Positions 1 through 64,000 of a DNA stretch of 64,000 bases are shown here, in pieces; positions within the stretch are counted from its first letter, which is position 1; each line of letters begins with the position of its first letter. The position numbers and the translations under genes are program-made. This DNA is from Burkholderia sp. Ax-1724 (GTDB lineage: Bacteria > Pseudomonadota > Gammaproteobacteria > Burkholderiales > Burkholderiaceae). The notes beneath the pieces are model-generated. The model was not told the DNA's origin. It did no database searches and was given only the letters and a program-made list of their open reading frames with translations. The DNA is taken from the NCBI RefSeq assembly GCF_011752995.1, contig NZ_VWWL01000002.1:248001-312000 (forward strand). Reading direction: 5' to 3'.

Positions 1-1
1 T

Positions 2-438
2 CTTCTCGACGAAACCGGCTTCCGTTTCGCGATGGACTGGCCGTTCGACGACCAGCCGATCTGGATGCGCACGCGCAACGGCCGCCTGATGTCGCTGCCC
101 TATCCGCTCGAAATCAACGACTCGCCGCAGGTCGTCGTGCAGAAGCAGACCGGCGAAGCGTTCGCCCAGTCGATCATCGATCAGTTTGACGAAATGATCG
201 AGCAATCCGAAAAGCAGCCGCTCGTCTGCGGCATCGCGCTGCACACCATGGTGGTCGGTCAGCCGTTCCGTTTGCGTGCGTTGCGCCGCGCGTTGCAGCA
301 CATCGTCTCGCATCCCCTGTTCGACCGCGTGTGGCTCACGCGCCCCGGCGCAATCTACGACCACTGCTGTTCGCTGCCGCAAGGCACGATTCCCGGCGAC
401 GACTACCCGTGGCGCGAGGGCGCAAGAGAGGGGACGCG

Positions 439-442
<4 letters not shown>
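2..442 (+). CDS. Polysaccharide deacetylase family protein (PuuE/allantoinase-like), C-terminal part
   Basis: The reading frame is open to the left edge, so the gene starts outside the window; 146 C-terminal residues are visible. The string FAMDWPFDDQPIWMRTR followed by a GRLMSLPYPLEIND segment is typical of the C-terminal half of NodB-fold deacetylases of the PuuE type, which act on C-N bonds of ureides or related amides. The metal-binding motifs would lie upstream and cannot be checked. The stop codon overlaps the start of the next gene (ATGA), so the two are translationally coupled. The substrate is unknown; uric-acid or allantoin chemistry is only one possibility. Confidence 0.75.
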
Positions 443-1200
<758 letters not shown>

Positions 1201-1268
1201 GCGCACGCGGGCCGTATCCGGCCCGCGCATTGCGCAACATCAACAGTCATTGAAGGACACTTCGCATC

Positions 1269-2093
1269 ATGGGCAAGAAACTTAGCGACGCACAGATCCA
1301 GCACTATCGCGACTTCGGCTACGTCAGCCCGGTCGACGCCTTTCCGGCCGATCAGGCCGCGAACTATCTTCAGCAACTCGAAGCATTCGAGGCAACCCGC
1401 AACCAGCAGATGGGCAAGGGCTTCAATTTCAAACCGCATCTGCTCTTTCCATGGGTGGACGAAATCGGCCGTCACCCGGCCGTGCTCGACGCCGTGGAAG
1501 ACCTGATCGGCCCGGACATCCTGCTATTCAATCTCGCCGTGTGGCCCAAGAAAGCGCATGACCCGGCTTATGTGTCCTGGCATCAGGATTCGACCTACTT
1601 CGGGCTGGAGCCCAGCACGCAGGTCACGATCTGGGTCGCGCTGACCGATGCGTCGATCGAAGCGGGCTGCATGGAAGTCGTGCCCGGATCGCACAAGCTC
1701 GGCCAGCTGCATCACGGCGAAGTGCCGTCCAAAGACATTCTGTTGTCGAAAGGCCAGACGATCGACGTCGACTACGATCGCAGCAAGACCGCCTTCATGC
1801 CGGTCAAACCGGGACAATTCTCGATACACGACACCTATCTGATCCACGCATCCGGTCCGAACCAGTCGGATCACCGGCGAGTGGGGCTCGGCTTCAGCTA
1901 CATCCCGACGCACGCGCGCAATGTCGGCTCAACGCGTCTGACGGCCATGCTCGTGCGCGGCGAGGACACATTCGGCTATTACGACGACGAACCGCGTCCG
2001 CGCGTGAACAACGGCGAAGCGGAGCAGGCCTTTCATCAGGAAGCGGTTGCCCGCTTCCAGCGGGGACTCGACGAGCAGGCCGCCAAGTATTGA
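1269..2093 (+). CDS. Phytanoyl-CoA dioxygenase (PhyH) family protein, copy 1
   Basis: The 274-residue protein has the iron ligands expected of a PhyH-type Fe(II)/2-oxoglutarate dioxygenase: HQD in VSWHQDSTYFGL, and a distal histidine in the DTYLIHASGPN segment, followed by an arginine (DHRRVGLGFSYIP) suited to bind 2-oxoglutarate. It should hydroxylate or oxidatively cleave a small molecule. The family includes many tailoring and catabolic enzymes besides phytanoyl-CoA hydroxylase, so the substrate is open. A close paralogue lies at 3626-4477 on the opposite strand, with an MFS carrier between them. Confidence 0.87.
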   Translation: MGKKLSDAQIQHYRDFGYVSPVDAFPADQAANYLQQLEAFEATRNQQMGKGFNFKPHLLFPWVDEIGRHPAVLDAVEDLIGPDILLFNLAVWPKKAHDPAYVSWHQDSTYFGLEPSTQVTIWVALTDASIEAGCMEVVPGSHKLGQLHHGEVPSKDILLSKGQTIDVDYDRSKTAFMPVKPGQFSIHDTYLIHASGPNQSDHRRVGLGFSYIPTHARNVGSTRLTAMLVRGEDTFGYYDDEPRPRVNNGEAEQAFHQEAVARFQRGLDEQAAKY

Positions 2094-2196
2094 AGCGTTA
2101 GCGCGCGGGAGTTCGTGTATCGCGCTCCCGCGGCGATCGGGCATCGTCGCCGTTAAATGCTGTGCAAGAAAACTCACCAGGAAAGGAGTAGGGACA

Positions 2197-3543
2197 ATGT
2201 CACAGTCATTTTCGCAAGCCGCATCTACGACTGCCTCGAACCGGCTGGTCAGCGCGACCACCTCGAAGGTCGCCCGCAAGCTGGTTCCGTTCCTGCTGGT
2301 TCTGTATTTCTTTGCCTATCTCGACCGCTTCAATGTGGGCATCGCTTCGCTCACGATGAACAAGGATCTGGGTTTATCCATGGCGGCCTATGGATTTGCC
2401 GCTTCCATGTTCTTCGTGGGCTATATTCTTTTCGAGGTTCCGAGCAACATCGTTCTAGGCAAAGTCGGCGCGCGTTACTGGATCGCCCGCATCATGATTT
2501 CGTGGGGCGTGCTGTCGTCCGCCATGGTCCTCGTGCAGGGTGAGACCAGCATGGCGGTTCTGCGATTTCTGCTGGGTGTGGCCGAAGCGGGCTTTTTCCC
2601 CGGCATCGTCGTTTATCTGACGCAATGGTTCCCGAGGTCGACCCGGGCCGGAGCCCTGGGCATGTTTGCGGTGGCCATGCCATTGGCCGGCGTCGTGGGC
2701 TCGCCCATTTCCGCCGTGATCCTGAACTACACCGATCATGTGCTGGGCATGCAGGGCTGGAAATGGCTGTTCCTGCTCGAAGGCTTACCCTCGGTACTGC
2801 TTGGCATTGCCTGCCTGTGGCTGCTGCCCTCGCGGCCCGCGGACGCAAAATGGCTGAGCGCCGCCGAGCGATCCGCCCTCGAAGCGGTGCTCGAAGCCGA
2901 GCGCAAGGAAACCGAGGCCGTGCATAAGTTTTCGCTGATGGAAGGCTTCATGACCCCGCGCGTGCTGATCCTCGCATTACTGCTGTTTTGCCTGATCTGC
3001 GGCTCGTCCGGGTCCGGCTTCTTCCTTCCCCAGGTCATCAAGGATTTCGGCCTCGGTACGGTTCAGGTAGGCGTCGTGACGGCCATTCCCTATCTGCTGG
3101 CCGCTATCGCGACAGTCTGGTGGTCGCGCCAGGCGGACCGTCATCATGGGGGCATACGCTATGTGGCGATTCCTGCGGCCTTCAGCGCCGTCGGCTTCCT
3201 GATCGCGGCGACTTTCTTGCAGACGCCGTTTGTTGCCGTGATCGGTCTCAGCATGGCGTGCATGGGCATCTTCGCGACGTTCCCGGTTTTCTTCACGGTG
3301 CCCCAGACCTTCATGACCGGCCTCGCCGCCGCAGCAGCGATCGCGTTCGTCAATTCCTTCGGCAATATCAGCGGTATCGTGCTGCCCGGGTTTATCGGCT
3401 GGACACGCGACGTATCGGGTGGTTTTGCGCTGATGCTTTATATCCTGTCGGGGATTTTCGCTTTTGCCGTATTCCTGTGCTGGTGTTTCTCCGCGCTCCA
3501 TCGCCGGCAGCAGGCAGCGGATCGTCAGCAAGCGCTGGCATAG
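2197..3543 (+). CDS. MFS transporter, anion:cation symporter (ACS)-like
   Basis: The 448-residue protein has the usual length and twelve-helix pattern of the ACS branch of the major facilitator superfamily. FFAYLDRFNVGIASL in helix 1 and EVPSNIVLGKVGARYWIARIMI after helix 2 match carriers of aromatic or sugar acids. I chose the ATG at 2197 because GGAG lies 10-14 bases upstream; the longer ORF runs back into the dioxygenase gene. Its place between two PhyH genes suggests it imports their substrate. Confidence 0.87.
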   Translation: MSQSFSQAASTTASNRLVSATTSKVARKLVPFLLVLYFFAYLDRFNVGIASLTMNKDLGLSMAAYGFAASMFFVGYILFEVPSNIVLGKVGARYWIARIMISWGVLSSAMVLVQGETSMAVLRFLLGVAEAGFFPGIVVYLTQWFPRSTRAGALGMFAVAMPLAGVVGSPISAVILNYTDHVLGMQGWKWLFLLEGLPSVLLGIACLWLLPSRPADAKWLSAAERSALEAVLEAERKETEAVHKFSLMEGFMTPRVLILALLLFCLICGSSGSGFFLPQVIKDFGLGTVQVGVVTAIPYLLAAIATVWWSRQADRHHGGIRYVAIPAAFSAVGFLIAATFLQTPFVAVIGLSMACMGIFATFPVFFTVPQTFMTGLAAAAAIAFVNSFGNISGIVLPGFIGWTRDVSGGFALMLYILSGIFAFAVFLCWCFSALHRRQQAADRQQALA

Positions 3544-3584
3544 CACGAGAAGAGGTCGTCCGGCGCAACCGTGTAAGCGGGTTC

Positions 3585-3612
3585 CCAGCCTCGGGAGAGC
3601 AAGAGAGGCTGG
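3585..3612. terminator. Hairpin between convergent genes
   Basis: CCAGCCTC and GAGGCTGG pair across a 12-base loop in the 82-bp gap between the ends of the MFS and second PhyH genes. It may end transcription from both sides. There is no strong T tract. Confidence 0.35.
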
Positions 3613-3625
3613 TCCCGGTGCAAGC

Positions 3626-4477
3626 TCAATAGCGCTTCGCCTGCTCGGCGTTCAGTTCCTGGAAGCGGCCCAGCGAGAACTGATGCGCCGCCTGTTCCGC
3701 TTCACCATAGTCGACCTTCGGACGCGGCTCGTCGTCGAAATTGCCGTACCTGTCTTCGCCACGCATCAGCATGGCGCTCAGCCTGACATCGCTCTTGCAT
3801 CGCGACGAAGCCGGGATGTAGCTCAGCGCCATGCCGACACGCCGAAAATCGGACTCGTTCGGACCCGATGCGTGAATCAGAAACGTATCGTGCAGCGAGC
3901 ACTGACCTGCCTTGACCGGCATGAATTCAGTACGAGACTTGTCGTACGGCACGTCGATGGTCTGCCCGCGCGACAGCAGAATATTGTCGGACTTGACCTC
4001 CGCGTGATGCAGCTGTCCCAGCTTATGCGAGCCCGGCACGACCTCCATGCAGCCGGACTCGATCGGCGCATCGGCCAGTGCGATCCAGACCGCAACCTGC
4101 GTGGAAGGGTCCAGCCCGAAGTAGGTCGCGTCCTGGTGCCAGCTGACGTAGGCCGGATCATGAGCATCCTTGGGCCACACCGCCATATTGAAGAGCCGGA
4201 TATCAGGCCCGATCAGATCTTCCACGTAATCGAGAATGATCGGGTTATGAACAATTTCGTCGACCCAGCGAAACAGCAGATGCGGCTTGAAGTTGAAACC
4301 CTTACCTTTGCGCGGCGTGAAACCCTGCGCCTTGTTCTGCTGGTTCTGGCTGGCCTCGAATGCTTCCAGCTGATCCAGATAACCCTTCGCCTGCTCCTTG
4401 CTGAACACGTCCAGCGGATACAGGAAACCGTTGTCGTTGTATTTGTCGACCTGCGCTTGCGTTAATCCTTTCAGCAT
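3626..4477 (-). CDS. Phytanoyl-CoA dioxygenase (PhyH) family protein, copy 2
   Basis: This 283-residue protein is clearly paralogous to the gene at 1269-2093. It shares the KGFNFKPHLLF, DPAYVSWHQDATYFGL, GCMEVVPGSHKLGQLHH and LIHASGPNESDFRRVGM segments, and the iron-binding HQD and distal His are present. It differs by an insert around residue 45 (AQGFTPRKG). The ATG at 4477 is preceded by GGAGAAGG, which fixes the start; the longer ORF extends into an AT-rich promoter. It likely acts on a related substrate of the same pathway. Confidence 0.87.
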   Translation of the reverse strand: MLKGLTQAQVDKYNDNGFLYPLDVFSKEQAKGYLDQLEAFEASQNQQNKAQGFTPRKGKGFNFKPHLLFRWVDEIVHNPIILDYVEDLIGPDIRLFNMAVWPKDAHDPAYVSWHQDATYFGLDPSTQVAVWIALADAPIESGCMEVVPGSHKLGQLHHAEVKSDNILLSRGQTIDVPYDKSRTEFMPVKAGQCSLHDTFLIHASGPNESDFRRVGMALSYIPASSRCKSDVRLSAMLMRGEDRYGNFDDEPRPKVDYGEAEQAAHQFSLGRFQELNAEQAKRY

Positions 4478-4575
4478 TGCCTTCTCCAAAAAAATGCCCC
4501 GTCGCGCGGGATGCACGGTGCGAGCACACTTCGTCATGACCGTTATACGGATCACTCTCCCCGACAATTTATTCC

Positions 4576-4590
4576 ATATTTCGGAAATAT
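4576..4590. promoter_or_regulatory. Palindromic operator candidate upstream of PhyH copy 2
   Basis: ATATTTC-G-GAAATAT is a perfect 7-1-7 palindrome in an AT-rich block about 100 bp upstream of the second PhyH start. A second palindrome, TATTTTAAAATA, follows at 4599-4610. The contrast with the GC-rich surroundings fits a promoter and operator. The regulator is not encoded next to it in this window. Confidence 0.45.
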
Positions 4591-4621
4591 TTATTCTATA
4601 TTTTAAAATAAATGTCTCGGG

Positions 4622-4941
4622 TGTCAAGCAAACGCATTCCCTGACAGGAGACGTTGGGGGATGGGCGACGCGGGTTTCGTGGGGATGAAAGGAGAAGGTC
4701 CGGCTCGCCGCCGGGGGCTGCAACGTCCCGCCGGAGCAGGAAAAGATGGGGATCGGGAAGAACATCCGGGACAGGCGTCAGCGGATCTGGCAGAGGGTGC
4801 CGACGTGCGGAGGATGGGGCATCGATCCCGACACGCCAGCGGGCCACGAAGCGCTTCTTCGCGCCATGACCGGGTGTCGGGTTGAGGGGAGTATGAGGAG
4901 AGGCTACCGAAGCCTCTGAAGCGGAAAAACGTGCGCGAAGC
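4622..4941. other. Intergenic stretch without a gene
   Basis: This GC-rich stretch lies between the PhyH promoter and the end of the OsmC gene. The ORFs listed here are short overlapping frames without ribosome binding sites or recognisable motifs. I see nothing else in it. Confidence 0.5.
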
Positions 4942-5418
4942 TCAGGACGCCGCCTGCTCGATCACCGGCTCGCATCGAATCGGAAAATTGACCGAGTTCG
5001 CGATATAGCACTTCTGATGCGCAACATGATGCAATGCTTCCGCGAGGCTGCCGTCGTCGCCGGCTCGAATCGTCACGCGCGGGCGCAGGACGATCTGCGT
5101 GAAACGCCCCTGTTCGGGGTCGTCCATCATCGTGCCGTCCGCCTCGTCCGCATACGCCAGCACACAGACACCCGCATCCGCGCACAGATGCAGATACCAC
5201 AGCTTATGGCAAGCCGAGGCCGCGGCTACCAGCAAATCTTCGGGATTCCAGCGCGCCGCGTCGCCGAGAAACGCGGCGTCGGCCGAGCCTGCGATATCGG
5301 GCTTCGCGCCCGCGCGAATCGTATGGTCACGACCATAGTCGCGATATCCCGACGTGCCGCTGCCCTTGTTGCCGGTCCAGTCGACCGTCACGCGATACGT
5401 GTGCTTACCGTAGGCCAT
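4942..5418 (-). CDS. OsmC family peroxiredoxin-like protein
   Basis: The 158-residue protein has the OsmC/Ohr layout: an N-terminal strand region, NPEDLLVAAASACHKLWYL carrying the first redox cysteine, and HQKCYIANSVNFPI carrying the second. Such enzymes reduce organic hydroperoxides in the cytosol, usually with lipoyl or thiol partners. The ATG at 5418 has GAGGAGAACA upstream; the longer ORF lacks such a site. It lies 62 bp downstream of the broken DapF-like gene on the same strand and could be co-transcribed with it. Confidence 0.87.
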   Translation of the reverse strand: MAYGKHTYRVTVDWTGNKGSGTSGYRDYGRDHTIRAGAKPDIAGSADAAFLGDAARWNPEDLLVAAASACHKLWYLHLCADAGVCVLAYADEADGTMMDDPEQGRFTQIVLRPRVTIRAGDDGSLAEALHHVAHQKCYIANSVNFPIRCEPVIEQAAS

Positions 5419-5480
5419 CGTGTTCTCCTCTGAAGTCGAAGCGTTGCAGCGCTGCATGTGAGCGCCGCCCTCATCGCAAA

Positions 5481-6274
5481 TCAGAGCATACCGTGGAACA
5501 TCGGCTCGACCGGACCGGTCAGCACGACGCCACCCCGCCCGTCCCATTGCACCGTGACCGGCCCGCCGTCGCATTCCACCTCGACGGTGTCGTTCAGCAG
5601 CCCACGCCGGATACCGCCGACCGCCGCGCCGCACGCACACGAGCCCGAGCCGAGCGGAATGCCGCCGCCGCGCTCCCAGATACGCAGCCGGATGCGGTTG
5701 CGGTCGATCACCTGAACGAAGTGGACATTTGTCCGCCTGGGAAAAGCGGATGCGCTTCGATCCGCGGACCGAGCGCGCCGACGTCTACGACCGAAAGATC
5801 GTCGACGAAAAAAGTGCAATGCGGATTGCCCATGCTGCAGGCGACGGGATCGCCTTCGAGCGGCAAACGGATCGTATCCACGGCCCACGCCAGCGGAATG
5901 TCGCGCCAGTCCAGCAGCGGTGCGCCCATCTCCACCGACACACCTCGCTGCGCGTGCCGGACGCAGGTGAGCAGGCCGCGCGTCGTGCGCAGCACGACCG
6001 ACGCCAGGCCGCGCTCGCGCATCAGCAGATCGGCGACGCCGCGCGTGGCGCTGCCGCAGGTGTCGAGCGCGGAGCCATCCGCATTCCAGAACACGAGGCG
6101 GGCCGCGGCATCGTCGCAATCAAGCACGACCACGAGCTGATTGAAGCCGATGCCCCGCTGCCGGCTCCCGAGTCGGCGCGCCATCTCGCCCGTGATCGGG
6201 TCGTCCTGCCCGCGCCTGTCGACGATCACGAAGTCGTCGCCGTTCGCGTGCATCTTCAGGAACGGCACCGTCAT
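5481..6274 (-). pseudogene. Diaminopimelate epimerase-like protein (DapF family), frameshifted
   Basis: The N-terminal frame begins MTVPFLKMHANGDDF and carries NADGSALDTCGSATRG with a cysteine at residue 73, the position of the first catalytic Cys of DapF. After HPLFP the frame is lost. The remainder, RRTNVHFVQVIDRNRIRLRIWERGGGIP, continues in a neighbouring frame to the stop at 5481. One missing base near 5737-5745 would restore about 264 residues, close to family length. The second catalytic Cys motif (usually CGTGAC) reads SGSCAC, and the usual GND near the N-terminus reads GDD. It is therefore a diverged paralogue rather than the housekeeping enzyme. The start overlaps the stop of the epimerase gene (ATGA). 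A sequencing error is possible. Confidence 0.75.
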
Positions 6275-7029
6275 GCAAGGTTCGTCGGAGCGGGATGCCC
6301 GGCCCGCGCATCCTTCGACGGATGCCAGCCCAACTCGCGTTTCGCCTTGCCGGTCGAGACGGCGGGGTTGTCTTCGGCGATGTTGTAGATGCCGCCCTCC
6401 GATCGCTTGAGGGCGAGGCACGCGGCCCGCGCCGCATCGACGACGTGGACCGGGCTGACGCCCGTGGCCTGCTCCGCGCCCGTGCCGGGTCCGTACAGTT
6501 GCCCGTAGCGCAGCACCGTGCCGACGAGCGGCGCCGCCAGCACCTGACGCTCGAGCGAAACCACGCCGTTGATGGTGACATGACGGTCGCCCTGCGCGTC
6601 GACGTCGAGCGGAGCGGTCTCGTCGAACGGCATCGGGCCGGCGCGATACGCCCACGCGATGCTCTGGGCGACGAGGCGCGCCGCCTTCACGGCGACGGCC
6701 GCCGCGACCAGATTGCGCGTGCCCTCGTCGCGGACACGGGTGTTGCGCCCCACGGCCTCGCGCATCAGTGCCGGGTTGAGCCCCGCGGGAAGATCGGTGA
6801 GCTGGTGGATCACGCTATCGGGCACGATGCGCGCGAACGCCTCGTCGAGCGCGTGCGCGTCGAATACGTCGAGCACGACCGGCGTGGCGCCGAGCGCTTC
6901 GAGCAGCGGCGCGCGCGCCGCCTGGCGCGTGCTGCCGTACACCGCGTAACCGGCCTCGACGAGCATCGGCACCAACGCCTGGCCAATCGCTCCCGTCGCC
7001 CCCGCCACGAACACTTTCCTGCTGGCCAT
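6271..7029 (-). CDS. NAD(P)-dependent epimerase/dehydratase family protein
   Basis: This 252-residue extended-SDR-like protein has the Rossmann motif GATGAIG at residues 9-15 and a QSIAWAYRAG segment at the position of the active-site loop. The canonical YxxxK is not obvious, so catalysis may differ from sugar epimerases. The ATG at 7029 has AGGAGAA upstream. It is the first gene of a leftward unit and its stop overlaps the start of the DapF-like gene. It is divergent from a MocR regulator, which probably controls it. Confidence 0.78.
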   Translation of the reverse strand: MASRKVFVAGATGAIGQALVPMLVEAGYAVYGSTRQAARAPLLEALGATPVVLDVFDAHALDEAFARIVPDSVIHQLTDLPAGLNPALMREAVGRNTRVRDEGTRNLVAAAVAVKAARLVAQSIAWAYRAGPMPFDETAPLDVDAQGDRHVTINGVVSLERQVLAAPLVGTVLRYGQLYGPGTGAEQATGVSPVHVVDAARAACLALKRSEGGIYNIAEDNPAVSTGKAKRELGWHPSKDARAGHPAPTNLA

Positions 7030-7287
7030 TCTTTTCTCCTGGCAAAACCATTTCAACGACAATCCCGCCGTCAGGGCGAGCCATGCGCGGCAAACGGCGC
7101 GCACGTAGAATTCACCGTCATACGCGCTGCGCGCCGCCTGCCGAGTATAGGATCGGACGGGCTCGCGCGTGGGCCATAAAGGATGGTGCGAATTGGGCCA
7201 ACGGCTGCACCGGCTCGCCTGTTTTCCTCGCGACGGGCGCTGCGACGGTCGCCGCGTGGGTCACCGCGCGGTCACCATATAGGCAAC

Positions 7288-8772
7288 ATGGAAGGGACTG
7301 TGATCGATTTTCTGATTGAGCTGGGTCAGCACGGCACGCTGCAGCAGCGCGTCTACGAAGGCATTTATGCGGCGCTGCGCGACGGGCGTCTTCAGCCGGG
7401 ACAGCGGCTGCCCGCTTCGCGCATCTGGGCCATCGAACTGGGTGTTCCGCGCAACACGATCCGCGAAGCCACCTCGGCGCTCGTGGCGGAAGGCTGGCTC
7501 GAAGCGCGCACCGGCACGGGGCTCTTCGTGCGCGACGTGCCAAGGCCGTCCGTTCGCGATGGCGAACCCGGCGCGGACACGCCGCACGACGTATCCGCTA
7601 CCGCCGCGCCCGCCCGCCCCACGCCCGCGCTGTCCGCCTGGGCCGCACGGCTGCCCGCCGCGGAAGGGCTGCTGCCGGTTCACGCGCTATCGATCGACTT
7701 CCGGCTCGGGGCCGTTTCGTCGGGGGCAGAGCGGCTCTTTCGCTACCGGCGGCCAGGCGCGCTCGACGGAGACGCACGCGCCGCCCCGCTCGCCGCGTAC
7801 GGCGACGCGGCCGGCGAGGCGCGTCTGCGTGAACGGCTTGCCGTCTATCTGCGCCAGTCGCGAGCGGTGCGTTGCACGGCCGACGACATCGTCATCACGA
7901 GCGGCTCGCATCAGTCGCTCGATCTGCTGTGCCGGTTGCTGCTCGACCCCGACCGCACGCTCGCGGTCGAGGACCCCGGCTATCCGGTGGCCGTGCATCT
8001 CGCGCGGCTCGCGGGCGCCGATGCGCTGCCGGTGCCGGTCGACGACGACGGCCTTGTCGTCGACGCGATTCCGGATGGCGTGGCCGGCGTCGTCTGCACG
8101 CCGAATCATCAGTTTCCGCTCGGCGTGGCGATGTCGCCGGCGCGGCGCGAACGGCTGCTCGCACGCGCCGCGCGCGCGCCGTTCTTCGTGATCGAGGACG
8201 ACTACGACTGCGAGTACTATCAAGGCACCGCGCCCGCGCCGAGCCTGCAATCGTTCGACTCGCACGAACGCGTGATCTACGTGGGCTCGCTCTCGAAGAT
8301 CCTGGCGCCGGGACTGCGGCTCGGCTACATCGTCGCGCCTCGCTGGTTGCGCGATCCGCTGCGGCACGCGCGCTGGATCGCCGATCGGCAAAGCTCCACC
8401 TATCTGCAGAATGCGCTGCTGACGGTCATGGCGAGCGGTGACTTCGCGACGCATCTGCATCGCATGCGCGCCGAATATGGCCGACGCCGCGCGGTTCTGC
8501 TCAGGGAACTGGAACGCACGCTCGGCGCATGGCTCAGTCCGCTGGCTTCGCGCTGCGGGATGCACGTGGCGGCACGCGTTCGCGGGCCGCAGGGTGCCGC
8601 GCCGCTATGCCGGATTGCCCGTGACGCGGGTATCGGAGTCTACGAAGGCCAACGCTTTTCGATGACGGGAGCCGCATCGGACATCATGGTCTTCGGATTT
8701 GGCAACGTGACAGAAGCGCAGATCGTCGAAGGAACTGCGAGACTCGCCCATGCGTGGCGGCAGAGCGCCTGA
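7288..8772 (+). CDS. MocR/PdxR family transcriptional regulator with aminotransferase domain
   Basis: The 494-residue protein fuses a GntR-type winged helix (about residues 15-80, with LPASRIWAIELGVPRNTIREATSALVAEGWLEARTGTG) to a fold-type I aminotransferase domain. The PLP lysine is seen in YVGSLSKILAPGLRLGYI. Such proteins sense PLP or an amino acid and bind near divergent genes. It is divergent from the epimerase/DapF-like pair across about 260 bp, consistent with control of amino-acid or racemase chemistry. The ATG at 7288 was chosen because the HTH begins shortly after it. Confidence 0.9.
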   Translation: MEGTVIDFLIELGQHGTLQQRVYEGIYAALRDGRLQPGQRLPASRIWAIELGVPRNTIREATSALVAEGWLEARTGTGLFVRDVPRPSVRDGEPGADTPHDVSATAAPARPTPALSAWAARLPAAEGLLPVHALSIDFRLGAVSSGAERLFRYRRPGALDGDARAAPLAAYGDAAGEARLRERLAVYLRQSRAVRCTADDIVITSGSHQSLDLLCRLLLDPDRTLAVEDPGYPVAVHLARLAGADALPVPVDDDGLVVDAIPDGVAGVVCTPNHQFPLGVAMSPARRERLLARAARAPFFVIEDDYDCEYYQGTAPAPSLQSFDSHERVIYVGSLSKILAPGLRLGYIVAPRWLRDPLRHARWIADRQSSTYLQNALLTVMASGDFATHLHRMRAEYGRRRAVLLRELERTLGAWLSPLASRCGMHVAARVRGPQGAAPLCRIARDAGIGVYEGQRFSMTGAASDIMVFGFGNVTEAQIVEGTARLAHAWRQSA

Positions 8773-9106
8773 CGTTCTCCGGGTCGTCTCCGGGTCGCCC
8801 ACTCAATGACACGGCAATGTCGTTCAGATCACCTTGCAAGCGCGTGCCTGTTCGATCCGATTCGCGGTACAGATAAATTGTCCCGCTTCATTTTTTGCCT
8901 TGCCTGAAGGCAGATCAGCGTCAACCGGCGGTCGCTCGTCGAGCCATGCGATTGCGCTATTCACGTCGTATTCCTGCCGTTCGGCCAAGCTCCCGGCATG
9001 CACGCAAATACACACTTGTGAACTCTTCACGCGGCGCCGCTTCGGTTGCTTTGCCCTACGTTGTCACCTAGAATTTTCGGCAGCGCCTTTTCAAGGATCG
9101 GATGAC
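8773..9106. other. Intergenic region upstream of the Mrp-like operon
   Basis: The region presumably contains the promoter of the antiporter operon. A minus-strand 68-codon frame (8824-9030) exists but has no supporting motif. The direct repeat TCTCCGGGTCG occurs twice just after the MocR stop. Nothing else is clear. Confidence 0.4.
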
Positions 9107-9634
9107 GTGGCCTCGCACAACGGAAAACCGGTGTCGTCGTTTGTTCCTCGGGGGATGCCCGGCCTCTGGGCCGTCCTGTTCGCGATCTGGATGATCGCCA
9201 ATGCGTCGCTTGCGATCGAGCCCGCGCTCGTCGGTCTTGCCATTACATGCGTCATCGCCCATGTCTTCGCCTCGTCGAGCGAAGCATGGCGCCGTCTTCG
9301 CATCAGGCCCGGCACGCTCTATCACTTCGTTGCCTATAGCGCGACGTTTCTCGTCGAACTCGTGCGCGCGAATCTCAACATGATGGCGTACGTCTACTCG
9401 CCGCGTATCGACATTCACCCCGGCATCGTCAAGGTGCGCACGCGTCTGGCGTCGCCGCTCGGCCGGCTCGCGCTGGCGAACTCGATTGCCCTGACGCCCG
9501 GTTCGCTCGTCATGGACATCCGCGACGACATCGTGTTCGTTCATTGGCTCGACGTGAAGACGACCGATATCGACTCAGCCACTCAAATACTTGTCACTCC
9601 TTTCGAACGACATCTGGAGAAAGTCTTTGGCTGA
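9107..9634 (+). CDS. mnhE: Na+/H+ antiporter subunit E (MnhE/MrpE)
   Basis: A protein of about 175 residues with two or three N-terminal membrane helices (LWAVLFAIWMIANASL) and the conserved segment VELVRANLNMMAYVYSP followed by TRLASPLGRLALANSIALTPGSLVMDI, which identifies MrpE. It is a structural subunit of the Mrp complex. The GTG at 9107 has AAGGA about 9 bases upstream; ATG at 9155 is the alternative. It overlaps the next gene. First gene of a seven-gene operon. Confidence 0.85.
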   Translation: MASHNGKPVSSFVPRGMPGLWAVLFAIWMIANASLAIEPALVGLAITCVIAHVFASSSEAWRRLRIRPGTLYHFVAYSATFLVELVRANLNMMAYVYSPRIDIHPGIVKVRTRLASPLGRLALANSIALTPGSLVMDIRDDIVFVHWLDVKTTDIDSATQILVTPFERHLEKVFG

Positions 9635-9887
9635 GATCATGTTGCAGATCGCCTCGGTGCTGATCTTCTTCGCGATCCTGTTCGGCGTGATCCGCCTCGT
9701 GCTCGGCAAGACGCTGATCGACCGGGTCGTCGCCATCGACATGCTCACGGTTATCTCGATCTCGCTGATCGCGCTTTACGCGCAGACCTCGGGCCGTTTC
9801 GTCTATATCGACGTCGCGCTCGTCTACGGTCTCCTGAGCTTTCTCGCGGTGCTCGCGATTGCGCGCTTTCTCGAAAGAGGGCTGTGA
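9627..9887 (+). CDS. mnhF: Na+/H+ antiporter subunit F (MnhF/MrpF)
   Basis: The 86-residue protein has three hydrophobic segments and the MrpF signature RLVLGKTLIDRVVAIDMLTVI. It is a small membrane subunit of the Mrp complex. The TTG at 9627 is preferred because GGAG lies about 8 bases upstream and it overlaps the mnhE stop; ATG at 9639 would leave a spacing near 20. Confidence 0.85.
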   Translation: MAEIMLQIASVLIFFAILFGVIRLVLGKTLIDRVVAIDMLTVISISLIALYAQTSGRFVYIDVALVYGLLSFLAVLAIARFLERGL

Positions 9888-9890
9888 GCC

Positions 9891-10133
9891 ATGTTCGACC
9901 TGCTCCTGCTGCTGATATGCGCCAGCATTCTCGCGAGCGGCCTGCTCGCGGTCTGCCTGAAAAACCTCATGGCCGCGATGGTGAGTTCGGGGCTGGCGAG
10001 CCTGTTCGCCGCGCTGGCCTTTCTGCTGCTCGCCGCGCCCGACGTCGCGATGGCAGAGGCTGCCATCGGCTCGGGGCTCGCGACCTTCATCTTTCTCTAC
10101 GCGATCCGCAAAACCGGCTATCAGAAGGGCTAG
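9891..10133 (+). CDS. DUF4040 / MbhD-like membrane subunit
   Basis: This 80-residue protein has two to three helices, and its segment LLLAAPDVAMAEAAIGSGLATFIFLYAI matches the DUF4040/MbhD module. That module is the C-terminal part of MrpA in ordinary Mrp operons but a separate subunit in membrane-bound hydrogenase (Mbh)-type modules. Its presence as a free gene, with no MrpA present, indicates an Mbh-like subunit layout. It starts 3 bp after the mnhF stop. Confidence 0.8.
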   Translation: MFDLLLLLICASILASGLLAVCLKNLMAAMVSSGLASLFAALAFLLLAAPDVAMAEAAIGSGLATFIFLYAIRKTGYQKG

Positions 10134-10136
10134 CGC

Positions 10137-10481
10137 ATGTTCGAACTGGTCGGCAGCGTGTTCATCCTCGTGGGCGCCGTCTTTCTGTTCTCCGCGGGTC
10201 TCGGCCTGCTGCGCATGCCGGACGCGTATACGCGCATCCAGGCCGGCACCAAGGCATCGACGCTCGGCAACATGCTCGTGCTGATTGGTCTCGCGTTCTA
10301 TCACCCGGACTGGACGTTCCGCCTGATTCTCGTCATTTACTTCGTGCTGGTAACGAACCCGGTGTCCTCGCATGCGCTGTCGCGCGCGGCATGGCTGATC
10401 CGCACGCCGATGGCTTCGGCCACGATGATCGACGTGCTTGCCGACGAAGCCGGGCGCGCCGCAAGGGAAGCGGAATCATGA
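10137..10481 (+). CDS. mnhG: Na+/H+ antiporter subunit G (MnhG/MrpG)
   Basis: The 114-residue protein carries LGLLRMPDAYTRIQAGTKASTLGNMLVLIG, the hallmark of MrpG, and three hydrophobic segments. It is a small subunit of the complex. It follows the DUF4040 gene by 3 bp, and its stop overlaps the start of the MnhB-like gene (ATGA), so translation is coupled. Confidence 0.88.
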   Translation: MFELVGSVFILVGAVFLFSAGLGLLRMPDAYTRIQAGTKASTLGNMLVLIGLAFYHPDWTFRLILVIYFVLVTNPVSSHALSRAAWLIRTPMASATMIDVLADEAGRAAREAES

Positions 10482-11182
10482 TGCGTCGCGCCGCCGCCGC
10501 ACTGACCGTCGTGCTGTTCGCGCTGGTGTTCTGGCGCATCGTCGGCGGCTACACGGAATGGCAGGCACTGCGCCCGCTCGCCGCGCACTATGTCATGCGC
10601 GGGCCGCTCGAACTCGGCGCGCCGAACATCGTGACCGGCATTCTGATTGCGTATCGCGGCTTCGATACGCTCGGCGAAGTCACCGTGCTGTTCATGGTCG
10701 CGGCGAGCGTCGGCGTGCTGCTGAAAGAGGAAAGCGACGCGGCCTCCACGGCCGCCGCAAGCGCAGCCACGCCCGCGCGCCGCCCTGCCGGCGAAATCGT
10801 GCGCACCGGCACCCAGGTGCTGCTGCCGATGATCCTCACCTTCGGCGCCTATGTGATCGTCAACGGTCACCTGTCGGCGGGCGGCGGCTTTCAGGGCGGC
10901 GCGATCGTCGCCTCAGGCGCGATGCTGATGCTGCTCGCGCGGCCCGGCTCGACCTTGAACGTCGCGCTGCTGGGCGTCGTCGAATCGCTCGCGGGCGTGA
11001 TCTACGTAGGCGTCGGCATTCTGGGCCTCGTGCTCGCGGGCAGCTTTCTCGACACACGTTTTCTGCCGCGCGGCGAGTTCGGCGCGTTCTTCAGCGCCGG
11101 CGCGATTCCGCTGATTTCCGCGCTGCTCGGCGTCAAGGTCGGCGCGGAACTGAGCGTCATTATCGACCGGTTCAGAAGCTGA
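10478..11182 (+). CDS. mnhB: Na+/H+ antiporter subunit B (MnhB/MrpB-like)
   Basis: The 234-residue protein combines an MbhE-like N-terminal helix pair (ELGAPNIVTGILIAYRGFDTLGEVTVLFMVAASV) with a MnhB domain (GGFQGGAIVASGAMLMLLA). MrpB alone is about 140 residues, so this is the longer form seen when the MbhE-like part is fused to MrpB. An Ala-rich linker lies near residues 88-105. The start overlaps the mnhG stop. Confidence 0.85.
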   Translation: MMRRAAAALTVVLFALVFWRIVGGYTEWQALRPLAAHYVMRGPLELGAPNIVTGILIAYRGFDTLGEVTVLFMVAASVGVLLKEESDAASTAAASAATPARRPAGEIVRTGTQVLLPMILTFGAYVIVNGHLSAGGGFQGGAIVASGAMLMLLARPGSTLNVALLGVVESLAGVIYVGVGILGLVLAGSFLDTRFLPRGEFGAFFSAGAIPLISALLGVKVGAELSVIIDRFRS

Positions 11183-11212
11183 GCCGCCTTGCATGGGATC
11201 GGAGTCAAGCGC

Positions 11213-11587
11213 ATGAGCATAGGGGTGCCGGTTTCGACCATTCTGCTGATCACGGGCTTCTGCCTCGCGTTGATCGGCCTCTGGGGCATGCTGACCCACC
11301 GCAACATTCTGCGCATCATCATCGGCTTCGCGGTGATCGATACGGGCCTGCACATCGTGATGGTCGCGACCGGCTACATCACGGGCGGCACCGCGCCGAT
11401 CATCGACGCGGCGCTCAGCAAGACGAGCGCGGCGCAACATGCCATCGATCCGGTTCCGTCCGCGCTCGTCGTCACCGCGATCGTGATCGGCCTCTCGGTC
11501 ACGGCCATCATGCTTGCCTTCGCGATCCGTCTTTACGCCGCCAGAAAGACGCTGTCCATCGACGCGTTCACCGAGTCGAAATGGTAG
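11213..11587 (+). CDS. mnhC: Na+/H+ antiporter subunit C (MnhC/MrpC, NuoK-like)
   Basis: A 124-residue NuoK-like protein with three helices and the sequence GLWGMLTHRNILRIIIGFAVIDTGLHIVMV, then VPSALVVTAIVIGLSVTAIMLAFAIRLY, as in MrpC. The ATG at 11213 is preceded by GGAG; the ORF extends a little further upstream without a better site. Its stop lies inside the next gene (7-bp overlap). Confidence 0.87.
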   Translation: MSIGVPVSTILLITGFCLALIGLWGMLTHRNILRIIIGFAVIDTGLHIVMVATGYITGGTAPIIDAALSKTSAAQHAIDPVPSALVVTAIVIGLSVTAIMLAFAIRLYAARKTLSIDAFTESKW

Positions 11588-14500
11588 CCGCGCTCTTTCA
11601 TCCGCTGCACATCTTCATTCTCGGGCTCGGCGGCGGCTTCGTCATTCCGCTGCTGTACCGGCTCGGCAAGCCGTGGCTCACGCTCGGCTTTTTCCTCGCG
11701 CTGTGCGGCATCGTGCTCGTCTCCGGCGTATCGCTTCTCGGACTGCTCGACGGCGGCGACACGATCGACGTGCTGACCGCGGGCGCGCTGCCGCCGGTCT
11801 CGATCAACCTGCGCTTCGGCCTGTGGGAAGGCTTCTTCACCTTCAGCGTCAACGTGGTCGCGCTGCTCGGCGCGCTGCATCTATGGGACCGCTTGCGCGG
11901 CAATTACGCGGCGCTGCTGCTGTATCTGATTCTCGTGATGGGTATCGACGGCATGGTGATGACCCGCGACCTGTTCAACCTGTTCGTGTTTCTCGAGATC
12001 GTCTCGATCGCCACCTATGGGCTCTTCGGTCTCGACCGCACGCACGCCGCGCTCGCGGCCGCGTTCAAGTACATCATGGCGACCGTGATCGCCTCGACGT
12101 TCTTCCTGCTCGGCACGGTGCTGCTCTACTACGTGAGCGGCACGCTCAATATCGACGATCTGCTCGCGATGCGCGCACAACTGCGCAGCCCGATCGGCAC
12201 GACCGCGACGCTGCTCGTATTCGCGAGCCTCGTGATCGAACTGAAGCCGTTTCCGGCGAACGGCTGGGGGCTCGACGTCTACGAGACCGCGCCGAGCGGC
12301 GTGGCCGCAATGGTGTCGGTCGGCGTATCGGCCGGGGTGTTCTTCGCGCTGTTCAAGCTGCTGCCGCTGTTCGACGGCCAGCTCACGCTGCTCGCGGTGT
12401 CGAGCGGCGTGACCTTCCTGTTCTCGAACCTGCTCGCGTTGAAGCAAACGAAACCGCAACGCGTGCTCGGCTATTCGTCGATCGGACAGATGGCGCTCCT
12501 GATGCTCTCGCTCGCGCTGCTGCGGCAAGTCGGCGCGGATGCATCGATTCCGCTCGTCGTGGGCGGCCTTTTCGTCAACCATCTGCTGGCGAAGGCGGGC
12601 CTGTTCTGGCTGATCGGCGTGCTGCGCCAGCACGGCAACCACGCGCGGGCGATCCTCTCGCGCAGTCCGCTGCTGATCGGCCTGGTCGGGCTCTTCATGG
12701 TCGCGATCGCGGGGCTGCCGCCGTTCCCCGGCTTCTGGGCGAAGTGGGAACTCGTCATGCGCCTGACCGCCACCGGCAAGCCGTACTGGATCGTGCTGAT
12801 CCTCACGGGCTCGCTGCTCGAAGCGGCTTATATGTTCCACTGGTTCGTGCGCGCGCTGAGCCCGTCCGACGAAGCGGCGACGCCCGGCCCCGAGCTCGTC
12901 GCGCTGCTGCCGCTTTTCGGCGTGGCGATCCTGCTGGGCGTGACGGGCTACACCGCCGCTGCGTTCTCGGGCGTCGCCTCGGCGTGGATCTTTTCGCCGC
13001 TCGCAGCGGGCGCGCTGTTCTATGCGGCCGACCGTCTGCCGGGACGCGTGAAGGGCGTGCTCGCGCTGATCGCCGTCGCGCTGATCGGCAGCCTGCTCGC
13101 CGAGGGCACGCGCGGCATCGCGGGGCTGTTCGCGTGGCTGCTGCTCGCCGGCAGCTTCGTGATCGCCGCGGCGAGCCTCTATCGCGACGACGTGCGCGCG
13201 GGTTTCTATCCGATGCTGATCGTTCTGCTGCTGTCGATTCCGGCGCTGCTGCGTTCGTCGACGACGCTCGAATTCTTCTATAGCTGGGAGATCGTGACGC
13301 TGTCGTCGTGCTTCCTGATCGCGAAGTGCCGGCGCGCGGGTCCGCATGTGCTGACCTTCCTGCTGTTTTCGCTGCTGTCGGCGTTTTTCCTGCTTGCGGG
13401 TTTCGCCGACGTCGCCGCCATCGACGGCAGCATCGAACTGTCCGCGCTGATCCACGCGGGACCGGAAGCGAACCGCGCGTTCGTACTGCTCGCGACCGGC
13501 TTCCTGATCAAGGCCGGCGCGATCGGCGTACACGTCTGGTTGCCGGGCGCCTACACCGAAGCGGAAGACGACGTGACCGCGATGCTCTCGGCCGTGGTCA
13601 GCAAGCTCGCGATGTTCGGCCTGCTGATCGGCACCTATCTGACGATACGCTCCGAGGTCGGCCTCGAACTCGCGCACGTGATGACATGGATCGGCATGCT
13701 CACCACGCTTGCGGGTGCGCTGATGGCGTTGCGGCAGAACGACTTCAAGCGTCTGCTCGCGTTCTCGAGCATGAGCCAGATCGGCTATATCGTCACCGCG
13801 ATCGGCCTGATGAGCCACCTCGGCTGGGTCACGGCGCTGTATCTGGTCGCCAATCACATGCTCGTGAAAGGCATCCTGTTCCTCGCGCTCGCGGGCGTGA
13901 TCCTGCGCACCGGCACCCACAACTTCGCCGACATCGGCGGCCTCGCGCGCGAGATGCCGCTCACGTTCGCGATGGTCGTGATCGCGCTCGTGTCGATGTC
14001 GGGCCTGCCGCCGCTGATGGGCTTCGGCGGCAAATGGCTGCTGCTGAGCGCGATGACCGACAAGGGCTGGTACGGGCTCGCCGTGTGCGGACTGATCGTC
14101 ACGTGCGCCGGCTTTCTCTACATGCTGCGCCTGCTCAACGGCATCTTTCTCGGTGCGCGTTCGCCGCAACGGCCCGCGGTCCGCGAGGCGCCGGTCATGC
14201 TGCTCGTGCCGCAGTTCCTGCTGGTGGTCGGCATTGTCGTTCTGTCGTTCTTTCCGAAGCTGCTGATCGAGCCGGTCTCCGCCGCAATCGACCCGCGGTT
14301 CGCGGCGACGCTCGTGTGGGGCGGCATGTCGCTCGAAAGCATCTACGGATTCTGGAACCCGACGCCGGTCGTGATCGTCGTGCTGATCGTGTCCGCGATC
14401 GTGCTCGGACTCGGCGTGCTGTTCTATCGCAACCGGCGCGGCAACGCGCGCAATGCGCCCGATTTCTACCACTTCTATCGGCCGCTGCTGGGCCGCACGG

Positions 14501-14673
14501 TGCCGCCGTTCGCGCAGATGTTCTGGCGCGGCGCGGCACATTTCGCGCTCGCCGCGGCGGCCCGGATACGCCGCATCTATACCGGTAACGGACAGACTTA
14601 CGCGCTTTACGTGCTGCTCTATTTTCTCGTGATCTATTTCGCGAGCACGGGGCTGACCGGGGCCCGGACGTAG
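11581..14673 (+). CDS. Double antiporter subunit: two fused MrpD/NuoN-like proton-translocating domains
   Basis: One uninterrupted frame of 1030 residues contains two full Proton_antipo_M-type halves. In the first half, Glu139 (LFVFLEIVS) and Lys222 (IELKPFPANGWGLD) sit at positions comparable with the channel Glu and Lys of MrpD. In the second half, Glu570 (YSWEIVTL) and Lys644 (LIKAGAIGVHVWLPGAYTEAEDD) repeat the pattern, followed by RQNDFKRLLAFSSMSQIGY. Ordinary MrpD is about 500 residues and MrpA about 800 with a different tail. The DUF4040 tail is encoded separately here. I infer two proton or cation channels in one polypeptide. It starts inside mnhC and ends the operon. Confidence 0.88.
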   Translation: MVAALFHPLHIFILGLGGGFVIPLLYRLGKPWLTLGFFLALCGIVLVSGVSLLGLLDGGDTIDVLTAGALPPVSINLRFGLWEGFFTFSVNVVALLGALHLWDRLRGNYAALLLYLILVMGIDGMVMTRDLFNLFVFLEIVSIATYGLFGLDRTHAALAAAFKYIMATVIASTFFLLGTVLLYYVSGTLNIDDLLAMRAQLRSPIGTTATLLVFASLVIELKPFPANGWGLDVYETAPSGVAAMVSVGVSAGVFFALFKLLPLFDGQLTLLAVSSGVTFLFSNLLALKQTKPQRVLGYSSIGQMALLMLSLALLRQVGADASIPLVVGGLFVNHLLAKAGLFWLIGVLRQHGNHARAILSRSPLLIGLVGLFMVAIAGLPPFPGFWAKWELVMRLTATGKPYWIVLILTGSLLEAAYMFHWFVRALSPSDEAATPGPELVALLPLFGVAILLGVTGYTAAAFSGVASAWIFSPLAAGALFYAADRLPGRVKGVLALIAVALIGSLLAEGTRGIAGLFAWLLLAGSFVIAAASLYRDDVRAGFYPMLIVLLLSIPALLRSSTTLEFFYSWEIVTLSSCFLIAKCRRAGPHVLTFLLFSLLSAFFLLAGFADVAAIDGSIELSALIHAGPEANRAFVLLATGFLIKAGAIGVHVWLPGAYTEAEDDVTAMLSAVVSKLAMFGLLIGTYLTIRSEVGLELAHVMTWIGMLTTLAGALMALRQNDFKRLLAFSSMSQIGYIVTAIGLMSHLGWVTALYLVANHMLVKGILFLALAGVILRTGTHNFADIGGLAREMPLTFAMVVIALVSMSGLPPLMGFGGKWLLLSAMTDKGWYGLAVCGLIVTCAGFLYMLRLLNGIFLGARSPQRPAVREAPVMLLVPQFLLVVGIVVLSFFPKLLIEPVSAAIDPRFAATLVWGGMSLESIYGFWNPTPVVIVVLIVSAIVLGLGVLFYRNRRGNARNAPDFYHFYRPLLGRTVPPFAQMFWRGAAHFALAAAARIRRIYTGNGQTYALYVLLYFLVIYFASTGLTGART

Positions 14674-14925
14674 TCGGGAGGTATGGCCACGCCGCGCTCG
14701 TGATCTTCATGCCGTCATCACGTGACGATCGCAACCCCGCTTATCGCCTGTTTGTTGCTTCGAAGATTGACGGTTGCAGGCCTAGCTATCTCAAAATTAT
14801 TCCAGTTTTCGAAACAGTGAGTTTGTGAATTAGGTATTTACCCTAGTGTTCCGTTCCCCTAAACTGCCTTCATCGCTGCAGACAAACCAGTTCGCAGCCG
14901 AACAAGATAAATTTGGAGGTAGGTC

Positions 14926-15192
14926 ATGAAATCGCTCATTCAAGCTGTGGTTATCGCCGCTACTCTTGCTGCTCCGGTCGCTGTTTTCGCTCAATCGAAC
15001 CAGCCCGTGACCCGCGCACAAGTCCGCGAAGAGCTGATCCAGATCGAAAAGGCAGGTTACAACCCGGCACTGTCGAACCCGAATGAATATCCGGGCAACA
15101 TCCAGGCTGCCGAAGCTCGCGTTGCCGCGCAAAACAGCGCAGTTGGCGGTGTGAACAGCGGTTCGTCGCAGCAAGGCCACGCAGCCCAGTAA
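14926..15192 (+). CDS. Secreted DUF4148 protein
   Basis: This 88-residue protein has an N-terminal signal peptide (hydrophobic core, cleavage after VFAQ or similar) and the DUF4148 motif TRAQVREELIQIEKAGYNPA. The family is abundant in Burkholderia relatives and of unknown function, presumably periplasmic. GGAGG precedes the ATG at good spacing. A promoter must lie in the 250 bp upstream, which holds no other gene. Confidence 0.87.
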   Translation: MKSLIQAVVIAATLAAPVAVFAQSNQPVTRAQVREELIQIEKAGYNPALSNPNEYPGNIQAAEARVAAQNSAVGGVNSGSSQQGHAAQ

Positions 15193-15286
15193 GCCATCAG
15201 TAATCTGTCCGGTAGCCGGAAAGAAGAATGGCTGTAGCCGTACCTGTCGGAGCGCTCTGCCGTTAGTGCTTCGACCGTTTCCCCTG

Positions 15287-15324
15287 CTGGCCCGCCATCG
15301 CGGTTGAATGCGATGGCGGGCCAG
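15287..15324. terminator. Strong hairpin, probable bidirectional terminator
   Basis: CTGGCCCGCCATCGC and GCGATGGCGGGCCAG form a perfect 15-bp stem with an 8-base loop between the ends of two convergent genes. The following TTCCGTTT is a weak T tract. Confidence 0.65.
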
Positions 15325-15398
15325 TTCCGTTTCAGGGCGGCCTTGAACCCGCATGCCTCGCACGCCTCATTAGCAGCACCCTGTATGGCTGCGTCCTG

Positions 15399-16307
15399 TC
15401 ACGGCTGGATGCTGGCGCCCTTGATCTGCGCAGCGGTGAAGTCGGTGGCGGCCTTCTGCAGCGCGAGCGTCTCCAACTGCTGACGCAGCATCCCCTGCGC
15501 CTGGTCGAACGCCGGAACCTGTGTCGGGCGCTTCGCGTCGAGCTTGACGATCGTCCAGACATTGCCCACCTGGAACGGCTGCGGCGTCATTCCGCCCACC
15601 GGCAACTGCGCGATGGTCTGCGCAAGCGCCACCGGCAAACCCTGCGTCCTGCCCTCGGTCACCGGCACCGGGAAACTGACCCACGGCATCTCGCCGCCGC
15701 TCTCCTTGCTCGGCGCCACGCTGTACTCTTTCGCCAGGGCCTCGAATGGCTGGCCCGCCTTCAATTTATCGACGACCTTTTTCGCGGTCGCATCGTCGCC
15801 CACGGTGATGATGCGCGGCTTGAACTCGTCCTTGCCGAGCGAAGCGACGATGGCGTCGTAACGCGCCCTCACCTGAGCGTCCGTGACCGCCTCGGGGTGA
15901 ATGCTGTCCTTCAGATACAACTGGATCTCGGTGCTGACCTTCGCCGCCGCCGGCGCCTGCCGCACTTCCGGCTTCTGATCGTAGTGGGCCTTCTCCGCGT
16001 TCTGCCGCAGCACCTCGCGCGCCACCAGCCCGCTGCCGAGCAGCTGGCGCAATTGCGGTGTGTCGGGCTGCCCGGTCTTTGCCGTGACCGTCCGCACGGC
16101 GTCGTCGAGTTCGCTGCGCGCCACCGGCACGCCGTTGACGACAGCTACCGCGCCGGCGGGCAGGTTCGATGCGGGCGCATCGGCTGTATGCGTGATCTGC
16201 ACCACGCCCTGGTCGATGTCGGCGACCTGTCTGCACAGACAGGCGCATTCGACATTGCAGACAGGCGGAAACAGCGAGCGACGGCGAGTGCCGTCATGAT
16301 TCGCCAT
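15399..16307 (-). CDS. Parvulin-type peptidyl-prolyl cis-trans isomerase (PpiC/SurA-like)
   Basis: The 302-residue frame has a SurA-like N-terminal region (AVAVVNGVPVARSELDDAV) and a rotamase domain near residues 165-265 (FKPRIITVGDDATAKKVVDKLKAGQPFEALAKEYSVAPSKESGGEMPWVS). Such proteins assist folding of exported proteins. The first 35 residues (MANHDGTRRRSLFPPV...) do not form a signal peptide, so the export signal may have been lost to a frameshift, or the true start is further downstream. It stands alone between a terminator and the sugar-acid cluster. Confidence 0.82.
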   Translation of the reverse strand: MANHDGTRRRSLFPPVCNVECACLCRQVADIDQGVVQITHTADAPASNLPAGAVAVVNGVPVARSELDDAVRTVTAKTGQPDTPQLRQLLGSGLVAREVLRQNAEKAHYDQKPEVRQAPAAAKVSTEIQLYLKDSIHPEAVTDAQVRARYDAIVASLGKDEFKPRIITVGDDATAKKVVDKLKAGQPFEALAKEYSVAPSKESGGEMPWVSFPVPVTEGRTQGLPVALAQTIAQLPVGGMTPQPFQVGNVWTIVKLDAKRPTQVPAFDQAQGMLRQQLETLALQKAATDFTAAQIKGASIQP

Positions 16308-16434
16308 CGGCCGTCACCGGCGCTGATTGCACGGGTGAGTCTGGCGACAGGCTGGCAGTCCCTCGCCGCACCGCGACGAGGGTTCATGGCGCGAAGGGCT
16401 CGCGCCGTCGATATTCAAACTCGCGACAACGGCG

Positions 16435-17622
16435 TCACGCGGCACCCAGCAGACCACGGACCGCGAGATTGCGATACAGCGCCCGCACGCCGAACGTCCA
16501 CGGTTCGATTTCCGTCGAGAGGCGCACGGTGTTGATCAGCGCGCCGAGTTGCGGCGTCGAGATCGTCACGCGATCACCGAGGTGATGCGTGAAGCCGCCG
16601 CCGGGCGCGTCGCGGTCCTTGATCGGCGAGAACATCGTGCCGAGGAACAGCATAAAACCGTCCGGATACTGGTGATGGCGGCCGCAGGTTTGCGCGACGA
16701 GGTCGGCCGGGTCGCGGCTGATCTCGCTCATATGGCTTACGCCGTCGAGCACGAAGTCGTCGTCGGCGCCTTCGACACGCAGCGACACGCTCGCGCTGCG
16801 CACCGAGTCGAGCGAGAACGTGTCGTCGAACAGACGCACGAACGGGCCGATCGCGCACGAGCCGTTGTTGTCCTTGCACTTGCCGAGCAGCAGCGCCGAG
16901 CGGCCCTCGATGTCGCGCAGGTTCACGTCGTTGCCGAGTGCCGCGCCGACGATGCCGCCGCGGCTATTCACCGCGAGCACGATCTCCGGTTCCGGGTTGT
17001 TCCACACCGACGCGGCGAGCAGGCCGACGTCCGCGCCGAAGCCAACCGCCGACATCGGCTGCGACTTGGAAAATACTTCGGCATCCGGACCAATTCCGAC
17101 TTCCATGTATTGCGACCACGCATTGCGCCGTTCGAGTTCGGCCTTCAGCTTCATCGCGGCTTCCGAGCCTGGCCTGATCTTCGACAGGTCCGTGCCGATC
17201 GTCTGCGCGATCGTCTCGCGCACTTCCGTTGCCCTCGCCGGATCGCCGCCCGCCTGTTCCTCGATCACACGCTCGATCAGGCTGACCGCGAACGTGACGC
17301 CGCAGGCCTTGATCGCCTGCACGTCGCACGGCGCGAGCAAACGCACGGCCGGCACGCCGGCGCCAGCCAGATTCGCCTCGATCAGCTGCGCGACCGGCCC
17401 GAGCGATATGCCCGGCGTGCTGCGCGTAAACTGCGCGGCATCGTCGCGCTCGAACAGATCCGCGGTGGTCGGCACCGCCGCGGTGATGTCGAACACCTCG
17501 CCGCCGCGCACGACGACCACGCAGGGTCCTTCGTGCTGTTCGGTCTTGCGCCACACGCGGCCGACGAGCAACGCGTCGTTCAGGTCGCCAGGAAGAAAGC
17601 GGGAAGGGGACGTTGCGGACAT
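16435..17622 (-). CDS. Fumarylacetoacetate hydrolase-family 2-keto-3-deoxy-sugar-acid dehydratase (XylX-like)
   Basis: The 395-residue protein belongs to the FAH superfamily, with the metal site region VWNNPEPEIVLAVNSRGGIVGAALGNDVNLRDIEGRSALLLGKCKDNNGSCAIGP. Its length and N-terminal domain fit the 2-keto-3-deoxy-pentonate dehydratase branch (XylX type), which makes an alpha-ketoglutarate semialdehyde in Weimberg-type pentose oxidation. The ATG at 17622 was chosen over the upstream frame. It follows an IlvD/Edd dehydratase by 83 bp and a LacI regulator further upstream, which supports a sugar-acid pathway. D-xylonate, L-arabinonate or another acid could be the substrate. Confidence 0.8.
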   Translation of the reverse strand: MSATSPSRFLPGDLNDALLVGRVWRKTEQHEGPCVVVVRGGEVFDITAAVPTTADLFERDDAAQFTRSTPGISLGPVAQLIEANLAGAGVPAVRLLAPCDVQAIKACGVTFAVSLIERVIEEQAGGDPARATEVRETIAQTIGTDLSKIRPGSEAAMKLKAELERRNAWSQYMEVGIGPDAEVFSKSQPMSAVGFGADVGLLAASVWNNPEPEIVLAVNSRGGIVGAALGNDVNLRDIEGRSALLLGKCKDNNGSCAIGPFVRLFDDTFSLDSVRSASVSLRVEGADDDFVLDGVSHMSEISRDPADLVAQTCGRHHQYPDGFMLFLGTMFSPIKDRDAPGGGFTHHLGDRVTISTPQLGALINTVRLSTEIEPWTFGVRALYRNLAVRGLLGAA

Positions 17623-17705
17623 GGAACGGGCTCTTTCGGATAAGTGGGGAACGGGCAAGGCCGGGCGTCGCATCGCCTGCGAAGCCCGGTCTTGTCACCT
17701 GCATG

Positions 17706-19490
17706 TCAATGCGAATGCCGCGGATTGCCACGCTCGGCAATCACCTTCAGATAGAGCGTTGCCGGTTCGAGACAGCCGCCGGTCGAAAGCTGGCCGACCG
17801 TCTTGCGATACAACTCCTGCCACGGCGTCTGCGCGGGCGGAATCTCGAACTGCATGGTTTCGCGGCGTCGCGCGAGTTCTGCTTCGTCGACCAGCACGTC
17901 GACGCGGCGCGAATTCAGATCGACATGAATGCGGTCGTTCGTGCGCAGCAACGCGAGGCCGCCGCCCACCGCCGCTTCCGGCGACATGTTCAGAATCGAC
18001 GGACTCGCGGACGTGCCGCTCTGACGTCCGTCGCCGAGCGTCGGCAGCGAAGTGATGCCCTCGCGCACGAGCGCCGCCGGCGGTGCCATGTTGACGACCT
18101 CGGCGCTGCCCGGATAGCCGACCGTGCCCGCACCGCGAATCACGAGAATGCAACGCTCGTCGATCGCGAGCGACGGATCGTTGATGCGCGCGTGATAGTC
18201 CTCGGGACCGTCGAACACGATCGCGCGTGCCTCGAAGCTGTTTTCCGCGCCGGGCTCGCTCAGGTAGGTCTTGCGGAACGCCTCGCCGACCACCGACATC
18301 TTCATGATCGCGCTGTCGAAGAAGTTGCCCGACAGCACCATGAAGCCCGCGCCGTGCTTGAGCGGATCGTCCGTCGTCCTGATGACCTCGCGATCCGGCG
18401 TGGGCGCGGCCGCTGCGATCTCGCCCATCGTGCGGCCCGACACGGTCAGGCATTGCTCGTGCACGAGGCCGCCCTTCGCAAGCTCGCGCATCACGGCAGG
18501 CACGCCGCCGGCGCGATGGAAGCTCTCGCCGAGATATTCGCCAGCGGGCATGCAGTTGACGATCAGCGGCACCTGTTCACCGACTCGCTGCCAGTCGTCG
18601 AGACTCAGTTCGACGCCCATGTGCCGCGCGATCGCGATCAGGTGCGGCGGACAGTTGGTCGACGCACCGAGCGCCGACGCGACCACGATCGCGTTTTCAA
18701 AGGCTTGCTTCGTCATGATCCGCGACGGCCGCACATCCTCGCGCACCAGATCGACAATGCGCTTGCCGGTCACGTAGGCCATCTGGCCGCGCTCGCGGTA
18801 CGCGGCCGGAATGCTCGCGCAGCCGGGCAGCGACATGCCGAGCGCTTCGGCAAGGCTGTTCATCGACAAGGCCGTGCCCATCGTGTTGCAATGGCCGATC
18901 GACGGCGAGGACGCCGTGGTCAACTCCATGAAGCCTTCGTAGTCGATCTCGCCGGCCGCGAGCAGATTGCGCGCATGCCAGATCACGGTGCCCGACCCGA
19001 TGCGCTTGCCGTCGTGCCAGCCATCGAGCATCGGGCCGCCGGACAGCACGATCGCCGGCATGTCGACGGTGGCCGCCGCCATCAGGCAGGCGGGCGTGGT
19101 CTTGTCGCAGCCGGTGGTCAGCACCACGCCGTCGAGCGGGAAACCATGCAGGATTTCGACGAGGCCCAGATACGCGAGATTGCGGTCGAGCGCGGCGGTC
19201 GGCCGACGGCTCTGCTCGGCGAGCGGATGTACCGGAAATTCCATCGGAATGCCGCCCGCGTCGCGAATGCCGGCCTTCGTGCGTGCCGTGAGCTCGATGT
19301 GATGCCGGTTGCACGGCGCGAGGTCACTGCCCGTCTGCGCGATGCCGATGATCGGCCGGCCCGATTGCAGTTCTTCGCGCGTCAGACCGTAGTTCATGAA
19401 ACGCTCGACGTACAGCGCCGTCATATCCGCGTGCGCGGGATCGTCGAACCATTCCTGGCTGCGCAGCCGGCGTGGGTTGGATGCTGACAT
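17706..19490 (-). CDS. IlvD/Edd family sugar-acid dehydratase (XylD/AraC-like)
   Basis: This 594-residue protein has the Fe-S cluster cysteines expected of the family: TTGCDKTTPACLM and SIGHCNTMGTALSMN, with SGGPMLDG between them. Length equals that of D-xylonate and L-arabinonate dehydratases. It removes water from an aldonic acid to give the 2-keto-3-deoxy acid, which the neighbouring FAH-family enzyme would process. The ATG at 19490 follows an AGAGAGAAG stretch. A LacI-type operator lies 40 bp upstream. The exact sugar acid is inferred only from the gene pair. Confidence 0.87.
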   Translation of the reverse strand: MSASNPRRLRSQEWFDDPAHADMTALYVERFMNYGLTREELQSGRPIIGIAQTGSDLAPCNRHHIELTARTKAGIRDAGGIPMEFPVHPLAEQSRRPTAALDRNLAYLGLVEILHGFPLDGVVLTTGCDKTTPACLMAAATVDMPAIVLSGGPMLDGWHDGKRIGSGTVIWHARNLLAAGEIDYEGFMELTTASSPSIGHCNTMGTALSMNSLAEALGMSLPGCASIPAAYRERGQMAYVTGKRIVDLVREDVRPSRIMTKQAFENAIVVASALGASTNCPPHLIAIARHMGVELSLDDWQRVGEQVPLIVNCMPAGEYLGESFHRAGGVPAVMRELAKGGLVHEQCLTVSGRTMGEIAAAAPTPDREVIRTTDDPLKHGAGFMVLSGNFFDSAIMKMSVVGEAFRKTYLSEPGAENSFEARAIVFDGPEDYHARINDPSLAIDERCILVIRGAGTVGYPGSAEVVNMAPPAALVREGITSLPTLGDGRQSGTSASPSILNMSPEAAVGGGLALLRTNDRIHVDLNSRRVDVLVDEAELARRRETMQFEIPPAQTPWQELYRKTVGQLSTGGCLEPATLYLKVIAERGNPRHSH

Positions 19491-19530
19491 GATGCTTCTC
19501 TCTGTCCTGAGGGTTACCTGGGCGTGTATA

Positions 19531-19542
19531 GTTACCGGTAAC
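19531..19542. promoter_or_regulatory. LacI-family operator
   Basis: GTTACCGGTAAC is a perfect 12-bp palindrome with AT-rich flanks, in the 211-bp gap between the lacI-type gene and the dehydratase. It resembles GntR/LacI-family operators with a central CG step. A further GTTACC half site lies at 19513-19518. It is probably bound by the upstream regulator. Confidence 0.7.
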
Positions 19543-19701
19543 ATATAGGTTCGCCGATGTTACGCGTGGCGTGGCATCCGAACAACCAAGGGATATCCCT
19601 GGCTGCTTATGTGGCCCTGCAAAGCGCCTCGTGATTCAGGAGCCCCGGCGATGCCGTACGGCGCCGCTACGCCTGCGGCCTGCGTACCGGCTCAGGTATT
19701 T

Positions 19702-20727
19702 TCAGGCGCTTTCACGCGGAATCACCGTGAAGTCGATCTTTACCGCTTTCCTATGCGGCTCGCGCCCGGCCTCGCGATCGGCCAGCGCGGCGAGCAATGT
19801 CTCGCCCGCCCGCAAGCCGATTCCGTATGCGTCCACCGACACGGTCGTCATCGTCGGCTGGCAGCACCACGACACCTCGAAGTTGCCGAAACCGGCGATG
19901 GCGATATCGTCCGGCACCGACAGCCCGCGGCGATGGCACTCCATGATTGCGCCGAACGCCGACATGTCGCTCACGCACATCACGGCCTCGGTATCGGGCC
20001 ACGTTTCGAGCAAGGCACCGAGCGCCGGCGCGCCATGACTCATGGTGATCGGCGAATCGCCGAGCCGGATCACGCGCGGCGCGCCGAGCCCGAGCGCCTT
20101 CATTTCGGCGACGTAACCGCGCATCCGGTCAAGGCCGCGTCGGTCGCGTTCGCTCTCGCCCGCGATAAAACCGATGCGCCGATACCCGCGTTCATGCAGA
20201 TGCCGGAGCATTGCGCGCGCCGCCGCCGAGTTCGAAAAGCCGACGGCCGTATCGATCGGATCGGCCGGCAAGTCCCACATCTCGACAACCGGGATGCCGG
20301 CGCGCTGCAACAGCATGCGCGTCGCCTCGGTATGCCGGCTGCCCGTCAGCGCGACGCAGCGCGGCTGATGACGCAGCATCGAACGCACGAGCAGTTCTTC
20401 CTGGTCGAGACGGTAGTCGGTGTCGCCGAGCAGGAGCTGCAAACCGTGCGGGCTCAACGCGGCATTGAGCCCGCGCACCGTGTCCGAGAAGTTCGAGCTC
20501 GACAGCGACGGCACCAGCACCGCGACGAACTCCGAGCGTCCCGACGACAACGCGCCCGCCGCCGCATCGGCGACGTAGCCAAGTTCGTCGATGACCTTCA
20601 TGACCCGCTCGCGAGTCGTCTGCGACACGCTGCGTCCCGCGAGCACACGCGAGACGGTCATCTTCGAAACGCCCGCGCGCCGGGCAACATCGGACATGCG
20701 GGGCGGAACAGGTGGCCTGGACGTCAT
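19702..20727 (-). CDS. LacI/GntR-type transcriptional repressor
   Basis: The 341-residue protein has the LacI HTH and hinge (MSDVARRAGVSKMTVSRVLAGRSVSQTTRERVMKVIDELGYVADAAAGALSSGRS) at residues 11-65 and a periplasmic-binding-protein-like sensor domain after it. It resembles gluconate-type regulators. It is transcribed toward the dehydratase pair, with the GTTACCGGTAAC site in between, so it most likely represses them and responds to the sugar acid or its keto derivative. Confidence 0.9.
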   Translation of the reverse strand: MTSRPPVPPRMSDVARRAGVSKMTVSRVLAGRSVSQTTRERVMKVIDELGYVADAAAGALSSGRSEFVAVLVPSLSSSNFSDTVRGLNAALSPHGLQLLLGDTDYRLDQEELLVRSMLRHQPRCVALTGSRHTEATRMLLQRAGIPVVEMWDLPADPIDTAVGFSNSAAARAMLRHLHERGYRRIGFIAGESERDRRGLDRMRGYVAEMKALGLGAPRVIRLGDSPITMSHGAPALGALLETWPDTEAVMCVSDMSAFGAIMECHRRGLSVPDDIAIAGFGNFEVSWCCQPTMTTVSVDAYGIGLRAGETLLAALADREAGREPHRKAVKIDFTVIPRESA

Positions 20728-20825
20728 GGTGTGGCGCGGGGCGAGTACGCGAAAGTCACGGAACGCACATCATACCTGGCGACGCTCACCGCCGGCCCGA
20801 TTCAAAACGCCCGCACTTCAAGTGC

Positions 20826-22397
20826 TCAAGGCTCTGGCTCGCCGGAACCGGCCTGCTCGAGCGCATTGAGTTCTTCCTCAGCATCTTCGGGCTGCCCCGC
20901 TGCGGTTTCATGTGTACGCGGCGGCGATTTGACGACCGCCGGCGGCAACCTGCCGATGCCTTCGTCGATACGTTGCAGCAGATACGGGAAGAACGGATTC
21001 GACGCGATGCGAAACATCGAGTCGAGCGTCAGAATCAAGGTGCCGCGTTCACCACGTGGCGCGAGTGTGCCGAGGTTCTCGTTGAAGTTTTCCGAGTCGT
21101 CCGGCGCAATGCCGTACAACGCATCGGTGATCGGGAACGGAATCGCGACGTGCGACAACGAGAAGATGTCCTGAGGATAATCGATGTCCAAAGGCTGCAC
21201 GCGCGTTTGCACTTCGCCCGCATAGACGCTGCGCTCGATCATATGTGCCGAGTCCGGCGACGCATTGGCGATGACCGTCGTGCGATAGTTCTGCGGACCA
21301 ATGCGCAGCAGCCGCGACAGCGCCGTATAAGACGCGACGCGCAGGAAAGTCCTGAAACGCACGCTGCGATTGACGTCGAACAGGACGACCTCGCTGCCGT
21401 TCTCGGGAAGCTTGTCATAGAGCAACGACATCACCGCGGGCGTGCTGACCGTGAAATCGGTCACCGACTGGAACGTGAGAATCGGCGGCAACGTAGCGAG
21501 CCGGTTCTCGCGCTCGAGCCTCGCAATCTGCTCCTGAATGACGCTCGTGAGCAGATACGACTGCCGCGCGCCATTCACCGGGAACGAGTTGTACTTGAAC
21601 GGATTGAACTCCGGCACGATGCCAAGCCATGCGGCGCGCTCGAATGCCGGCAATATCGCCGGCAGTCCCGCGAGACCGGCAAAGCGCGCATAACGCGTCA
21701 CGCCGATCATCGGTGAAATCAGAATGACGCGAGTCGGACGCGTAAGCGCCGGGTTCTCGATCGCATCCAGTGCATATTGCAGCGCCAGCGCGCCGCCATT
21801 CGAGAAGCCGACCAGTTCGAGCGGCTTGTCCGGGCCGATACGCCGGCGCGCTTCGCGCACTGCAAGCCGGGTGGCCGCGGCCCATTGCTGCCAGTGAACG
21901 TCGGTCAACCCGGCCGGCACGGTGCCGTGCCCCGGCAAGCGGATGCCGATCGCGACAAAACCGCGATCACGATAGTTGCGTGCGATATGCCGCAAGCTGT
22001 ACGGCGAATCCGTCATGCCATGCAGCAACACCACCGCGCCAACGGGCGGCCCCGACGGTTCGAGTATGTACGAGTGATTCCAGTCGTAGGCAAAATGCGG
22101 CGGAAAGATCGGCGAGCCCTCGTAATACCGGTTCGCCGCAACGCGCTCGGACGGCTTCAGCTTTTCGACGACATTGACGCGCACGTCCTCGAAAATGCGC
22201 GCTTCCGCTTTCATATAGGCGTTCCAGTCGCCGGTGTCCATCTCTTCCGCGGTCATTTCGCGCGGCACATAGGTATGCCAGACCGACAGCGCCGGACCGC
22301 GCTGCGAGTACCATGCGCGCAGACCGAGTGCGAGTACGGCCGACAGAATCACAACCCATGCACTTATCTTGATGACCTTCAGCGACGTGCGTAGCAT
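20826..22397 (-). CDS. Membrane-anchored alpha/beta hydrolase
   Basis: The 523-residue protein starts with a single N-terminal hydrophobic segment (KISAWVVILSAVLALGLRAW) and then an alpha/beta-hydrolase fold: oxyanion HGMTDSPYSLRHIA, nucleophile elbow GFSNGG, a conserved VTDFTVS, and a late His in SLSHVAIPF. It is larger than typical monoacylglycerol lipases because of an N-terminal extension and an acidic Pro/Glu tail. It is probably an esterase or lipase facing the periplasm. The ATG at 22397 has AAGAGA upstream. It is a single gene with no evident operon partner. Confidence 0.8.
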   Translation of the reverse strand: MLRTSLKVIKISAWVVILSAVLALGLRAWYSQRGPALSVWHTYVPREMTAEEMDTGDWNAYMKAEARIFEDVRVNVVEKLKPSERVAANRYYEGSPIFPPHFAYDWNHSYILEPSGPPVGAVVLLHGMTDSPYSLRHIARNYRDRGFVAIGIRLPGHGTVPAGLTDVHWQQWAAATRLAVREARRRIGPDKPLELVGFSNGGALALQYALDAIENPALTRPTRVILISPMIGVTRYARFAGLAGLPAILPAFERAAWLGIVPEFNPFKYNSFPVNGARQSYLLTSVIQEQIARLERENRLATLPPILTFQSVTDFTVSTPAVMSLLYDKLPENGSEVVLFDVNRSVRFRTFLRVASYTALSRLLRIGPQNYRTTVIANASPDSAHMIERSVYAGEVQTRVQPLDIDYPQDIFSLSHVAIPFPITDALYGIAPDDSENFNENLGTLAPRGERGTLILTLDSMFRIASNPFFPYLLQRIDEGIGRLPPAVVKSPPRTHETAAGQPEDAEEELNALEQAGSGEPEP

Positions 22398-22865
22398 TCG
22401 TGTTCTCTTGATGAAGGTTGCACCGCAACGCAGACTGCTGTCCGCGTCGGACGCTGAGACCGTCGTGTCGACGGCGTTCCGGTCTGGATATCCTAAGGTC
22501 TTTTAATCATCCGTTCAAACTCTATGGCCGTTGCACGGCAGGCACTGCCGGATGATTAGCATAACGACCTGAGGTGCGCGGCGATGCCGCAAGCGCGAAT
22601 GAAACAGGCCGATCAGATCGACGCGCTGCGCTATCCGGAATTCGACGCGAGGAAAACTGCACGGAATTCCCGCACTCATCGTGGGGAGGTCGTGGGGACG
22701 TCGTGGGGAAGTTGTGAAGGAGCCGATGCAACGAACACCTTTCAGCGGCATGGAAAAGATCGACTCGCCCGATGACTCGCTCAATCGGATCAAGCCATCC
22801 GGTTCATGAATAAAGTACGGGACGCGATACATGCCGCGTCCCGTACACCCCTGCTCATCGTTCCA
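22398..22865. other. Intergenic region, no supported gene
   Basis: It contains tandem GTGGGGA-type repeats around 22681-22710 (GTGGGGAGGTCGTGGGGACGTCGTGGGGA). The short ORFs reported on both strands are shadows of one another. It probably carries the hydrolase promoter on the left side. Confidence 0.4.
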
Positions 22866-23081
22866 TTAGCGGCCGCGCATATTGCCGGCCACACCGCCCG
22901 CCGCACCGCCGATGATCGCGCCGGTCCAGGCATCGCCGCCCGAGATCGCCGCAATCCCCGCTCCCGCGCCGGCGCCGAGCGCGGCGCCGCTCATCGTTCC
23001 CTGCGCCTGCGGGCTCATGTCCGTGCAGCCGATCATCGCAACCAGCGTTCCGATGCTCGCGATCCATCCAAGTCGTTTCAT
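22866..23081 (-). CDS. Small glycine-zipper lipoprotein
   Basis: This 71-residue protein has a lipoprotein-type signal ending in VAMIGC and then a glycine-zipper repeat (GAALGAGAGAGIAAISGG, GAIIGGAAGGVAGN). Such proteins sit in the outer membrane or periplasm and often relate to envelope stress. It starts 11 bp after the stop of the upstream gene on the same strand, so they form an operon. Confidence 0.82.
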   Translation of the reverse strand: MKRLGWIASIGTLVAMIGCTDMSPQAQGTMSGAALGAGAGAGIAAISGGDAWTGAIIGGAAGGVAGNMRGR

Positions 23082-23092
23082 GATCGTTCTCC

Positions 23093-23470
23093 TTATTGGT
23101 TTTTCTTCAGCCCGGGCACGACCATCTGGAACCAGAGGGTCTCGATCACCGGGTGCTGGATCATCGTCGGATTGGATGCGTAATAGTTGTCGAGCCCCAC
23201 GCGCACGCTGTCGAGCGTCTGCCCCTGCATGCCTTTACCAAAGCGCTGCGCGATGTCGCTGGCGTTCGCCGCATTGCCGGCATAGGCGCGCTCGACTTCG
23301 ATCAGATTGGCAATCCCGACGAGATAGGCTTTCTTCGCTTCCGGCGACGACTCCATCCATTGCTGACCCGTGACAATTGGAATGTTGTCCGCGCGCGCGA
23401 CGTTGCTCATCACGGCCAGCGACAGGAAAGTCAGAGATAACAGCGTTCGCCATTGTGGTTTGATTGCCAT
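23093..23470 (-). CDS. Secreted protein of unknown function
   Basis: The 125-residue protein has a signal peptide (WRTLLSLTFLSLAVMSNVARAD). The mature part contains QQWMESSPEAKKAYLVGIANLIEVERAYAGN and a C-terminal HPVIETLWFQMVVPGLKK. It loosely recalls small periplasmic Rap1a/Tai-like proteins, but I cannot assign a family. The ATG at 23470 has GGAG at good spacing; an upstream ATG at 23482 is possible. It is co-transcribed with the glycine-zipper lipoprotein. Confidence 0.75.
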   Translation of the reverse strand: MAIKPQWRTLLSLTFLSLAVMSNVARADNIPIVTGQQWMESSPEAKKAYLVGIANLIEVERAYAGNAANASDIAQRFGKGMQGQTLDSVRVGLDNYYASNPTMIQHPVIETLWFQMVVPGLKKNQ

Positions 23471-24231
23471 TACATACTCCATGGAAATAATGTTCTCCAG
23501 CGGCCTGCCGCCGAAATATCCGCGGCATCGATCGAGTTATTTGGAAGAATGATCGGTCTCGTTCTCGTCGAATCTCCTTTTCAGGTTCACCGGGTCGGCA
23601 TGGTTCATCGAATCAGGTTCAATAGAGAAATAGCTATTGCGAGACCTGAAATTCTCTCGACGAATTCAAATGGTTTGCTAACGCGCGTGCGCCTCAGGCA
23701 CGCCATAGAGTCTACAGAGTTTTCTGTAATTTCCAAGCCTGCTGTCGTGCCCTTCGCGCAACAATGCTATTGAATAAATTGACGATCGAATAACGGGTAA
23801 AGGAATGCAATGCGCGTAAACACTCATCGCTTTATTGAACGAATCTTTTATATGCCGGAAGCATTACATATGAGTTTCGTCACTTTTTTGTGAAATATGA
23901 TCTTCTATTTTTCCTCTCAATTTTCAATGTTTTTACATTAATCAATAAAGAGCGATTGACGTTTCAATTATTCAAATTCGATCGGTTCAGTTACGCTCGA
24001 TCGCGACCTGATGGCAATAGTCTGGAATGGCTGCGAAGCAGCGAAAGAAGGGGTTGAAGCTGTTGACCGTTAGTTGCGTTAAATGTTCTATCCGCGTCAC
24101 GCCGATCCGAACGGCCATATCTTCGGCATTAACAGTCTTTAGCTTGTATTTGAAAAATACAGGGTATAGACTGTACGAGTCATTTACAGGCTTTGGCCTG
24201 TTGTCACGCCGAAGCCGGCCGGAGACCTGTC
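23471..24231. promoter_or_regulatory. AT-rich intergenic region with the hipBA promoter and a palindrome
   Basis: The composition is much more AT-rich than its surroundings, especially 23760-24000. GTATTT-GAA-AAATAC (24147-24161) is a perfect 6-3-6 palindrome about 70 bp upstream of hipB, followed by ACAGGC-TTTG-GCCTGT at 24187-24202. These are candidate HipB operators. No gene is supported. Confidence 0.5.
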
Positions 24232-24744
24232 GTGGACTACCCCATCAAGACGCTGAGCCAGTTGAGACCGATCCTGCAAGGCTTCAGGAAAGCCGCCGCA
24301 CTCACCCAGGCCGCGATGGCCAGCCGCCTCGGCGTCACGCAGCAGACTTACGCGCAACTCGAAGCGAATCCGGCCGCCGTCAGCGTCGAACGTCTGTTCA
24401 AGGTCTTGCGGATATTGCAGGTCGATCTGAAACTCGTGCAGACCGGCGCGGCGCCAGGCGAAGCCGCCGAGGCAAGTGTCGCGCCGCCATCAACCAGCCG
24501 TGCGCCCACCCGGCGCGTCGGCGGCAAAACCACTACCACGGCAGGCATCGGCGAAAAGCGCACCACCGCAACGCCGCGCAAACAGCCAACATCGGCGGCG
24601 AAGTCCGCTCGCCCGCGAACCGCCGCGAAGAAGCCGCCCGCCAGCACGACCACGCGCCGCGCCGCGCGCGGCAATAGCGCGTCCGAACCGACGCGCGCCG
24701 CCGCGAAATCCGCAAGCACCGGCAAAAAACGCGAGGAATGGTGA
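24232..24744 (+). CDS. hipB: HipB-like antitoxin with Lys/Ala-rich tail
   Basis: Residues 1-75 form an HTH_3 repressor domain (LTQAAMASRLGVTQQTYAQLEANPAAVSVERLFKVLRIL) like HipB, which represses its own operon and holds HipA. Residues 80-170 are low complexity, rich in Lys, Arg, Ala, Thr and Pro (TAAKKPPASTTTRR), unlike the short flexible tail of E. coli HipB (88 residues). The GTG at 24232 has GGAGA at 7-11 bases upstream. hipA begins 2 bp after the stop. Confidence 0.85.
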   Translation: MDYPIKTLSQLRPILQGFRKAAALTQAAMASRLGVTQQTYAQLEANPAAVSVERLFKVLRILQVDLKLVQTGAAPGEAAEASVAPPSTSRAPTRRVGGKTTTTAGIGEKRTTATPRKQPTSAAKSARPRTAAKKPPASTTTRRAARGNSASEPTRAAAKSASTGKKREEW

Positions 24745-24746
24745 GC

Positions 24747-26072
24747 ATGGCACGCAACACACAAAGCCGCCTGAATCTGTGGATGAACGGCTTGCAGGTC
24801 GGCTATTGGGAAACGACACGCAACGGCGAGCGTTTGACGTATCTCGACGAATGGATCGACGATCCGCAAGGGCGCCCGCTCTCGCTGTCACTGCCTTTTA
24901 CACCAGGCAATCAGCCATATCGCGGCCAGATCGTCGCGGACTATTTCGACAATCTGCTGCCCGACAGCGAACCGATCCGGCGCCGCATCGCCACGCGTTA
25001 CCGGACCGGCAGCACCGCGCCGTTTCCATTGCTTGCCGCTCTCGGCCGCGACTGCGTCGGCGCGCTGCAGATGCTGCCGCCCGACGAAGCGCCCACCGAC
25101 CTCACGAGCATCGAGGGACGCGCGCTTGGAGAAAGCGACGTCGCCGCCCTGCTGCGCGGCACGACCTCGGCGGCACCGCTCGGCCAGCACGATCCGCTCG
25201 AAGACCTGCGCCTGTCGATCGCCGGGGCGCAGGAGAAAACCGCGCTGCTTCGTCATCGCAATCGCTGGCTGCTGCCCGAAGGCAGCACGCCGACCACGCA
25301 TATCTTCAAGCTGCCGCTCGGGCTCGTCGGCAACATGCGCGCCGACATGCGCACGTCGGTCGAAAACGAATGGCTCTGTTCGCACATCGTCGCCGCTTAC
25401 GGCCTGCCCGTTGCCCACTGCGAAATCGCGCGCTTCGACGAAGAGAAAGCATTGATCGTCGAGCGGTTCGATCGCAGACCATCGAGCGACGCAACGTGGA
25501 TCGTGCGGCTGCCGCAAGAAGACATGTGCCAGGCAACCGGCACATCGGCGCTTCATAAATACGAATCCGATGGCGGCCCGGGTATCGAGACCATCATGGA
25601 AGTACTCGCCGGCTCGTCTCGCGCCGCAACGGACCGGCGCAACTTTTTCACGACGCAGATGATTTTCTGGCTACTCGCCGCCACCGATGGCCATGCGAAG
25701 AACTTCAGCATCGCGCATCTCGCGGGCAATCGTTACGAATCGACGCCGCTTTACGACGTGCTCTCCGCGCATCCGATCATCGGTTCGGGGCCGAGCCATC
25801 TAGCCGTGCAAAGAGTGAAACTCGCGATGGCCGTTCGCGGCAAAAACGTCCACTACCTGCTCAATCAGATCCAGCGAAGACACTGGATTGCCGAAGGACA
25901 ACGCACCGGTTTTTCCGCCGCGGCCGTCGAAACGATGATCGACGAACTGACCGCGCGAACCGATACGGTCATCGATGAAGTATCGTCGCAACTGCCCGAC
26001 GACTTTCCGATGGACGTCGCCGATGCGGTGTTCAACGGCATGCGCCGGTTGAACAGAAAACTGGCGCAGTAG
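24747..26072 (+). CDS. hipA: HipA serine/threonine kinase toxin
   Basis: The 441-residue length matches HipA. Seen are the N-subdomain (LPFTPGNQPYRGQIVADYFDNLLPDSEPIRRRI), the ATP loop segment SIAGAQEKTALL, catalytic ATDGHAKNFSI and the later YDVLS metal-binding Asp. HipA-type kinases phosphorylate glutamyl-tRNA synthetase or other targets and induce dormancy; the target here is not known. The ATG at 24747 is chosen because AGGAA lies 8 bases upstream. It forms a toxin-antitoxin pair with hipB. Confidence 0.9.
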   Translation: MARNTQSRLNLWMNGLQVGYWETTRNGERLTYLDEWIDDPQGRPLSLSLPFTPGNQPYRGQIVADYFDNLLPDSEPIRRRIATRYRTGSTAPFPLLAALGRDCVGALQMLPPDEAPTDLTSIEGRALGESDVAALLRGTTSAAPLGQHDPLEDLRLSIAGAQEKTALLRHRNRWLLPEGSTPTTHIFKLPLGLVGNMRADMRTSVENEWLCSHIVAAYGLPVAHCEIARFDEEKALIVERFDRRPSSDATWIVRLPQEDMCQATGTSALHKYESDGGPGIETIMEVLAGSSRAATDRRNFFTTQMIFWLLAATDGHAKNFSIAHLAGNRYESTPLYDVLSAHPIIGSGPSHLAVQRVKLAMAVRGKNVHYLLNQIQRRHWIAEGQRTGFSAAAVETMIDELTARTDTVIDEVSSQLPDDFPMDVADAVFNGMRRLNRKLAQ

Positions 26073-26097
26073 AAAAAAAGCCGGAAAAACGCATTCT

Positions 26098-26775
26098 TCA
26101 AATCTGCCGCGCCACGACTTCATCCACCTTCGCCGACGCGCGCCACTGAACACTCAGCAAATGCTCGCGCATGTAGCGCGCCGCCGCTTCCGCGTCGCGT
26201 GCTTTCAGCGCATTGACGATCTCCTGGTGCTGCTGCGCGAAATACTGCCGCGTCTCCTGCGCGGCCGTTTTTTCGCGGACCTCCGGTTTCACACGCATAC
26301 CGTTGATGACTTCCATCAACGCAATCAGCGCGGGATTTCGCGTAGCCTGGCCAATCAGCAGATGAAAGCGGTGATCCCATTGCTGCCATTCGTCGTCGGT
26401 TTTCGCGGCAGCATTTTTACGCGCGCACTTTTCCAGCTCCTGCAGATCGTCACCGCTCGCCTTCGTCGCCGCCAGTGCGACAAGCGCCGGTTCGAACAGC
26501 AGGCGCATTTCGGCGATGTCCGCCGGACTGGTGCCGACGCGCAGCCCCCGCAGCGTAGGCGCGAACTTTAGCGGCCGGGCGCCGAGATAAGTGCCACGGC
26601 CGACGCCACGCCACACGCGGCCCGAGGCTTCCATCGACGCCAGCGCCGAGCGCAACTCGCGGCGGCTCACGCCCAGTTCTTCCGCAAGCGTCCGTTCGGG
26701 CGGCAGCGCATCGCCATCCTTCAGGCGATGCTGGGCAATGTAGTCGAGCAACGCATCCAGTACTGGCTTTTCCAT
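26098..26775 (-). CDS. GntR family transcriptional regulator, FadR subfamily
   Basis: The 225-residue protein has an N-terminal winged helix (LPPERTLAEELGVSRRELRSALASMEASGRVWRGVGRGTYLG) and an all-helical FCD ligand domain with EMRLLFEPALVALAA and the histidine-containing DHRFHLLIGQATRN and QHQEIVNAL segments that usually bind a metal and a carboxylate effector. It is divergent from the gamma-glutamyltransferase gene, with twin operator-like sites between. It probably represses both directions. Confidence 0.9.
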   Translation of the reverse strand: MEKPVLDALLDYIAQHRLKDGDALPPERTLAEELGVSRRELRSALASMEASGRVWRGVGRGTYLGARPLKFAPTLRGLRVGTSPADIAEMRLLFEPALVALAATKASGDDLQELEKCARKNAAAKTDDEWQQWDHRFHLLIGQATRNPALIALMEVINGMRVKPEVREKTAAQETRQYFAQQHQEIVNALKARDAEAAARYMREHLLSVQWRASAKVDEVVARQI

Positions 26776-26782
26776 TTTTTCC

Positions 26783-26802
26783 GAACCAATATTAATTGGT
26801 TT
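26783..26802. promoter_or_regulatory. GntR operator candidate, proximal to the regulator gene
   Basis: GAACCA-ATATTAAT-TGGTTT contains the inverted repeat AACCAAT/ATTGGTT with a 4-base centre, 8 bp upstream of the regulator's start. Together with the site at 26939-26958 it defines GAACCA-N8-TGGTTY. Confidence 0.65.
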
Positions 26803-26938
26803 AAACGATATCAGAATCCCGGCGAGACCGCACGCCGTCCTTCAGGGTATTTTTTATCCGCTATACTGGCCGTGTATATCGGGTTAACACCGGGTGCAAC
26901 CGGGTTGCATTAGCCTTACTCTTCTATCTTTTACAATG

Positions 26939-26958
26939 GAACCATTCATAATTGGTTC
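26939..26958. promoter_or_regulatory. GntR operator candidate, proximal to the GGT gene
   Basis: GAACCA-TTCATAAT-TGGTTC has 6-bp arms and the same 8-base spacing as the site near the regulator gene. It lies 35 bp upstream of the gamma-glutamyltransferase start, where binding would block transcription. Confidence 0.65.
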
Positions 26959-26992
26959 TATCATTGGTCCCGCTGTCGCAAAGGAGTCGCGC

Positions 26993-28777
26993 ATGTCGTT
27001 TACAACCCGTCCGGAACTGATCGGCACCTTCGGTATGGTGTCCTCGACACATTGGCTCGCGAGCGCCTCGGCAATGGCCACCCTCGAAAAAGGCGGCAAT
27101 GCGTTCGATGCCGCCGCGGCAGCCGGCTTCGTGCTGCAGATCGTCGAGCCGCATCTGAATGGTCCGGGCGGCGAACTGCCGGTCGTGTTCTATAGCGCGC
27201 GCGAAGACCGGGTGCGCGTACTGTGCGGCCAGGGCGTAACGCCCGAGCGCATGACCATCGAACGGATGCGCAACCTGGGGCTCGACGTCGTGCCGGGCAC
27301 GGGTCTGCTGCCCGCCGTGGTGCCGGGCGCGTTCGGCGCATGGATGGCCATGCTGCGCGATTACGGCCAGTTGCCGCTCGAAGACGTGCTGAGCTACGCG
27401 ATCGGTTACGCGGAAAACGGCTATCCGGTGCTGCCGCGCATGGCGGCGTCGATCCTTGCGATCAAGGACTTCTTCCGCACCGAATGGACCACCTCGGCCG
27501 AGCAGTGGCTGCGCAACGGCGAAGTGCCGACGCCCAACCATCTGTTCGCCAATCCCGCGATCGCAGAGACCTACAAGCGCATCCTGCGCGAAGCGAATAC
27601 GCGCAGCGACCGCGCCGAACAATGCGAACGCGCGCGCGACGTGTTCTATCGCGGCTTCGTCGCCGATGCGATCGACCAGTATTTCCGTTCGACGGCCGTG
27701 CTCGACACCTCGGGCCAGCGCAATTACGGCCTGCTCGATGCAGGCGATATGGCGCGTTGGGAGCCCACCTACGAAGACCCGGTCTCGTACGACTACGCGG
27801 GCCTGCGCGTTCACAAGACCGGACCGTGGGGCCAGGGGCCGATGTTCCTGCAGCAGCTCGCGCTGCTCAAGGGTTTCGATCTCGGCGCGATGGACCCGCT
27901 CGGGCCGGACTTCGTTCATACGGTCATCGAGTGTTCGAAGCTCGCATTTGCCGATCGCGACGTGTTCTACGGCGACCCCGCGTTTTCGCATGTGCCGATG
28001 GACGTGCTGCTCAGCGACGCCTACAACGACGAGCGCCGCAAGCTCGTCGATCCGCGCCGCGCGTCGTTCGAATTCCGCCCAGGGCAACTCGGCGACAGCG
28101 AACAGCGCGCTGCGCGCATCATCGCGAATGCCGGCCGCGAACAGGCGGGCGGCTTCGGCCAGGGCGAACCGACGTTCGCGCCGCTGCCTGAACTGCGCGG
28201 CGATACGGTGCATCTCGACGTCGTCGACCGCTGGGGCAACATGGTTTCGGCCACGCCGTCCGGCGGCTGGCTGCAGGCGTCGCCGGCAGTGCCCGGCCTC
28301 GGCTTCAACGTCACGACGCGCGCGCAGATGTTCTGGATGGAAGAGGGCCTGCCTTCGTCGCTCGGTCCGGGCCGCCGTCCGCGCACCACGCTGTCGCCCA
28401 CGCTCGTCACGCGCGACGGCAAGCCCTACGCGGCCTTCGGCACGCCGGGCGGCGATCAGCAGGATCAATGGTCGCTGCAGCTATTCCTCAAGCACGTGCA
28501 TGGCGGCATGAACTTCCAGGCCGCCGTCGATGCGCCGTCGTTCCAGACCGCGCACTTCCCCGGCTCGTTCTATCCGCGTGCGATGCAGCTCGGCAAGATG
28601 TCCGCCGAGTCGCGCTTCCCGGAAAGCACGCTCGCCGAGTTGCGCGCGCGCGGTCACGACCTGACCGTCGCGGAACCGTGGGCGCTGGGCCGCGTGTGCG
28701 CGGTCAGCATCAGAAACGGTTTGCTGCGAGGCGCCGCCACGCCGCGTCAGATGCAAGCCTACGCAATCGGGCGATAA
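26993..28777 (+). CDS. Gamma-glutamyltransferase family protein
   Basis: The 594-residue protein shows the GGT fold: ASAMATLEKGGNAFDAAAAAGFVL near the N-terminus, and the autoprocessing nucleophile Thr405 in GDTVHLDVVDRWGNMVSATPSGG. Later GPGRRPRTTLSPTLV and GTPGGDQQDQW match the small subunit. Unlike classical periplasmic GGT it has no signal peptide from the ATG at 26993 (AAAGGAG upstream), so it may act in the cytosol on an imported gamma-glutamyl compound or related amide. It heads a likely operon with an MFS carrier and a GAF protein. Confidence 0.87.
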   Translation: MSFTTRPELIGTFGMVSSTHWLASASAMATLEKGGNAFDAAAAAGFVLQIVEPHLNGPGGELPVVFYSAREDRVRVLCGQGVTPERMTIERMRNLGLDVVPGTGLLPAVVPGAFGAWMAMLRDYGQLPLEDVLSYAIGYAENGYPVLPRMAASILAIKDFFRTEWTTSAEQWLRNGEVPTPNHLFANPAIAETYKRILREANTRSDRAEQCERARDVFYRGFVADAIDQYFRSTAVLDTSGQRNYGLLDAGDMARWEPTYEDPVSYDYAGLRVHKTGPWGQGPMFLQQLALLKGFDLGAMDPLGPDFVHTVIECSKLAFADRDVFYGDPAFSHVPMDVLLSDAYNDERRKLVDPRRASFEFRPGQLGDSEQRAARIIANAGREQAGGFGQGEPTFAPLPELRGDTVHLDVVDRWGNMVSATPSGGWLQASPAVPGLGFNVTTRAQMFWMEEGLPSSLGPGRRPRTTLSPTLVTRDGKPYAAFGTPGGDQQDQWSLQLFLKHVHGGMNFQAAVDAPSFQTAHFPGSFYPRAMQLGKMSAESRFPESTLAELRARGHDLTVAEPWALGRVCAVSIRNGLLRGAATPRQMQAYAIGR

Positions 28778-28846
28778 GCAGTCCGAAGTACAGAACGCGC
28801 GGCGCTCGCCGCGCCATTTTCATCAGCATCATCAGGAGAAGTTGCC

Positions 28847-30271
28847 GTGTCCGCCGTCGCCGCCCGTCTTGAAAGACTGCCGATATCGAATTTTCATCGC
28901 AGACTGCTGCTGATCGGCGGACTGGGATACATGTTCGACGGCCTCGATTCGTCGTCACTCGCCTTCCTGCTGCCGGTCGTGAGCAAGCTCTGGCAATTGA
29001 CGAGCGCCCAAACCGGCCTCGTCGCGAGTAGCACCTATATCGGCTACTTCTTCGGCGCGTTCCTCTCGGGCGTGCTTGCCGACGTGATCGGCCGCCGCCG
29101 CATCATGATGAGCGCGCTCGCGATCTACTGCGTCGCGTCGCTCGCGAGTGCCACCGCACAGGACTGGCACACGTTCTTTGCATTACGCGTGGTCGCCGGT
29201 TTCGGCTCGGGTGCGGAGACCGTCGTCATCGCACCGTTCCTCGCCGAATTCGTGCCGCGGCGCTATCGCGGCATGTTCTGCGGCGCGCTGGTCGGCTTCA
29301 TGTCGTTCGGCTACCTGAGCTCTTCGATTCTCGGTTTCGCCGTGGTGCGCAACTTCGCCGACGGCTGGCGTTATCTCGCGGTCATCACCGCACTGCCCGT
29401 CGTCATGCTGCTGTGGTGGCGCAGAACGCTGCCCGAATCGCCGCGCTGGCTCGAAAGCCAGGGCCGCGCGACCGAGGCAAACGACATCGTCAGCGCAATC
29501 GAAGCATGGTTCGTCGGCAAAGGCATTACGCTCGCCCCCGTGAGCGCGGCAAGCACCGCGGCCCCGCTGCCCACGGCCGCGCCCGCAAGCGGTGGCGCGT
29601 TGCACAACGTGCTCGCGCTGTGGTCGCCGCGGCTCGCGCGCACTACCGCCGTGAGCTGGCTCATGTGGTTCTCGGTGGCCTTCGCGTATTACTCGTTCTT
29701 CTCGTGGATTCCGAGCCTGCTCGTCAAGGAAGGACTCACGATCACGAAGAGCTTCGGCTATTCGATTGCGATTTACGGCGCGCAGATTCCCGGCTATTTC
29801 TCCGCTGCATGGCTCAATGAAAAGATCGGCCGCAAAGGCGTGGTCGCGTCTTACATGCTGCTTGGCGGAATTGCGGCGATCACGCTCGCGTTCTCTCACT
29901 CCGGCCTCGAGATCATGGCCGCGGGCATCGCGCTGTCGTTCTTCATGAACGGCGCTTTCGCCGGCGTCTATGCCTACACCCCGGAAGTGTTTCCGACCGC
30001 GGTGCGTACGACCGGCACCGGATCGTCGTCCTCGTTCGGCCGCATTGGCTCAGTGAGCGCGCCGATTCTGGTCGGCCTCGTTTATCCGCTATCGGGCTTC
30101 CTCGGGGTGTTCGCGATGACCACGGCGGTGCTGCTGATCGGTGCTTGCGTCGTGTTCTTCCTCGGCATCGAAACGCGCAACCGCTCGCTGGAAGACATCG
30201 AGGCCAGCGAGTTCGCAGCGGCGCCTGACGCAGCGGGCCAGCTCAAGTCTTCTTCCCGCCTGCACAGCTGA
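28847..30271 (+). CDS. MFS transporter, aromatic acid/sialate:H+ symporter-like
   Basis: The 474-residue protein has 12 predicted helices and MFS motifs: GVLADVIGRRRIMM in loop 2-3, RVVAGFGSGAETVVIAPFLAEFVPRRYRG in helices 4-5, PESPRWLESQGR before the central loop, and YTPEVFPTAVRTTGTG in the C-half. This pattern fits sugar-porter-like or aromatic-acid carriers. The GTG at 28847 follows AGGAGAA. It lies 69 bp downstream of the GGT gene and likely imports its substrate. Confidence 0.87.
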   Translation: MSAVAARLERLPISNFHRRLLLIGGLGYMFDGLDSSSLAFLLPVVSKLWQLTSAQTGLVASSTYIGYFFGAFLSGVLADVIGRRRIMMSALAIYCVASLASATAQDWHTFFALRVVAGFGSGAETVVIAPFLAEFVPRRYRGMFCGALVGFMSFGYLSSSILGFAVVRNFADGWRYLAVITALPVVMLLWWRRTLPESPRWLESQGRATEANDIVSAIEAWFVGKGITLAPVSAASTAAPLPTAAPASGGALHNVLALWSPRLARTTAVSWLMWFSVAFAYYSFFSWIPSLLVKEGLTITKSFGYSIAIYGAQIPGYFSAAWLNEKIGRKGVVASYMLLGGIAAITLAFSHSGLEIMAAGIALSFFMNGAFAGVYAYTPEVFPTAVRTTGTGSSSSFGRIGSVSAPILVGLVYPLSGFLGVFAMTTAVLLIGACVVFFLGIETRNRSLEDIEASEFAAAPDAAGQLKSSSRLHS

Positions 30272-30298
30272 ACGCACCGCCCTTTTTCGGACTCTTCC

Positions 30299-30862
30299 AT
30301 GCAAACGATGCAAGCCAACCCGACCGAGCCTGCGCTGCGCGACACGCAGGCACTGACCATTGCCGACCTCGAACGTCTCGCGATGGCGATCCGCCTGAAA
30401 GATCAGCCGCACGAAATTTTCCGCGCGGTTCATGAGGTAGCCGCGAGCACGATAGGCTTCAGGCTGTTGACGATCATGTCGTACGACGCGCAACACCACG
30501 AAGTCGAACGCGTCTACACGAACATGCCGGACGTTTATCCGCTTGGCGGCCGCAAGAAGAAGCAAGGCACCGCCTGGGCAAAACAGATCTTGCAGGATCT
30601 CAGGCCGTTTCGCGCCGCCACCTCGCAAGGCATTCGCGAAGCGTTCGACGACCACGCGGTGATGGCCGGCATGGGCCTCGGCTCGATACTGAACATTCCC
30701 ATTGCCTACGACGGTGTGTGCATCGGCACGATGAACCTGACGCACGAAGAAGGCTGGTACGCGAGCCATCACGAAAGCATGGGCCTCACGATCGGCGCTT
30801 TCCTGGCTCCCGCACTGCTCAAACAGAATGCGCAGTTCTCCGCTGGTACGGTTCATTCCTGA
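30299..30862 (+). CDS. GAF domain protein
   Basis: The 187-residue protein consists largely of one GAF domain (about residues 40-175): IFRAVHEVAASTIGFRLLTIMSYDAQHHEVERVYTNMPDVYPLGG, then GLGSILNIPIAYDGVCIGTMNLTHEEGWY. No output domain is present. It may bind a small ligand or be a free-standing enzyme of the GAF fold. It lies 27 bp after the MFS stop as the third gene of the GGT unit, so it may act on the same compound. Confidence 0.83.
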   Translation: MQTMQANPTEPALRDTQALTIADLERLAMAIRLKDQPHEIFRAVHEVAASTIGFRLLTIMSYDAQHHEVERVYTNMPDVYPLGGRKKKQGTAWAKQILQDLRPFRAATSQGIREAFDDHAVMAGMGLGSILNIPIAYDGVCIGTMNLTHEEGWYASHHESMGLTIGAFLAPALLKQNAQFSAGTVHS

Positions 30863-30880
30863 AAGATGCCTCGCGGCATC

Positions 30881-30926
30881 GCACGCGTCCCGTTTTGCGA
30901 CGTGTTTGGCAAAACGGGACGCGTGC
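30881..30926. terminator. Long perfect hairpin between convergent operons
   Basis: GCACGCGTCCCGTTTTGC and GCAAAACGGGACGCGTGC form an 18-bp perfect stem with a 10-base loop, sited between the end of the GAF gene and the end of the ABC ATPase gene. It should terminate both transcripts. Confidence 0.75.
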
Positions 30927-30965
30927 TAACGATTCGATGCCGCGCGCACCGAATCGCGCTGACCC

Positions 30966-32096
30966 TCAGGCGGCCATCGCCTGGCGCGAGCGGCCCGAAC
31001 TGAGGTACTGGGCGATCGAGTCCTGCGTAATTTCGCCGAGGTAGCTCCCCTCGTTGTCGAGCACCGGCAACCACGACGCGGCGAACTGGTACATCTTCGA
31101 CAGCACGATACGCAGGTTGTCGTCGATTGACGCCGTCGCGGGGAAGTTGCTCAGCCGGTCTCCGCACACACCTTCGGCGCCACGCGCCGCCCGGCGGGCC
31201 ACGTATCCGAGCGCCCGCCCGGCTTCATCGAGCACGGTCAGGTGGCGCGTGTCGCTTTCATCCATCGTGGCAAAGGCCCGAGCCAGAGACGTGCCGGCCT
31301 GCGCGGTCTCGGGCTGCGTGGCGGCGTCGCCGGCCTTCACGAGCAGCAGGCGCTTGAGCGTGCTGTCCTGACCCACGAACTGCGCGACGAACTCGTCGGC
31401 AGGCCGCGCGAGCAGCGTGTCGGGGTGGTCGTACTGGATCAGCTGGCCGCGACGGAACACGGCAATGCGGTCGCCGAGCTGGATCGCCTCGTCGATGTCG
31501 TGACTCACCATGATCACCGTCTTGCCGAGCTGGCGCTGCATCTGGAAGAACTCGTTGCGGATCGATTCGCGGTTAATCGGATCGACTGCGCCGAACGGTT
31601 CGTCCATCAGCAGCACCGGCGGATCGGCCGCGAGCGCGCGGATCACGCCGATGCGCTGTTGCTGGCCGCCGGACAGTTCGCGCGGATAGCGCTTCAGGTA
31701 TAGCTTCGGATCGAGTGCCACCATCGACATCAGTTCAGCCGCGCGCGCGGCGCAACGCTGCTTGTCCCATCCGAGCAAACGCGGCACGACCGTGATGTTC
31801 TCCTCGATGGTCATGTTCGGAAACAGGCCGATCTGCTGGATCACGTAGCCGATACGCCGGCGCAGGCTCACTTCGTCGAGGCCCGCCGTATCTTCGCCGT
31901 TGATGAGCACGCGCCCGGAAGTCGGCTCGATCAGGCGGTTGATCATCTTGAGCGTGGTCGTTTTCCCACAGCCCGACGGTCCGAGGAACACGCAGATTTC
32001 CCCTTCCGGCACCGAAAGGCTCACCGAGTCGACGGCGCGTACGGTTTGTCCATCCTTGCGCGGAAACGTCTTGGTCAGTTTGTCGAGTTCGATCAT
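30966..32096 (-). CDS. Osmoprotectant ABC transporter ATPase with CBS domains (OpuCA/OsmV-like)
   Basis: The 376-residue protein has Walker A GPSGCGKTT, ABC signature LSGGQQQRIGVIRALAADP, Walker B VLLMDEPFGAVDP and switch MVSHDIDEA. The C-terminal 130 residues hold a pair of CBS-like motifs (MDESDTRHLTVLDEAGRALGYV; ASWLPVLDNEGSYLGEI), as in glycine betaine/choline importers gated by ionic strength. Its start overlaps the permease stop by 4 bp. It is the last gene of a four-gene operon. Confidence 0.92.
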   Translation of the reverse strand: MIELDKLTKTFPRKDGQTVRAVDSVSLSVPEGEICVFLGPSGCGKTTTLKMINRLIEPTSGRVLINGEDTAGLDEVSLRRRIGYVIQQIGLFPNMTIEENITVVPRLLGWDKQRCAARAAELMSMVALDPKLYLKRYPRELSGGQQQRIGVIRALAADPPVLLMDEPFGAVDPINRESIRNEFFQMQRQLGKTVIMVSHDIDEAIQLGDRIAVFRRGQLIQYDHPDTLLARPADEFVAQFVGQDSTLKRLLLVKAGDAATQPETAQAGTSLARAFATMDESDTRHLTVLDEAGRALGYVARRAARGAEGVCGDRLSNFPATASIDDNLRIVLSKMYQFAASWLPVLDNEGSYLGEITQDSIAQYLSSGRSRQAMAA

Positions 32097-32746
32097 GTTT
32101 TTTGTACTCCCTTCGGTGTCAAGGCGCGTTGCAGCGCCTGCAGAATCAGGTCGGCGACAATGGCCAGAATGCTGACGAGCACCGCCCCTACCACGAGCTT
32201 CATCATGCTGCTCTGGCCGATGGCCCGCACGATCAGCGTGCCGAGGCCGCCCGCACCGATGACGGCGGCGATCGTCATCACGCCGATGTTCATCACGACC
32301 GCCGTGCGCACACCCGCCAGAATGACCGGCACCGAAAGCGGCAAATCGACGAGCCGCAGCCGCTGCCAGGCCGTCATGCCGATGCCCGTGCCCGCTTCCT
32401 TGATGCCGGCGTCCACGCTGGCAAGCGCCAGGTGCGTATTGCGCATGATCGGCAGAAGCGAATAGAGAAACACGGCCGTAATCGCAGGCAGCGCGCCGAT
32501 GCCCTGCCCGAAGCGCGAGAACACCGGAATCATCAGCCCGAACAGCGCGATCGAGGGCAGCGTGAGAATCACGGTCGCGAGACCGAGCAGCGGCCCGGCG
32601 AGCCACGCGTGACGATTGATCAGGATGCCTAGCGGAACGCCCGCGACGATCGCGCAGCCGACGGCAATGCCCACGAGATTGATATGTTGCAGCGTGAGGT
32701 GCAGCAGGTCCTGCCAGTTCGATAACAGATAGTCGATTACGCTCAT
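32093..32746 (-). CDS. Osmoprotectant ABC transporter permease (OpuCB/YehW-like)
   Basis: This 217-residue permease has about five helices and the EAA loop (VDAGIKEAGTGIGMTAWQRLRLVDLPLSVPVILAGVRTA) that contacts the ATPase. It is one of two different permeases in the operon, as in yehWXYZ-type importers. It starts 11 bp after the binding-protein stop and overlaps the ATPase start. Confidence 0.9.
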   Translation of the reverse strand: MSVIDYLLSNWQDLLHLTLQHINLVGIAVGCAIVAGVPLGILINRHAWLAGPLLGLATVILTLPSIALFGLMIPVFSRFGQGIGALPAITAVFLYSLLPIMRNTHLALASVDAGIKEAGTGIGMTAWQRLRLVDLPLSVPVILAGVRTAVVMNIGVMTIAAVIGAGGLGTLIVRAIGQSSMMKLVVGAVLVSILAIVADLILQALQRALTPKGVQKT

Positions 32747-32756
32747 GCGGACTCCT

Positions 32757-33686
32757 TCACGGTAAGGTATGCGTGCGCAGGAACTCGGCGGCGACGTCCT
32801 GCACGGGTTTGCCGTCCAGATCGACCTCCTTGTTCATCTTCTGCAGCACGTCGTTGTTCAGCACCGCGGAGAGTGCGTTGAGCTGCTTCGCGAGTTGCGG
32901 ATTGCGTTCCAGCACTTCCTTGCGCACGATCGGCACAGCGTTGTAGGGCGGAAAGAAGTGCAGATCGTCTTCGAGCGGCACAATGCCGAAGCCGTTCACG
33001 CGGCCGTCGGTCGTGTACACGAGCCCGATCGTCAACTGGTCGTTATGCAGCGCCGTATAGACGAGCCCGGGGTCCATCTGCTTGAGCTGCGCGCGCCGGA
33101 AATGCATGCCGTAGGCCGCGAGCAGCGGCTTCAGACCGTCCGGGCGATTCGCGAACTCGGCATCCATGCCGAAGACGAAGTGCTTCGATTCCGGATGCTT
33201 CGCCATGTACGCGGCAAGTTCCGAAACCGTGCGAATACCCGTGCGTTGCGCAACGCGGCCCGGCAAGCCGAGCGCATAGGTATCGTTGACCGGCGACGCG
33301 TCGAGCCAGATCAGGCCGCGCGGTTCGTCGAGCGCCTTGACGCGCTCGTACATCTGCTGCGGTGTGAGCTTTTCTTCGATCTTGTCGTAGACGAGCGCCG
33401 CCGTGCCGGTGTAATCCCACACCACGTCGAACTGTCCGTTTTCCAGCGCGCTACGCATCAGCGTGCTGCCGAGACCCGAGTGCGCCTCGACGGTGTAGCC
33501 GCGCGAGCGCAGGTATTGCGATGTGATTTCCGCGAGAACGTATTGTTCGGTGAAGTTCTTCGCGCCGAGCCGGATGGTCGACGCAAATGCCGAAGCGCAC
33601 GGCGCCGCGACGAGAAGCGCGATCATGCAGGCGCTTGCGAGATGCAGAACACGGCGTATGCCGCCTTTCGTCAAACGGGAAATCAT
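32757..33686 (-). CDS. Osmoprotectant substrate-binding protein (OpuCC/YehZ-like)
   Basis: The 309-residue protein has a signal peptide (VLHLASACMIALLVAAPCASAFAS) and a type II binding-protein fold beginning TIRLGAKNFTEQYVLAEITSQYLRSRGY, with VWDYTGTAALVY and LVYTTDGRVNGFGIVPLEDDLHFFPPYNAVPIV, typical of the OpuAC/QAT family that binds betaine, choline or related quaternary amines in the periplasm. The ATG at 33686 overlaps the upstream permease stop (ATGA). Confidence 0.9.
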   Translation of the reverse strand: MISRLTKGGIRRVLHLASACMIALLVAAPCASAFASTIRLGAKNFTEQYVLAEITSQYLRSRGYTVEAHSGLGSTLMRSALENGQFDVVWDYTGTAALVYDKIEEKLTPQQMYERVKALDEPRGLIWLDASPVNDTYALGLPGRVAQRTGIRTVSELAAYMAKHPESKHFVFGMDAEFANRPDGLKPLLAAYGMHFRRAQLKQMDPGLVYTALHNDQLTIGLVYTTDGRVNGFGIVPLEDDLHFFPPYNAVPIVRKEVLERNPQLAKQLNALSAVLNNDVLQKMNKEVDLDGKPVQDVAAEFLRTHTLP

Positions 33687-34399
33687 GCCACGGCTCCATG
33701 TCGAATGAGCCACTGGCGATTGCCCGCCGCGACGAGCATGTCGAGCGCGAGCGCGATCAGGGCGGTGAACGCTGCGCCCATCAGCAGCAAGGGTTGATTG
33801 TCGAGGTAGATGCCGGGGAAGATCAGCGAGCCCAGGCTATCGGCGCCGATCAGGTAAGCGAGCGGTGCGGTTCCAACGTTGATTGCAAGCGCGGTGCGCA
33901 CGCCGCCGATGATGATGGGCATCGCATTCGGCAACTCGACGCGCGTGAGCGACTGCCAGCCGGTCATACCGATGCCGCGCGCCGATTCGCGCAGCGCGGC
34001 GGGCACGTTCTTCACGCCTTCGTAGGTATTGCGCGTGATCGGCAGAAGCGAGGCGAGAAACAGCGCGACGATGGCCGGCACGCTGCCGATGCCGAAAACG
34101 CCGAGCGCGATGGCCAGCACGGCCAGCGAGGGAATCGTGTTACCGACGTTGAAAATCTGCATCGCGCGTTCCGCATGCCGCCTGAATTTCGGCCGGCTGA
34201 GGATGACCCCGGCCGGCACGCCCACGAGAATCGCGAGCGCCATCGAATAACCGACGAGCAGCAGATGCTGCCCCGTGTAGTAGGCGAGATCGCCAGCCCG
34301 GCTGCGAAATGTGTCGGCACCGATGCCGAGCGCCAGTGCCGCAGCGATGGCGACGACCACAATCAGACTGCCCATGATCCGGGCGGTGCGTTGCGTCAT
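33683..34399 (-). CDS. Osmoprotectant ABC transporter permease (second copy, YehY-like)
   Basis: A 238-residue permease with an EAA-type loop (VPAALRESARGIGMTGWQSLTRVELPNAMPIIIGGVRTA) similar to, but distinct from, the permease at 32093-32746. It is the first gene of the operon. Four tightly packed genes with two ATGA overlaps suggest fixed stoichiometry. Confidence 0.9.
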   Translation of the reverse strand: MTQRTARIMGSLIVVVAIAAALALGIGADTFRSRAGDLAYYTGQHLLLVGYSMALAILVGVPAGVILSRPKFRRHAERAMQIFNVGNTIPSLAVLAIALGVFGIGSVPAIVALFLASLLPITRNTYEGVKNVPAALRESARGIGMTGWQSLTRVELPNAMPIIIGGVRTALAINVGTAPLAYLIGADSLGSLIFPGIYLDNQPLLLMGAAFTALIALALDMLVAAGNRQWLIRHGAVA

Positions 34400-35098
34400 G
34401 ACGAGACTCCTCCTTGTCGATTTAGCGTGTGATGAATACGGACAGGAAAGACGCTATATCGAACGACATGAGGAAGCGGACTGCCCGGCGCATCGGCCAT
34501 GCAGCAAGCCAGGCCCCCTATGGCGATTGAGCGTGATCGGGGACCTGACAAACGCTCACGCGTTCGTACAGTTGTCGCTTTCCGCCCAGCAACGCGTAGC
34601 GCGTTGGAGCACGATGCCGCCCGACGGCGGCAGAAATTGCGGCAGCACGATAGGTGCTGCGCAAGGACCGGAGGCCCTGTTTGATGCGGTGAAACCTACA
34701 CGAATTGCCACTCTGGACAGGACGCGCGGTACACCATTGGATATGTCATTACGTGATGGAAACGCAGAAAAGTATAAGCAATTCGTGCAGTGACGTCTAC
34801 CTTTGCAAAATTAGCGTCCGATATAGCACCCCGTCATACCGGTAAAATCGACACCTATTATCGGATCATTTTTCCAATTAAATTGGATAACGAACTAAAT
34901 ACAAGCGGTGTCCGTCCATTTCAGGGTTGACGGCATAAAGCCGGGTACCGCAAACTATTGCCCTTCGGCAGAAGGACTCGCGGCTTTTGCCATTCCGTTT
35001 CGTCCGGTGCGCCCTGCCCCGCAAGGCGGCCGCAACAGGGAGATGGCTGTTTGATTGGGGTAGCCGCACGCTTGATTCGTGGTCGCACGTGCCGTGTC
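34400..35098. promoter_or_regulatory. Divergent intergenic region with a palindrome
   Basis: It separates the leftward ABC operon from a rightward peptidase gene. TCCAATT-A-AATTGGA (34873-34887) is a perfect 7-1-7 palindrome in an AT-rich block that is a probable promoter for the peptidase side. The other half, 34440-34790, shows no gene that I can support. Confidence 0.4.
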
Positions 35099-36100
35099 AT
35101 GATTGTCGCGTTCGCCGTTGCATCCGCATTCGTGACCAACGCATTCGCGTCGCATCCAGGGAGTGCGTCCGTGCAGGGGCCATCCACGAGCAACGGCAAA
35201 TCGTCCAGGCGTCGGCCGGCGGTGACATCGCATCCATTGCGCGTGCAGCATCATATCGCCGGGCACAAGCGCAGACGCCTGCGGCACACACGACACTCTG
35301 CACACCACAGCACTGCGGGGCCACGCCTGCTCGCCCGCTGCGGTTACGACAGGCACGCGGCTCATCGGCTCCATTCGGACTCGATCTATGTCGTCGACGT
35401 CCGAACCGGAAAGACACTCCTCGCCCGCCGTGCCGACAAAGTCCGGCCCATTGCTTCGATATCCAAATTAATGACCGCAGTGGTCGCGCGCAAAACTCAT
35501 CGGCCACTCGACGGCGTTCTGCAGGTCACGGCGAGTGATCGCGACATGATCAAGTTCACGGGGTCGCGGCTGTCGGTCGGCTCGCGGCTTTCGCGCCGCG
35601 ATATGTACCATGTCGCCTTGATGTCTTCGGAGAACCGGGCCGCCGCAGCCTTGAGCCGCGATTTCCCGGGTGGGCGGCCCGCATTCGTGGCAGCGATGAA
35701 CGACGAGGCTCGCACACTCCAGATGCGTCGCACGCAGTTCCGTGACCCGACGGGCCTGTCGCCGCATAACGTGTCGACAGCAACAGACCTGGCCCGTCTC
35801 GTTGCCGTTGCGGCGCGCGATCCGCTCATCCATCGGTTCACGACGGACCGTACTTACGTCGCCCACCCCGGCTATGGCGAACTCCGCTACGTCAACTCCA
35901 ATCCGGTGGTTCGCTTCGACAACTGGCCTATCGTGTTGCAGAAAACCGGATTCGTAAACGAGGCCGGCCACTGTGTCGTGATCCATGTACTCGTACACGG
36001 CAGGCCAGAGACTATCGTATTACTCGGGGCGCCGACGCGGCAGGAGATGGTGCTCGATGCAAGCCTCATCCATCACTGGCTCACGTGTTCGCTGACCTGA
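35099..36100 (+). CDS. D-alanyl-D-alanine endopeptidase (PBP7-like, peptidase S11)
   Basis: All three penicillin-binding motifs are present: SISK in ASISKLMTAVVA, SEN in MSSENRAAAAL, and KTG in QKTGFVNEAGHC. With 333 residues and no C-terminal membrane anchor it fits PbpG/PBP7, which cuts peptidoglycan cross-links in the periplasm. A signal peptide (IVAFAVASAFVTNAFAS) and a His/Arg-rich linker precede the catalytic domain. The ATG at 35099 lacks a good Shine-Dalgarno; TTG at 35072 would give a more basic signal n-region. Monocistronic. Confidence 0.85.
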   Translation: MIVAFAVASAFVTNAFASHPGSASVQGPSTSNGKSSRRRPAVTSHPLRVQHHIAGHKRRRLRHTRHSAHHSTAGPRLLARCGYDRHAAHRLHSDSIYVVDVRTGKTLLARRADKVRPIASISKLMTAVVARKTHRPLDGVLQVTASDRDMIKFTGSRLSVGSRLSRRDMYHVALMSSENRAAAALSRDFPGGRPAFVAAMNDEARTLQMRRTQFRDPTGLSPHNVSTATDLARLVAVAARDPLIHRFTTDRTYVAHPGYGELRYVNSNPVVRFDNWPIVLQKTGFVNEAGHCVVIHVLVHGRPETIVLLGAPTRQEMVLDASLIHHWLTCSLT

Positions 36101-36135
36101 TCCGCCAGGCGCAGTGCATCGACTCACGTAACGAA

Positions 36136-36161
36136 GCGCGGACATGCGCACATGTCCGCGC
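36136..36161. terminator. Hairpin between convergent genes
   Basis: GCGCGGACATG and CATGTCCGCGC make a perfect 11-bp stem with a CGCA loop between the peptidase and the RcnB-like gene ends. There is no T tract. Confidence 0.55.
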
Positions 36162-36177
36162 GCGCAATGTCACTGCG

Positions 36178-36513
36178 TCATTGCGTGCCGCTGACGATCG
36201 TCGAAATAGCCCAGTTGTTCGTCGATACGAGCACATAATCCCCGTTGATCCCAAGCCATCTATGTCCGCGCGGGGGCGCCTTGAGGCCGTGCCCGCGCCA
36301 GTCGTCCATGACGAAATTGTTATGGCGGTATTCGTTCGGCACACGCTGGCCGTTGTGCCAGTCCCGATGCGGAATGGACGGCATCACCTGCTGACGGCCC
36401 GGTCCGGCCATCGGGCCACCGCCCGCGTCCGGCGGCGGTCTCGCCGCAATCGCAATCAGAGAAATACCGGAAAAAGAGAAGGCAACGAGCTGCGAGATAA
36501 TGCGTCTGTTCAT
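36178..36513 (-). CDS. RcnB-like periplasmic protein
   Basis: The 111-residue protein has an N-terminal signal (IISQLVAFSFSGISLIAIAA), a Gly/Pro-rich stretch and an RcnB-type domain NEYRHNNFVMDDWRGHGLKAPPRGHRWLGINGDYVLVSTNNWAISTIV. RcnB in E. coli influences nickel and cobalt export, but many homologues have no proven role. The ATG at 36513 is set by AGGGAGG 8 bases upstream. Monocistronic; no metal exporter lies nearby. Confidence 0.85.
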   Translation of the reverse strand: MNRRIISQLVAFSFSGISLIAIAARPPPDAGGGPMAGPGRQQVMPSIPHRDWHNGQRVPNEYRHNNFVMDDWRGHGLKAPPRGHRWLGINGDYVLVSTNNWAISTIVSGTQ

Positions 36514-36725
36514 GGTCAAACCTCCCTGCGGGAAAAGAAAGGAATGAACTACGAAATCAGGGCTTTCTCGAAGTCGTTAAAAGTATAGTAAATAGCTTTT
36601 CGACTTCAAGCGGCCCGGCAAACCAACACGACATACATCACAACGAGAACTGAAAAGAACGCTATTCAAACGATTCGTGAGCATGGCGAAATTGCCTCAG
36701 CTCGAATCAATCGCCTTACCAGGTT

Positions 36726-38228
36726 TCATTCGTCTGGATACGATGACGCGGACTCCGTCGAAGCGGATGCGGATGCAGACCCCTCTGTAGCACCGGCCGC
36801 AAGACGTGGCATGCGGATACCCGCGTAGGCAATCGCAATCGTCAGCAGCGGACTCAGGAAGCAGAACACCGCGAATGGCGCGTAACTGAGTGTGGACACG
36901 CCGAGCGTCGCCGCCATATAGGCGCCGCAGCTATTCCACGGAATCAGTGCCCCGGTTGGCGTGCCCGTATCGCCGACCGCACGCGACAGCACAACCGGCT
37001 CGAAGCCGCGTCGTGCGAAAGCCGACCTGAACATGCGCGCGGGGAGCACGACCGCGATGTACTGATCGGCGGTCACGATATTCGTGGCGAGAATCGCGCC
37101 CACCAGCGAGGCCACCAGCGCGCCCGCGCTCTTCGCTTTCTGGATGACTGGCTCGATCAGACGCTCGAGTACACCGCACTTTTCGACCACACCGCCAAAT
37201 GCGAGCGCGGTAATGATGAGCCAGATCGTGCTGAGCATGCTCTCCATGCCGCCACGTGTGACGAGAATGTCGAGTGCGGGATTGCCCGTCGACGCCTTGT
37301 AGCCGCTCGCGAGCGCAAGCCATACGCCTTTGACGAGTGCGAGCCACACGGGCACGTCGGACCTCGCGGCAGCAAACGCGATCACGCGTTCGGGCGCCAC
37401 GCAGACCGCGAGCAAGCCGCCCGCCAGCGCGCCGAGAAAGATCGCGGTAAATGGCGGTATTTTGAAAACGGCGAGCACGATGACGAGAATCAGCGGCAGA
37501 AACAGCCACAGCGAGATAAGGAACGCGCCGCGCATCGCCTGAATCTCGGCGCTCGCGTCGAAATCGCCGGGCCGGCCGAAAAAATAGAACACGCCGAGCG
37601 AGATGACCATCGCCACCGCCGAGGTTAGGAAAACCTCGCGAAGATGCCGGTACAACTCGACACCGGCCGCGGCGGCAGCGAGATTGGCGGAGTCCGAGAG
37701 CGGCGAGGATTTGTCGCCCAGATACGCGCCCGAAATGATTGCACCCGCCGTGATCGCGGGGCTCAGTCCCATGCCTTGCGCGATGCCCATCAGTCCGATA
37801 CCGATCGTGCCGGCGACGGTCCATGAACTGCCGATGCTCATCGAAACGAAACCGCAGATCGCTGCCGCCGTCACATAGAAATAGTTCGGACTTAGAAGCT
37901 TCAGCCCGTAATAGACCATGCCTACGAGCGTACCGCTCAGCGCCCATGTGCCGATCAGCGCACCCACCGCGAACAGGATGAAGATCGCACCGATGCCGGT
38001 GCTGACACTGGCAACCGCGGCTTCGCCGAGCGAAGCCAGCGTATGGCCGTGGCGCCAGCCGATGAACACCGAGATCATCGTGGCGACGACGAGCCCCACC
38101 TGATTCGGGCCGCTCGCGCCCGCGTCGCCGAACAGGTAATAGGACAGTCCCACCAGTACGACGAGGCTGGCGATCGGAATGATCGCCTCGGTCAGCGTGA
38201 CCGGCTGAGGTGACCCGGGCCTTTTCAT
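36726..38228 (-). CDS. NhaC family Na+/H+ antiporter
   Basis: The 500-residue protein has about 12 helices and NhaC features: SMSIGSSWTVAGTIGIGLMGIAQGMGLSPAITAGAIISGAYLGDKSSPLSDSANLAAA and, later, VTADQYIAVVLPARMF and GTPTGALIPWNSCGAYMA. The family exchanges Na+ and protons, and some members exchange amino or organic acids. It is the third gene after arcD and arcA on the same strand (148-bp gap), so it may compensate pH or move arginine-related ions. The ATG at 38228 was preferred over the longer frame. Confidence 0.87.
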   Translation of the reverse strand: MKRPGSPQPVTLTEAIIPIASLVVLVGLSYYLFGDAGASGPNQVGLVVATMISVFIGWRHGHTLASLGEAAVASVSTGIGAIFILFAVGALIGTWALSGTLVGMVYYGLKLLSPNYFYVTAAAICGFVSMSIGSSWTVAGTIGIGLMGIAQGMGLSPAITAGAIISGAYLGDKSSPLSDSANLAAAAAGVELYRHLREVFLTSAVAMVISLGVFYFFGRPGDFDASAEIQAMRGAFLISLWLFLPLILVIVLAVFKIPPFTAIFLGALAGGLLAVCVAPERVIAFAAARSDVPVWLALVKGVWLALASGYKASTGNPALDILVTRGGMESMLSTIWLIITALAFGGVVEKCGVLERLIEPVIQKAKSAGALVASLVGAILATNIVTADQYIAVVLPARMFRSAFARRGFEPVVLSRAVGDTGTPTGALIPWNSCGAYMAATLGVSTLSYAPFAVFCFLSPLLTIAIAYAGIRMPRLAAGATEGSASASASTESASSYPDE

Positions 38229-38376
38229 TTGAGCTCGCCCCCGTATTTGGCCGCAACCGGACAGCGGCCGCAACGAAGTTGCGTCCGCCCGGCAAGATCC
38301 GGTCGCCGTGAATGCGCTGCCGCTTGCCGCAAACGCGGCAACCGAACGATGCCTTTCCGCTTATCTGCTGGAGCGG

Positions 38377-39624
38377 TTAATAGTCCACCGCATCGCGAAT
38401 AATCGGGCACGTCATGCAGTGACCGCCACCACGACCGCGCCCAAGCTCGGCACCGACGATCGTAATCACCTCGATGCCCTGCTTGCGCAGCAGCGTGTTC
38501 GTGTACGTGTTGCGGTCGTAGGCGTAGACGACACCGGGTGCTGCGCACACGAGGTTCGCGCCGCTGTCCCACTGCGTGCGCTCGCGCTGATAATCGCTGC
38601 CGCCCGCCTCGACAACGCGCAGCCTCTTCAAACCCAGTGCTTCGGCCACCACGTCGGTGAACGGCTGGTTCTCCGCGTGCAGTTCGACGCCGCTCGGATG
38701 GCTGCTCGGGCGATACGAGAATGTGCGCGTCTTCGCCATGAAGTCCGGCGCAACCAGCACGCAGTCGCGATCGGCGAACGTGAATACCGTGTCGAGGTGC
38801 ATGGCCGCGCGAATCTTCGGCATGGCCGCAACAATCACGCGTTCGGCCGCGCCCTTTTTGAAGAGCGTGGCGGCCAGTTGGCTGATGGCCTGACGCGAGG
38901 TGCGCTCGCTCATGCCGATAAGCACCACGCCCTTGCCGATCGGCATCACGTCGCCGCCTTCGAGCGTCGCGAGACCGTGGTCCTCGGTCGGATCGCCCCA
39001 CCACACGTTGACCTTGCCCGCGAAGTCCGGGTGGAACCTGTAGATCGACGTCGTGAGGATCGTCTCTTCATGCCGCGCGGGCCAGTACAGCGGATTCAAC
39101 GTCACACCGCCATAGATCCAGCAGGTCGTGTCGCGCGTGTAAAGCGTGTTCGGCAACGGTGGCAGCAGATATTCGGTGCCACCCGCCGCTTCCTTTGCGA
39201 CTTCGAGTGCCTTGCCGCCGTGCGCTTCCGGAAAGTCGTGCGTCGACAAACCGCCAATCAGCGTTTCGGCGAGCTTGCGATTGTCGAGCCCTTCCAGATA
39301 GCTTCTCAATTCGTCGATAAAGCCAAGGCCGACCTGATTCGGCACGACCTGGTTATCGAGAATCCACTTCTTGCCTTCGGGCACCGCCACCGTTTCCGCG
39401 AGCAGGTTGTGCATCTCCACGACTTCGACACCACGGTCGCGCATCTTCGTCACGAAGTCGAAGTGATCGCGTTTCGCGTTCTCGACCCACAGCACGTCGT
39501 CGAACAGCAATTCATCGCAATTGCTCGGCGTGAGCCTCGAATGCGCGAGCCCTGGCGCGCACACCATCACCTTGCGCAATTGCCCGACCTCGGAATGAAC
39601 ACCCAACTCACCTGTATTCGCCAT
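38377..39624 (-). CDS. arcA: Arginine deiminase
   Basis: This 415-residue enzyme converts arginine to citrulline and ammonia in the cytosol. It shows the N-terminal [70 protein letters not shown], the [10 protein letters not shown] histidine and the catalytic cysteine in [18 protein letters not shown] precedes the ATG at 39624. It follows arcD by 50 bp. No ornithine carbamoyltransferase or carbamate kinase gene is present beside it. Confidence 0.94.
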
Positions 39625-39674
39625 GATGCTCTCCTGAATTCCAGTGTTGATCCGCCATGTTCGATCGAATGCCG

Positions 39675-41096
39675 TCAGATCGTGATCGTTCCGCTCGCAA
39701 GACCATAGATGCCGACGAGCGCGCCAAGGACTACGACGATAAAGATGATCCAGTCGGAAGTAATGAAGACGGCCTTGCTCTGCTCGCGCCTCGCCCAGAT
39801 ATAGAGCGCCGTTCCCGGCGCATACAGCACGGCGGACAGCAGAATGAATTTCAGCCCGCCCGCGTAAATCATGAAGACCGTATAGATCACGGCGATGGCC
39901 GCCATCACGAGGTCGCGTTTGCGCTCTTCGGGGCGCACGTCGTAGCCTTCGCCGCGATTCGAAATCATGAACCCGTACGCGGCCACGAACAGATAGGGAA
40001 TCAGCGACATCGCACTGGTGAGGTTGAGCATCAGCGCGAACGCATCCCGCGAGAAGTACGTGCTGATGACGAGAAGCTGCACCACGATGTTGGTCAGCCA
40101 CAGCGCGTTGGCCGGCACCTTGTTGGCATTCTCTTTCGCGAAAACGGCGGGCATGTCCTTGGTCTGTGCCGCCGTGAACAGCACTTCGGCGCAGATCAGC
40201 GACCAGGCAAGATAGGCGCCCAACACCGAAACCAGCAGGCCCACGCTCACGAAGATCGCACCCCAGTGCCCGACCACCGCTTCGAGCACCGCCGCCATCG
40301 AAGGCTGCCGCATGCCCGCGATGTCCGCGCGTTGCAGCACCGCGTACGGCAGCATCGTCACGAGCACCATCAGCGAAGTCACGACGATAAAGCCGAGGAT
40401 CGTGGCCTGCCCGACGTCGGAGCGCTTCTTCGCATAACGGGAATAAACGCTCGCCCCTTCGATCCCGATGAACACGAACACGGTAACGAGCATCGTCGCT
40501 CGCACCTGCTCGAAGATATTGCCGTCGAGCCCGCCGCCGTACAGGTTCGCCTGAAACAGATCCATCCTGAAGCCGAAGATCAGGATGACGATGAAAACGA
40601 GGATCGGAATGACCTTGGCGACCGTCACGATACTGTTGATAAAGGCGGCCTGCTGGACCCCTTTCAGGATCATGAAATGGAATAGCCAGATGCCGAGCGA
40701 TGCGACGACGATCGCCACCGCGGTATTGCCCTCGCCGAATACGGGAAAGAATGCGCCGAGCGTCGACTTGATCAGCACCCAGTAGGAGACGTTGCCGATA
40801 CAGCTACCGATCCAGTAGCCGAATGCCGAGAGAAAGCCGGGGTAGTCGCCAAAGCCGGCTTTCGCATAGGCAAACACGCCGGCGTCCAGTTCGGGCTTTC
40901 GTTCCGCGAGCGCCTGGAACACGCGCGCCAGCATATACATGCCGGTGCCGGCAATCAGCCAGGCAATGACGGCGCCGAGCGGCCCCGTGGCATTGGCGAA
41001 AGTCCGCGGCAGGGAAAAAATCCCGGCACCGACCATGCCGCCCACGACCATGGCGGTGAGCTGCATTCTCGACATTTTTTGGGGAGTGGACGCCAT
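39675..41096 (-). CDS. arcD: Arginine:ornithine antiporter-like APC transporter (ArcD-like)
   Basis: The 473-residue protein has 12 helices of the APC family with [35 protein letters not shown] at the N-terminus and [41 protein letters not shown], typical of basic amino acid antiporters. It should exchange arginine for ornithine or citrulline. AAGGAA precedes the ATG at 41096. First gene of the arcD-arcA-nhaC unit. A close paralogue lies at 58292-59740. Confidence 0.9.
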
Positions 41097-41777
41097 TCGG
41101 ATTCCTTTTTAGTTACCTTTTTAACGAGGTTGGTAATCAGATTCGAACGAAACGTTTCTCTCAGCCAATCGCGGCCGGATCGGCAACTTTACTCAGCAAC
41201 CGCCACACGTGAAAAAGAATGGTCCGTCCGCTGGCTTTTGTCAATTGAGTGGCAGAGCGAATAAGGCTTCTGCTGTGCAATGTGAATAAATTATTGAGGC
41301 AATGCTTGATGCCGATGAGTGAATTGATAGCATTTTCGTGAATGCCTGTGCCATTGCCATCGATAAATCGTAATCGCGCTGCGGCTCAAGCGCGGGATCA
41401 TCGGCCTGATCGAAAAATCGAGTCAAATCAACTGCATAGATTGTTCCGAAGTATGGGATACGCGGCATGAGAATGGACGCCGGCCATGCATGCGTTGCGT
41501 CGCGCAACACTTCGCATTCAATGGCGGCCAGTGAATAAAACCCTAAAAATGTGAACTCGATTCACATCGATTTTTTACAGATATGCTCCGCGCACCAGGG
41601 AAAACACGAGCCACCCCGGAAATCAAATATCGATTGCAGTGCAATAAATACTGCCATCGCCCATTTGAAAATCGATGTCATTTTTTTGCTTCTATTTCAC
41701 AACCATGCTGTCCGGGCGACAATGTAATGATGCATATCGGGTACGCAGTGGATTTTCCGGCTATTGCACTGCCCGAT
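41097..41777. other. Intergenic region upstream of the arc genes
   Basis: The sequence is AT-richer than the neighbours and must carry the arcD promoter. A minus-strand 89-codon frame (41241-41510) with a partly protein-like sequence (YAVDLTRFFDQADDPALEPQRDYDLSMAMAQAF) is present, but it begins with TTG and has no ribosome binding site. No clear ArgR or FNR site was found by eye. Confidence 0.4.
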
Positions 41778-43103
41778 TTACGTCCCGGATAATTTTCTCA
41801 ACGTCAGTCTCGCTTCGAGACCACCGCCGACGCGGTTATGCAATGTGAGCGTCGCATCCATGGCGAGCGCAAGTTGCCGGGCAATGGCAAGACCGAGCCC
41901 CGTGCCGCCCGTTTGACGATTGCGCGACCCCTCAAGCCGGTAGAACGGCTCGAACACGGTCTCCAGCGATTCAGGCGGAATGCCCGGGCCGCGATCGAGC
42001 ACCGAGACGGTTGCCTCGCCGTTGTGCAAAGCGCCGATGTCGATCTGCGCCGCGCCGCTGAACTTCAGCGCGTTATCGACCAGATTGCCGACGATGCGGC
42101 GCAATGCCTGCGGACGCAATGTCAGCGACTGGCCGAAGCTGCCCTGCAAGGACACGTCCTGACCGGCATCGACGTAATCGCAAACGAGGCTGTCGAACAG
42201 CGCATCGGGATCGATACGACGCGGCACTTCGCTCGTGCCGTGCATCGTGCGCGCATAGGTGACGCCCTCCTTCACCAGCGCTTCCATCTCCTGCAGATCC
42301 TGGCGCAGCTTGCCCGCTTCCGCTTCGTTCTCCATCACGTCGAGGCGCAGACGCATGCGCGTGATCGGCGTTTGCAGATCGTGTGAGATCGCCGCGAGAA
42401 TCTGCATGCGCTCGGTCATATAGGTTGCGATTCGATCCTGCATCGCATTGAACGCGCGCGCGGCGCGTGCCACTTCCGAAGGCCCTTCTTCGGGTAGACG
42501 CTCGGCCTTCAGATCGGGGCCGAGCGTATCGGCCGCCACGGCAAGCTGATGCAGCGGACGCGTCGCGAGCCGCACCGCGAGCCAGCAGCACGCGGCAAGC
42601 ACGATCAGCTGCAATATCAGTACGAGCGGCAACCAGCGCGACAGCGGCGCACCGGACATCGGCCGCAGATCGATGGTGAGCGGCATACCGTCGCTCAGCC
42701 GCAGATGAACCTGTAAACGCTCGCGGTCACCCGGCACCGCATTCACGCTCAGCGGATAACGCTTGCCGATGCCGTCGCCGATCGACTGCGCGACGCGCGC
42801 CGACAGGCTCGCATCGACCGGCACGCCGGGCACGCCCGGCCCCAGCATGAACTCGTAGCTGCGCCGCGCGAGACGCGGCAGCCACTGCGCGCGCTCGCCG
42901 GGCGGCAGATGATCGAGCAGCGCGACCGAGCTCGCGACCTCGCGCTCGATGTAGCCCATCATCACATTGGTCATCGTCTGGTCGCGTTCGGTCATCGTGA
43001 GCCAGAACGACATCGTCTGTGCGAGCGCGAGACCGACGAACAGGATCAGCGCCAGCCGCGCGAACAGCGTACGCGGACCGTGCAGCCACGCTGGCCTGCT
43101 CAT
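41778..43103 (-). CDS. Two-component sensor histidine kinase
   Basis: The 441-residue kinase has an N-terminal helix ([22 protein letters not shown]), a periplasmic domain (~35-165), a second helix ([23 protein letters not shown]), HAMP, and a catalytic core: H-box [18 protein letters not shown]-box [17 protein letters not shown] and [14 protein letters not shown]. It should phosphorylate the regulator encoded just upstream. The start overlaps the regulator stop by 4 bp. The signal sensed is unknown. Confidence 0.92.
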
Positions 43104-43840
43104 TGCGGATCTCCGATCGCGGTTACCGCCGCCGAAAACACGTAGCCTTCGCTGCGCAGCGTCTTGATGTAACGCGGCTCGCGTGCGCCATCGCGCAGCC
43201 GTTGACGCAGACGGCTCACCATCAGATCGATCGAGCGGTCGAATGCATCGGCCTGGCGCCCCTGAGTGAGGTTCAGCAACTGGTCGCGCGTGAGCACGCG
43301 CTGCGGATGATCGAGAAACACGCGCAGCAGACGGTACTCGGCGCCGCTCAACGCGACCATCGTGCCTTCCGCGTCGAGCAGATGGCGCGCGGTCGTATCG
43401 AGCCGCCAGTCGCCAAAGCACAGCATCGGCGCCGATTCGGTCACTTCCATGCCGGGCGGCAGCATGCGCGTTCGGCGCAGTACCGAGCGAATCCGCGCGA
43501 GCAGTTCGCGCGCGGCGAACGGCTTGGACAGGTAATCGTCGGCGCCCATTTCAAGGCCGACGATGCGGTCGGCTTCCTCGTTGCGCGCGGTCAGCATCAG
43601 CACGGGCACCGCGCTGAACTTGCCGGCGCGCAACTCGCGGCACAGCACGAGGCCGTCTTCACCGGGCATCATCAGATCGAGCACGATCAGATCGGGCGCG
43701 CCGTTATCGAGCGCGGCGCGCATCTGCCGGCCGTTGGCCGCGAGCGAGACGCGCATGCCGTTTTTCTCGAGGTAGCCGGCGAGCAGTTCGCGGATGCCGC
43801 GGTCGTCGTCGACGATCAGTACGTGGTCGGGATTTTCCAT
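43100..43840 (-). CDS. OmpR/PhoB family response regulator
   Basis: The 246-residue protein has a receiver domain with acidic pocket IVDDD, phosphoacceptor Asp in VLDLMMP and Lys in LSKPF, and a winged-helix output ([52 protein letters not shown]). The ATG at 43840 is seven bases downstream of the 40-codon ORF. Partner of the sensor kinase. Confidence 0.93.
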
Positions 43841-43847
43841 CGCGAGA

Positions 43848-43970
43848 TTATCTCTTGCGGCGCTTGAGCTGCACACCGTTCGCCTGAATGAACGAGCACC
43901 TGAACGGATGTGCGAGTTCGGCCGCAAGGCCGCCGGCGACGAACACCGCGATGGCAACGAAGCGTTTCAC
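43848..43970 (-). CDS. Small ORF (40 aa) between GFA and response regulator genes
   Basis: A 40-codon frame starts with GTG overlapping the TGA of the GFA gene (GTGA) and stops 7 bp before the response regulator start, so it would be translated by coupling. It encodes MKRFVAIAVFVAGGLAAELAHPFRCSFIQANGVQLKRRKR: a short hydrophobic segment and a basic tail with one Cys. I do not recognise a family. It could be a small membrane protein or a chance frame; its exact fit between genes argues for the former. Confidence 0.45.
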   Translation of the reverse strand: MKRFVAIAVFVAGGLAAELAHPFRCSFIQANGVQLKRRKR

Positions 43971-44338
43971 GCGCCCTCCAGCACGGAAAGGCTCGCGCCA
44001 TCCGCAACGCTGGCTTCGAGCGCATAGGGATCGACACCGTCGAGGCAGCCGATATTGACGCGCCACAGTTTCGGGTCTTTACGCGTCTGATGAAACGGAT
44101 AGATACCGCAATGCTTGCAGAAATAGTGCCTCGCGACCTTCGTGTTGAACTGGTAAAGCGTGAGCGACTCTTCGCCGCTCAGAATCTTCAGTTCGCCGGC
44201 GGGAAAGAGTGGCGTCATCAGCGCGCCCTTGCGGCGGCACAGGCTGCAATTGCAGCGGCCAGCCGGAACGATCGGGGTACGGACTTCGAATTTGACGGCC
44301 CCGCAATGGCAGGATCCTTGCAACAGCTCGGTGCTCAT
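43967..44338 (-). CDS. GFA family (CENP-V/GFA) zinc protein
   Basis: The 123-residue protein has the zinc cysteine pattern of the GFA family: GSCHCGAVKFEV, CNCSLCRRKG and FCKHCGIYPFH. These are named after a glutathione-dependent formaldehyde-activating enzyme, but most members have no proven activity. It is probably cytosolic. It is the first gene of a tight leftward unit with the small ORF and the two-component genes. Confidence 0.88.
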   Translation of the reverse strand: MSTELLQGSCHCGAVKFEVRTPIVPAGRCNCSLCRRKGALMTPLFPAGELKILSGEESLTLYQFNTKVARHYFCKHCGIYPFHQTRKDPKLWRVNIGCLDGVDPYALEASVADGASLSVLEGA

Positions 44339-44803
44339 GGTGTTCTCCGTGATCGGGCGATGTTGGCGTTATAGCCTGACCCGTCGGTCGAATTATGTCG
44401 TAATGTATCTGCGCACTCAGCCGATACATAACATTGCAATAAACCTTGCCGATTGCGGCGGACTCCGCGTTTGACCTCGCCTCGCAGCGGTACCCGGCGA
44501 GCACGAATGAATGACGGATCGCGCTGGCGGATTCGATCGATCTCGCAAGACACGATCGTTACGCACGGGCATGTGAACAATTATCACAATAGCGCTATTG
44601 GGCGTAATGCCAGTGAATCAAAACGAATACGCTTGACTTTTAAGCATCGCCCACTTTCAATACGGATGTTGCAGTGCGGCGGCTCGCATTTAAAACACGC
44701 TGCATGCCGTTGAAAAGTTCACAAGTTTAGCCAGCAATTCCTTCGCCCGCCGGACATTCGGCGCCAGCTCGTGAAATGGAGCACTCCTCAACAAGGAGTC
44801 GTC
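44339..44803. promoter_or_regulatory. Divergent promoter region with two symmetric sites
   Basis: TGTGA-ACAATTA-TCACA (44572-44588) resembles a CRP-type site but with a 7-base spacer. CAATAGCGCTATTG (44587-44600) is a perfect 14-bp palindrome overlapping its end. They lie about 200 bp upstream of the patatin gene. No gene is supported here. Confidence 0.4.
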
Positions 44804-45847
44804 TTGGCTGCAACGAAAGCTCGATCAACTCATCGCGCACCCGCTCGCATCGACCTCGCATTGCAAGGCGGCGGCTCGCACGGTGCTTTTACATGGGGCG
44901 TCCTCGACCGTCTGCTCGAAGAACCCTGGCTACAGATCGAAGGTATCTCGGGCACGTCGGCCGGCGCAATGAATGCCGCCGTGCTCGTGAGCGGTTATCA
45001 ACTCGATGGCGCGGCTGGCGCACGCGCCACGCTCGAAGCGTTCTGGCGACGCGTGTCCGAGGCGGCAGTCTTCAGTCCATTTCGCCGCAGCCCGTTCGAC
45101 GTGCTGATGGGCCGCTGGACGCTCGATTATTCGCCGCTTTTCATTGCGATGGATCTCGCGGCCCGCATGTTCTCGCCATACGACATGAATCCGCGCGGCG
45201 TCCATCCGCTGCAGAAGATTCTCGAAGAATCGATTGACTTCGCCCATCTGCGCGACGCACCGATCAAGCTCTTCATCACCGCGACGCGTGTGCGCACCGG
45301 TCAGGCACGCGTGTTCCGCAACGCCGACCTGTCGCCGGACGTGCTGCTCGCCTCAGGCTGTCTGCCGACGCTGTTCCAGGCGGTGCGGATCGATGGCGAG
45401 GACTACTGGGACGGCGGCTACGCGGGCAATCCGACGATCACGCCGCTGGTGCGCGAATGCACGTCGAGCGACACGCTGCTGATTCAGGTGAATCCCATCG
45501 AGCGCGATGAAACGCCGCGCACCGCGCGCGAGATCATCAGCCGCCTGAACGAAGTCGCGTTCAACGCACCGCTCATGAAGGAGCTGCGCATGATCGCGCT
45601 GCTGCGCCGCGCGGCGGACGCCGGCAGCGACGAAGGCCGCCACTGGGCGAAGATGCGCATTCACCGCATCTCGAGCGACGTGATGACGGAACTCGGCTAC
45701 TCGTCGAAGCTGAACGCCGAGTGGAGTTTCCTGACGATGCTGCGCGACGAAGGACGGCTTGCCGCGCAAGCGTTCCTCGACGAGCACGGCGACTCGATCG
45801 GCGTGCGCTCTTCACTTGATCTCGACGCGTTGCTCGACGGAGTCTGA
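44804..45847 (+). CDS. Patatin-like phospholipase
   Basis: The 347-residue protein shows the full patatin set: oxyanion loop ALQGGGSHGAFTWGVLD, nucleophile motif GTSAG and catalytic DGG in YWDGGYAGN. It should hydrolyse acyl esters, e.g. phospholipids or PHB-related oligomers. The TTG at 44804 is chosen because AAGGAG lies 5 bases upstream; the GTG at 44771 gives a longer N-terminus. It is followed 2 bp later by a GntP permease, suggesting a shared pathway. Confidence 0.88.
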   Translation: MAATKARSTHRAPARIDLALQGGGSHGAFTWGVLDRLLEEPWLQIEGISGTSAGAMNAAVLVSGYQLDGAAGARATLEAFWRRVSEAAVFSPFRRSPFDVLMGRWTLDYSPLFIAMDLAARMFSPYDMNPRGVHPLQKILEESIDFAHLRDAPIKLFITATRVRTGQARVFRNADLSPDVLLASGCLPTLFQAVRIDGEDYWDGGYAGNPTITPLVRECTSSDTLLIQVNPIERDETPRTAREIISRLNEVAFNAPLMKELRMIALLRRAADAGSDEGRHWAKMRIHRISSDVMTELGYSSKLNAEWSFLTMLRDEGRLAAQAFLDEHGDSIGVRSSLDLDALLDGV

Positions 45848-45849
45848 CC

Positions 45850-47349
45850 ATGGACGTCACTACCCTGTCACCGCTCGCGGTGGGTCTCGGACTGTTCGGC
45901 ATGCTCGCCAGTCTCGCGCTGCTGATCGGCTTTGCGTATCGCGGCTGGACCGTGTTGCTGCTCGCGCCGTTCGCCGCGATGCTGGCCGCCGCCATTTCGG
46001 GCGAGCCGATTCTCGCGCATTGGACACAAACCTTCATGATCAGCGCCGCGCGGTTTCTCGCGCAGTTTTTCCCGCTGTTCCTGCTCGGCGCGCTGTTCGG
46101 CAAGCTCATGGAAGACAGCGGCTCGGTGAAGGCGATTGCGAGCTACATGACGGACAAACTCGGCGCGCATCGGGCGATTCTCGCCGTCGTGATGGGCGGC
46201 GCGCTCGTCACGTATGGGGGCGTGAGTCTCTTCGTCGCCTTCTTCGTGATCGCACCGATGGCGACCGCCCTCTTCCAGGCCGCCAATATTCCGCGCCGTC
46301 TGATGCCAGCCGCGATCGCGCTCGGCACGTCGACCTTCACGATGTCCGCGCTGCCCGGCACGCCTGCGATCCAGAACGCGATCCCGATGCCGTTCTTCGG
46401 CACGACGCCGTTTTCGGCGCCGGGGCTCGGCATTATCGCGAGTATCGTGATGGCAGGCTTCGGGCTCTGGTGGCTGTCTTTGCAACAGTCGCGCGCGAGA
46501 GCGGCCAACGAAGGCTTCGATGGTTCGAACGCGGCGGCTGCGCCCACCGCGAAGCCCGCGGCCGATTCGAGCCTCGTGCGCGAGCGCGCGACCGTATCGC
46601 AAAGCTTCGATCCCGGCGAAATCGGCCACGGACACGTCAGCGAAGATCAGCCGTCGTTTGGTGTCGCGATCACGCCGCTCGTGCTCGTCGTACTCACGAA
46701 CTTCGTGATGAACGTGATCGTGTTGCCGCGTCTCGACGCCGACTATCTCGCGGACGCCCGCTGGGGCGAAACCTCACTTGCGGCCGTCGGTGGCGTGTGG
46801 GGCGTATGCGTCGCGCTCACCGTTGCGATCGTCGCGCTCATTCTGCTCAATCGCCGTCGCTTGCCCGCTTTGCGCGAGACCATCGACGCGGGCGCGAATG
46901 CGTCAGTGCTGCCGGTCTTGAGCGTCGGCAGTCTGGTCGGCTACGGTGCGGTGATCGCCGCACTGCCCGCGTTCGCGCTCGTGCGCGAATGGGTGCTCGG
47001 CATCGGCGGTGGTCCGCTCGTCTCGCTTGCCGTTGCAACGAATCTGCTGGCGGCGCTAACGGGCTCGGCATCGGGCGGCCTGACCATCGCACTCGATGCG
47101 CTCGGCAGCACCTATCTGCAACTGGCCGGTCAGTACGGCATCGACCCTGCACTGCTGCATCGGGTCGCGGTGATTTCGTCGGGAACGCTCGATAGTCTGC
47201 CGCACAACGGCGCAGTGGTAACGCTGCTTGCCGTGTGCGGCTCGACACATCGCGAAAGCTATCGCGACATCGTCATCGTCGGGATTCTGGGCGCGCTGCT
47301 CGCGCTCGTCGTGGTGATCGTGCTCGGAACGCTGGTTGGATCGTTCTAG
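45850..47349 (+). CDS. GntP family permease
   Basis: The 499-residue protein has about 12 helices with GntP/CitM signatures: MGGALVTYGGVSLFVAFFVIAPMATALFQAANIPRRLMPAAIALGTSTFTMSALPGTPAIQNAIP and TGSASGGLTIALDALGSTYL. The family moves gluconate and other hydroxy acids. A Ser/Ala-rich loop near residues 220-265 is longer than usual. Placement behind patatin fits uptake of a hydroxy acid such as 3-hydroxybutyrate; that is inference. Confidence 0.87.
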   Translation: MDVTTLSPLAVGLGLFGMLASLALLIGFAYRGWTVLLLAPFAAMLAAAISGEPILAHWTQTFMISAARFLAQFFPLFLLGALFGKLMEDSGSVKAIASYMTDKLGAHRAILAVVMGGALVTYGGVSLFVAFFVIAPMATALFQAANIPRRLMPAAIALGTSTFTMSALPGTPAIQNAIPMPFFGTTPFSAPGLGIIASIVMAGFGLWWLSLQQSRARAANEGFDGSNAAAAPTAKPAADSSLVRERATVSQSFDPGEIGHGHVSEDQPSFGVAITPLVLVVLTNFVMNVIVLPRLDADYLADARWGETSLAAVGGVWGVCVALTVAIVALILLNRRRLPALRETIDAGANASVLPVLSVGSLVGYGAVIAALPAFALVREWVLGIGGGPLVSLAVATNLLAALTGSASGGLTIALDALGSTYLQLAGQYGIDPALLHRVAVISSGTLDSLPHNGAVVTLLAVCGSTHRESYRDIVIVGILGALLALVVVIVLGTLVGSF

Positions 47350-47428
47350 AGAGAGGGGCGGCGCTCGCGCAGGTCGCGGGTTATCGATCGTCAGCGCCGC
47401 ATCGCTGATGGCTCACGCGGGGCGGATG

Positions 47429-48844
47429 TCAGGCCGCGGCAGCCCGGGCCGCATTCATCCGGCCAAAAACGAACTGACCGAGATACCAGACCAGTTCGGT
47501 ATTCGCGAAGATCGCCTCTTCCGTCACCGTCGACGGTTCCAGCTTCATACGACGCAGCATCAGCTTGCCCTCGCGCGACATCGTCCACGCGTGCATCAGT
47601 TCCTTGCGCGTCTTTGCGTCGGCGGCACTGAAGTGGTCGCGGCCTTGGCGCGAATCTTCGTTCATGCGCGTGCGCACTTCCTCTTCGCGCGTGGCGATGC
47701 TGTGCGCCACCGACTTCCTCGCCACGGTTCTGGCTTCCTGCTCCTGCGTCTCATCGGCAAGCAGTCTGGCCTGGACGTCGACCATCGTTCGCTCGGCGTC
47801 GGACATCTTCCAGTTGTCGCGCAGCGCGCGCATCAGATAGCCCGCCGGACTCTTCTTGACCTGGCCGCGTTTGATTCTGAAGCGCGTGTATTCGACCGCC
47901 TGCTGAATGCGCTCATCGGTCCACACGTCGCGATTCTCGGAAATCTCGGTGAACTGCTTGGTCGATAGCCCGAATTCGTCGGTGAGAATCTTGTACAGAT
48001 GACTCGCATCGGCAAGGCTCGCGAGCACGGCATCGGCCGTGTCCTTGCGCTTGAGCAGGAAGCGGATGCGATCGATTTTCTTCGAGGTTGTCGACGCCGT
48101 CCGCGTCTCGTACGAAAGTTCGACGTCCGATACATCGTTGATCTCACGGACCGCCGGCTCGAGCCAGTCGCGCTTGAAGTACTTGAAGATAGCCGCGTTC
48201 GCGCCCATTTTGCCGGGCCAATTGCGCATCTCTTCGAGCTGAATCCAGTCCGTACGCCCCGCGGGCACGTACGGCAAAACTTTGTCGTAGATCGCGCGCG
48301 CGAGGCTGCGCGTGAACGCGGTCGAAATACGCAGACTCAGCCAGTGCGATTTCTGCGGATCGCGGATGTGAGGCACGAGCCGCGGATGGACGTCGAAACG
48401 CATTCGCCCGCGATGAAAACCGACCATGCCGATAAGTTGAACCTGGACCCAGAGATCGTCCTCGTTCGGATCGCGGTCCGCCGGCGTATTCGTCACGCGG
48501 ACTTTCGCGTTCTGCGCTTCGTCGGCAATCGTGCGTAAATGCTTGAGATTGCGGCTGTCGTAACGCATCAGCCACTTGAAATAGTTAAGCTCGATGTCGT
48601 ACTGATCGCGCTCCTCGGGCTCCTGCGCGACGATGAAATACGCAGCGTCGAGAAAGCGCCGCGCGGGTAGCCCCATATTGACGATTTCGGTGAAGAAGTC
48701 GTTGCGCTGATAGCCGATCTCCCGATTGGCTTCGTTGATGCGCAACCCCTGGTCGAACATGTCTTCGAACAGCGCGAGTGCCATCTGGCGTGAGGTGGCC
48801 TTCGACTTGCCCCCTTCCGGATTGTCCGCCGTCATGTTCTTCAT
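47429..48844 (-). CDS. repA: Replication initiator protein (Rep_3/RepA-like)
   Basis: This 471-residue protein has features of secondary-replicon initiators of Burkholderia-type bacteria: an N-terminal segment LALFEDMFDQGLRINEANREIGYQRNDFFTEIVNMGLPARRFLDAAYFIVAQEP, then winged-helix-rich LSLRISTAFTRSLARAIYDKVLPYVP and IQLEEMRNWPGKMGANAAIFKYFKRDWLEPAVREIN. It would bind the iterons directly upstream and start replication. The start is set at ATG 48844, with ATG 48835 possible. It is divergent from parAB. Confidence 0.83.
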   Translation of the reverse strand: MKNMTADNPEGGKSKATSRQMALALFEDMFDQGLRINEANREIGYQRNDFFTEIVNMGLPARRFLDAAYFIVAQEPEERDQYDIELNYFKWLMRYDSRNLKHLRTIADEAQNAKVRVTNTPADRDPNEDDLWVQVQLIGMVGFHRGRMRFDVHPRLVPHIRDPQKSHWLSLRISTAFTRSLARAIYDKVLPYVPAGRTDWIQLEEMRNWPGKMGANAAIFKYFKRDWLEPAVREINDVSDVELSYETRTASTTSKKIDRIRFLLKRKDTADAVLASLADASHLYKILTDEFGLSTKQFTEISENRDVWTDERIQQAVEYTRFRIKRGQVKKSPAGYLMRALRDNWKMSDAERTMVDVQARLLADETQEQEARTVARKSVAHSIATREEEVRTRMNEDSRQGRDHFSAADAKTRKELMHAWTMSREGKLMLRRMKLEPSTVTEEAIFANTELVWYLGQFVFGRMNAARAAAA

Positions 48845-49875
48845 CCACTTTTTTCGCTTCCGGGACTCTAGCACGTGGTGGTGAGCTGTCAACACACAGA
48901 ACCTCACCATCAGGGCGTGGCCTCGCGGCAAGGAAGTTCGTGCTGCGGATGAGCACACAGAATCTCACCCGAGACACAACCAACCTCACCGACGGAGCGG
49001 CTCATTGTGGAGCCAGGCCTTGTATGACAGCACTTCTGGCCGATTCCGATGGCTTTGCACAACCCACCTCACCTTTGCAGTGGCAAGCGTCTGTCATGCA
49101 CACCGGGCCTCACCTTGATGGGGAAAGAGCCTCACCTTCCTGCACAACAGGCCGCACCTTTACGCACATTCCACCTCACCTTTGGCACAACCCACCTCAC
49201 CTTTCTGAAGTTAAGTAGTTGAATTAACTGGACATTGAAACTTCCTGTTGGTTTGTTGGTTCGTTCTTGTTTTAAAAACAACCCACCAACTGCGATTTGC
49301 AAAGCTGAAAAGAGAAATGACGCAATGCAGCAAGGTGAGGTTGATTGTGCGCGTCTGGAAAGCGCAATCTCGATTTTGGGTGATGGTGAGGTTTGTTGTG
49401 CTGCTGGGTGAGATTGAAATACCCTGGTTTGGTTATGGATCGGCTCCTTAGCCGTTGAGTTCAGGGCCATGTAGGTGAGGTTGATTGTGCGTAGGGGCTT
49501 TCGAAGCGATTCTGATCCCGTATGGTCGCGTTTCGCCCGGCAATTTCGAGGAAAGGTGAGGTCAGTTGTGCTGTAAAGGGTTCGTCAGTGAGACGCGAAA
49601 ATGAGAAAATGCACAAATGACCTCACCAGACGCCAATTTTTTAGGCACGCTGAGACTTGCTCCGGGGATTTTTCGGATAAAGGTGAGGTCATTTGTGCCT
49701 CGCCGAGGTCGCTCAAATAGTCGTGTTTAGCGAGCAAGAGCGCGATCGCCTCCGAAATTGGGCTCTGAAGTGTGTCGAAGTGCGAAAAATCTGCATAAAA
49801 ACAGTAATTTAAAAAGCTATTTTCAAGCATTTCCTGTATTCTGAGGTTTCTAGAATTTTATGGGAAAACCTCAGA
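48845..49875. other. Replication origin region with iterons
   Basis: The region between repA and parA holds at least 14 copies of a 17-bp repeat, consensus GCACAANNNACCTCACC, often followed by TTT. Forward copies begin near 48892, 48953, 48974, 49057, 49098, 49142, 49164, 49185 and 49611; inverted copies near 49334, 49385, 49474, 49555 and 49682. An AT-rich gap with TTGTTTTAAAAACAA (49267-49281) separates the two arms and may be the unwinding element. The sequence after 49780 is again AT-rich. No protein gene is supported here. Confidence 0.88.
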
Positions 49876-49876
49876 A
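49839..49876. promoter_or_regulatory. Inverted repeat over the parA start
   Basis: TTCTGAGGTTT and AAACCTCAGAA are perfect 11-bp arms separated by 16 bases; the right arm ends at the first base of the parA start codon. The location suits autoregulation by ParA or ParB. Confidence 0.65.
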
Positions 49877-51087
49877 TGGTCAGAACGAGCCAACTTCCTG
49901 CCGTAGACCGAACCGTTCACTTTGAGCAGATCAGCCAGTTTGCGGAAAAGGTCACGATTTTTACCAATGAGCTGCGTGACACGATTCTGGCTCCGCGTCC
50001 GCGAAAGACGGCTCCTGTTTTCAAGACGGGTGAGATTGCCGAGATGTGCAATATCTCTCACTCGCAGGTTCAATATCTTGCGACCAAGGGCGACGGTGAA
50101 TTGCCCTCGGGCACCGCTGCCGGCACCGGTCGCACCCGCACGTTCACCCTCGAAGAAGCGCGCATCTGGGTGCAGAAAATTTCTGATATCTACCAGACTC
50201 CGCTCGTCACCCGCGTGAAGGAGCCGGACGGAAAGATCATCATTACCGCTCAGCTCAAAGGTGGGTCCGCGAAGACGACAACGACCATGTGCCTCGCTCA
50301 AGGCCTATCGTTGCGCGGCCGCAAGGTACTTGTGGTCGACCTCGATCCGCAGGCGTCACTGTCGGAACTGTGCGGACTGTATGCGGAAAAAGATGTGACA
50401 CCGGAAGATACGGTGCTGCCGTACGTCTATGACCAGGATATCGAAGGGGGTCTCGAAGGCCGGGTGCAGTCGACTTACTGGGATGGCATCGATGTCATTC
50501 CGGCGCACACGGAGCTGATCGGTGCTGAGTTTCATTTGCCGGCAATGCAAAAGGTGAGGCCGGGTTTCCGGTTTTGGACAGTCCTTCGCCAGGGCCTCGA
50601 ACCGCTACGGAAGAAGTACGACTACATTCTGATGGACACATCGCCGTCGCTGTCATACCTCAATCTGAATGCACTCATGGCGGCGGATGCAATGGTGATG
50701 CCGATGGTGCCGGAGAACCTCGACTTCATCAGTTCGCTGTCGTTCTGGAGACTCTTCTCGGACGTGTCGAAGAGCTTCATCAAGTACGAGAAGGACAAGA
50801 AATACGACTTCGTCTCGCTGGTGCTTTCGAGGGTCGATTACGGGCGAAACTCGTCGGCGCCCATCGTGCGTGCGTGGGCACAGAGCGCATACGAAAACTG
50901 GCTGCACTCGATTGAAGTGCCGGCGAGCTCGGTGATGAGTACGGGCGCGCTGGCGTTCTCGACGGTCTTTGACATCAGCAGCACCCACAGCGCAGCCAAG
51001 TCGCTGCAGCGTGTACGGCAGCCGCTGGTTGACTATTGCCGATGGATCGACGAAATCTATTCGGAAAAATGGAGGAACGCGCAATGA
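49876..51087 (+). CDS. parA: ParA partition ATPase with N-terminal HTH
   Basis: The 403-residue ParA has an N-terminal DNA-binding part (FKTGEIAEMCNISHSQVQYLATKG), as in type Ia ParA that represses its own operon, then a deviant Walker A LKGGSAKTTTTMCLAQGL, VLVVDLDPQASLSELCGL and YDYILMDTSPSLSYLNLNAL. It moves the replicon copies with ParB. Its stop overlaps the parB start (ATGA). An inverted repeat over the start suggests autoregulation. Confidence 0.93.
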   Translation: MVRTSQLPAVDRTVHFEQISQFAEKVTIFTNELRDTILAPRPRKTAPVFKTGEIAEMCNISHSQVQYLATKGDGELPSGTAAGTGRTRTFTLEEARIWVQKISDIYQTPLVTRVKEPDGKIIITAQLKGGSAKTTTTMCLAQGLSLRGRKVLVVDLDPQASLSELCGLYAEKDVTPEDTVLPYVYDQDIEGGLEGRVQSTYWDGIDVIPAHTELIGAEFHLPAMQKVRPGFRFWTVLRQGLEPLRKKYDYILMDTSPSLSYLNLNALMAADAMVMPMVPENLDFISSLSFWRLFSDVSKSFIKYEKDKKYDFVSLVLSRVDYGRNSSAPIVRAWAQSAYENWLHSIEVPASSVMSTGALAFSTVFDISSTHSAAKSLQRVRQPLVDYCRWIDEIYSEKWRNAQ

Positions 51088-52058
51088 GTAATATGCGAGA
51101 ACAGTTGCTGGCCAAGACGTCCGGCATTCGCAAGACCTCGGCCATCAATGAGGACGAGGTGAAGCGCAGCAATCGCACGCAGACAGCGCCCGGCCTCGCG
51201 GGCGCGCTAGCCGTTGCGCAGCTTCGGGTACAGGAGCTGGAGGCAACCGGTGTTGCATCGCAGTTGGCGGTGGCGGGAATTTTGCCCAATCCCTGGCAGC
51301 CTCGGCGGGTGTTCAACGAAGCCAAGCTTGCGGAACTCGCCGAGTCCATCCGTGAGGTTGGACTCATGCAGCCGATCGTTGTGCGTCGTGTCGCCGACGA
51401 TTATCAGATTGTTGCTGGTGAGCGGCGTTGGCGAGCACACAAGATGCTCGGACTCGATACGATCAAGGCGGTGGTGGCGGACTGCTCCGACTCGGATATG
51501 GCCGTTCTGGCGATGGTCGAAAATATCAGCCGGGACGATCTGGCCGATTACGAGATCGGGGTTGCTATCCGCAGATCGGAGACGGAGTTTCCGAACCGGA
51601 AGCGACTGGCGGAGGCGATGGGTTTGTCTCGTGCAGGGCTTTACCAATTTCTTGCGTTCGACAATCTTCCGGACTTTATCAAAAAGGATCTGGATATCCA
51701 GCCGCGGCTTCTTGGTGGAACTGCGGCACAGGCGATTGCCGCGGCGATCAAAAAACACGGCGAGGATGGCATCAAGGCCGCGCGTGAAATTTGGCCGCTG
51801 CTGGTGAGAGGCGAAATGGATCAGGGCAAGATCGCCTCGGCCATTGTGGCGCTGGCCACGAGACAGACGACGTCAGGCGGAGCGAGCGGACGCAGCATCG
51901 AAAAGTTTTTCTCGGGACGGGAGCACGCAGGAAGTATCACGAAGGACATCAGCAACTTTACGATCAAGATCAAGACCGGAGTGATTACCGAGGCGCAGGA
52001 GATTCAGATACGTCAGCTTATCGGGCAGATGTTTCATGCGCAGCCCAAGACGAATTGA
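51084..52058 (+). CDS. parB: ParB centromere-binding protein
   Basis: The 324-residue protein has the ParB/Srx domain: NPWQPRRVFNEAKLAELAESIREVGLMQPIVVRR, GERRWRAHKMLGL, then MVENISRDDLADYEIGVAIRR and the HTH LAEAMGLSRAGLYQFLAF. It binds parS and loads clamps with CTP. GGAGG precedes the ATG at 51084, which overlaps parA. A terminator and a long palindrome follow. Confidence 0.93.
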   Translation: MSNMREQLLAKTSGIRKTSAINEDEVKRSNRTQTAPGLAGALAVAQLRVQELEATGVASQLAVAGILPNPWQPRRVFNEAKLAELAESIREVGLMQPIVVRRVADDYQIVAGERRWRAHKMLGLDTIKAVVADCSDSDMAVLAMVENISRDDLADYEIGVAIRRSETEFPNRKRLAEAMGLSRAGLYQFLAFDNLPDFIKKDLDIQPRLLGGTAAQAIAAAIKKHGEDGIKAAREIWPLLVRGEMDQGKIASAIVALATRQTTSGGASGRSIEKFFSGREHAGSITKDISNFTIKIKTGVITEAQEIQIRQLIGQMFHAQPKTN

Positions 52059-52081
52059 CTAATCGTTGGTTTGTAAGAGAG

Positions 52082-52106
52082 AAGCCCGCCTCGTGCGGGC
52101 TTTTTT
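52082..52106 (+). terminator. Rho-independent terminator after parAB
   Basis: AAGCCCGC-CTCGT-GCGGGCTT followed by TTTT lies 24 bp after the parB stop. It has a classic stem, short loop and T tract. Confidence 0.9.
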
Positions 52107-52141
52107 GTTGGTGGCGGGCGGGTTGTTCTGGCGGGATGGAG

Positions 52142-52162
52142 AGTGTCTAGAGTCTAGACACT
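52142..52162. promoter_or_regulatory. 21-bp perfect palindrome, parS candidate
   Basis: AGTGTCTAGA-G-TCTAGACACT is perfectly symmetric with 10-bp arms. It lies 84 bp after parB and beyond the terminator, a usual place for a centromere. I saw no second copy in the window by eye. Confidence 0.55.
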
Positions 52163-54433
52163 TTGGGTGGCTGGCCGAGTGACGCCTGTGTTGTCAGGGT
52201 TGCGCGAGGGGAAAAGGCGATCTGCTGGTCTGTTTGATTGCGACTCTCTTTGTCTCGCTTTGGGGTGGGCAGCCGGTTCTCAACGGGCGTTGGCCGCTCA
52301 GGGATCGCTCGGTTGGAACGGCCGTTCAGAAAGATATTTGATCTCGATTTTTTATCACCACTTCGCTTGCTGGGACGGGAGGGAAGTATTCGATCGACAC
52401 TCAAAGCGAGATTCACCGTTCCCTCGCTTGGCATCTGGGTGATCTCGTGTTTGCCGGCGATGATCCGAGCCTCGGCGCCTTTCTCGATCCGTTGATGCAG
52501 TTGGACGAGGCCATTGGCTGTCCCATCGAAGATGAGATGGTGAGCGCGTATTTAGAAGCGGCGTGTGGAACGGTCACTTTGTTGCTTATCTCGTCCGCTC
52601 GTGTTCTTTCTCATCCGGCTGCTCGGTATCGGGCGATATCTCCTAAACATAACGTGGCCCGAGGGTGGGCGCGTCGAACAGATAAGTTGGTAGCCGTTCG
52701 TCGAATAAACCCCACTTGTTGACGCGAGAGTGAACTCCGTGCGTAAGGAGTTACTTGAAGGTATTGCGTCGGCTCATTGGTGCCGCCGTATGCGCTGACA
52801 TTTCTACGGGGAGAAGCAGAATGCGGGGTCTGGGTATTCCAGCTCAGATACCCGCTACTGCAGTCTGCCGAAATATTTGCTGCGTGGTCCGATCTCTACT
52901 TACGCCCTGTTTCCCTTGAGAGGCTCGTTCTCGACGGCCATCACAACGATCAGGCTCGCACAAAAAGTCGCATGGAGTTTTTCTCGCGTCCTCCGTTTGC
53001 CGTGTCATTGACGGCGTGCAGCAAAAACGGTCTGCTGACCTTCTGTCATCGGCCTCGCTCCATTGCCGTGTGCACCTTGAGGACCGATTTCACTACATGG
53101 CTTTGGCGCGTATAAACATTGGCCATCTTCCTTATATTGGGTTGTGCTCTGGGAAATGGACCCGTCGCAGAGGGCCTGTCTGGTTCGACTAATAATGAGG
53201 CGCAGATTCAGTTGTCTCTAACGATTACGGCGCCGGCGTGAACGATCCGCGGATCACGTGGAGTTTGGCCTACTGGTCTGGAGAGCGACGATCAAGCCAG
53301 CATGGAGGCTGGAACGTCCAATCAGTAGAGAACGTCCTGAATCGATATTCACGGAAGAGTTCGCTGGCTTACCGTAGGGTCGGCAAATGCGCTATCGAGG
53401 TGCCAAAAATCCTCCCTTGTCAGGGGAAGCCGGCTCAACCCATGAGGGGAAATTTCAAAGCTGCCAAGAACAATGGCGGGCTAGCATCAATGGCAACAGC
53501 CTGATAGATAGCCTTTTACAGGTCCGACAGGAACAGGATTTACGTCTTGATCCTGATGCAGCGAAGCCGACTCTTCTTCCTCTACGAAGGCCATATGGGG
53601 ATCGTAGATGTTCTTAGGCCAGGTCCTGCCTACACGAGACTTGGTGCAAACAGACGCTAGCTTCATGACTGCAACAGCGTAGTCCCGCAGCACTACCCGG
53701 CATGCTATCGCGATTTACTTCCCGTTCTGAACTCCGCAGAGCTAGGGTCAATGCCTGTCGGCGATCAGCAGCCGTAAGAGGGTTACGGTAAAGATAACAG
53801 CGCAGCGATCCGGCGGTTTTCCTAGCGAATCGCCATCTCATCATTCTCAAGCCGATCGGTATAGGCGTGGGAACATATCGCTTTATCCACGGACACCACG
53901 CGACAGCATCCTTACCGAAACCCACGTGTCAGGCGAGCGAACAACAGGGAAGGGAGGTAATATAATTAGGGGCTATATCAATTGACCAGCCACAAGCAGT
54001 TAAATTGCGCAAAGCAATACCAATTTCGACAATATATGCACAAGTTTGTGATTCCCGAGCCAATTTAGCGTGTAGCCGCATCGTGAAACAATATAAAACG
54101 GCGGGAAAACCAAGCAACTCACTGTTTTATAAGCTGTTTTTAGAAATTATGAATTATGTTTCACGAAAAAAGGGCGTTTGCCAAGCGAAACGAGAGTTGT
54201 TCTCGCCGGATGGGATGTATATCGGAAATATCTAAGAAAGTATCGACGAGCCGTAGCATTCAATACGTAATTTGTAGCGAACGTCAACGCTCCATCCAAC
54301 GAACTCCCACCGTTCCGCACCCATAACCGGGATCACGAAATTCAGTAGTACGCGCGCAAAAACTATCAATTTTATTTGCGGACCGACACCCGAATAATCC
54401 GTCTCACGCTCTCACCACAATGACGGTGACAGC
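52163..54433. other. Gene-poor, decayed region downstream of parAB
   Basis: About 2.3 kb has lower GC and no convincing gene. Segments such as GDLVFAGDDPSLGAFLDPLMQLDEAIGCPIEDEMVSAYLEAA (frame around 52435-52560) look protein-like but lack a start. The frames at 52777-53115 and 53487-53925 have no recognisable motif. The part from 53940 to 54370 is markedly AT-rich. It looks like remnants plus spacer DNA. Confidence 0.5.
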
Positions 54434-54787
54434 ATGTCAAAATCCACCCGCATCCAACGCGGAATCCGCCTTTACAGCGATCGGCATGAGTGCTTCCTGC
54501 GCAAGCTCGACCTCGAGGGCTACATTGCCGAAGCGGCAAAAATCGGCGCCAGTGGCATTGAAATCGTAAGCGAGCAGATGATTCCCAACGCGTCCGATGC
54601 GTTTTATGCCCAATGGCGCGAATGGAAAGCGCAGTACGGCACGACACCGGTTTGTCACGATCTCTTTCTCGACACGAAGCGCTATCCTGACCGTCGCCTC
54701 GCTGATGACGAATGCGTCACATCCATCGAGGCCGATTTGCGTCACGCGTCCAGACTCGGCTGCACGCTTCGTGCGCGTACTCGTTAG
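54434..54787 (+). pseudogene. Truncated sugar phosphate isomerase/epimerase-like gene
   Basis: The 117-residue frame begins MSKSTRIQRGIRLYSDRHECFLRKLDLEGYIAEAAKIGASGIEIVSEQMIPN, as in AP-endonuclease-2-type TIM-barrel isomerases of about 300-350 residues. It covers only the first barrel strands and then ends in unrelated sequence (CTLRARTR). The rest of the gene is missing, so it is probably a remnant. Confidence 0.65.
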
Positions 54788-54960
54788 CGTATCCGCCGCA
54801 TATTCTCTCGCGCTACTCGTGATCGCCGCCGTGCCACGTGCGCGTCGCGCAGGATGGAGAGCGCGATGCCGAACACGGCAGCGGGGCAGCAGGGCAGTGA
54901 CGCGTCATATCGCCAACAAACAGAATCACTCTCCGTCCAGCGGACACTCGAAGCCCCCGC

Positions 54961-55875
54961 TCATCGAATCTGCAAATGAGCTTCGAGCGTTTGCGCCAGC
55001 ACATCGATTTTCGGTGTGCGTCGCCGCGCAACCGGCCATATCAGGCTGAGCGGTAAGCCGTCGGTGGCGGCGTCCGCGAGGATTTCGACCACGCGTCCAG
55101 CCTTCAGATCGTCCCGCACCAGCCAGGTGGCGAGCTGCGCAATGCCGAGTCCCGCCCGTACGAATGCGAGTTGCGCCTCCGCGTCTCCCGCCACGATGCG
55201 GGAGCGAACGACGCGCTGGCCAATGTGCCCGTCCGCCTGAACGTACGACCATGCCGATTGCGTGCCGTCCGGCCGTCCATAGACGATGCAGTCGTGCCTT
55301 TCCAGATCGTCGATCGTCAGCGGCGCGCGGTTCCGTTCAAGATAGGCCGGTGCCGCACAGAAGATCAGTCTTTCATGGCCCATGGCGTGGTGTGCGAGCG
55401 ATGACGGCAGATCCTGCGGGCCACCGATGCGCACGGCCAGATCGACGCCTTCGTCGGCCAGGTCGACGAAACGGTCCGCGAACAGCAGATGCGGCCGCAC
55501 CTCCGGATACTGCGCGGCAAACCGCAGCAATACCGGCACGACACACAGCCGCCCGAACGATGCCGGCAAGGCAATGCGCACGGTGCCGACCGGCTCGCGC
55601 TTTTGCGCGGCGAGCACGGCTTCCGTCTCCGCAAGCTCGCCCAGGATGTTCGTGCATGTGGCGTAGAACGCGTGTCCCGCATCGGTGAGTGACAGGCTGC
55701 GCGTTGTCCGCTCGAACAGCACGACACCGAGCCGCTGTTCGAGCCGAGCGATGCTTTTGCTCACAGCCGAGCTCGTCAGGTTCAGTTGCTGGGCGGCGGC
55801 GGTGAAACTGCCGGCATCGGCGGCACAAACAAAAGGCACGATGCCTTTCAGACGTTCGTTCGGGAAAGTGGTCAA
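54961..55875 (-). CDS. LysR family transcriptional regulator
   Basis: The 304-residue protein has an N-terminal HTH (LKGIVPFVCAADAGSFTAAAQQLNLTSSAVSKSIARLEQRLGVVLFERTTRSLSLTDAG) and a LysR effector domain. The start is TTG at 55875, the only start consistent with the conserved N-terminus. It is divergent from a PRISE-like reductase, which it probably controls. Confidence 0.9.
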   Translation of the reverse strand: MTTFPNERLKGIVPFVCAADAGSFTAAAQQLNLTSSAVSKSIARLEQRLGVVLFERTTRSLSLTDAGHAFYATCTNILGELAETEAVLAAQKREPVGTVRIALPASFGRLCVVPVLLRFAAQYPEVRPHLLFADRFVDLADEGVDLAVRIGGPQDLPSSLAHHAMGHERLIFCAAPAYLERNRAPLTIDDLERHDCIVYGRPDGTQSAWSYVQADGHIGQRVVRSRIVAGDAEAQLAFVRAGLGIAQLATWLVRDDLKAGRVVEILADAATDGLPLSLIWPVARRRTPKIDVLAQTLEAHLQIR

Positions 55876-55970
55876 TTGATGAAATTAATTCTCGAAAATG
55901 ATGAAATATTATCCGAGATAGGAATTCATGTCTGAAGTACCCTCATCCGGTCACCAATCCGGAGAAACAG

Positions 55971-57038
55971 ATGAGCAAGAAAGCATTGATCGTCGGCGCA
56001 AGCGGCGTAGTAGGGCGGGCCTTGGCGGAACGCCTGTTGTCGACCAGCTGGACTGTCTATGGACTGTCGCGCGGGCGCAGTGCCGCCGTGCCCGGCTGCG
56101 TGCCTGTCGTCGCGGACCTGACCGCAGCCGATTCGGTTGCCGCTGCGACGGCGGGCCTCGACGTCAGCCATGTCTTTTTCACCGCCTGGTCACGTCAGGC
56201 GACCGAGAAGGAGAACATTCGCGTCAACGGCGCGATGGTTCGCCATGTCCTCGGTTCTCTCGCGCACTCCACGAAGCTCGAACACGCTGCACTGGTGACG
56301 GGCCTCAAACACTATCTGGGTCCGTTCGAAGCCTACGCATCCGGCGCTGTCCCCGATACGCCATTTCGCGAAGTGCAGGGCCGTCAGCCGGTCGAAAATT
56401 TCTACTACGAGCAGGAAGACCGGCTTTTCGAAGCAGCAGCCCGCGACGGCTTCACCTGGAGCGTGCATCGCCCGCACACGATCATCGGGTTTGCACCGGG
56501 CAATGCCATGAACATGGGGCAGACGCTGGCCGTCTACGCAACACTGTGCCGGCATAGCGGACAACCGTTCGTCTTTCCCGGCTCCGCGGCGCAGTGGAAC
56601 GGGCTGACGGACATGACCGATGCGCGTCTTCTGGCCCGCCATCTTGAATGGGCCGCCACGAGCACGGCCGCGCGCAATGAGGACTTCAACGTCGTCAATG
56701 GCGATGTGTTTCGCTGGAAGACGATGTGGGGACAACTGGCCGATTACTTCGGCATCGAAGCCGCACCGTTCGACGGTACCGTGCGGCCACTCGAAGGCCG
56801 GATGCAGGACGCGGCGCGCCAGTGGCGCGACATTGCGAACTGGCACGGACTGAAAGAGCAGAACATCGACCGGCTGGCTTCATGGTGGCACACGGACGCC
56901 GATCTCGGACGTCCGATGGAAGTCGTGACGGACATGACAAAGAGCCGCAAGGCAGGGTTCCTGGATTATCAAGGCACGCCAGATGCGTTCTTCGATCTTT
57001 TCGGACGCCTGAAGGCGGAGCGTCTCATTCCGGGTTGA
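55971..57038 (+). CDS. PRISE-like extended SDR (progesterone 5-beta-reductase/iridoid synthase family)
   Basis: The 355-residue protein has the Rossmann motif GASGVVG, then a VFFTAWSR segment, LVTGLKHYLGPFEAY and the active-site motif NFYYEQEDRLFEAA, where the tyrosine corresponds to the catalytic residue of PRISE enzymes. They reduce activated C=C bonds of enones. GGAGAAACAG precedes the ATG at 55971. The substrate is unknown. Divergently transcribed from its LysR regulator. Confidence 0.87.
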   Translation: MSKKALIVGASGVVGRALAERLLSTSWTVYGLSRGRSAAVPGCVPVVADLTAADSVAAATAGLDVSHVFFTAWSRQATEKENIRVNGAMVRHVLGSLAHSTKLEHAALVTGLKHYLGPFEAYASGAVPDTPFREVQGRQPVENFYYEQEDRLFEAAARDGFTWSVHRPHTIIGFAPGNAMNMGQTLAVYATLCRHSGQPFVFPGSAAQWNGLTDMTDARLLARHLEWAATSTAARNEDFNVVNGDVFRWKTMWGQLADYFGIEAAPFDGTVRPLEGRMQDAARQWRDIANWHGLKEQNIDRLASWWHTDADLGRPMEVVTDMTKSRKAGFLDYQGTPDAFFDLFGRLKAERLIPG

Positions 57039-57261
57039 GAGCTTGGTTGCCCGCCTCAACCTCGCGCGCGCATTCGGGCAACACATCCTTGAATCACACG
57101 TAAGCCGGATCGTTGTCGCGCATCATCAGCTTACTTACCGCGGATCGTCGATTCATTTCGTGCCGACAACGCGGAACGTATTGAAACCGGAATTTTCCAG
57201 CTGAAACCAGGGCGGAAAAGTTCTGTTCAGGTCGCCCGTTCCTGATTGATGCGCAAAGTAA

Positions 57262-57295
57262 AAAGCCGTCACCGTGAAGTCACGATGACGGCTTT
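57262..57295. terminator. Long hairpin terminator
   Basis: AAAGCCGTCA pairs with TGACGGCTTT, and inside it CGTGA pairs with TCACG around a 2-base loop. It lies between convergent genes and can terminate both. Confidence 0.75.
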
Positions 57296-57328
57296 CCATT
57301 CGGCCGTTGTTTTGAGTGGCGCTTCCTG

Positions 57329-57652
57329 TTATTGAGGCGTCGACGCCGACATGGCGGCGGTCGCGCGCTGGCGCGATTCCTGAACAGACTGATTGCGCTC
57401 GGCGCTGGCCTGACGCCGCTGTTCTCTCATTTTCGCGCGGGCCTGCGCATTCGCCGCGCGCTGTTTCTGATTAGCCTGACGCACTTCCGTCCGTTTCTGA
57501 ACGATCGGGTCGCTATGCGTTGCACTGGCCGCTGCGGCGGCCGGGGCGGCAGCATCGGGCTGGGCCGGTTGCTGCGCAAATACCGATCCTGAAGCGATCG
57601 CGCCGAACACGAGCAATGCAGAGGTGATTCCAAGAATAGTACGTGACATCAT
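57329..57652 (-). CDS. Secreted basic Ala/Gln-rich protein
   Basis: The 107-residue protein has a signal peptide (TILGITSALLVFGAIASGSVFAQ) and a mature part rich in Ala, Gln and Arg, with helical low complexity (KQRAANAQARAKMREQRRQASAERNQ). No family was recognised. ATGATG occurs at the start; GGAG at 5 or 8 bases upstream fits either. It stands alone. Confidence 0.72.
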   Translation of the reverse strand: MMSRTILGITSALLVFGAIASGSVFAQQPAQPDAAAPAAAAASATHSDPIVQKRTEVRQANQKQRAANAQARAKMREQRRQASAERNQSVQESRQRATAAMSASTPQ

Positions 57653-58291
57653 TTAACTCCACCAGTTAAGACGACTAATTACATTACATACCTACCTGAA
57701 ATATGTTTCTTTGACCGTGCCTCATGCGCTATGACTCATAGTCGGTGCCGTGGCGTTTCAAATTTACCGATGACATATCATGGCGGCGTTATTCGTTTCG
57801 CCGGCAGCAAAGGACATGTACGTGGCACGCAGGGGCCACTTTAACACTCTGTTCGATGCATGCAACTGGTGTGTCTCCAAAGATTGAGGAATTAATCGTT
57901 ATTGAGCATGGTAAATATGAATTAGTTGTCAAATTCATGCGTACCTGACGTAATGAAATGGACCACTCGCTGCGCATGAAAGAACAATTCACTAAAAGTT
58001 GAGTGATGCCATATCGGTAAAGATAATTTATTATGGCTGCGATGATGGTTTGGGCTACTCAGGTTCGCTCGGCGAAACCTGCATGTCGAAGCCTCTTTGA
58101 AGCGAACTTTTAACCACTACGACGAGGACATTCCCGACTAGGACACAGGTTGCCTGATCGGGAGAATGGTTTGCATCGCATGCGGAGTGGGTGACATGGA
58201 TGCATTGCACAACGAGAAGCATATACCGTGTGCGTGCTGATTCCACGTCAGTCCTTTTCCGGAAGAAATCGGCTTCTCCGAATGGTGGACG
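57653..58291. other. Intergenic region, no supported gene
   Basis: The sequence is moderately AT-rich and serves as promoter space for the small secreted protein on the left and the ArcD paralogue on the right. Frames of 60-70 codons exist but show no motif. Confidence 0.4.
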
Positions 58292-59740
58292 ATGACAACC
58301 CAGGTTGAGACGAAACTGTCGTTGCCCGCATTGACCGCGATGGTCGTCGGCTCCATGGTGGGGGCGGGGATTTTCTCGCTGCCGCGCAACTTTGCGCGGG
58401 CGACCGGGCCGGCTGGCGCGATCATCGCGTGGTGCGTGGCGGGCATCGGCATGTATGCACTGGCGCGCGTTTTTCAGGCGCTGGCCGAGCGGCGTCCCGA
58501 ACTCGATGCCGGCGTGTTCGCGTACGCAAGGGCGGGCTTCGGCGACTACGCGGGCTTTCTGTCCGCATTCGGCTACTGGATGGCGGGATGCTTCGGCAAT
58601 GTGTCCTACTGGGTGTTGATCAAGTCGACACTCGGTGCATTCGTTCCCGCATTCGGCAACGGCAATACGGCGATTGCGATCATCGTGTCGTCGCTGGGCA
58701 TATGGCTGTTTCACCTCGTGATGCTGCGCGGCGTGCAGCAGGCGACGATGATCAATACGATCGTCACCGTCGCGAAGGTGATTCCGATCGTGCTGTTCAT
58801 CGGCATTCTGATCGTCTTGTGCCGCGCCGATATGTTCCGCGCGAATCTCTGGGAAGGTCATGGCGAGTTGGGAGCAGGACTCTTCTCGCAGGTGCGGGCC
58901 ACGATGCTCGTTACCGTGTTCGTCTTTGTCGGCATAGAGGGCGCGAGCGTGTACTCGCGCTATGCGAGAAAGCGCGCCGACGTCGGCACCGCCACGGTCT
59001 CGGGCTTCGCGGCGGTATTGTGCCTGCTGGTTCTCGTGACGCTGCTGCCCTACGCGACATTGCCGCGTGCCGACATCGCGCTGATGCGCCAGCCCTCGAT
59101 GGCCGCGGTGCTCGGTGCGCTGCTCGGTCCATTCGGTGTGGTGTTTGTCAGTGTGGGGCTGATCGTTTCGATTCTCGGCGCTTACCTCGCATGGTCGCTG
59201 ATCTGTGCCGAGGTGCTGTTTGCCGCCGCGCGCATGGAGACGATGCCGCGCATCTTCTCGCGGCAGAACGAGCGCAAGCTGCCGGTCGCCGCTATCTGGC
59301 TGACCAGCAGCGTCGTGCAGATGTTCGTGATCAGCACATACTGGTCGACCGATGCATTCGCGTTGATGCTCAATCTCACGAGTTCGATGGCGCTGATTCC
59401 GTATTTTCTCGTGGCCGCGTATGGCATCAAGGCTGCGCGTCACGATCGCGAGCATAGCGAGCAACATGGCGACCGTGCTTTGAGCCGCGTGTTACGCAGG
59501 GAATATTTCATTGCGGCGTTCGCGACGTTGTATACGGCCTTTCTGCTGTTCGCGGGGGGCGCCAAATTTCTGATGCTGTCGGCGTTGCTCTATGCGCCGG
59601 GTTCGGTGCTTTACGTGCTGGCGAAACGCGAGCGTGGCCAGCGTGTGTTTTCCAAGGCTGAGTGGGTTATCTTTGCTGTCGCGGTGTGTGGCGCTGTTGG
59701 CGCGTTGGTTGGTCTTGTGTCTGGGGGCATTGTCATTTAA
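58292..59740 (+). CDS. Second ArcD-like APC antiporter
   Basis: The 482-residue protein is closely similar to the one at 39675-41096 over its whole length (e.g. [73 protein letters not shown]). It should exchange basic amino acids. Unlike the first copy it is not next to arginine deiminase. The ATG at 58292 has only a weak GGTGGA upstream. An insert near residue 390 (DREHSEQHGDRAL) is absent from the first copy. Confidence 0.87.
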   Translation: MTTQVETKLSLPALTAMVVGSMVGAGIFSLPRNFARATGPAGAIIAWCVAGIGMYALARVFQALAERRPELDAGVFAYARAGFGDYAGFLSAFGYWMAGCFGNVSYWVLIKSTLGAFVPAFGNGNTAIAIIVSSLGIWLFHLVMLRGVQQATMINTIVTVAKVIPIVLFIGILIVLCRADMFRANLWEGHGELGAGLFSQVRATMLVTVFVFVGIEGASVYSRYARKRADVGTATVSGFAAVLCLLVLVTLLPYATLPRADIALMRQPSMAAVLGALLGPFGVVFVSVGLIVSILGAYLAWSLICAEVLFAAARMETMPRIFSRQNERKLPVAAIWLTSSVVQMFVISTYWSTDAFALMLNLTSSMALIPYFLVAAYGIKAARHDREHSEQHGDRALSRVLRREYFIAAFATLYTAFLLFAGGAKFLMLSALLYAPGSVLYVLAKRERGQRVFSKAEWVIFAVAVCGAVGALVGLVSGGIVI

Positions 59741-59755
59741 GACTTCGGGCTTCGC

Positions 59756-59848
59756 TGTCGTGATCTGCAAATGTTCACGCAATTCGGGGTACTGCGTGGC
59801 AAACCATAGCAACGGAGCGTTTCCAAACCGGCGCGCGAATTCGTCGTC
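59756..59848 (-). pseudogene. LysR effector-domain remnant
   Basis: The minus-strand frame contains DDEFARRFGNAPLLWFATQYPELREHLQITT, which parallels ASFGRLCVVPVLLRFAAQYPEVRPHLLFAD of the intact LysR protein in this window. Only this ~30-residue piece is recognisable, and the surrounding 59741-60287 holds no other gene. Confidence 0.5.
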
Positions 59849-60287
59849 GAATCGCGTATGACAGGAAAATGAATACCTAAAATTATCGCGAATATTGCAG
59901 CACTCCATCTCAAGCGCGGCAATGCTGCCGCTTCATGAATTGCGATAACTCGCGAACATCATGGACAACTGTCAACAAAAGCGGGTATAGGCCGGTCGAT
60001 CTGGCGATCGCGCATCACATTGCAGGCGGGAGCTAAAACTTCTTCACGTCGCATGCAGCCAATGAATTTCTCATGGCAACACCTGGCGCGAAGCCATGGC
60101 ATAAAAACGAAATTCGCCGCAACTCAACAACGACCTTAAGGTTCTCCTAAGGATGCAGCTCTCATAGTCTCTCCTCTTTCCATTCGTCCTGCGAGAGCCG
60201 GGCGATAACCGTCCCGCCCCTTTCTTCGCATCGACCGGCGACGACAGTCCTCTCCAACGGCGCGATCGCCTGCGCCGCGTTGCCATC

Positions 60288-60740
60288 ATGTCCATGAACA
60301 TTCATCGAATTCTCGAGCAGGCCGGCTTGCGGCCCACGCTTCCGCGTGTCCTCGTGCTGGAGTTTTTTCATCAGCACGCCCATGAGCATTTCAGCGCGGA
60401 TCAGGTCTACAAGCGCCTGAATGGCGATACGCCGAATATGAGCCTGGGGACGCTTTATCGCGCGCTAGGTCTGCTCGTGGACAGCGGGTTGTTGAGCAGC
60501 GTTGCACTCGGCGAAGGCTGCCTGGTTTACGAGTTCAATGACGGCAAGCCGCACGATCACATCGTGTGTACCGAATGCGGCGGCATCCGCGAGTTCTTCG
60601 ACGAAGAGATCGACGCGCGTCAACAGGCGGTCGCGGATCAACTCGACTTCGACGTATCGGGACGGCACCTCGTACTATTCGGCCTGTGTCCCGACTGTAG
60701 AACGGGCAAGGTGCAGATGCGCATGGTGGGCAGAAGATAG
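60288..60740 (+). CDS. Fur family transcriptional regulator
   Basis: The 150-residue protein has the Fur winged helix (LRPTLPRVLVLEFFHQHAHEHFSADQVYKRLNGDTPNMSLGTLYRALGLLVDSGLL) and metal-binding C-terminal motifs: HDHIVCTECGGI and a second CPDC pair, as in Fur/PerR/Zur proteins. It senses a metal or peroxide. Which one is not clear. The ATG at 60288 (or 60294) is used. It stands alone, with no metal genes adjacent in the window. Confidence 0.9.
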   Translation: MSMNIHRILEQAGLRPTLPRVLVLEFFHQHAHEHFSADQVYKRLNGDTPNMSLGTLYRALGLLVDSGLLSSVALGEGCLVYEFNDGKPHDHIVCTECGGIREFFDEEIDARQQAVADQLDFDVSGRHLVLFGLCPDCRTGKVQMRMVGRR

Positions 60741-60971
60741 CAGAGCACATCCGACGCCACTCGTTCCGACTGGTCGCGTGCGCCGCACACCCGAGCAGAA
60801 AATAAGCAATTCGAAACATTCGATAGACGAATCGGTCCTAGCCTCGGCAACGGCGGTCCGTGTGTGCAATCGAGCGCACCCGCACGGCCGTCGTCACGGT
60901 CATCGACTCGGGTAATATCGTGCCGTTGCCGCTGGCGCATGATGAACGACGAGGGCTGTTCGTGAACGCCC

Positions 60972-61124
60972 AGGCCGGTGCCCGGTTGCAACGTCGCGCC
61001 CGGCAACGGGCACGAGGGCCACGGCGGTTGCATGATCGACAAATCCGGCCATGACTTCAACGATCAGACGTTGCCGATCGGTGTCGCCTGCCGGGCCATT
61101 TTTGTCGAGCAATACTCCCTGTAG
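60972..61124 (+). pseudogene. C-terminal gene remnant of unknown family
   Basis: A short frame reads NVAPGNGHEGHGGCMIDKSGHDFNDQTLPIGVACRAIFVEQYSL and then stops. It looks like the end of a real protein but has no start. An upstream segment in another frame (AVVTVIDSGNIVPLPLAHDERRGLFVN) may belong to the same broken gene. I do not recognise the family. The rest of 60741-61215 shows nothing else. Confidence 0.35.
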
Positions 61125-61215
61125 TCCGACATTCGCAATGTGCTATCGCTGACTGGTGCGGCGCCGGATCGGCGGCAAGACTCTACCCATAACGATGCCG
61201 ACAACGAGGAGTCAC

Positions 61216-61965
61216 ATGAAATATAAGAAGACCGTTTTGTGCTGCAGCAGCGGTGCTGTTTTCTCACACGGCTTGGGCCGACTCGTATTTTCAGCGAGTG
61301 CTGTCCGAGTGGCCGTCGATGCCATCCGCTATCCAGCAGACCGGCATTTCGCTCTATGGCGCCGTCGACATGGGCCTCAATTTCCAGAGTGTGAGCGGCA
61401 ATTCGCGCTGGCAGACGCAGAGCGGCGGCGTTCACACGTCGCAATTCGGCTTGTTCGGCCGGGAAGACCTCGGTGGCGGCCTGAAGGCGGAATTCAATCT
61501 TGAAAACGGCTTCATGGCGAACAACGGCACGTTCGGCACCAGCAATACGCTGTTCGATCGCGCCGCGTGGGTTGGCCTCAATTCGGCAAGCTGGGGCGTG
61601 GTGCGCCTCGGCCTGCAGCCGACCGCGAATCTGCCGCCCTTCGTCGACCCGTTCGGCGAAGTGACGACGAATTCGGTCGTCACGTGGCTCGTGGGCAGTG
61701 CGGTGCAAACGCCGAAGGGTGTCGGCTACAACGCCGACCTCGGCCCGGGTTCGAGTCAGGTGCTCGTGCGCACAAACAACGCGGCAACGTGGACCACGCC
61801 GCGCATCATGGGTTTCGGCGCAACCTTCCTCTATGCGTTCAACGGCCAGGCCGGCGTGTCGCCGAACGCGTCGAACGAGGGCGCTGTCGCGTCGTGGACG
61901 AACGGCACATGGTATCTGGCGGCGCGTATATTCGCCCGTGCGCGCTGGTGCGTGGACGCGATGGC
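61216..61965 (+). pseudogene. Gram-negative porin gene, frameshifted and truncated
   Basis: The start MKYKKTVL and the continuation AAAVLFSHTAWADS of the signal peptide are in different frames: an extra base near 61240 breaks the frame. The body then reads QQTGISLYGAVDMGLNFQSVSGNSRW, FGLFGREDLGGGLKAEFNLENGF and FDRAAWVGLNSASWGVVRLGLQ, typical of 16-strand OmpC-type porins of Burkholderiales. After GTWYLAARI the porin sequence ends, leaving only about 215 of some 370 residues. The next segment, 61968-62099, is foreign. Confidence 0.8.
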
Positions 61966-62120
61966 TGACCAACAAAACGGGCTTGCAGCCATTGCCGATT
62001 GTGCCGAAAGCACAACCCTTACCGCTGCCCGAGATCATTGCGCGCCAGGCGCGCATTGAAGTGCCGGCCACGAGGAGCGAGCGGCGCAAACCCCGCTGAG
62101 GGGTGCCCCTATGTCCTTCG

Positions 62121-62481
62121 TCAAGCGTTAGGGGCTGACTTGGGTTGGTAAATGGAGCCGTCGCGCAGCATGGCGAACAGGACGTCGCAGCGTCGCCGTG
62201 CCAGTGCGATGAGGGCCTGGTTATGTCGCTTTCCCTGCTGGACCTTGCGTGCGTAATAAGCCCGTGAGACGGGGTCTCTCAAGGCCGCGAAGGCAGATAG
62301 AAACAAGGCGCGTTTGAGCACCTTGTTGCCGCGCCTGGACGGATGCTCGCCACGGATGGATGAGCCTGAGCGCCAGGTAACCTGCCGAAGCAAATGCTTT
62401 GTGTGCGACCTCGGTGAGAAGTCTGGCGGCGGTCCTGACGCCGACTCCCGGCATGCTGGTCAGGACCGGCCAAAGAGGGTG
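62121..62481 (-). mobile_element. IS110 family transposase fragment, frameshifted
   Basis: The minus strand encodes HPLWPVLTSMPGVGVRTAARLLTEVAHKAFASAGYLA in one frame and, in another, SGSSIRGEHPSRRGNKVLKRALFLSAFAALRDPVSRAYYARKVQQGKRHNQALIALARRRCDVLFAMLRDG, the Transposase_20 C-terminal region of IS110/IS1111 elements. The N-terminal catalytic part is missing and the frame is broken near 62380, so it is inactive. Confidence 0.8.
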
Positions 62482-62740
62482 AGCGAGCAGCCGTCGATGG
62501 GCACGGCCGGTGACGCCTACGACAACGCCATGTGCGAATCATTCTTCGGCACGCTCGAAGCGGAGTTGCTGTCGCGAGAACACTTTCCGACCCATTAACA
62601 GGCTCGACGTCGTCTCTTCTGGTTCCTCGAGGGCTGGTACAACGTGCGTCGCTTACATAGCAGCATCGGCTACTATTCGCCGCTCGAATTCGAAGAGTCG
62701 CACATAAAAAAACTGGGCGCTCCGACATGCAGGTTGCCCA
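62482..62740 (+). mobile_element. IS3 family OrfB fragment with in-frame stop
   Basis: The plus strand encodes PSMGTAGDAYDNAMCESFFGTLEAELLSREHFPTH, then a TAA, then in the same frame QARRRLFWFLEGWYNVRRLHSSIGYYSPLEFE. This is the C-terminal catalytic part of an IS3-type transposase (DDE domain, here with its last Asp and Glu). The rest is absent and the stop codon disables it. It abuts the IS110 fragment directly. Confidence 0.8.
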
Positions 62741-63530
62741 TCGTCGGGCGGCGTCATGGTCGTGACAGGCGACCCGCCGCCCGCCCGTGGACAACCTGCG
62801 ACTCATCGATCAATGGAGGCCAACCACACATCGATCGAAACCGCAAATCCGTCCGTCGAAGCGGGTCAATCTCACTACCACGCCAAACAGAATTGTAGGG
62901 AGTGTGCAGCCAACAAGGTCTCGCCGGCGAGTGTCTCATGCCCTAGTGGAAGCGGTCGGTCGGCAATTGCTTGTGGATGGCACAAGTGGGCCGATCAGGC
63001 GCGTGTCGCGGAACTTCTATCATCATTCGCGAGAATGACGTTTCAGACGGGTTTTTCACTCACGGACGGCAGTGTATCGTCGACGTGCAAGCTCGACGGC
63101 GGACGCGAGACTCGTGAAGCTACGTCTCATATCGACGGCAAAGTCAGTCGCGCTTGACCTTATCCGCACGAACCTCAACTGTGCGTTCCGAGGAGATTAT
63201 CGAGTTTCCGGCGAATCGTGAATGCGGCGCGCCGTCTCGTTAACGCCGTTGATACTCCGAGCGCAGGCGTCTAATGGACGTTACTGGAATATTTTGGAGT
63301 GGGAATGATTTAGACTGCTCCCAGGTCGTTCCGGGAGGTCCGGTTTTTCCTGTTTTTCCGTTAAAAAACAGAGGGTTATTGTCCGCGGCGATCCGATGGG
63401 ATCCGGACAGTGCCCGGAGGAAATGTCGGTATCGGTGACGGTACCGACATTTCTTCCTCGGACGGCCTTGTCCGATACCGTCAAGTCAGTCTGACGGTAT
63501 CGGTTGACGGTATACGTTCGAGGAGTCCCT
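62741..63530. other. Intergenic region before the integrase
   Basis: No gene is supported from 62741 to 63420. The last 110 bp carry two perfect inverted repeats: AAATGTCGGTA/TACCGACATTT (63421-63452) and CCGATACCGTCA/TGACGGTATCGG (63472-63503), plus a further TGACGGTAT copy at 63505-63513. They are candidate binding sites for the integrase or its excisionase, or promoter operators. No tRNA was seen. Confidence 0.5.
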
Positions 63531-64000
63531 ATGCTCACAGACATGCAGTTGCGAGCGCTGAAGCCGGCCCAGAAGATCTACAAGGTTGCCGATCAGCGTG
63601 GGCTATATGCGGCAGTGACGCCGTCAGGCGCGGTGAGCTTCCGGTACGACTACCGGGTGAACGGTCGCCGGGAAACCCTGGTTATCGGTCGGTACGATCC
63701 ATCACTTTCCGCACGGAAGCCACGCAAGCTAGACGAACTCGGATTCGGAATGGCTATTAGCCTCCCGGAAGCCCGGCTTCTACGCGACCAAGCCTACGGA
63801 GCCATCCAACGCGGAGAAAGTCCGTCACGTGCGAAAGTCGAGAAACGGGTCGAGGCGACCGAGGCGCTAACGTTCGGTAAGTGGGCGGAGAAATACTTTG
63901 TGGAGACTGCTCTTGCCGACTCAACACGAGCGATGCGCAAATCGGTATACGAGCGGAATCTCGCGTCGGAATTCGGCCGGCTGAAGTTGGAAGAGATCAC
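63531..64000 (+). CDS. Tyrosine recombinase/integrase, N-terminal part
   Basis: An open frame from ATG 63531 (GAGGAG upstream) runs to the window end without a stop, so the ORF track missed it. It encodes MLTDMQLRALKPAQKIYKVADQRGLYAAVTPSGAVSFRYDYRVNGRRETLVIGRYDP, then ISLPEARLLRDQAYGAIQRGESPS and a core-binding-like segment. This is the DUF4102 arm-binding domain of P4-type integrases. The catalytic domain lies beyond the window. It marks the edge of an integrated island. Confidence 0.9.
   Translation, partial: MLTDMQLRALKPAQKIYKVADQRGLYAAVTPSGAVSFRYDYRVNGRRETLVIGRYDPSLSARKPRKLDELGFGMAISLPEARLLRDQAYGAIQRGESPSRAKVEKRVEATEALTFGKWAEKYFVETALADSTRAMRKSVYERNLASEFGRLKLEEI

Follow-up and report, generated by a model that had tools for sequence, protein, structure and literature searches.

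The 21-bp palindrome directly behind parB in the window (the whole 64-kb stretch of DNA analyzed here) is, with a probability that we put at roughly 95% from sequence comparisons, parS, the centromere that a type I ParABS system uses to partition a megaplasmid or chromid in a Paraburkholderia genome. We favor this reading because of the linkage of the palindrome to close ParB homologs, its replacement in other clades, its occurrence in arrays, the covariation of its core with contact residues of ParB, the success of predictions on held-out loci, and the orthogonality of family members that share a cell. In addition, a comparison of approximately 180 relatives suggests that three amino acids of ParB read three bases of the site, and that centromere sequences are largely predictable from the protein. 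The locus comprises the following features:

47429 to 48958, minus strand: gene for a Rep3-type replication initiator, divergent from parA.
48893 to 49699, no strand: iteron-like repeats in both orientations (GCACAAnnnnCCTCACCTT and its complement), between the Rep3-type initiator and parA; probable replication origin.
49876 to 51087, plus strand: parA, encoding a RepA/SopA-like Walker-type ATPase of 403 aa with an N-terminal extension of approximately 120 aa.
51084 to 52058, plus strand: parB, encoding a 324-aa protein of the ParB/RepB/Spo0J family with motifs NPWQPR, GERR, and ENISRDDL.
51630 to 51632, plus strand: codon for ParB R183 (Caulobacter ParB R173).
51645 to 51647, plus strand: codon for ParB Q188 (Caulobacter ParB N178); this residue tracks half-site base p7.
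51720 to 51722, plus strand: codon for ParB T213 (Caulobacter ParB 201, Noc R186); this residue tracks half-site base p8.
51729 to 51731, plus strand: codon for ParB Q216 (Caulobacter ParB R204); this residue tracks half-site base p6.
52082 to 52106, plus strand: intrinsic terminator hairpin of parAB (AAGCCCGCCTCGTGCGGGCTT followed by a T run), distinct from the palindrome and upstream of it.
52142 to 52162, no strand: parS candidate AGTGTCTAGAGTCTAGACACT, a 21-bp perfect palindrome, with the conserved 19-bp core GTGTCTAGAnTCTAGACAC at 52143 to 52161.

The start of parB overlaps the stop of parA by 4 bp. ParA matched the AAA_31 (8e-34) and partition_RepA (1e-55) models, and ParB matched ParB_N (6e-31) and TIGR00180, with its CTP-binding motifs kept and a helix-turn-helix region that aligns to Noc. 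Three elements that characterize a type I ParABS system were found: a gene for a Walker-type ATPase as ParA, a ParB with ParB_N, CTP-binding motifs, and a helix-turn-helix, and a palindromic parS candidate near parAB that recurs with its cognate ParB. The contig measures at least 444 kb, and the complete relatives of this replicon are plasmids or chromids of 0.4 to 1.6 Mb.

The palindrome starts 84 bp past the parB stop codon and consists of 10-bp arms around a single central G (AGTGTCTAGA-G-TCTAGACACT), exactly as the first-pass annotation had described it. Its dissimilarity to chromosomal parS, claimed in the same annotation, holds as well, the site being GTGTCTAGAnTCTAGACAC as opposed to TGTTTCACGTGAAACA. 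The 64-kb window contains no longer perfect palindrome, and only about 0.06 odd-centred palindromes of such length are expected per mononucleotide-shuffled window. When up to 3 mismatches were allowed, no further match was found in the window (shuffles giving an expectation of 0), nor a second copy in the whole 7.2-Mb genome.

Folded as RNA, the palindrome forms a strong hairpin, and it might instead be a second transcription terminator or, autoregulation being common among par proteins, an operator through which the par operon is controlled by ParB or ParA. We consider both extremely unlikely: a terminator of the parAB operon already precedes the palindrome, which itself is not followed by a T-run and lies behind the par operon rather than before it, the upstream region being devoid of such palindromes in the ParB family. 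The multi-copy arrays and the covariation with ParB described below also favor a centromere.

The proposal that this is a replicon-specific centromere beside parAB had been made to hinge on recurrence of the palindrome on related replicons, and it does recur behind close ParBs. In a survey of 148 genomes of the genus, the palindrome pattern, with at most 3 mismatches, was present in 36, two of which held 3-mismatch chance matches on unrelated contigs; a reversed-pattern control also returned 2 matches. The remaining 34 coincide exactly with the set of genomes, likewise 34, in which the best ParB reaches at least 77% identity to the window ParB, and in the other 114 genomes of the genus the palindrome is absent apart from the two chance matches. 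This complete correspondence (34/34), the swapping of the palindrome when ParB diverges, and a core that tracks predicted contact residues all support the proposal. The palindrome was located directly behind parB in each of the 28 true matches that were retrieved. The retrieved loci of close relatives carry 1 to 9 copies at this place, and the portion that is invariant across these relatives is the 19-mer given above.

The search for further copies, which had also been suggested, thus gave none in the genome itself (at most 3 mismatches), yet most relatives carry two or more. Since dispersed parS clusters exist on some replicons, the single copy on the window replicon could be a relic or a minor ParB site, with the main centromere elsewhere on the replicon. 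This is very improbable, as the genome holds no other copy within 3 mismatches, and several relatives with a ParB that is approximately 91% to 94% identical likewise carry a single copy at the same place. Moreover, one parS can reportedly suffice in Pseudomonas aeruginosa (PMC4368675).

More distant relatives carry different sites. An unbiased scan behind parB for families of 18- to 19-bp palindromes, covering approximately 110 homologs, revealed that each ParB clade has a different recurring palindrome at the same place, with scores far above those of the controls (upstream of parB, and the parB gene itself). The outer GTGT arm and the innermost A are common to most of these sites, while the three bases between them (p6 to p8 of the half-site) vary. 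This word is TAG in the window and CAT, AGT, CCA, ACC, CCC, TCC, CCT, TCT, or others elsewhere, and at least 16 core words occur in the family; half-sites of other classes include GTGTCCATA, GTGTCAGTA, and GTGTCCCAA. On the Cupriavidus megaplasmids L143 (pBB1), L144, L145, and L155, arrays of CCGTCCCAAnTTGGGACGG-type palindromes were found behind parB, with 9 to 35 copies at a spacing of approximately 39 bp. Some ParB clades are associated with 18-bp even-centred sites (e.g., L107, L108, L110, L117, and L279 to L297). In these sites, the core is displaced outward by one base. Residues 188 and 213 fit after this shift and residue 216 mostly does not, suggesting that the dimer spacing has changed. 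A search of genome contigs for further related loci yielded mainly generic chromosomal ParBs and contributed little to the comparison.

Every variable ParB column was compared with each half-site base by mutual information across 46 dereplicated 19-bp systems, the same set on which the residue-base rules had first been spotted by eye. For p8, residue 213 ranked first (0.87, against 0.43 for the next column), and the pairing had no exceptions: asparagine occurred with T (20 times), histidine with C (9 times), and threonine or serine with G or A (17 times), these last two bases not being separated by the residue. Residue 188 was top-ranked for p7 (0.57 versus 0.44), with glutamine accompanying A or G, and arginine or lysine accompanying C; the two exceptions fall within a 40%-identical group. 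For p6, the top column was residue 216 (0.50 versus 0.47), where glutamine goes with T in 11 of 11 cases, although the rule fails in one 19-bp class. Residue 216 was also the top column for p6 when co-change on the tree was considered, and p6-216 was the only pair that was clearly significant in that analysis. Residue 183 hardly varies, with arginine in 171 and lysine in 6 of the 177 family proteins.

Two other comparisons were set aside. A whole-core partial Mantel test showed no significant enrichment for the DNA-binding domain (P = 0.10); it mixed the positions, which the per-position screen resolved. The columns that two TAGA clades have in common but do not share with their neighbors included 216 together with several outside the DNA-binding domain, and were not decisive.

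Alignment with the PDB Noc chains places residues 213, 188, 216, and R183 at Caulobacter ParB positions 201, 178, 204, and 173, all of which contact DNA in the ParB-parS complex (PMC7383237). Residue 173 of that protein reads outer base 1, and residue 201 inner base 6 (PMC7383237), a geometry that would suit the reading of the constant GTGT arm by a conserved R183 and of an inner core base by residue 213. It is likely that these relations form a modular code, in which residues 188, 213, and 216 each set one centromere base while the conserved arginine holds the outer arm. With such a code, parS and replicon compatibility would be readable from the ParB sequence, and combinatorial evolution would have produced the 16 or more core words.

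These data also bear on whether the palindrome is a recombination site of the tyrosine recombinase that is often encoded behind parB in this ParB family. Several relatives carry such a gene (e.g., pHG1 and pENH92), and palindromic sites suit recombinases. However, among the 89 loci in which the downstream sequence exceeds 2.3 kb, 59 lack the recombinase, as does the entire window, and the palindromes are still present. With a core that tracks the DNA-contact residues of ParB, and with arrays of 9 to 35 copies that are ill-suited to recombination, we find this explanation hardly credible, and retain that of a centromere.

One clade (L088, L090 to L094, and L096) seemed to be a counterexample to the rules, as it lacked a symmetric palindrome. 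Its residues R188, N213, and D216 predict the core CCTA, and a search for this core uncovered AGTGTGCTAcTAGGCACACT or a near copy at least twice behind parB in 7/7 loci, which overturned the objection. This asymmetric class, conserved in the seven loci, lies 175 to 614 bp behind parB; a C is absent from one arm, placing the outer and inner parts on different symmetry axes.

For a second test, the rules were fixed before 60 ParB loci were retrieved from other Burkholderiaceae genomes, and sites could be located in 57 of them. The p7 rule fitted all 57 sites and the p8 rule 56 (the remaining one having a residue outside the rule), while the p6 rule fitted 37 of the 39 odd sites and only 3 of the 18 even ones, failing in 15; for the even sites, a register shift of one base was applied, known from the first set and absent from the pre-stated rule. 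Dereplication at 85% identity, both against the first set and among the new lineages, left 15, in which p8 was correct in 14 (permutation P = 5e-5), p7 in 15 (P = 0.011), and p6 in 13 (P = 0.018). Among the held-out proteins, L291 shares no more than 59% identity with any protein of the first set; its combination Q188-T213-E216 had not been seen before, and its site has a new core, CAG, as the rules predict.

By analogy with characterized systems, we infer that ParB physically binds the site and spreads in a CTP-dependent manner, and that the site acts in segregation and incompatibility. A ParB dimer would bind the palindrome with one helix-turn-helix domain per half-site. In each domain, R183, which is near-invariant, would recognize the outer G that is constant in the GTGT arm, and the variable core bases p6 (T), p7 (A), and p8 (G) would be read by Q216, Q188, and T213, respectively. 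After loading as a CTP clamp, ParB would spread from the site, and ParA, through its gradients, would move the sister ParB-parS complexes into the two cell halves; these two steps are drawn from the ParABS literature, and the window ParB retains the CTP-binding motifs. The core word would make the site private to its replicon, such that several family members could share one cell. The covariation and the orthogonality of family members lend indirect support to binding of the site by ParB and to its role in stability and incompatibility.

Among known partition systems, type Ia systems such as SopABC of the F plasmid and ParABS of P1 resemble the window locus in having a long ParA with an N-terminal extension and a centromere downstream of parB. 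The sopC centromere is a tandem array of palindromes, and the Cupriavidus arrays are alike in this respect. The site sequence differs, however, and the match to the SopA model is far below its cut-off. The repABC systems of Alphaproteobacteria share the RepA-like ParA with N-terminal extension, a parS in which constant outer bases frame a variable core (GTTNNNNGCNNNNAAC, PMC9040568), and the presence of many compatible members per genome. Their parS, however, is 16 bp long and even-centred with a central GC, as opposed to 19 bp with an odd centre in the window family, and GTTNNNNGCNNNNAAC is not matched by the window site. Moreover, the window locus lacks repC and has a divergent Rep3-type initiator instead, and neither its ParA nor its ParB reaches the curated cut-off of the respective RepA or RepB model.

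The Bsr systems of Burkholderia secondary replicons (c2, c3, and pBC) also have replicon-specific palindromic parS sites beside parAB in Burkholderiales, orthogonal within the cell (PMC5450999). Their palindromes are 16 bp long and centred on CG (PMC5450999), whereas the window site spans 19 to 21 bp around an odd centre, without a central CG. In the comparison, which was made with the pBC proteins, ParB was 25% identical to the window ParB, and ParA measured approximately 223 aa versus 403 aa. Chromosomal ParB-parS and Noc-NBS share the ParB fold and the contact positions (PMC7383237), but use two fixed words, TGTTTCACGTGAAACA and ATTTCCCGGGAAAT, while the plasmid family of the window uses at least 16. 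Going by its sequence, the site is a type I (Ia-like) ParABS centromere that belongs to neither the chromosomal nor the Bsr nor the repABC type of parS. The 19-bp odd-centred parS family and the residue-base recognition rules appear to be the new part. No mention of the exact site or the site family was found in the open-access literature that was searched; individual sites may have been mentioned earlier elsewhere.

Burkholderiaceae carry several large plasmids per cell, each of which needs a private centromere. None of 30 same-genome pairs of family members fell in one parS class, where 4.3 were expected (P = 0.006). This absence of class sharing is what replicon-specific centromeres would require, with the qualification that closely related ParBs are also rarely co-resident. 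The many natural ParB-parS pairs and their apparent residue-to-base rules make the evolution of DNA-binding specificity directly testable, and allow parS annotation and guesses of compatibility from sequence. For labelling DNA and for engineering stable multi-plasmid strains, the family further supplies many candidate orthogonal ParB-parS pairs.

The region behind parB showed two further features in individual relatives. A tyrosine recombinase of approximately 585 aa is encoded behind the parS region in L146, L149, L151, L152, and others, in total behind parB in about one third of the loci with enough flanking sequence, and is possibly a megaplasmid dimer-resolution or integration gene. In L022, fragments matching the 3' end of parB lie between the parS copies (1555 to 1650 and 1810 to 1923), which suggests that parS copies multiply via tandem duplications that take in the end of parB.
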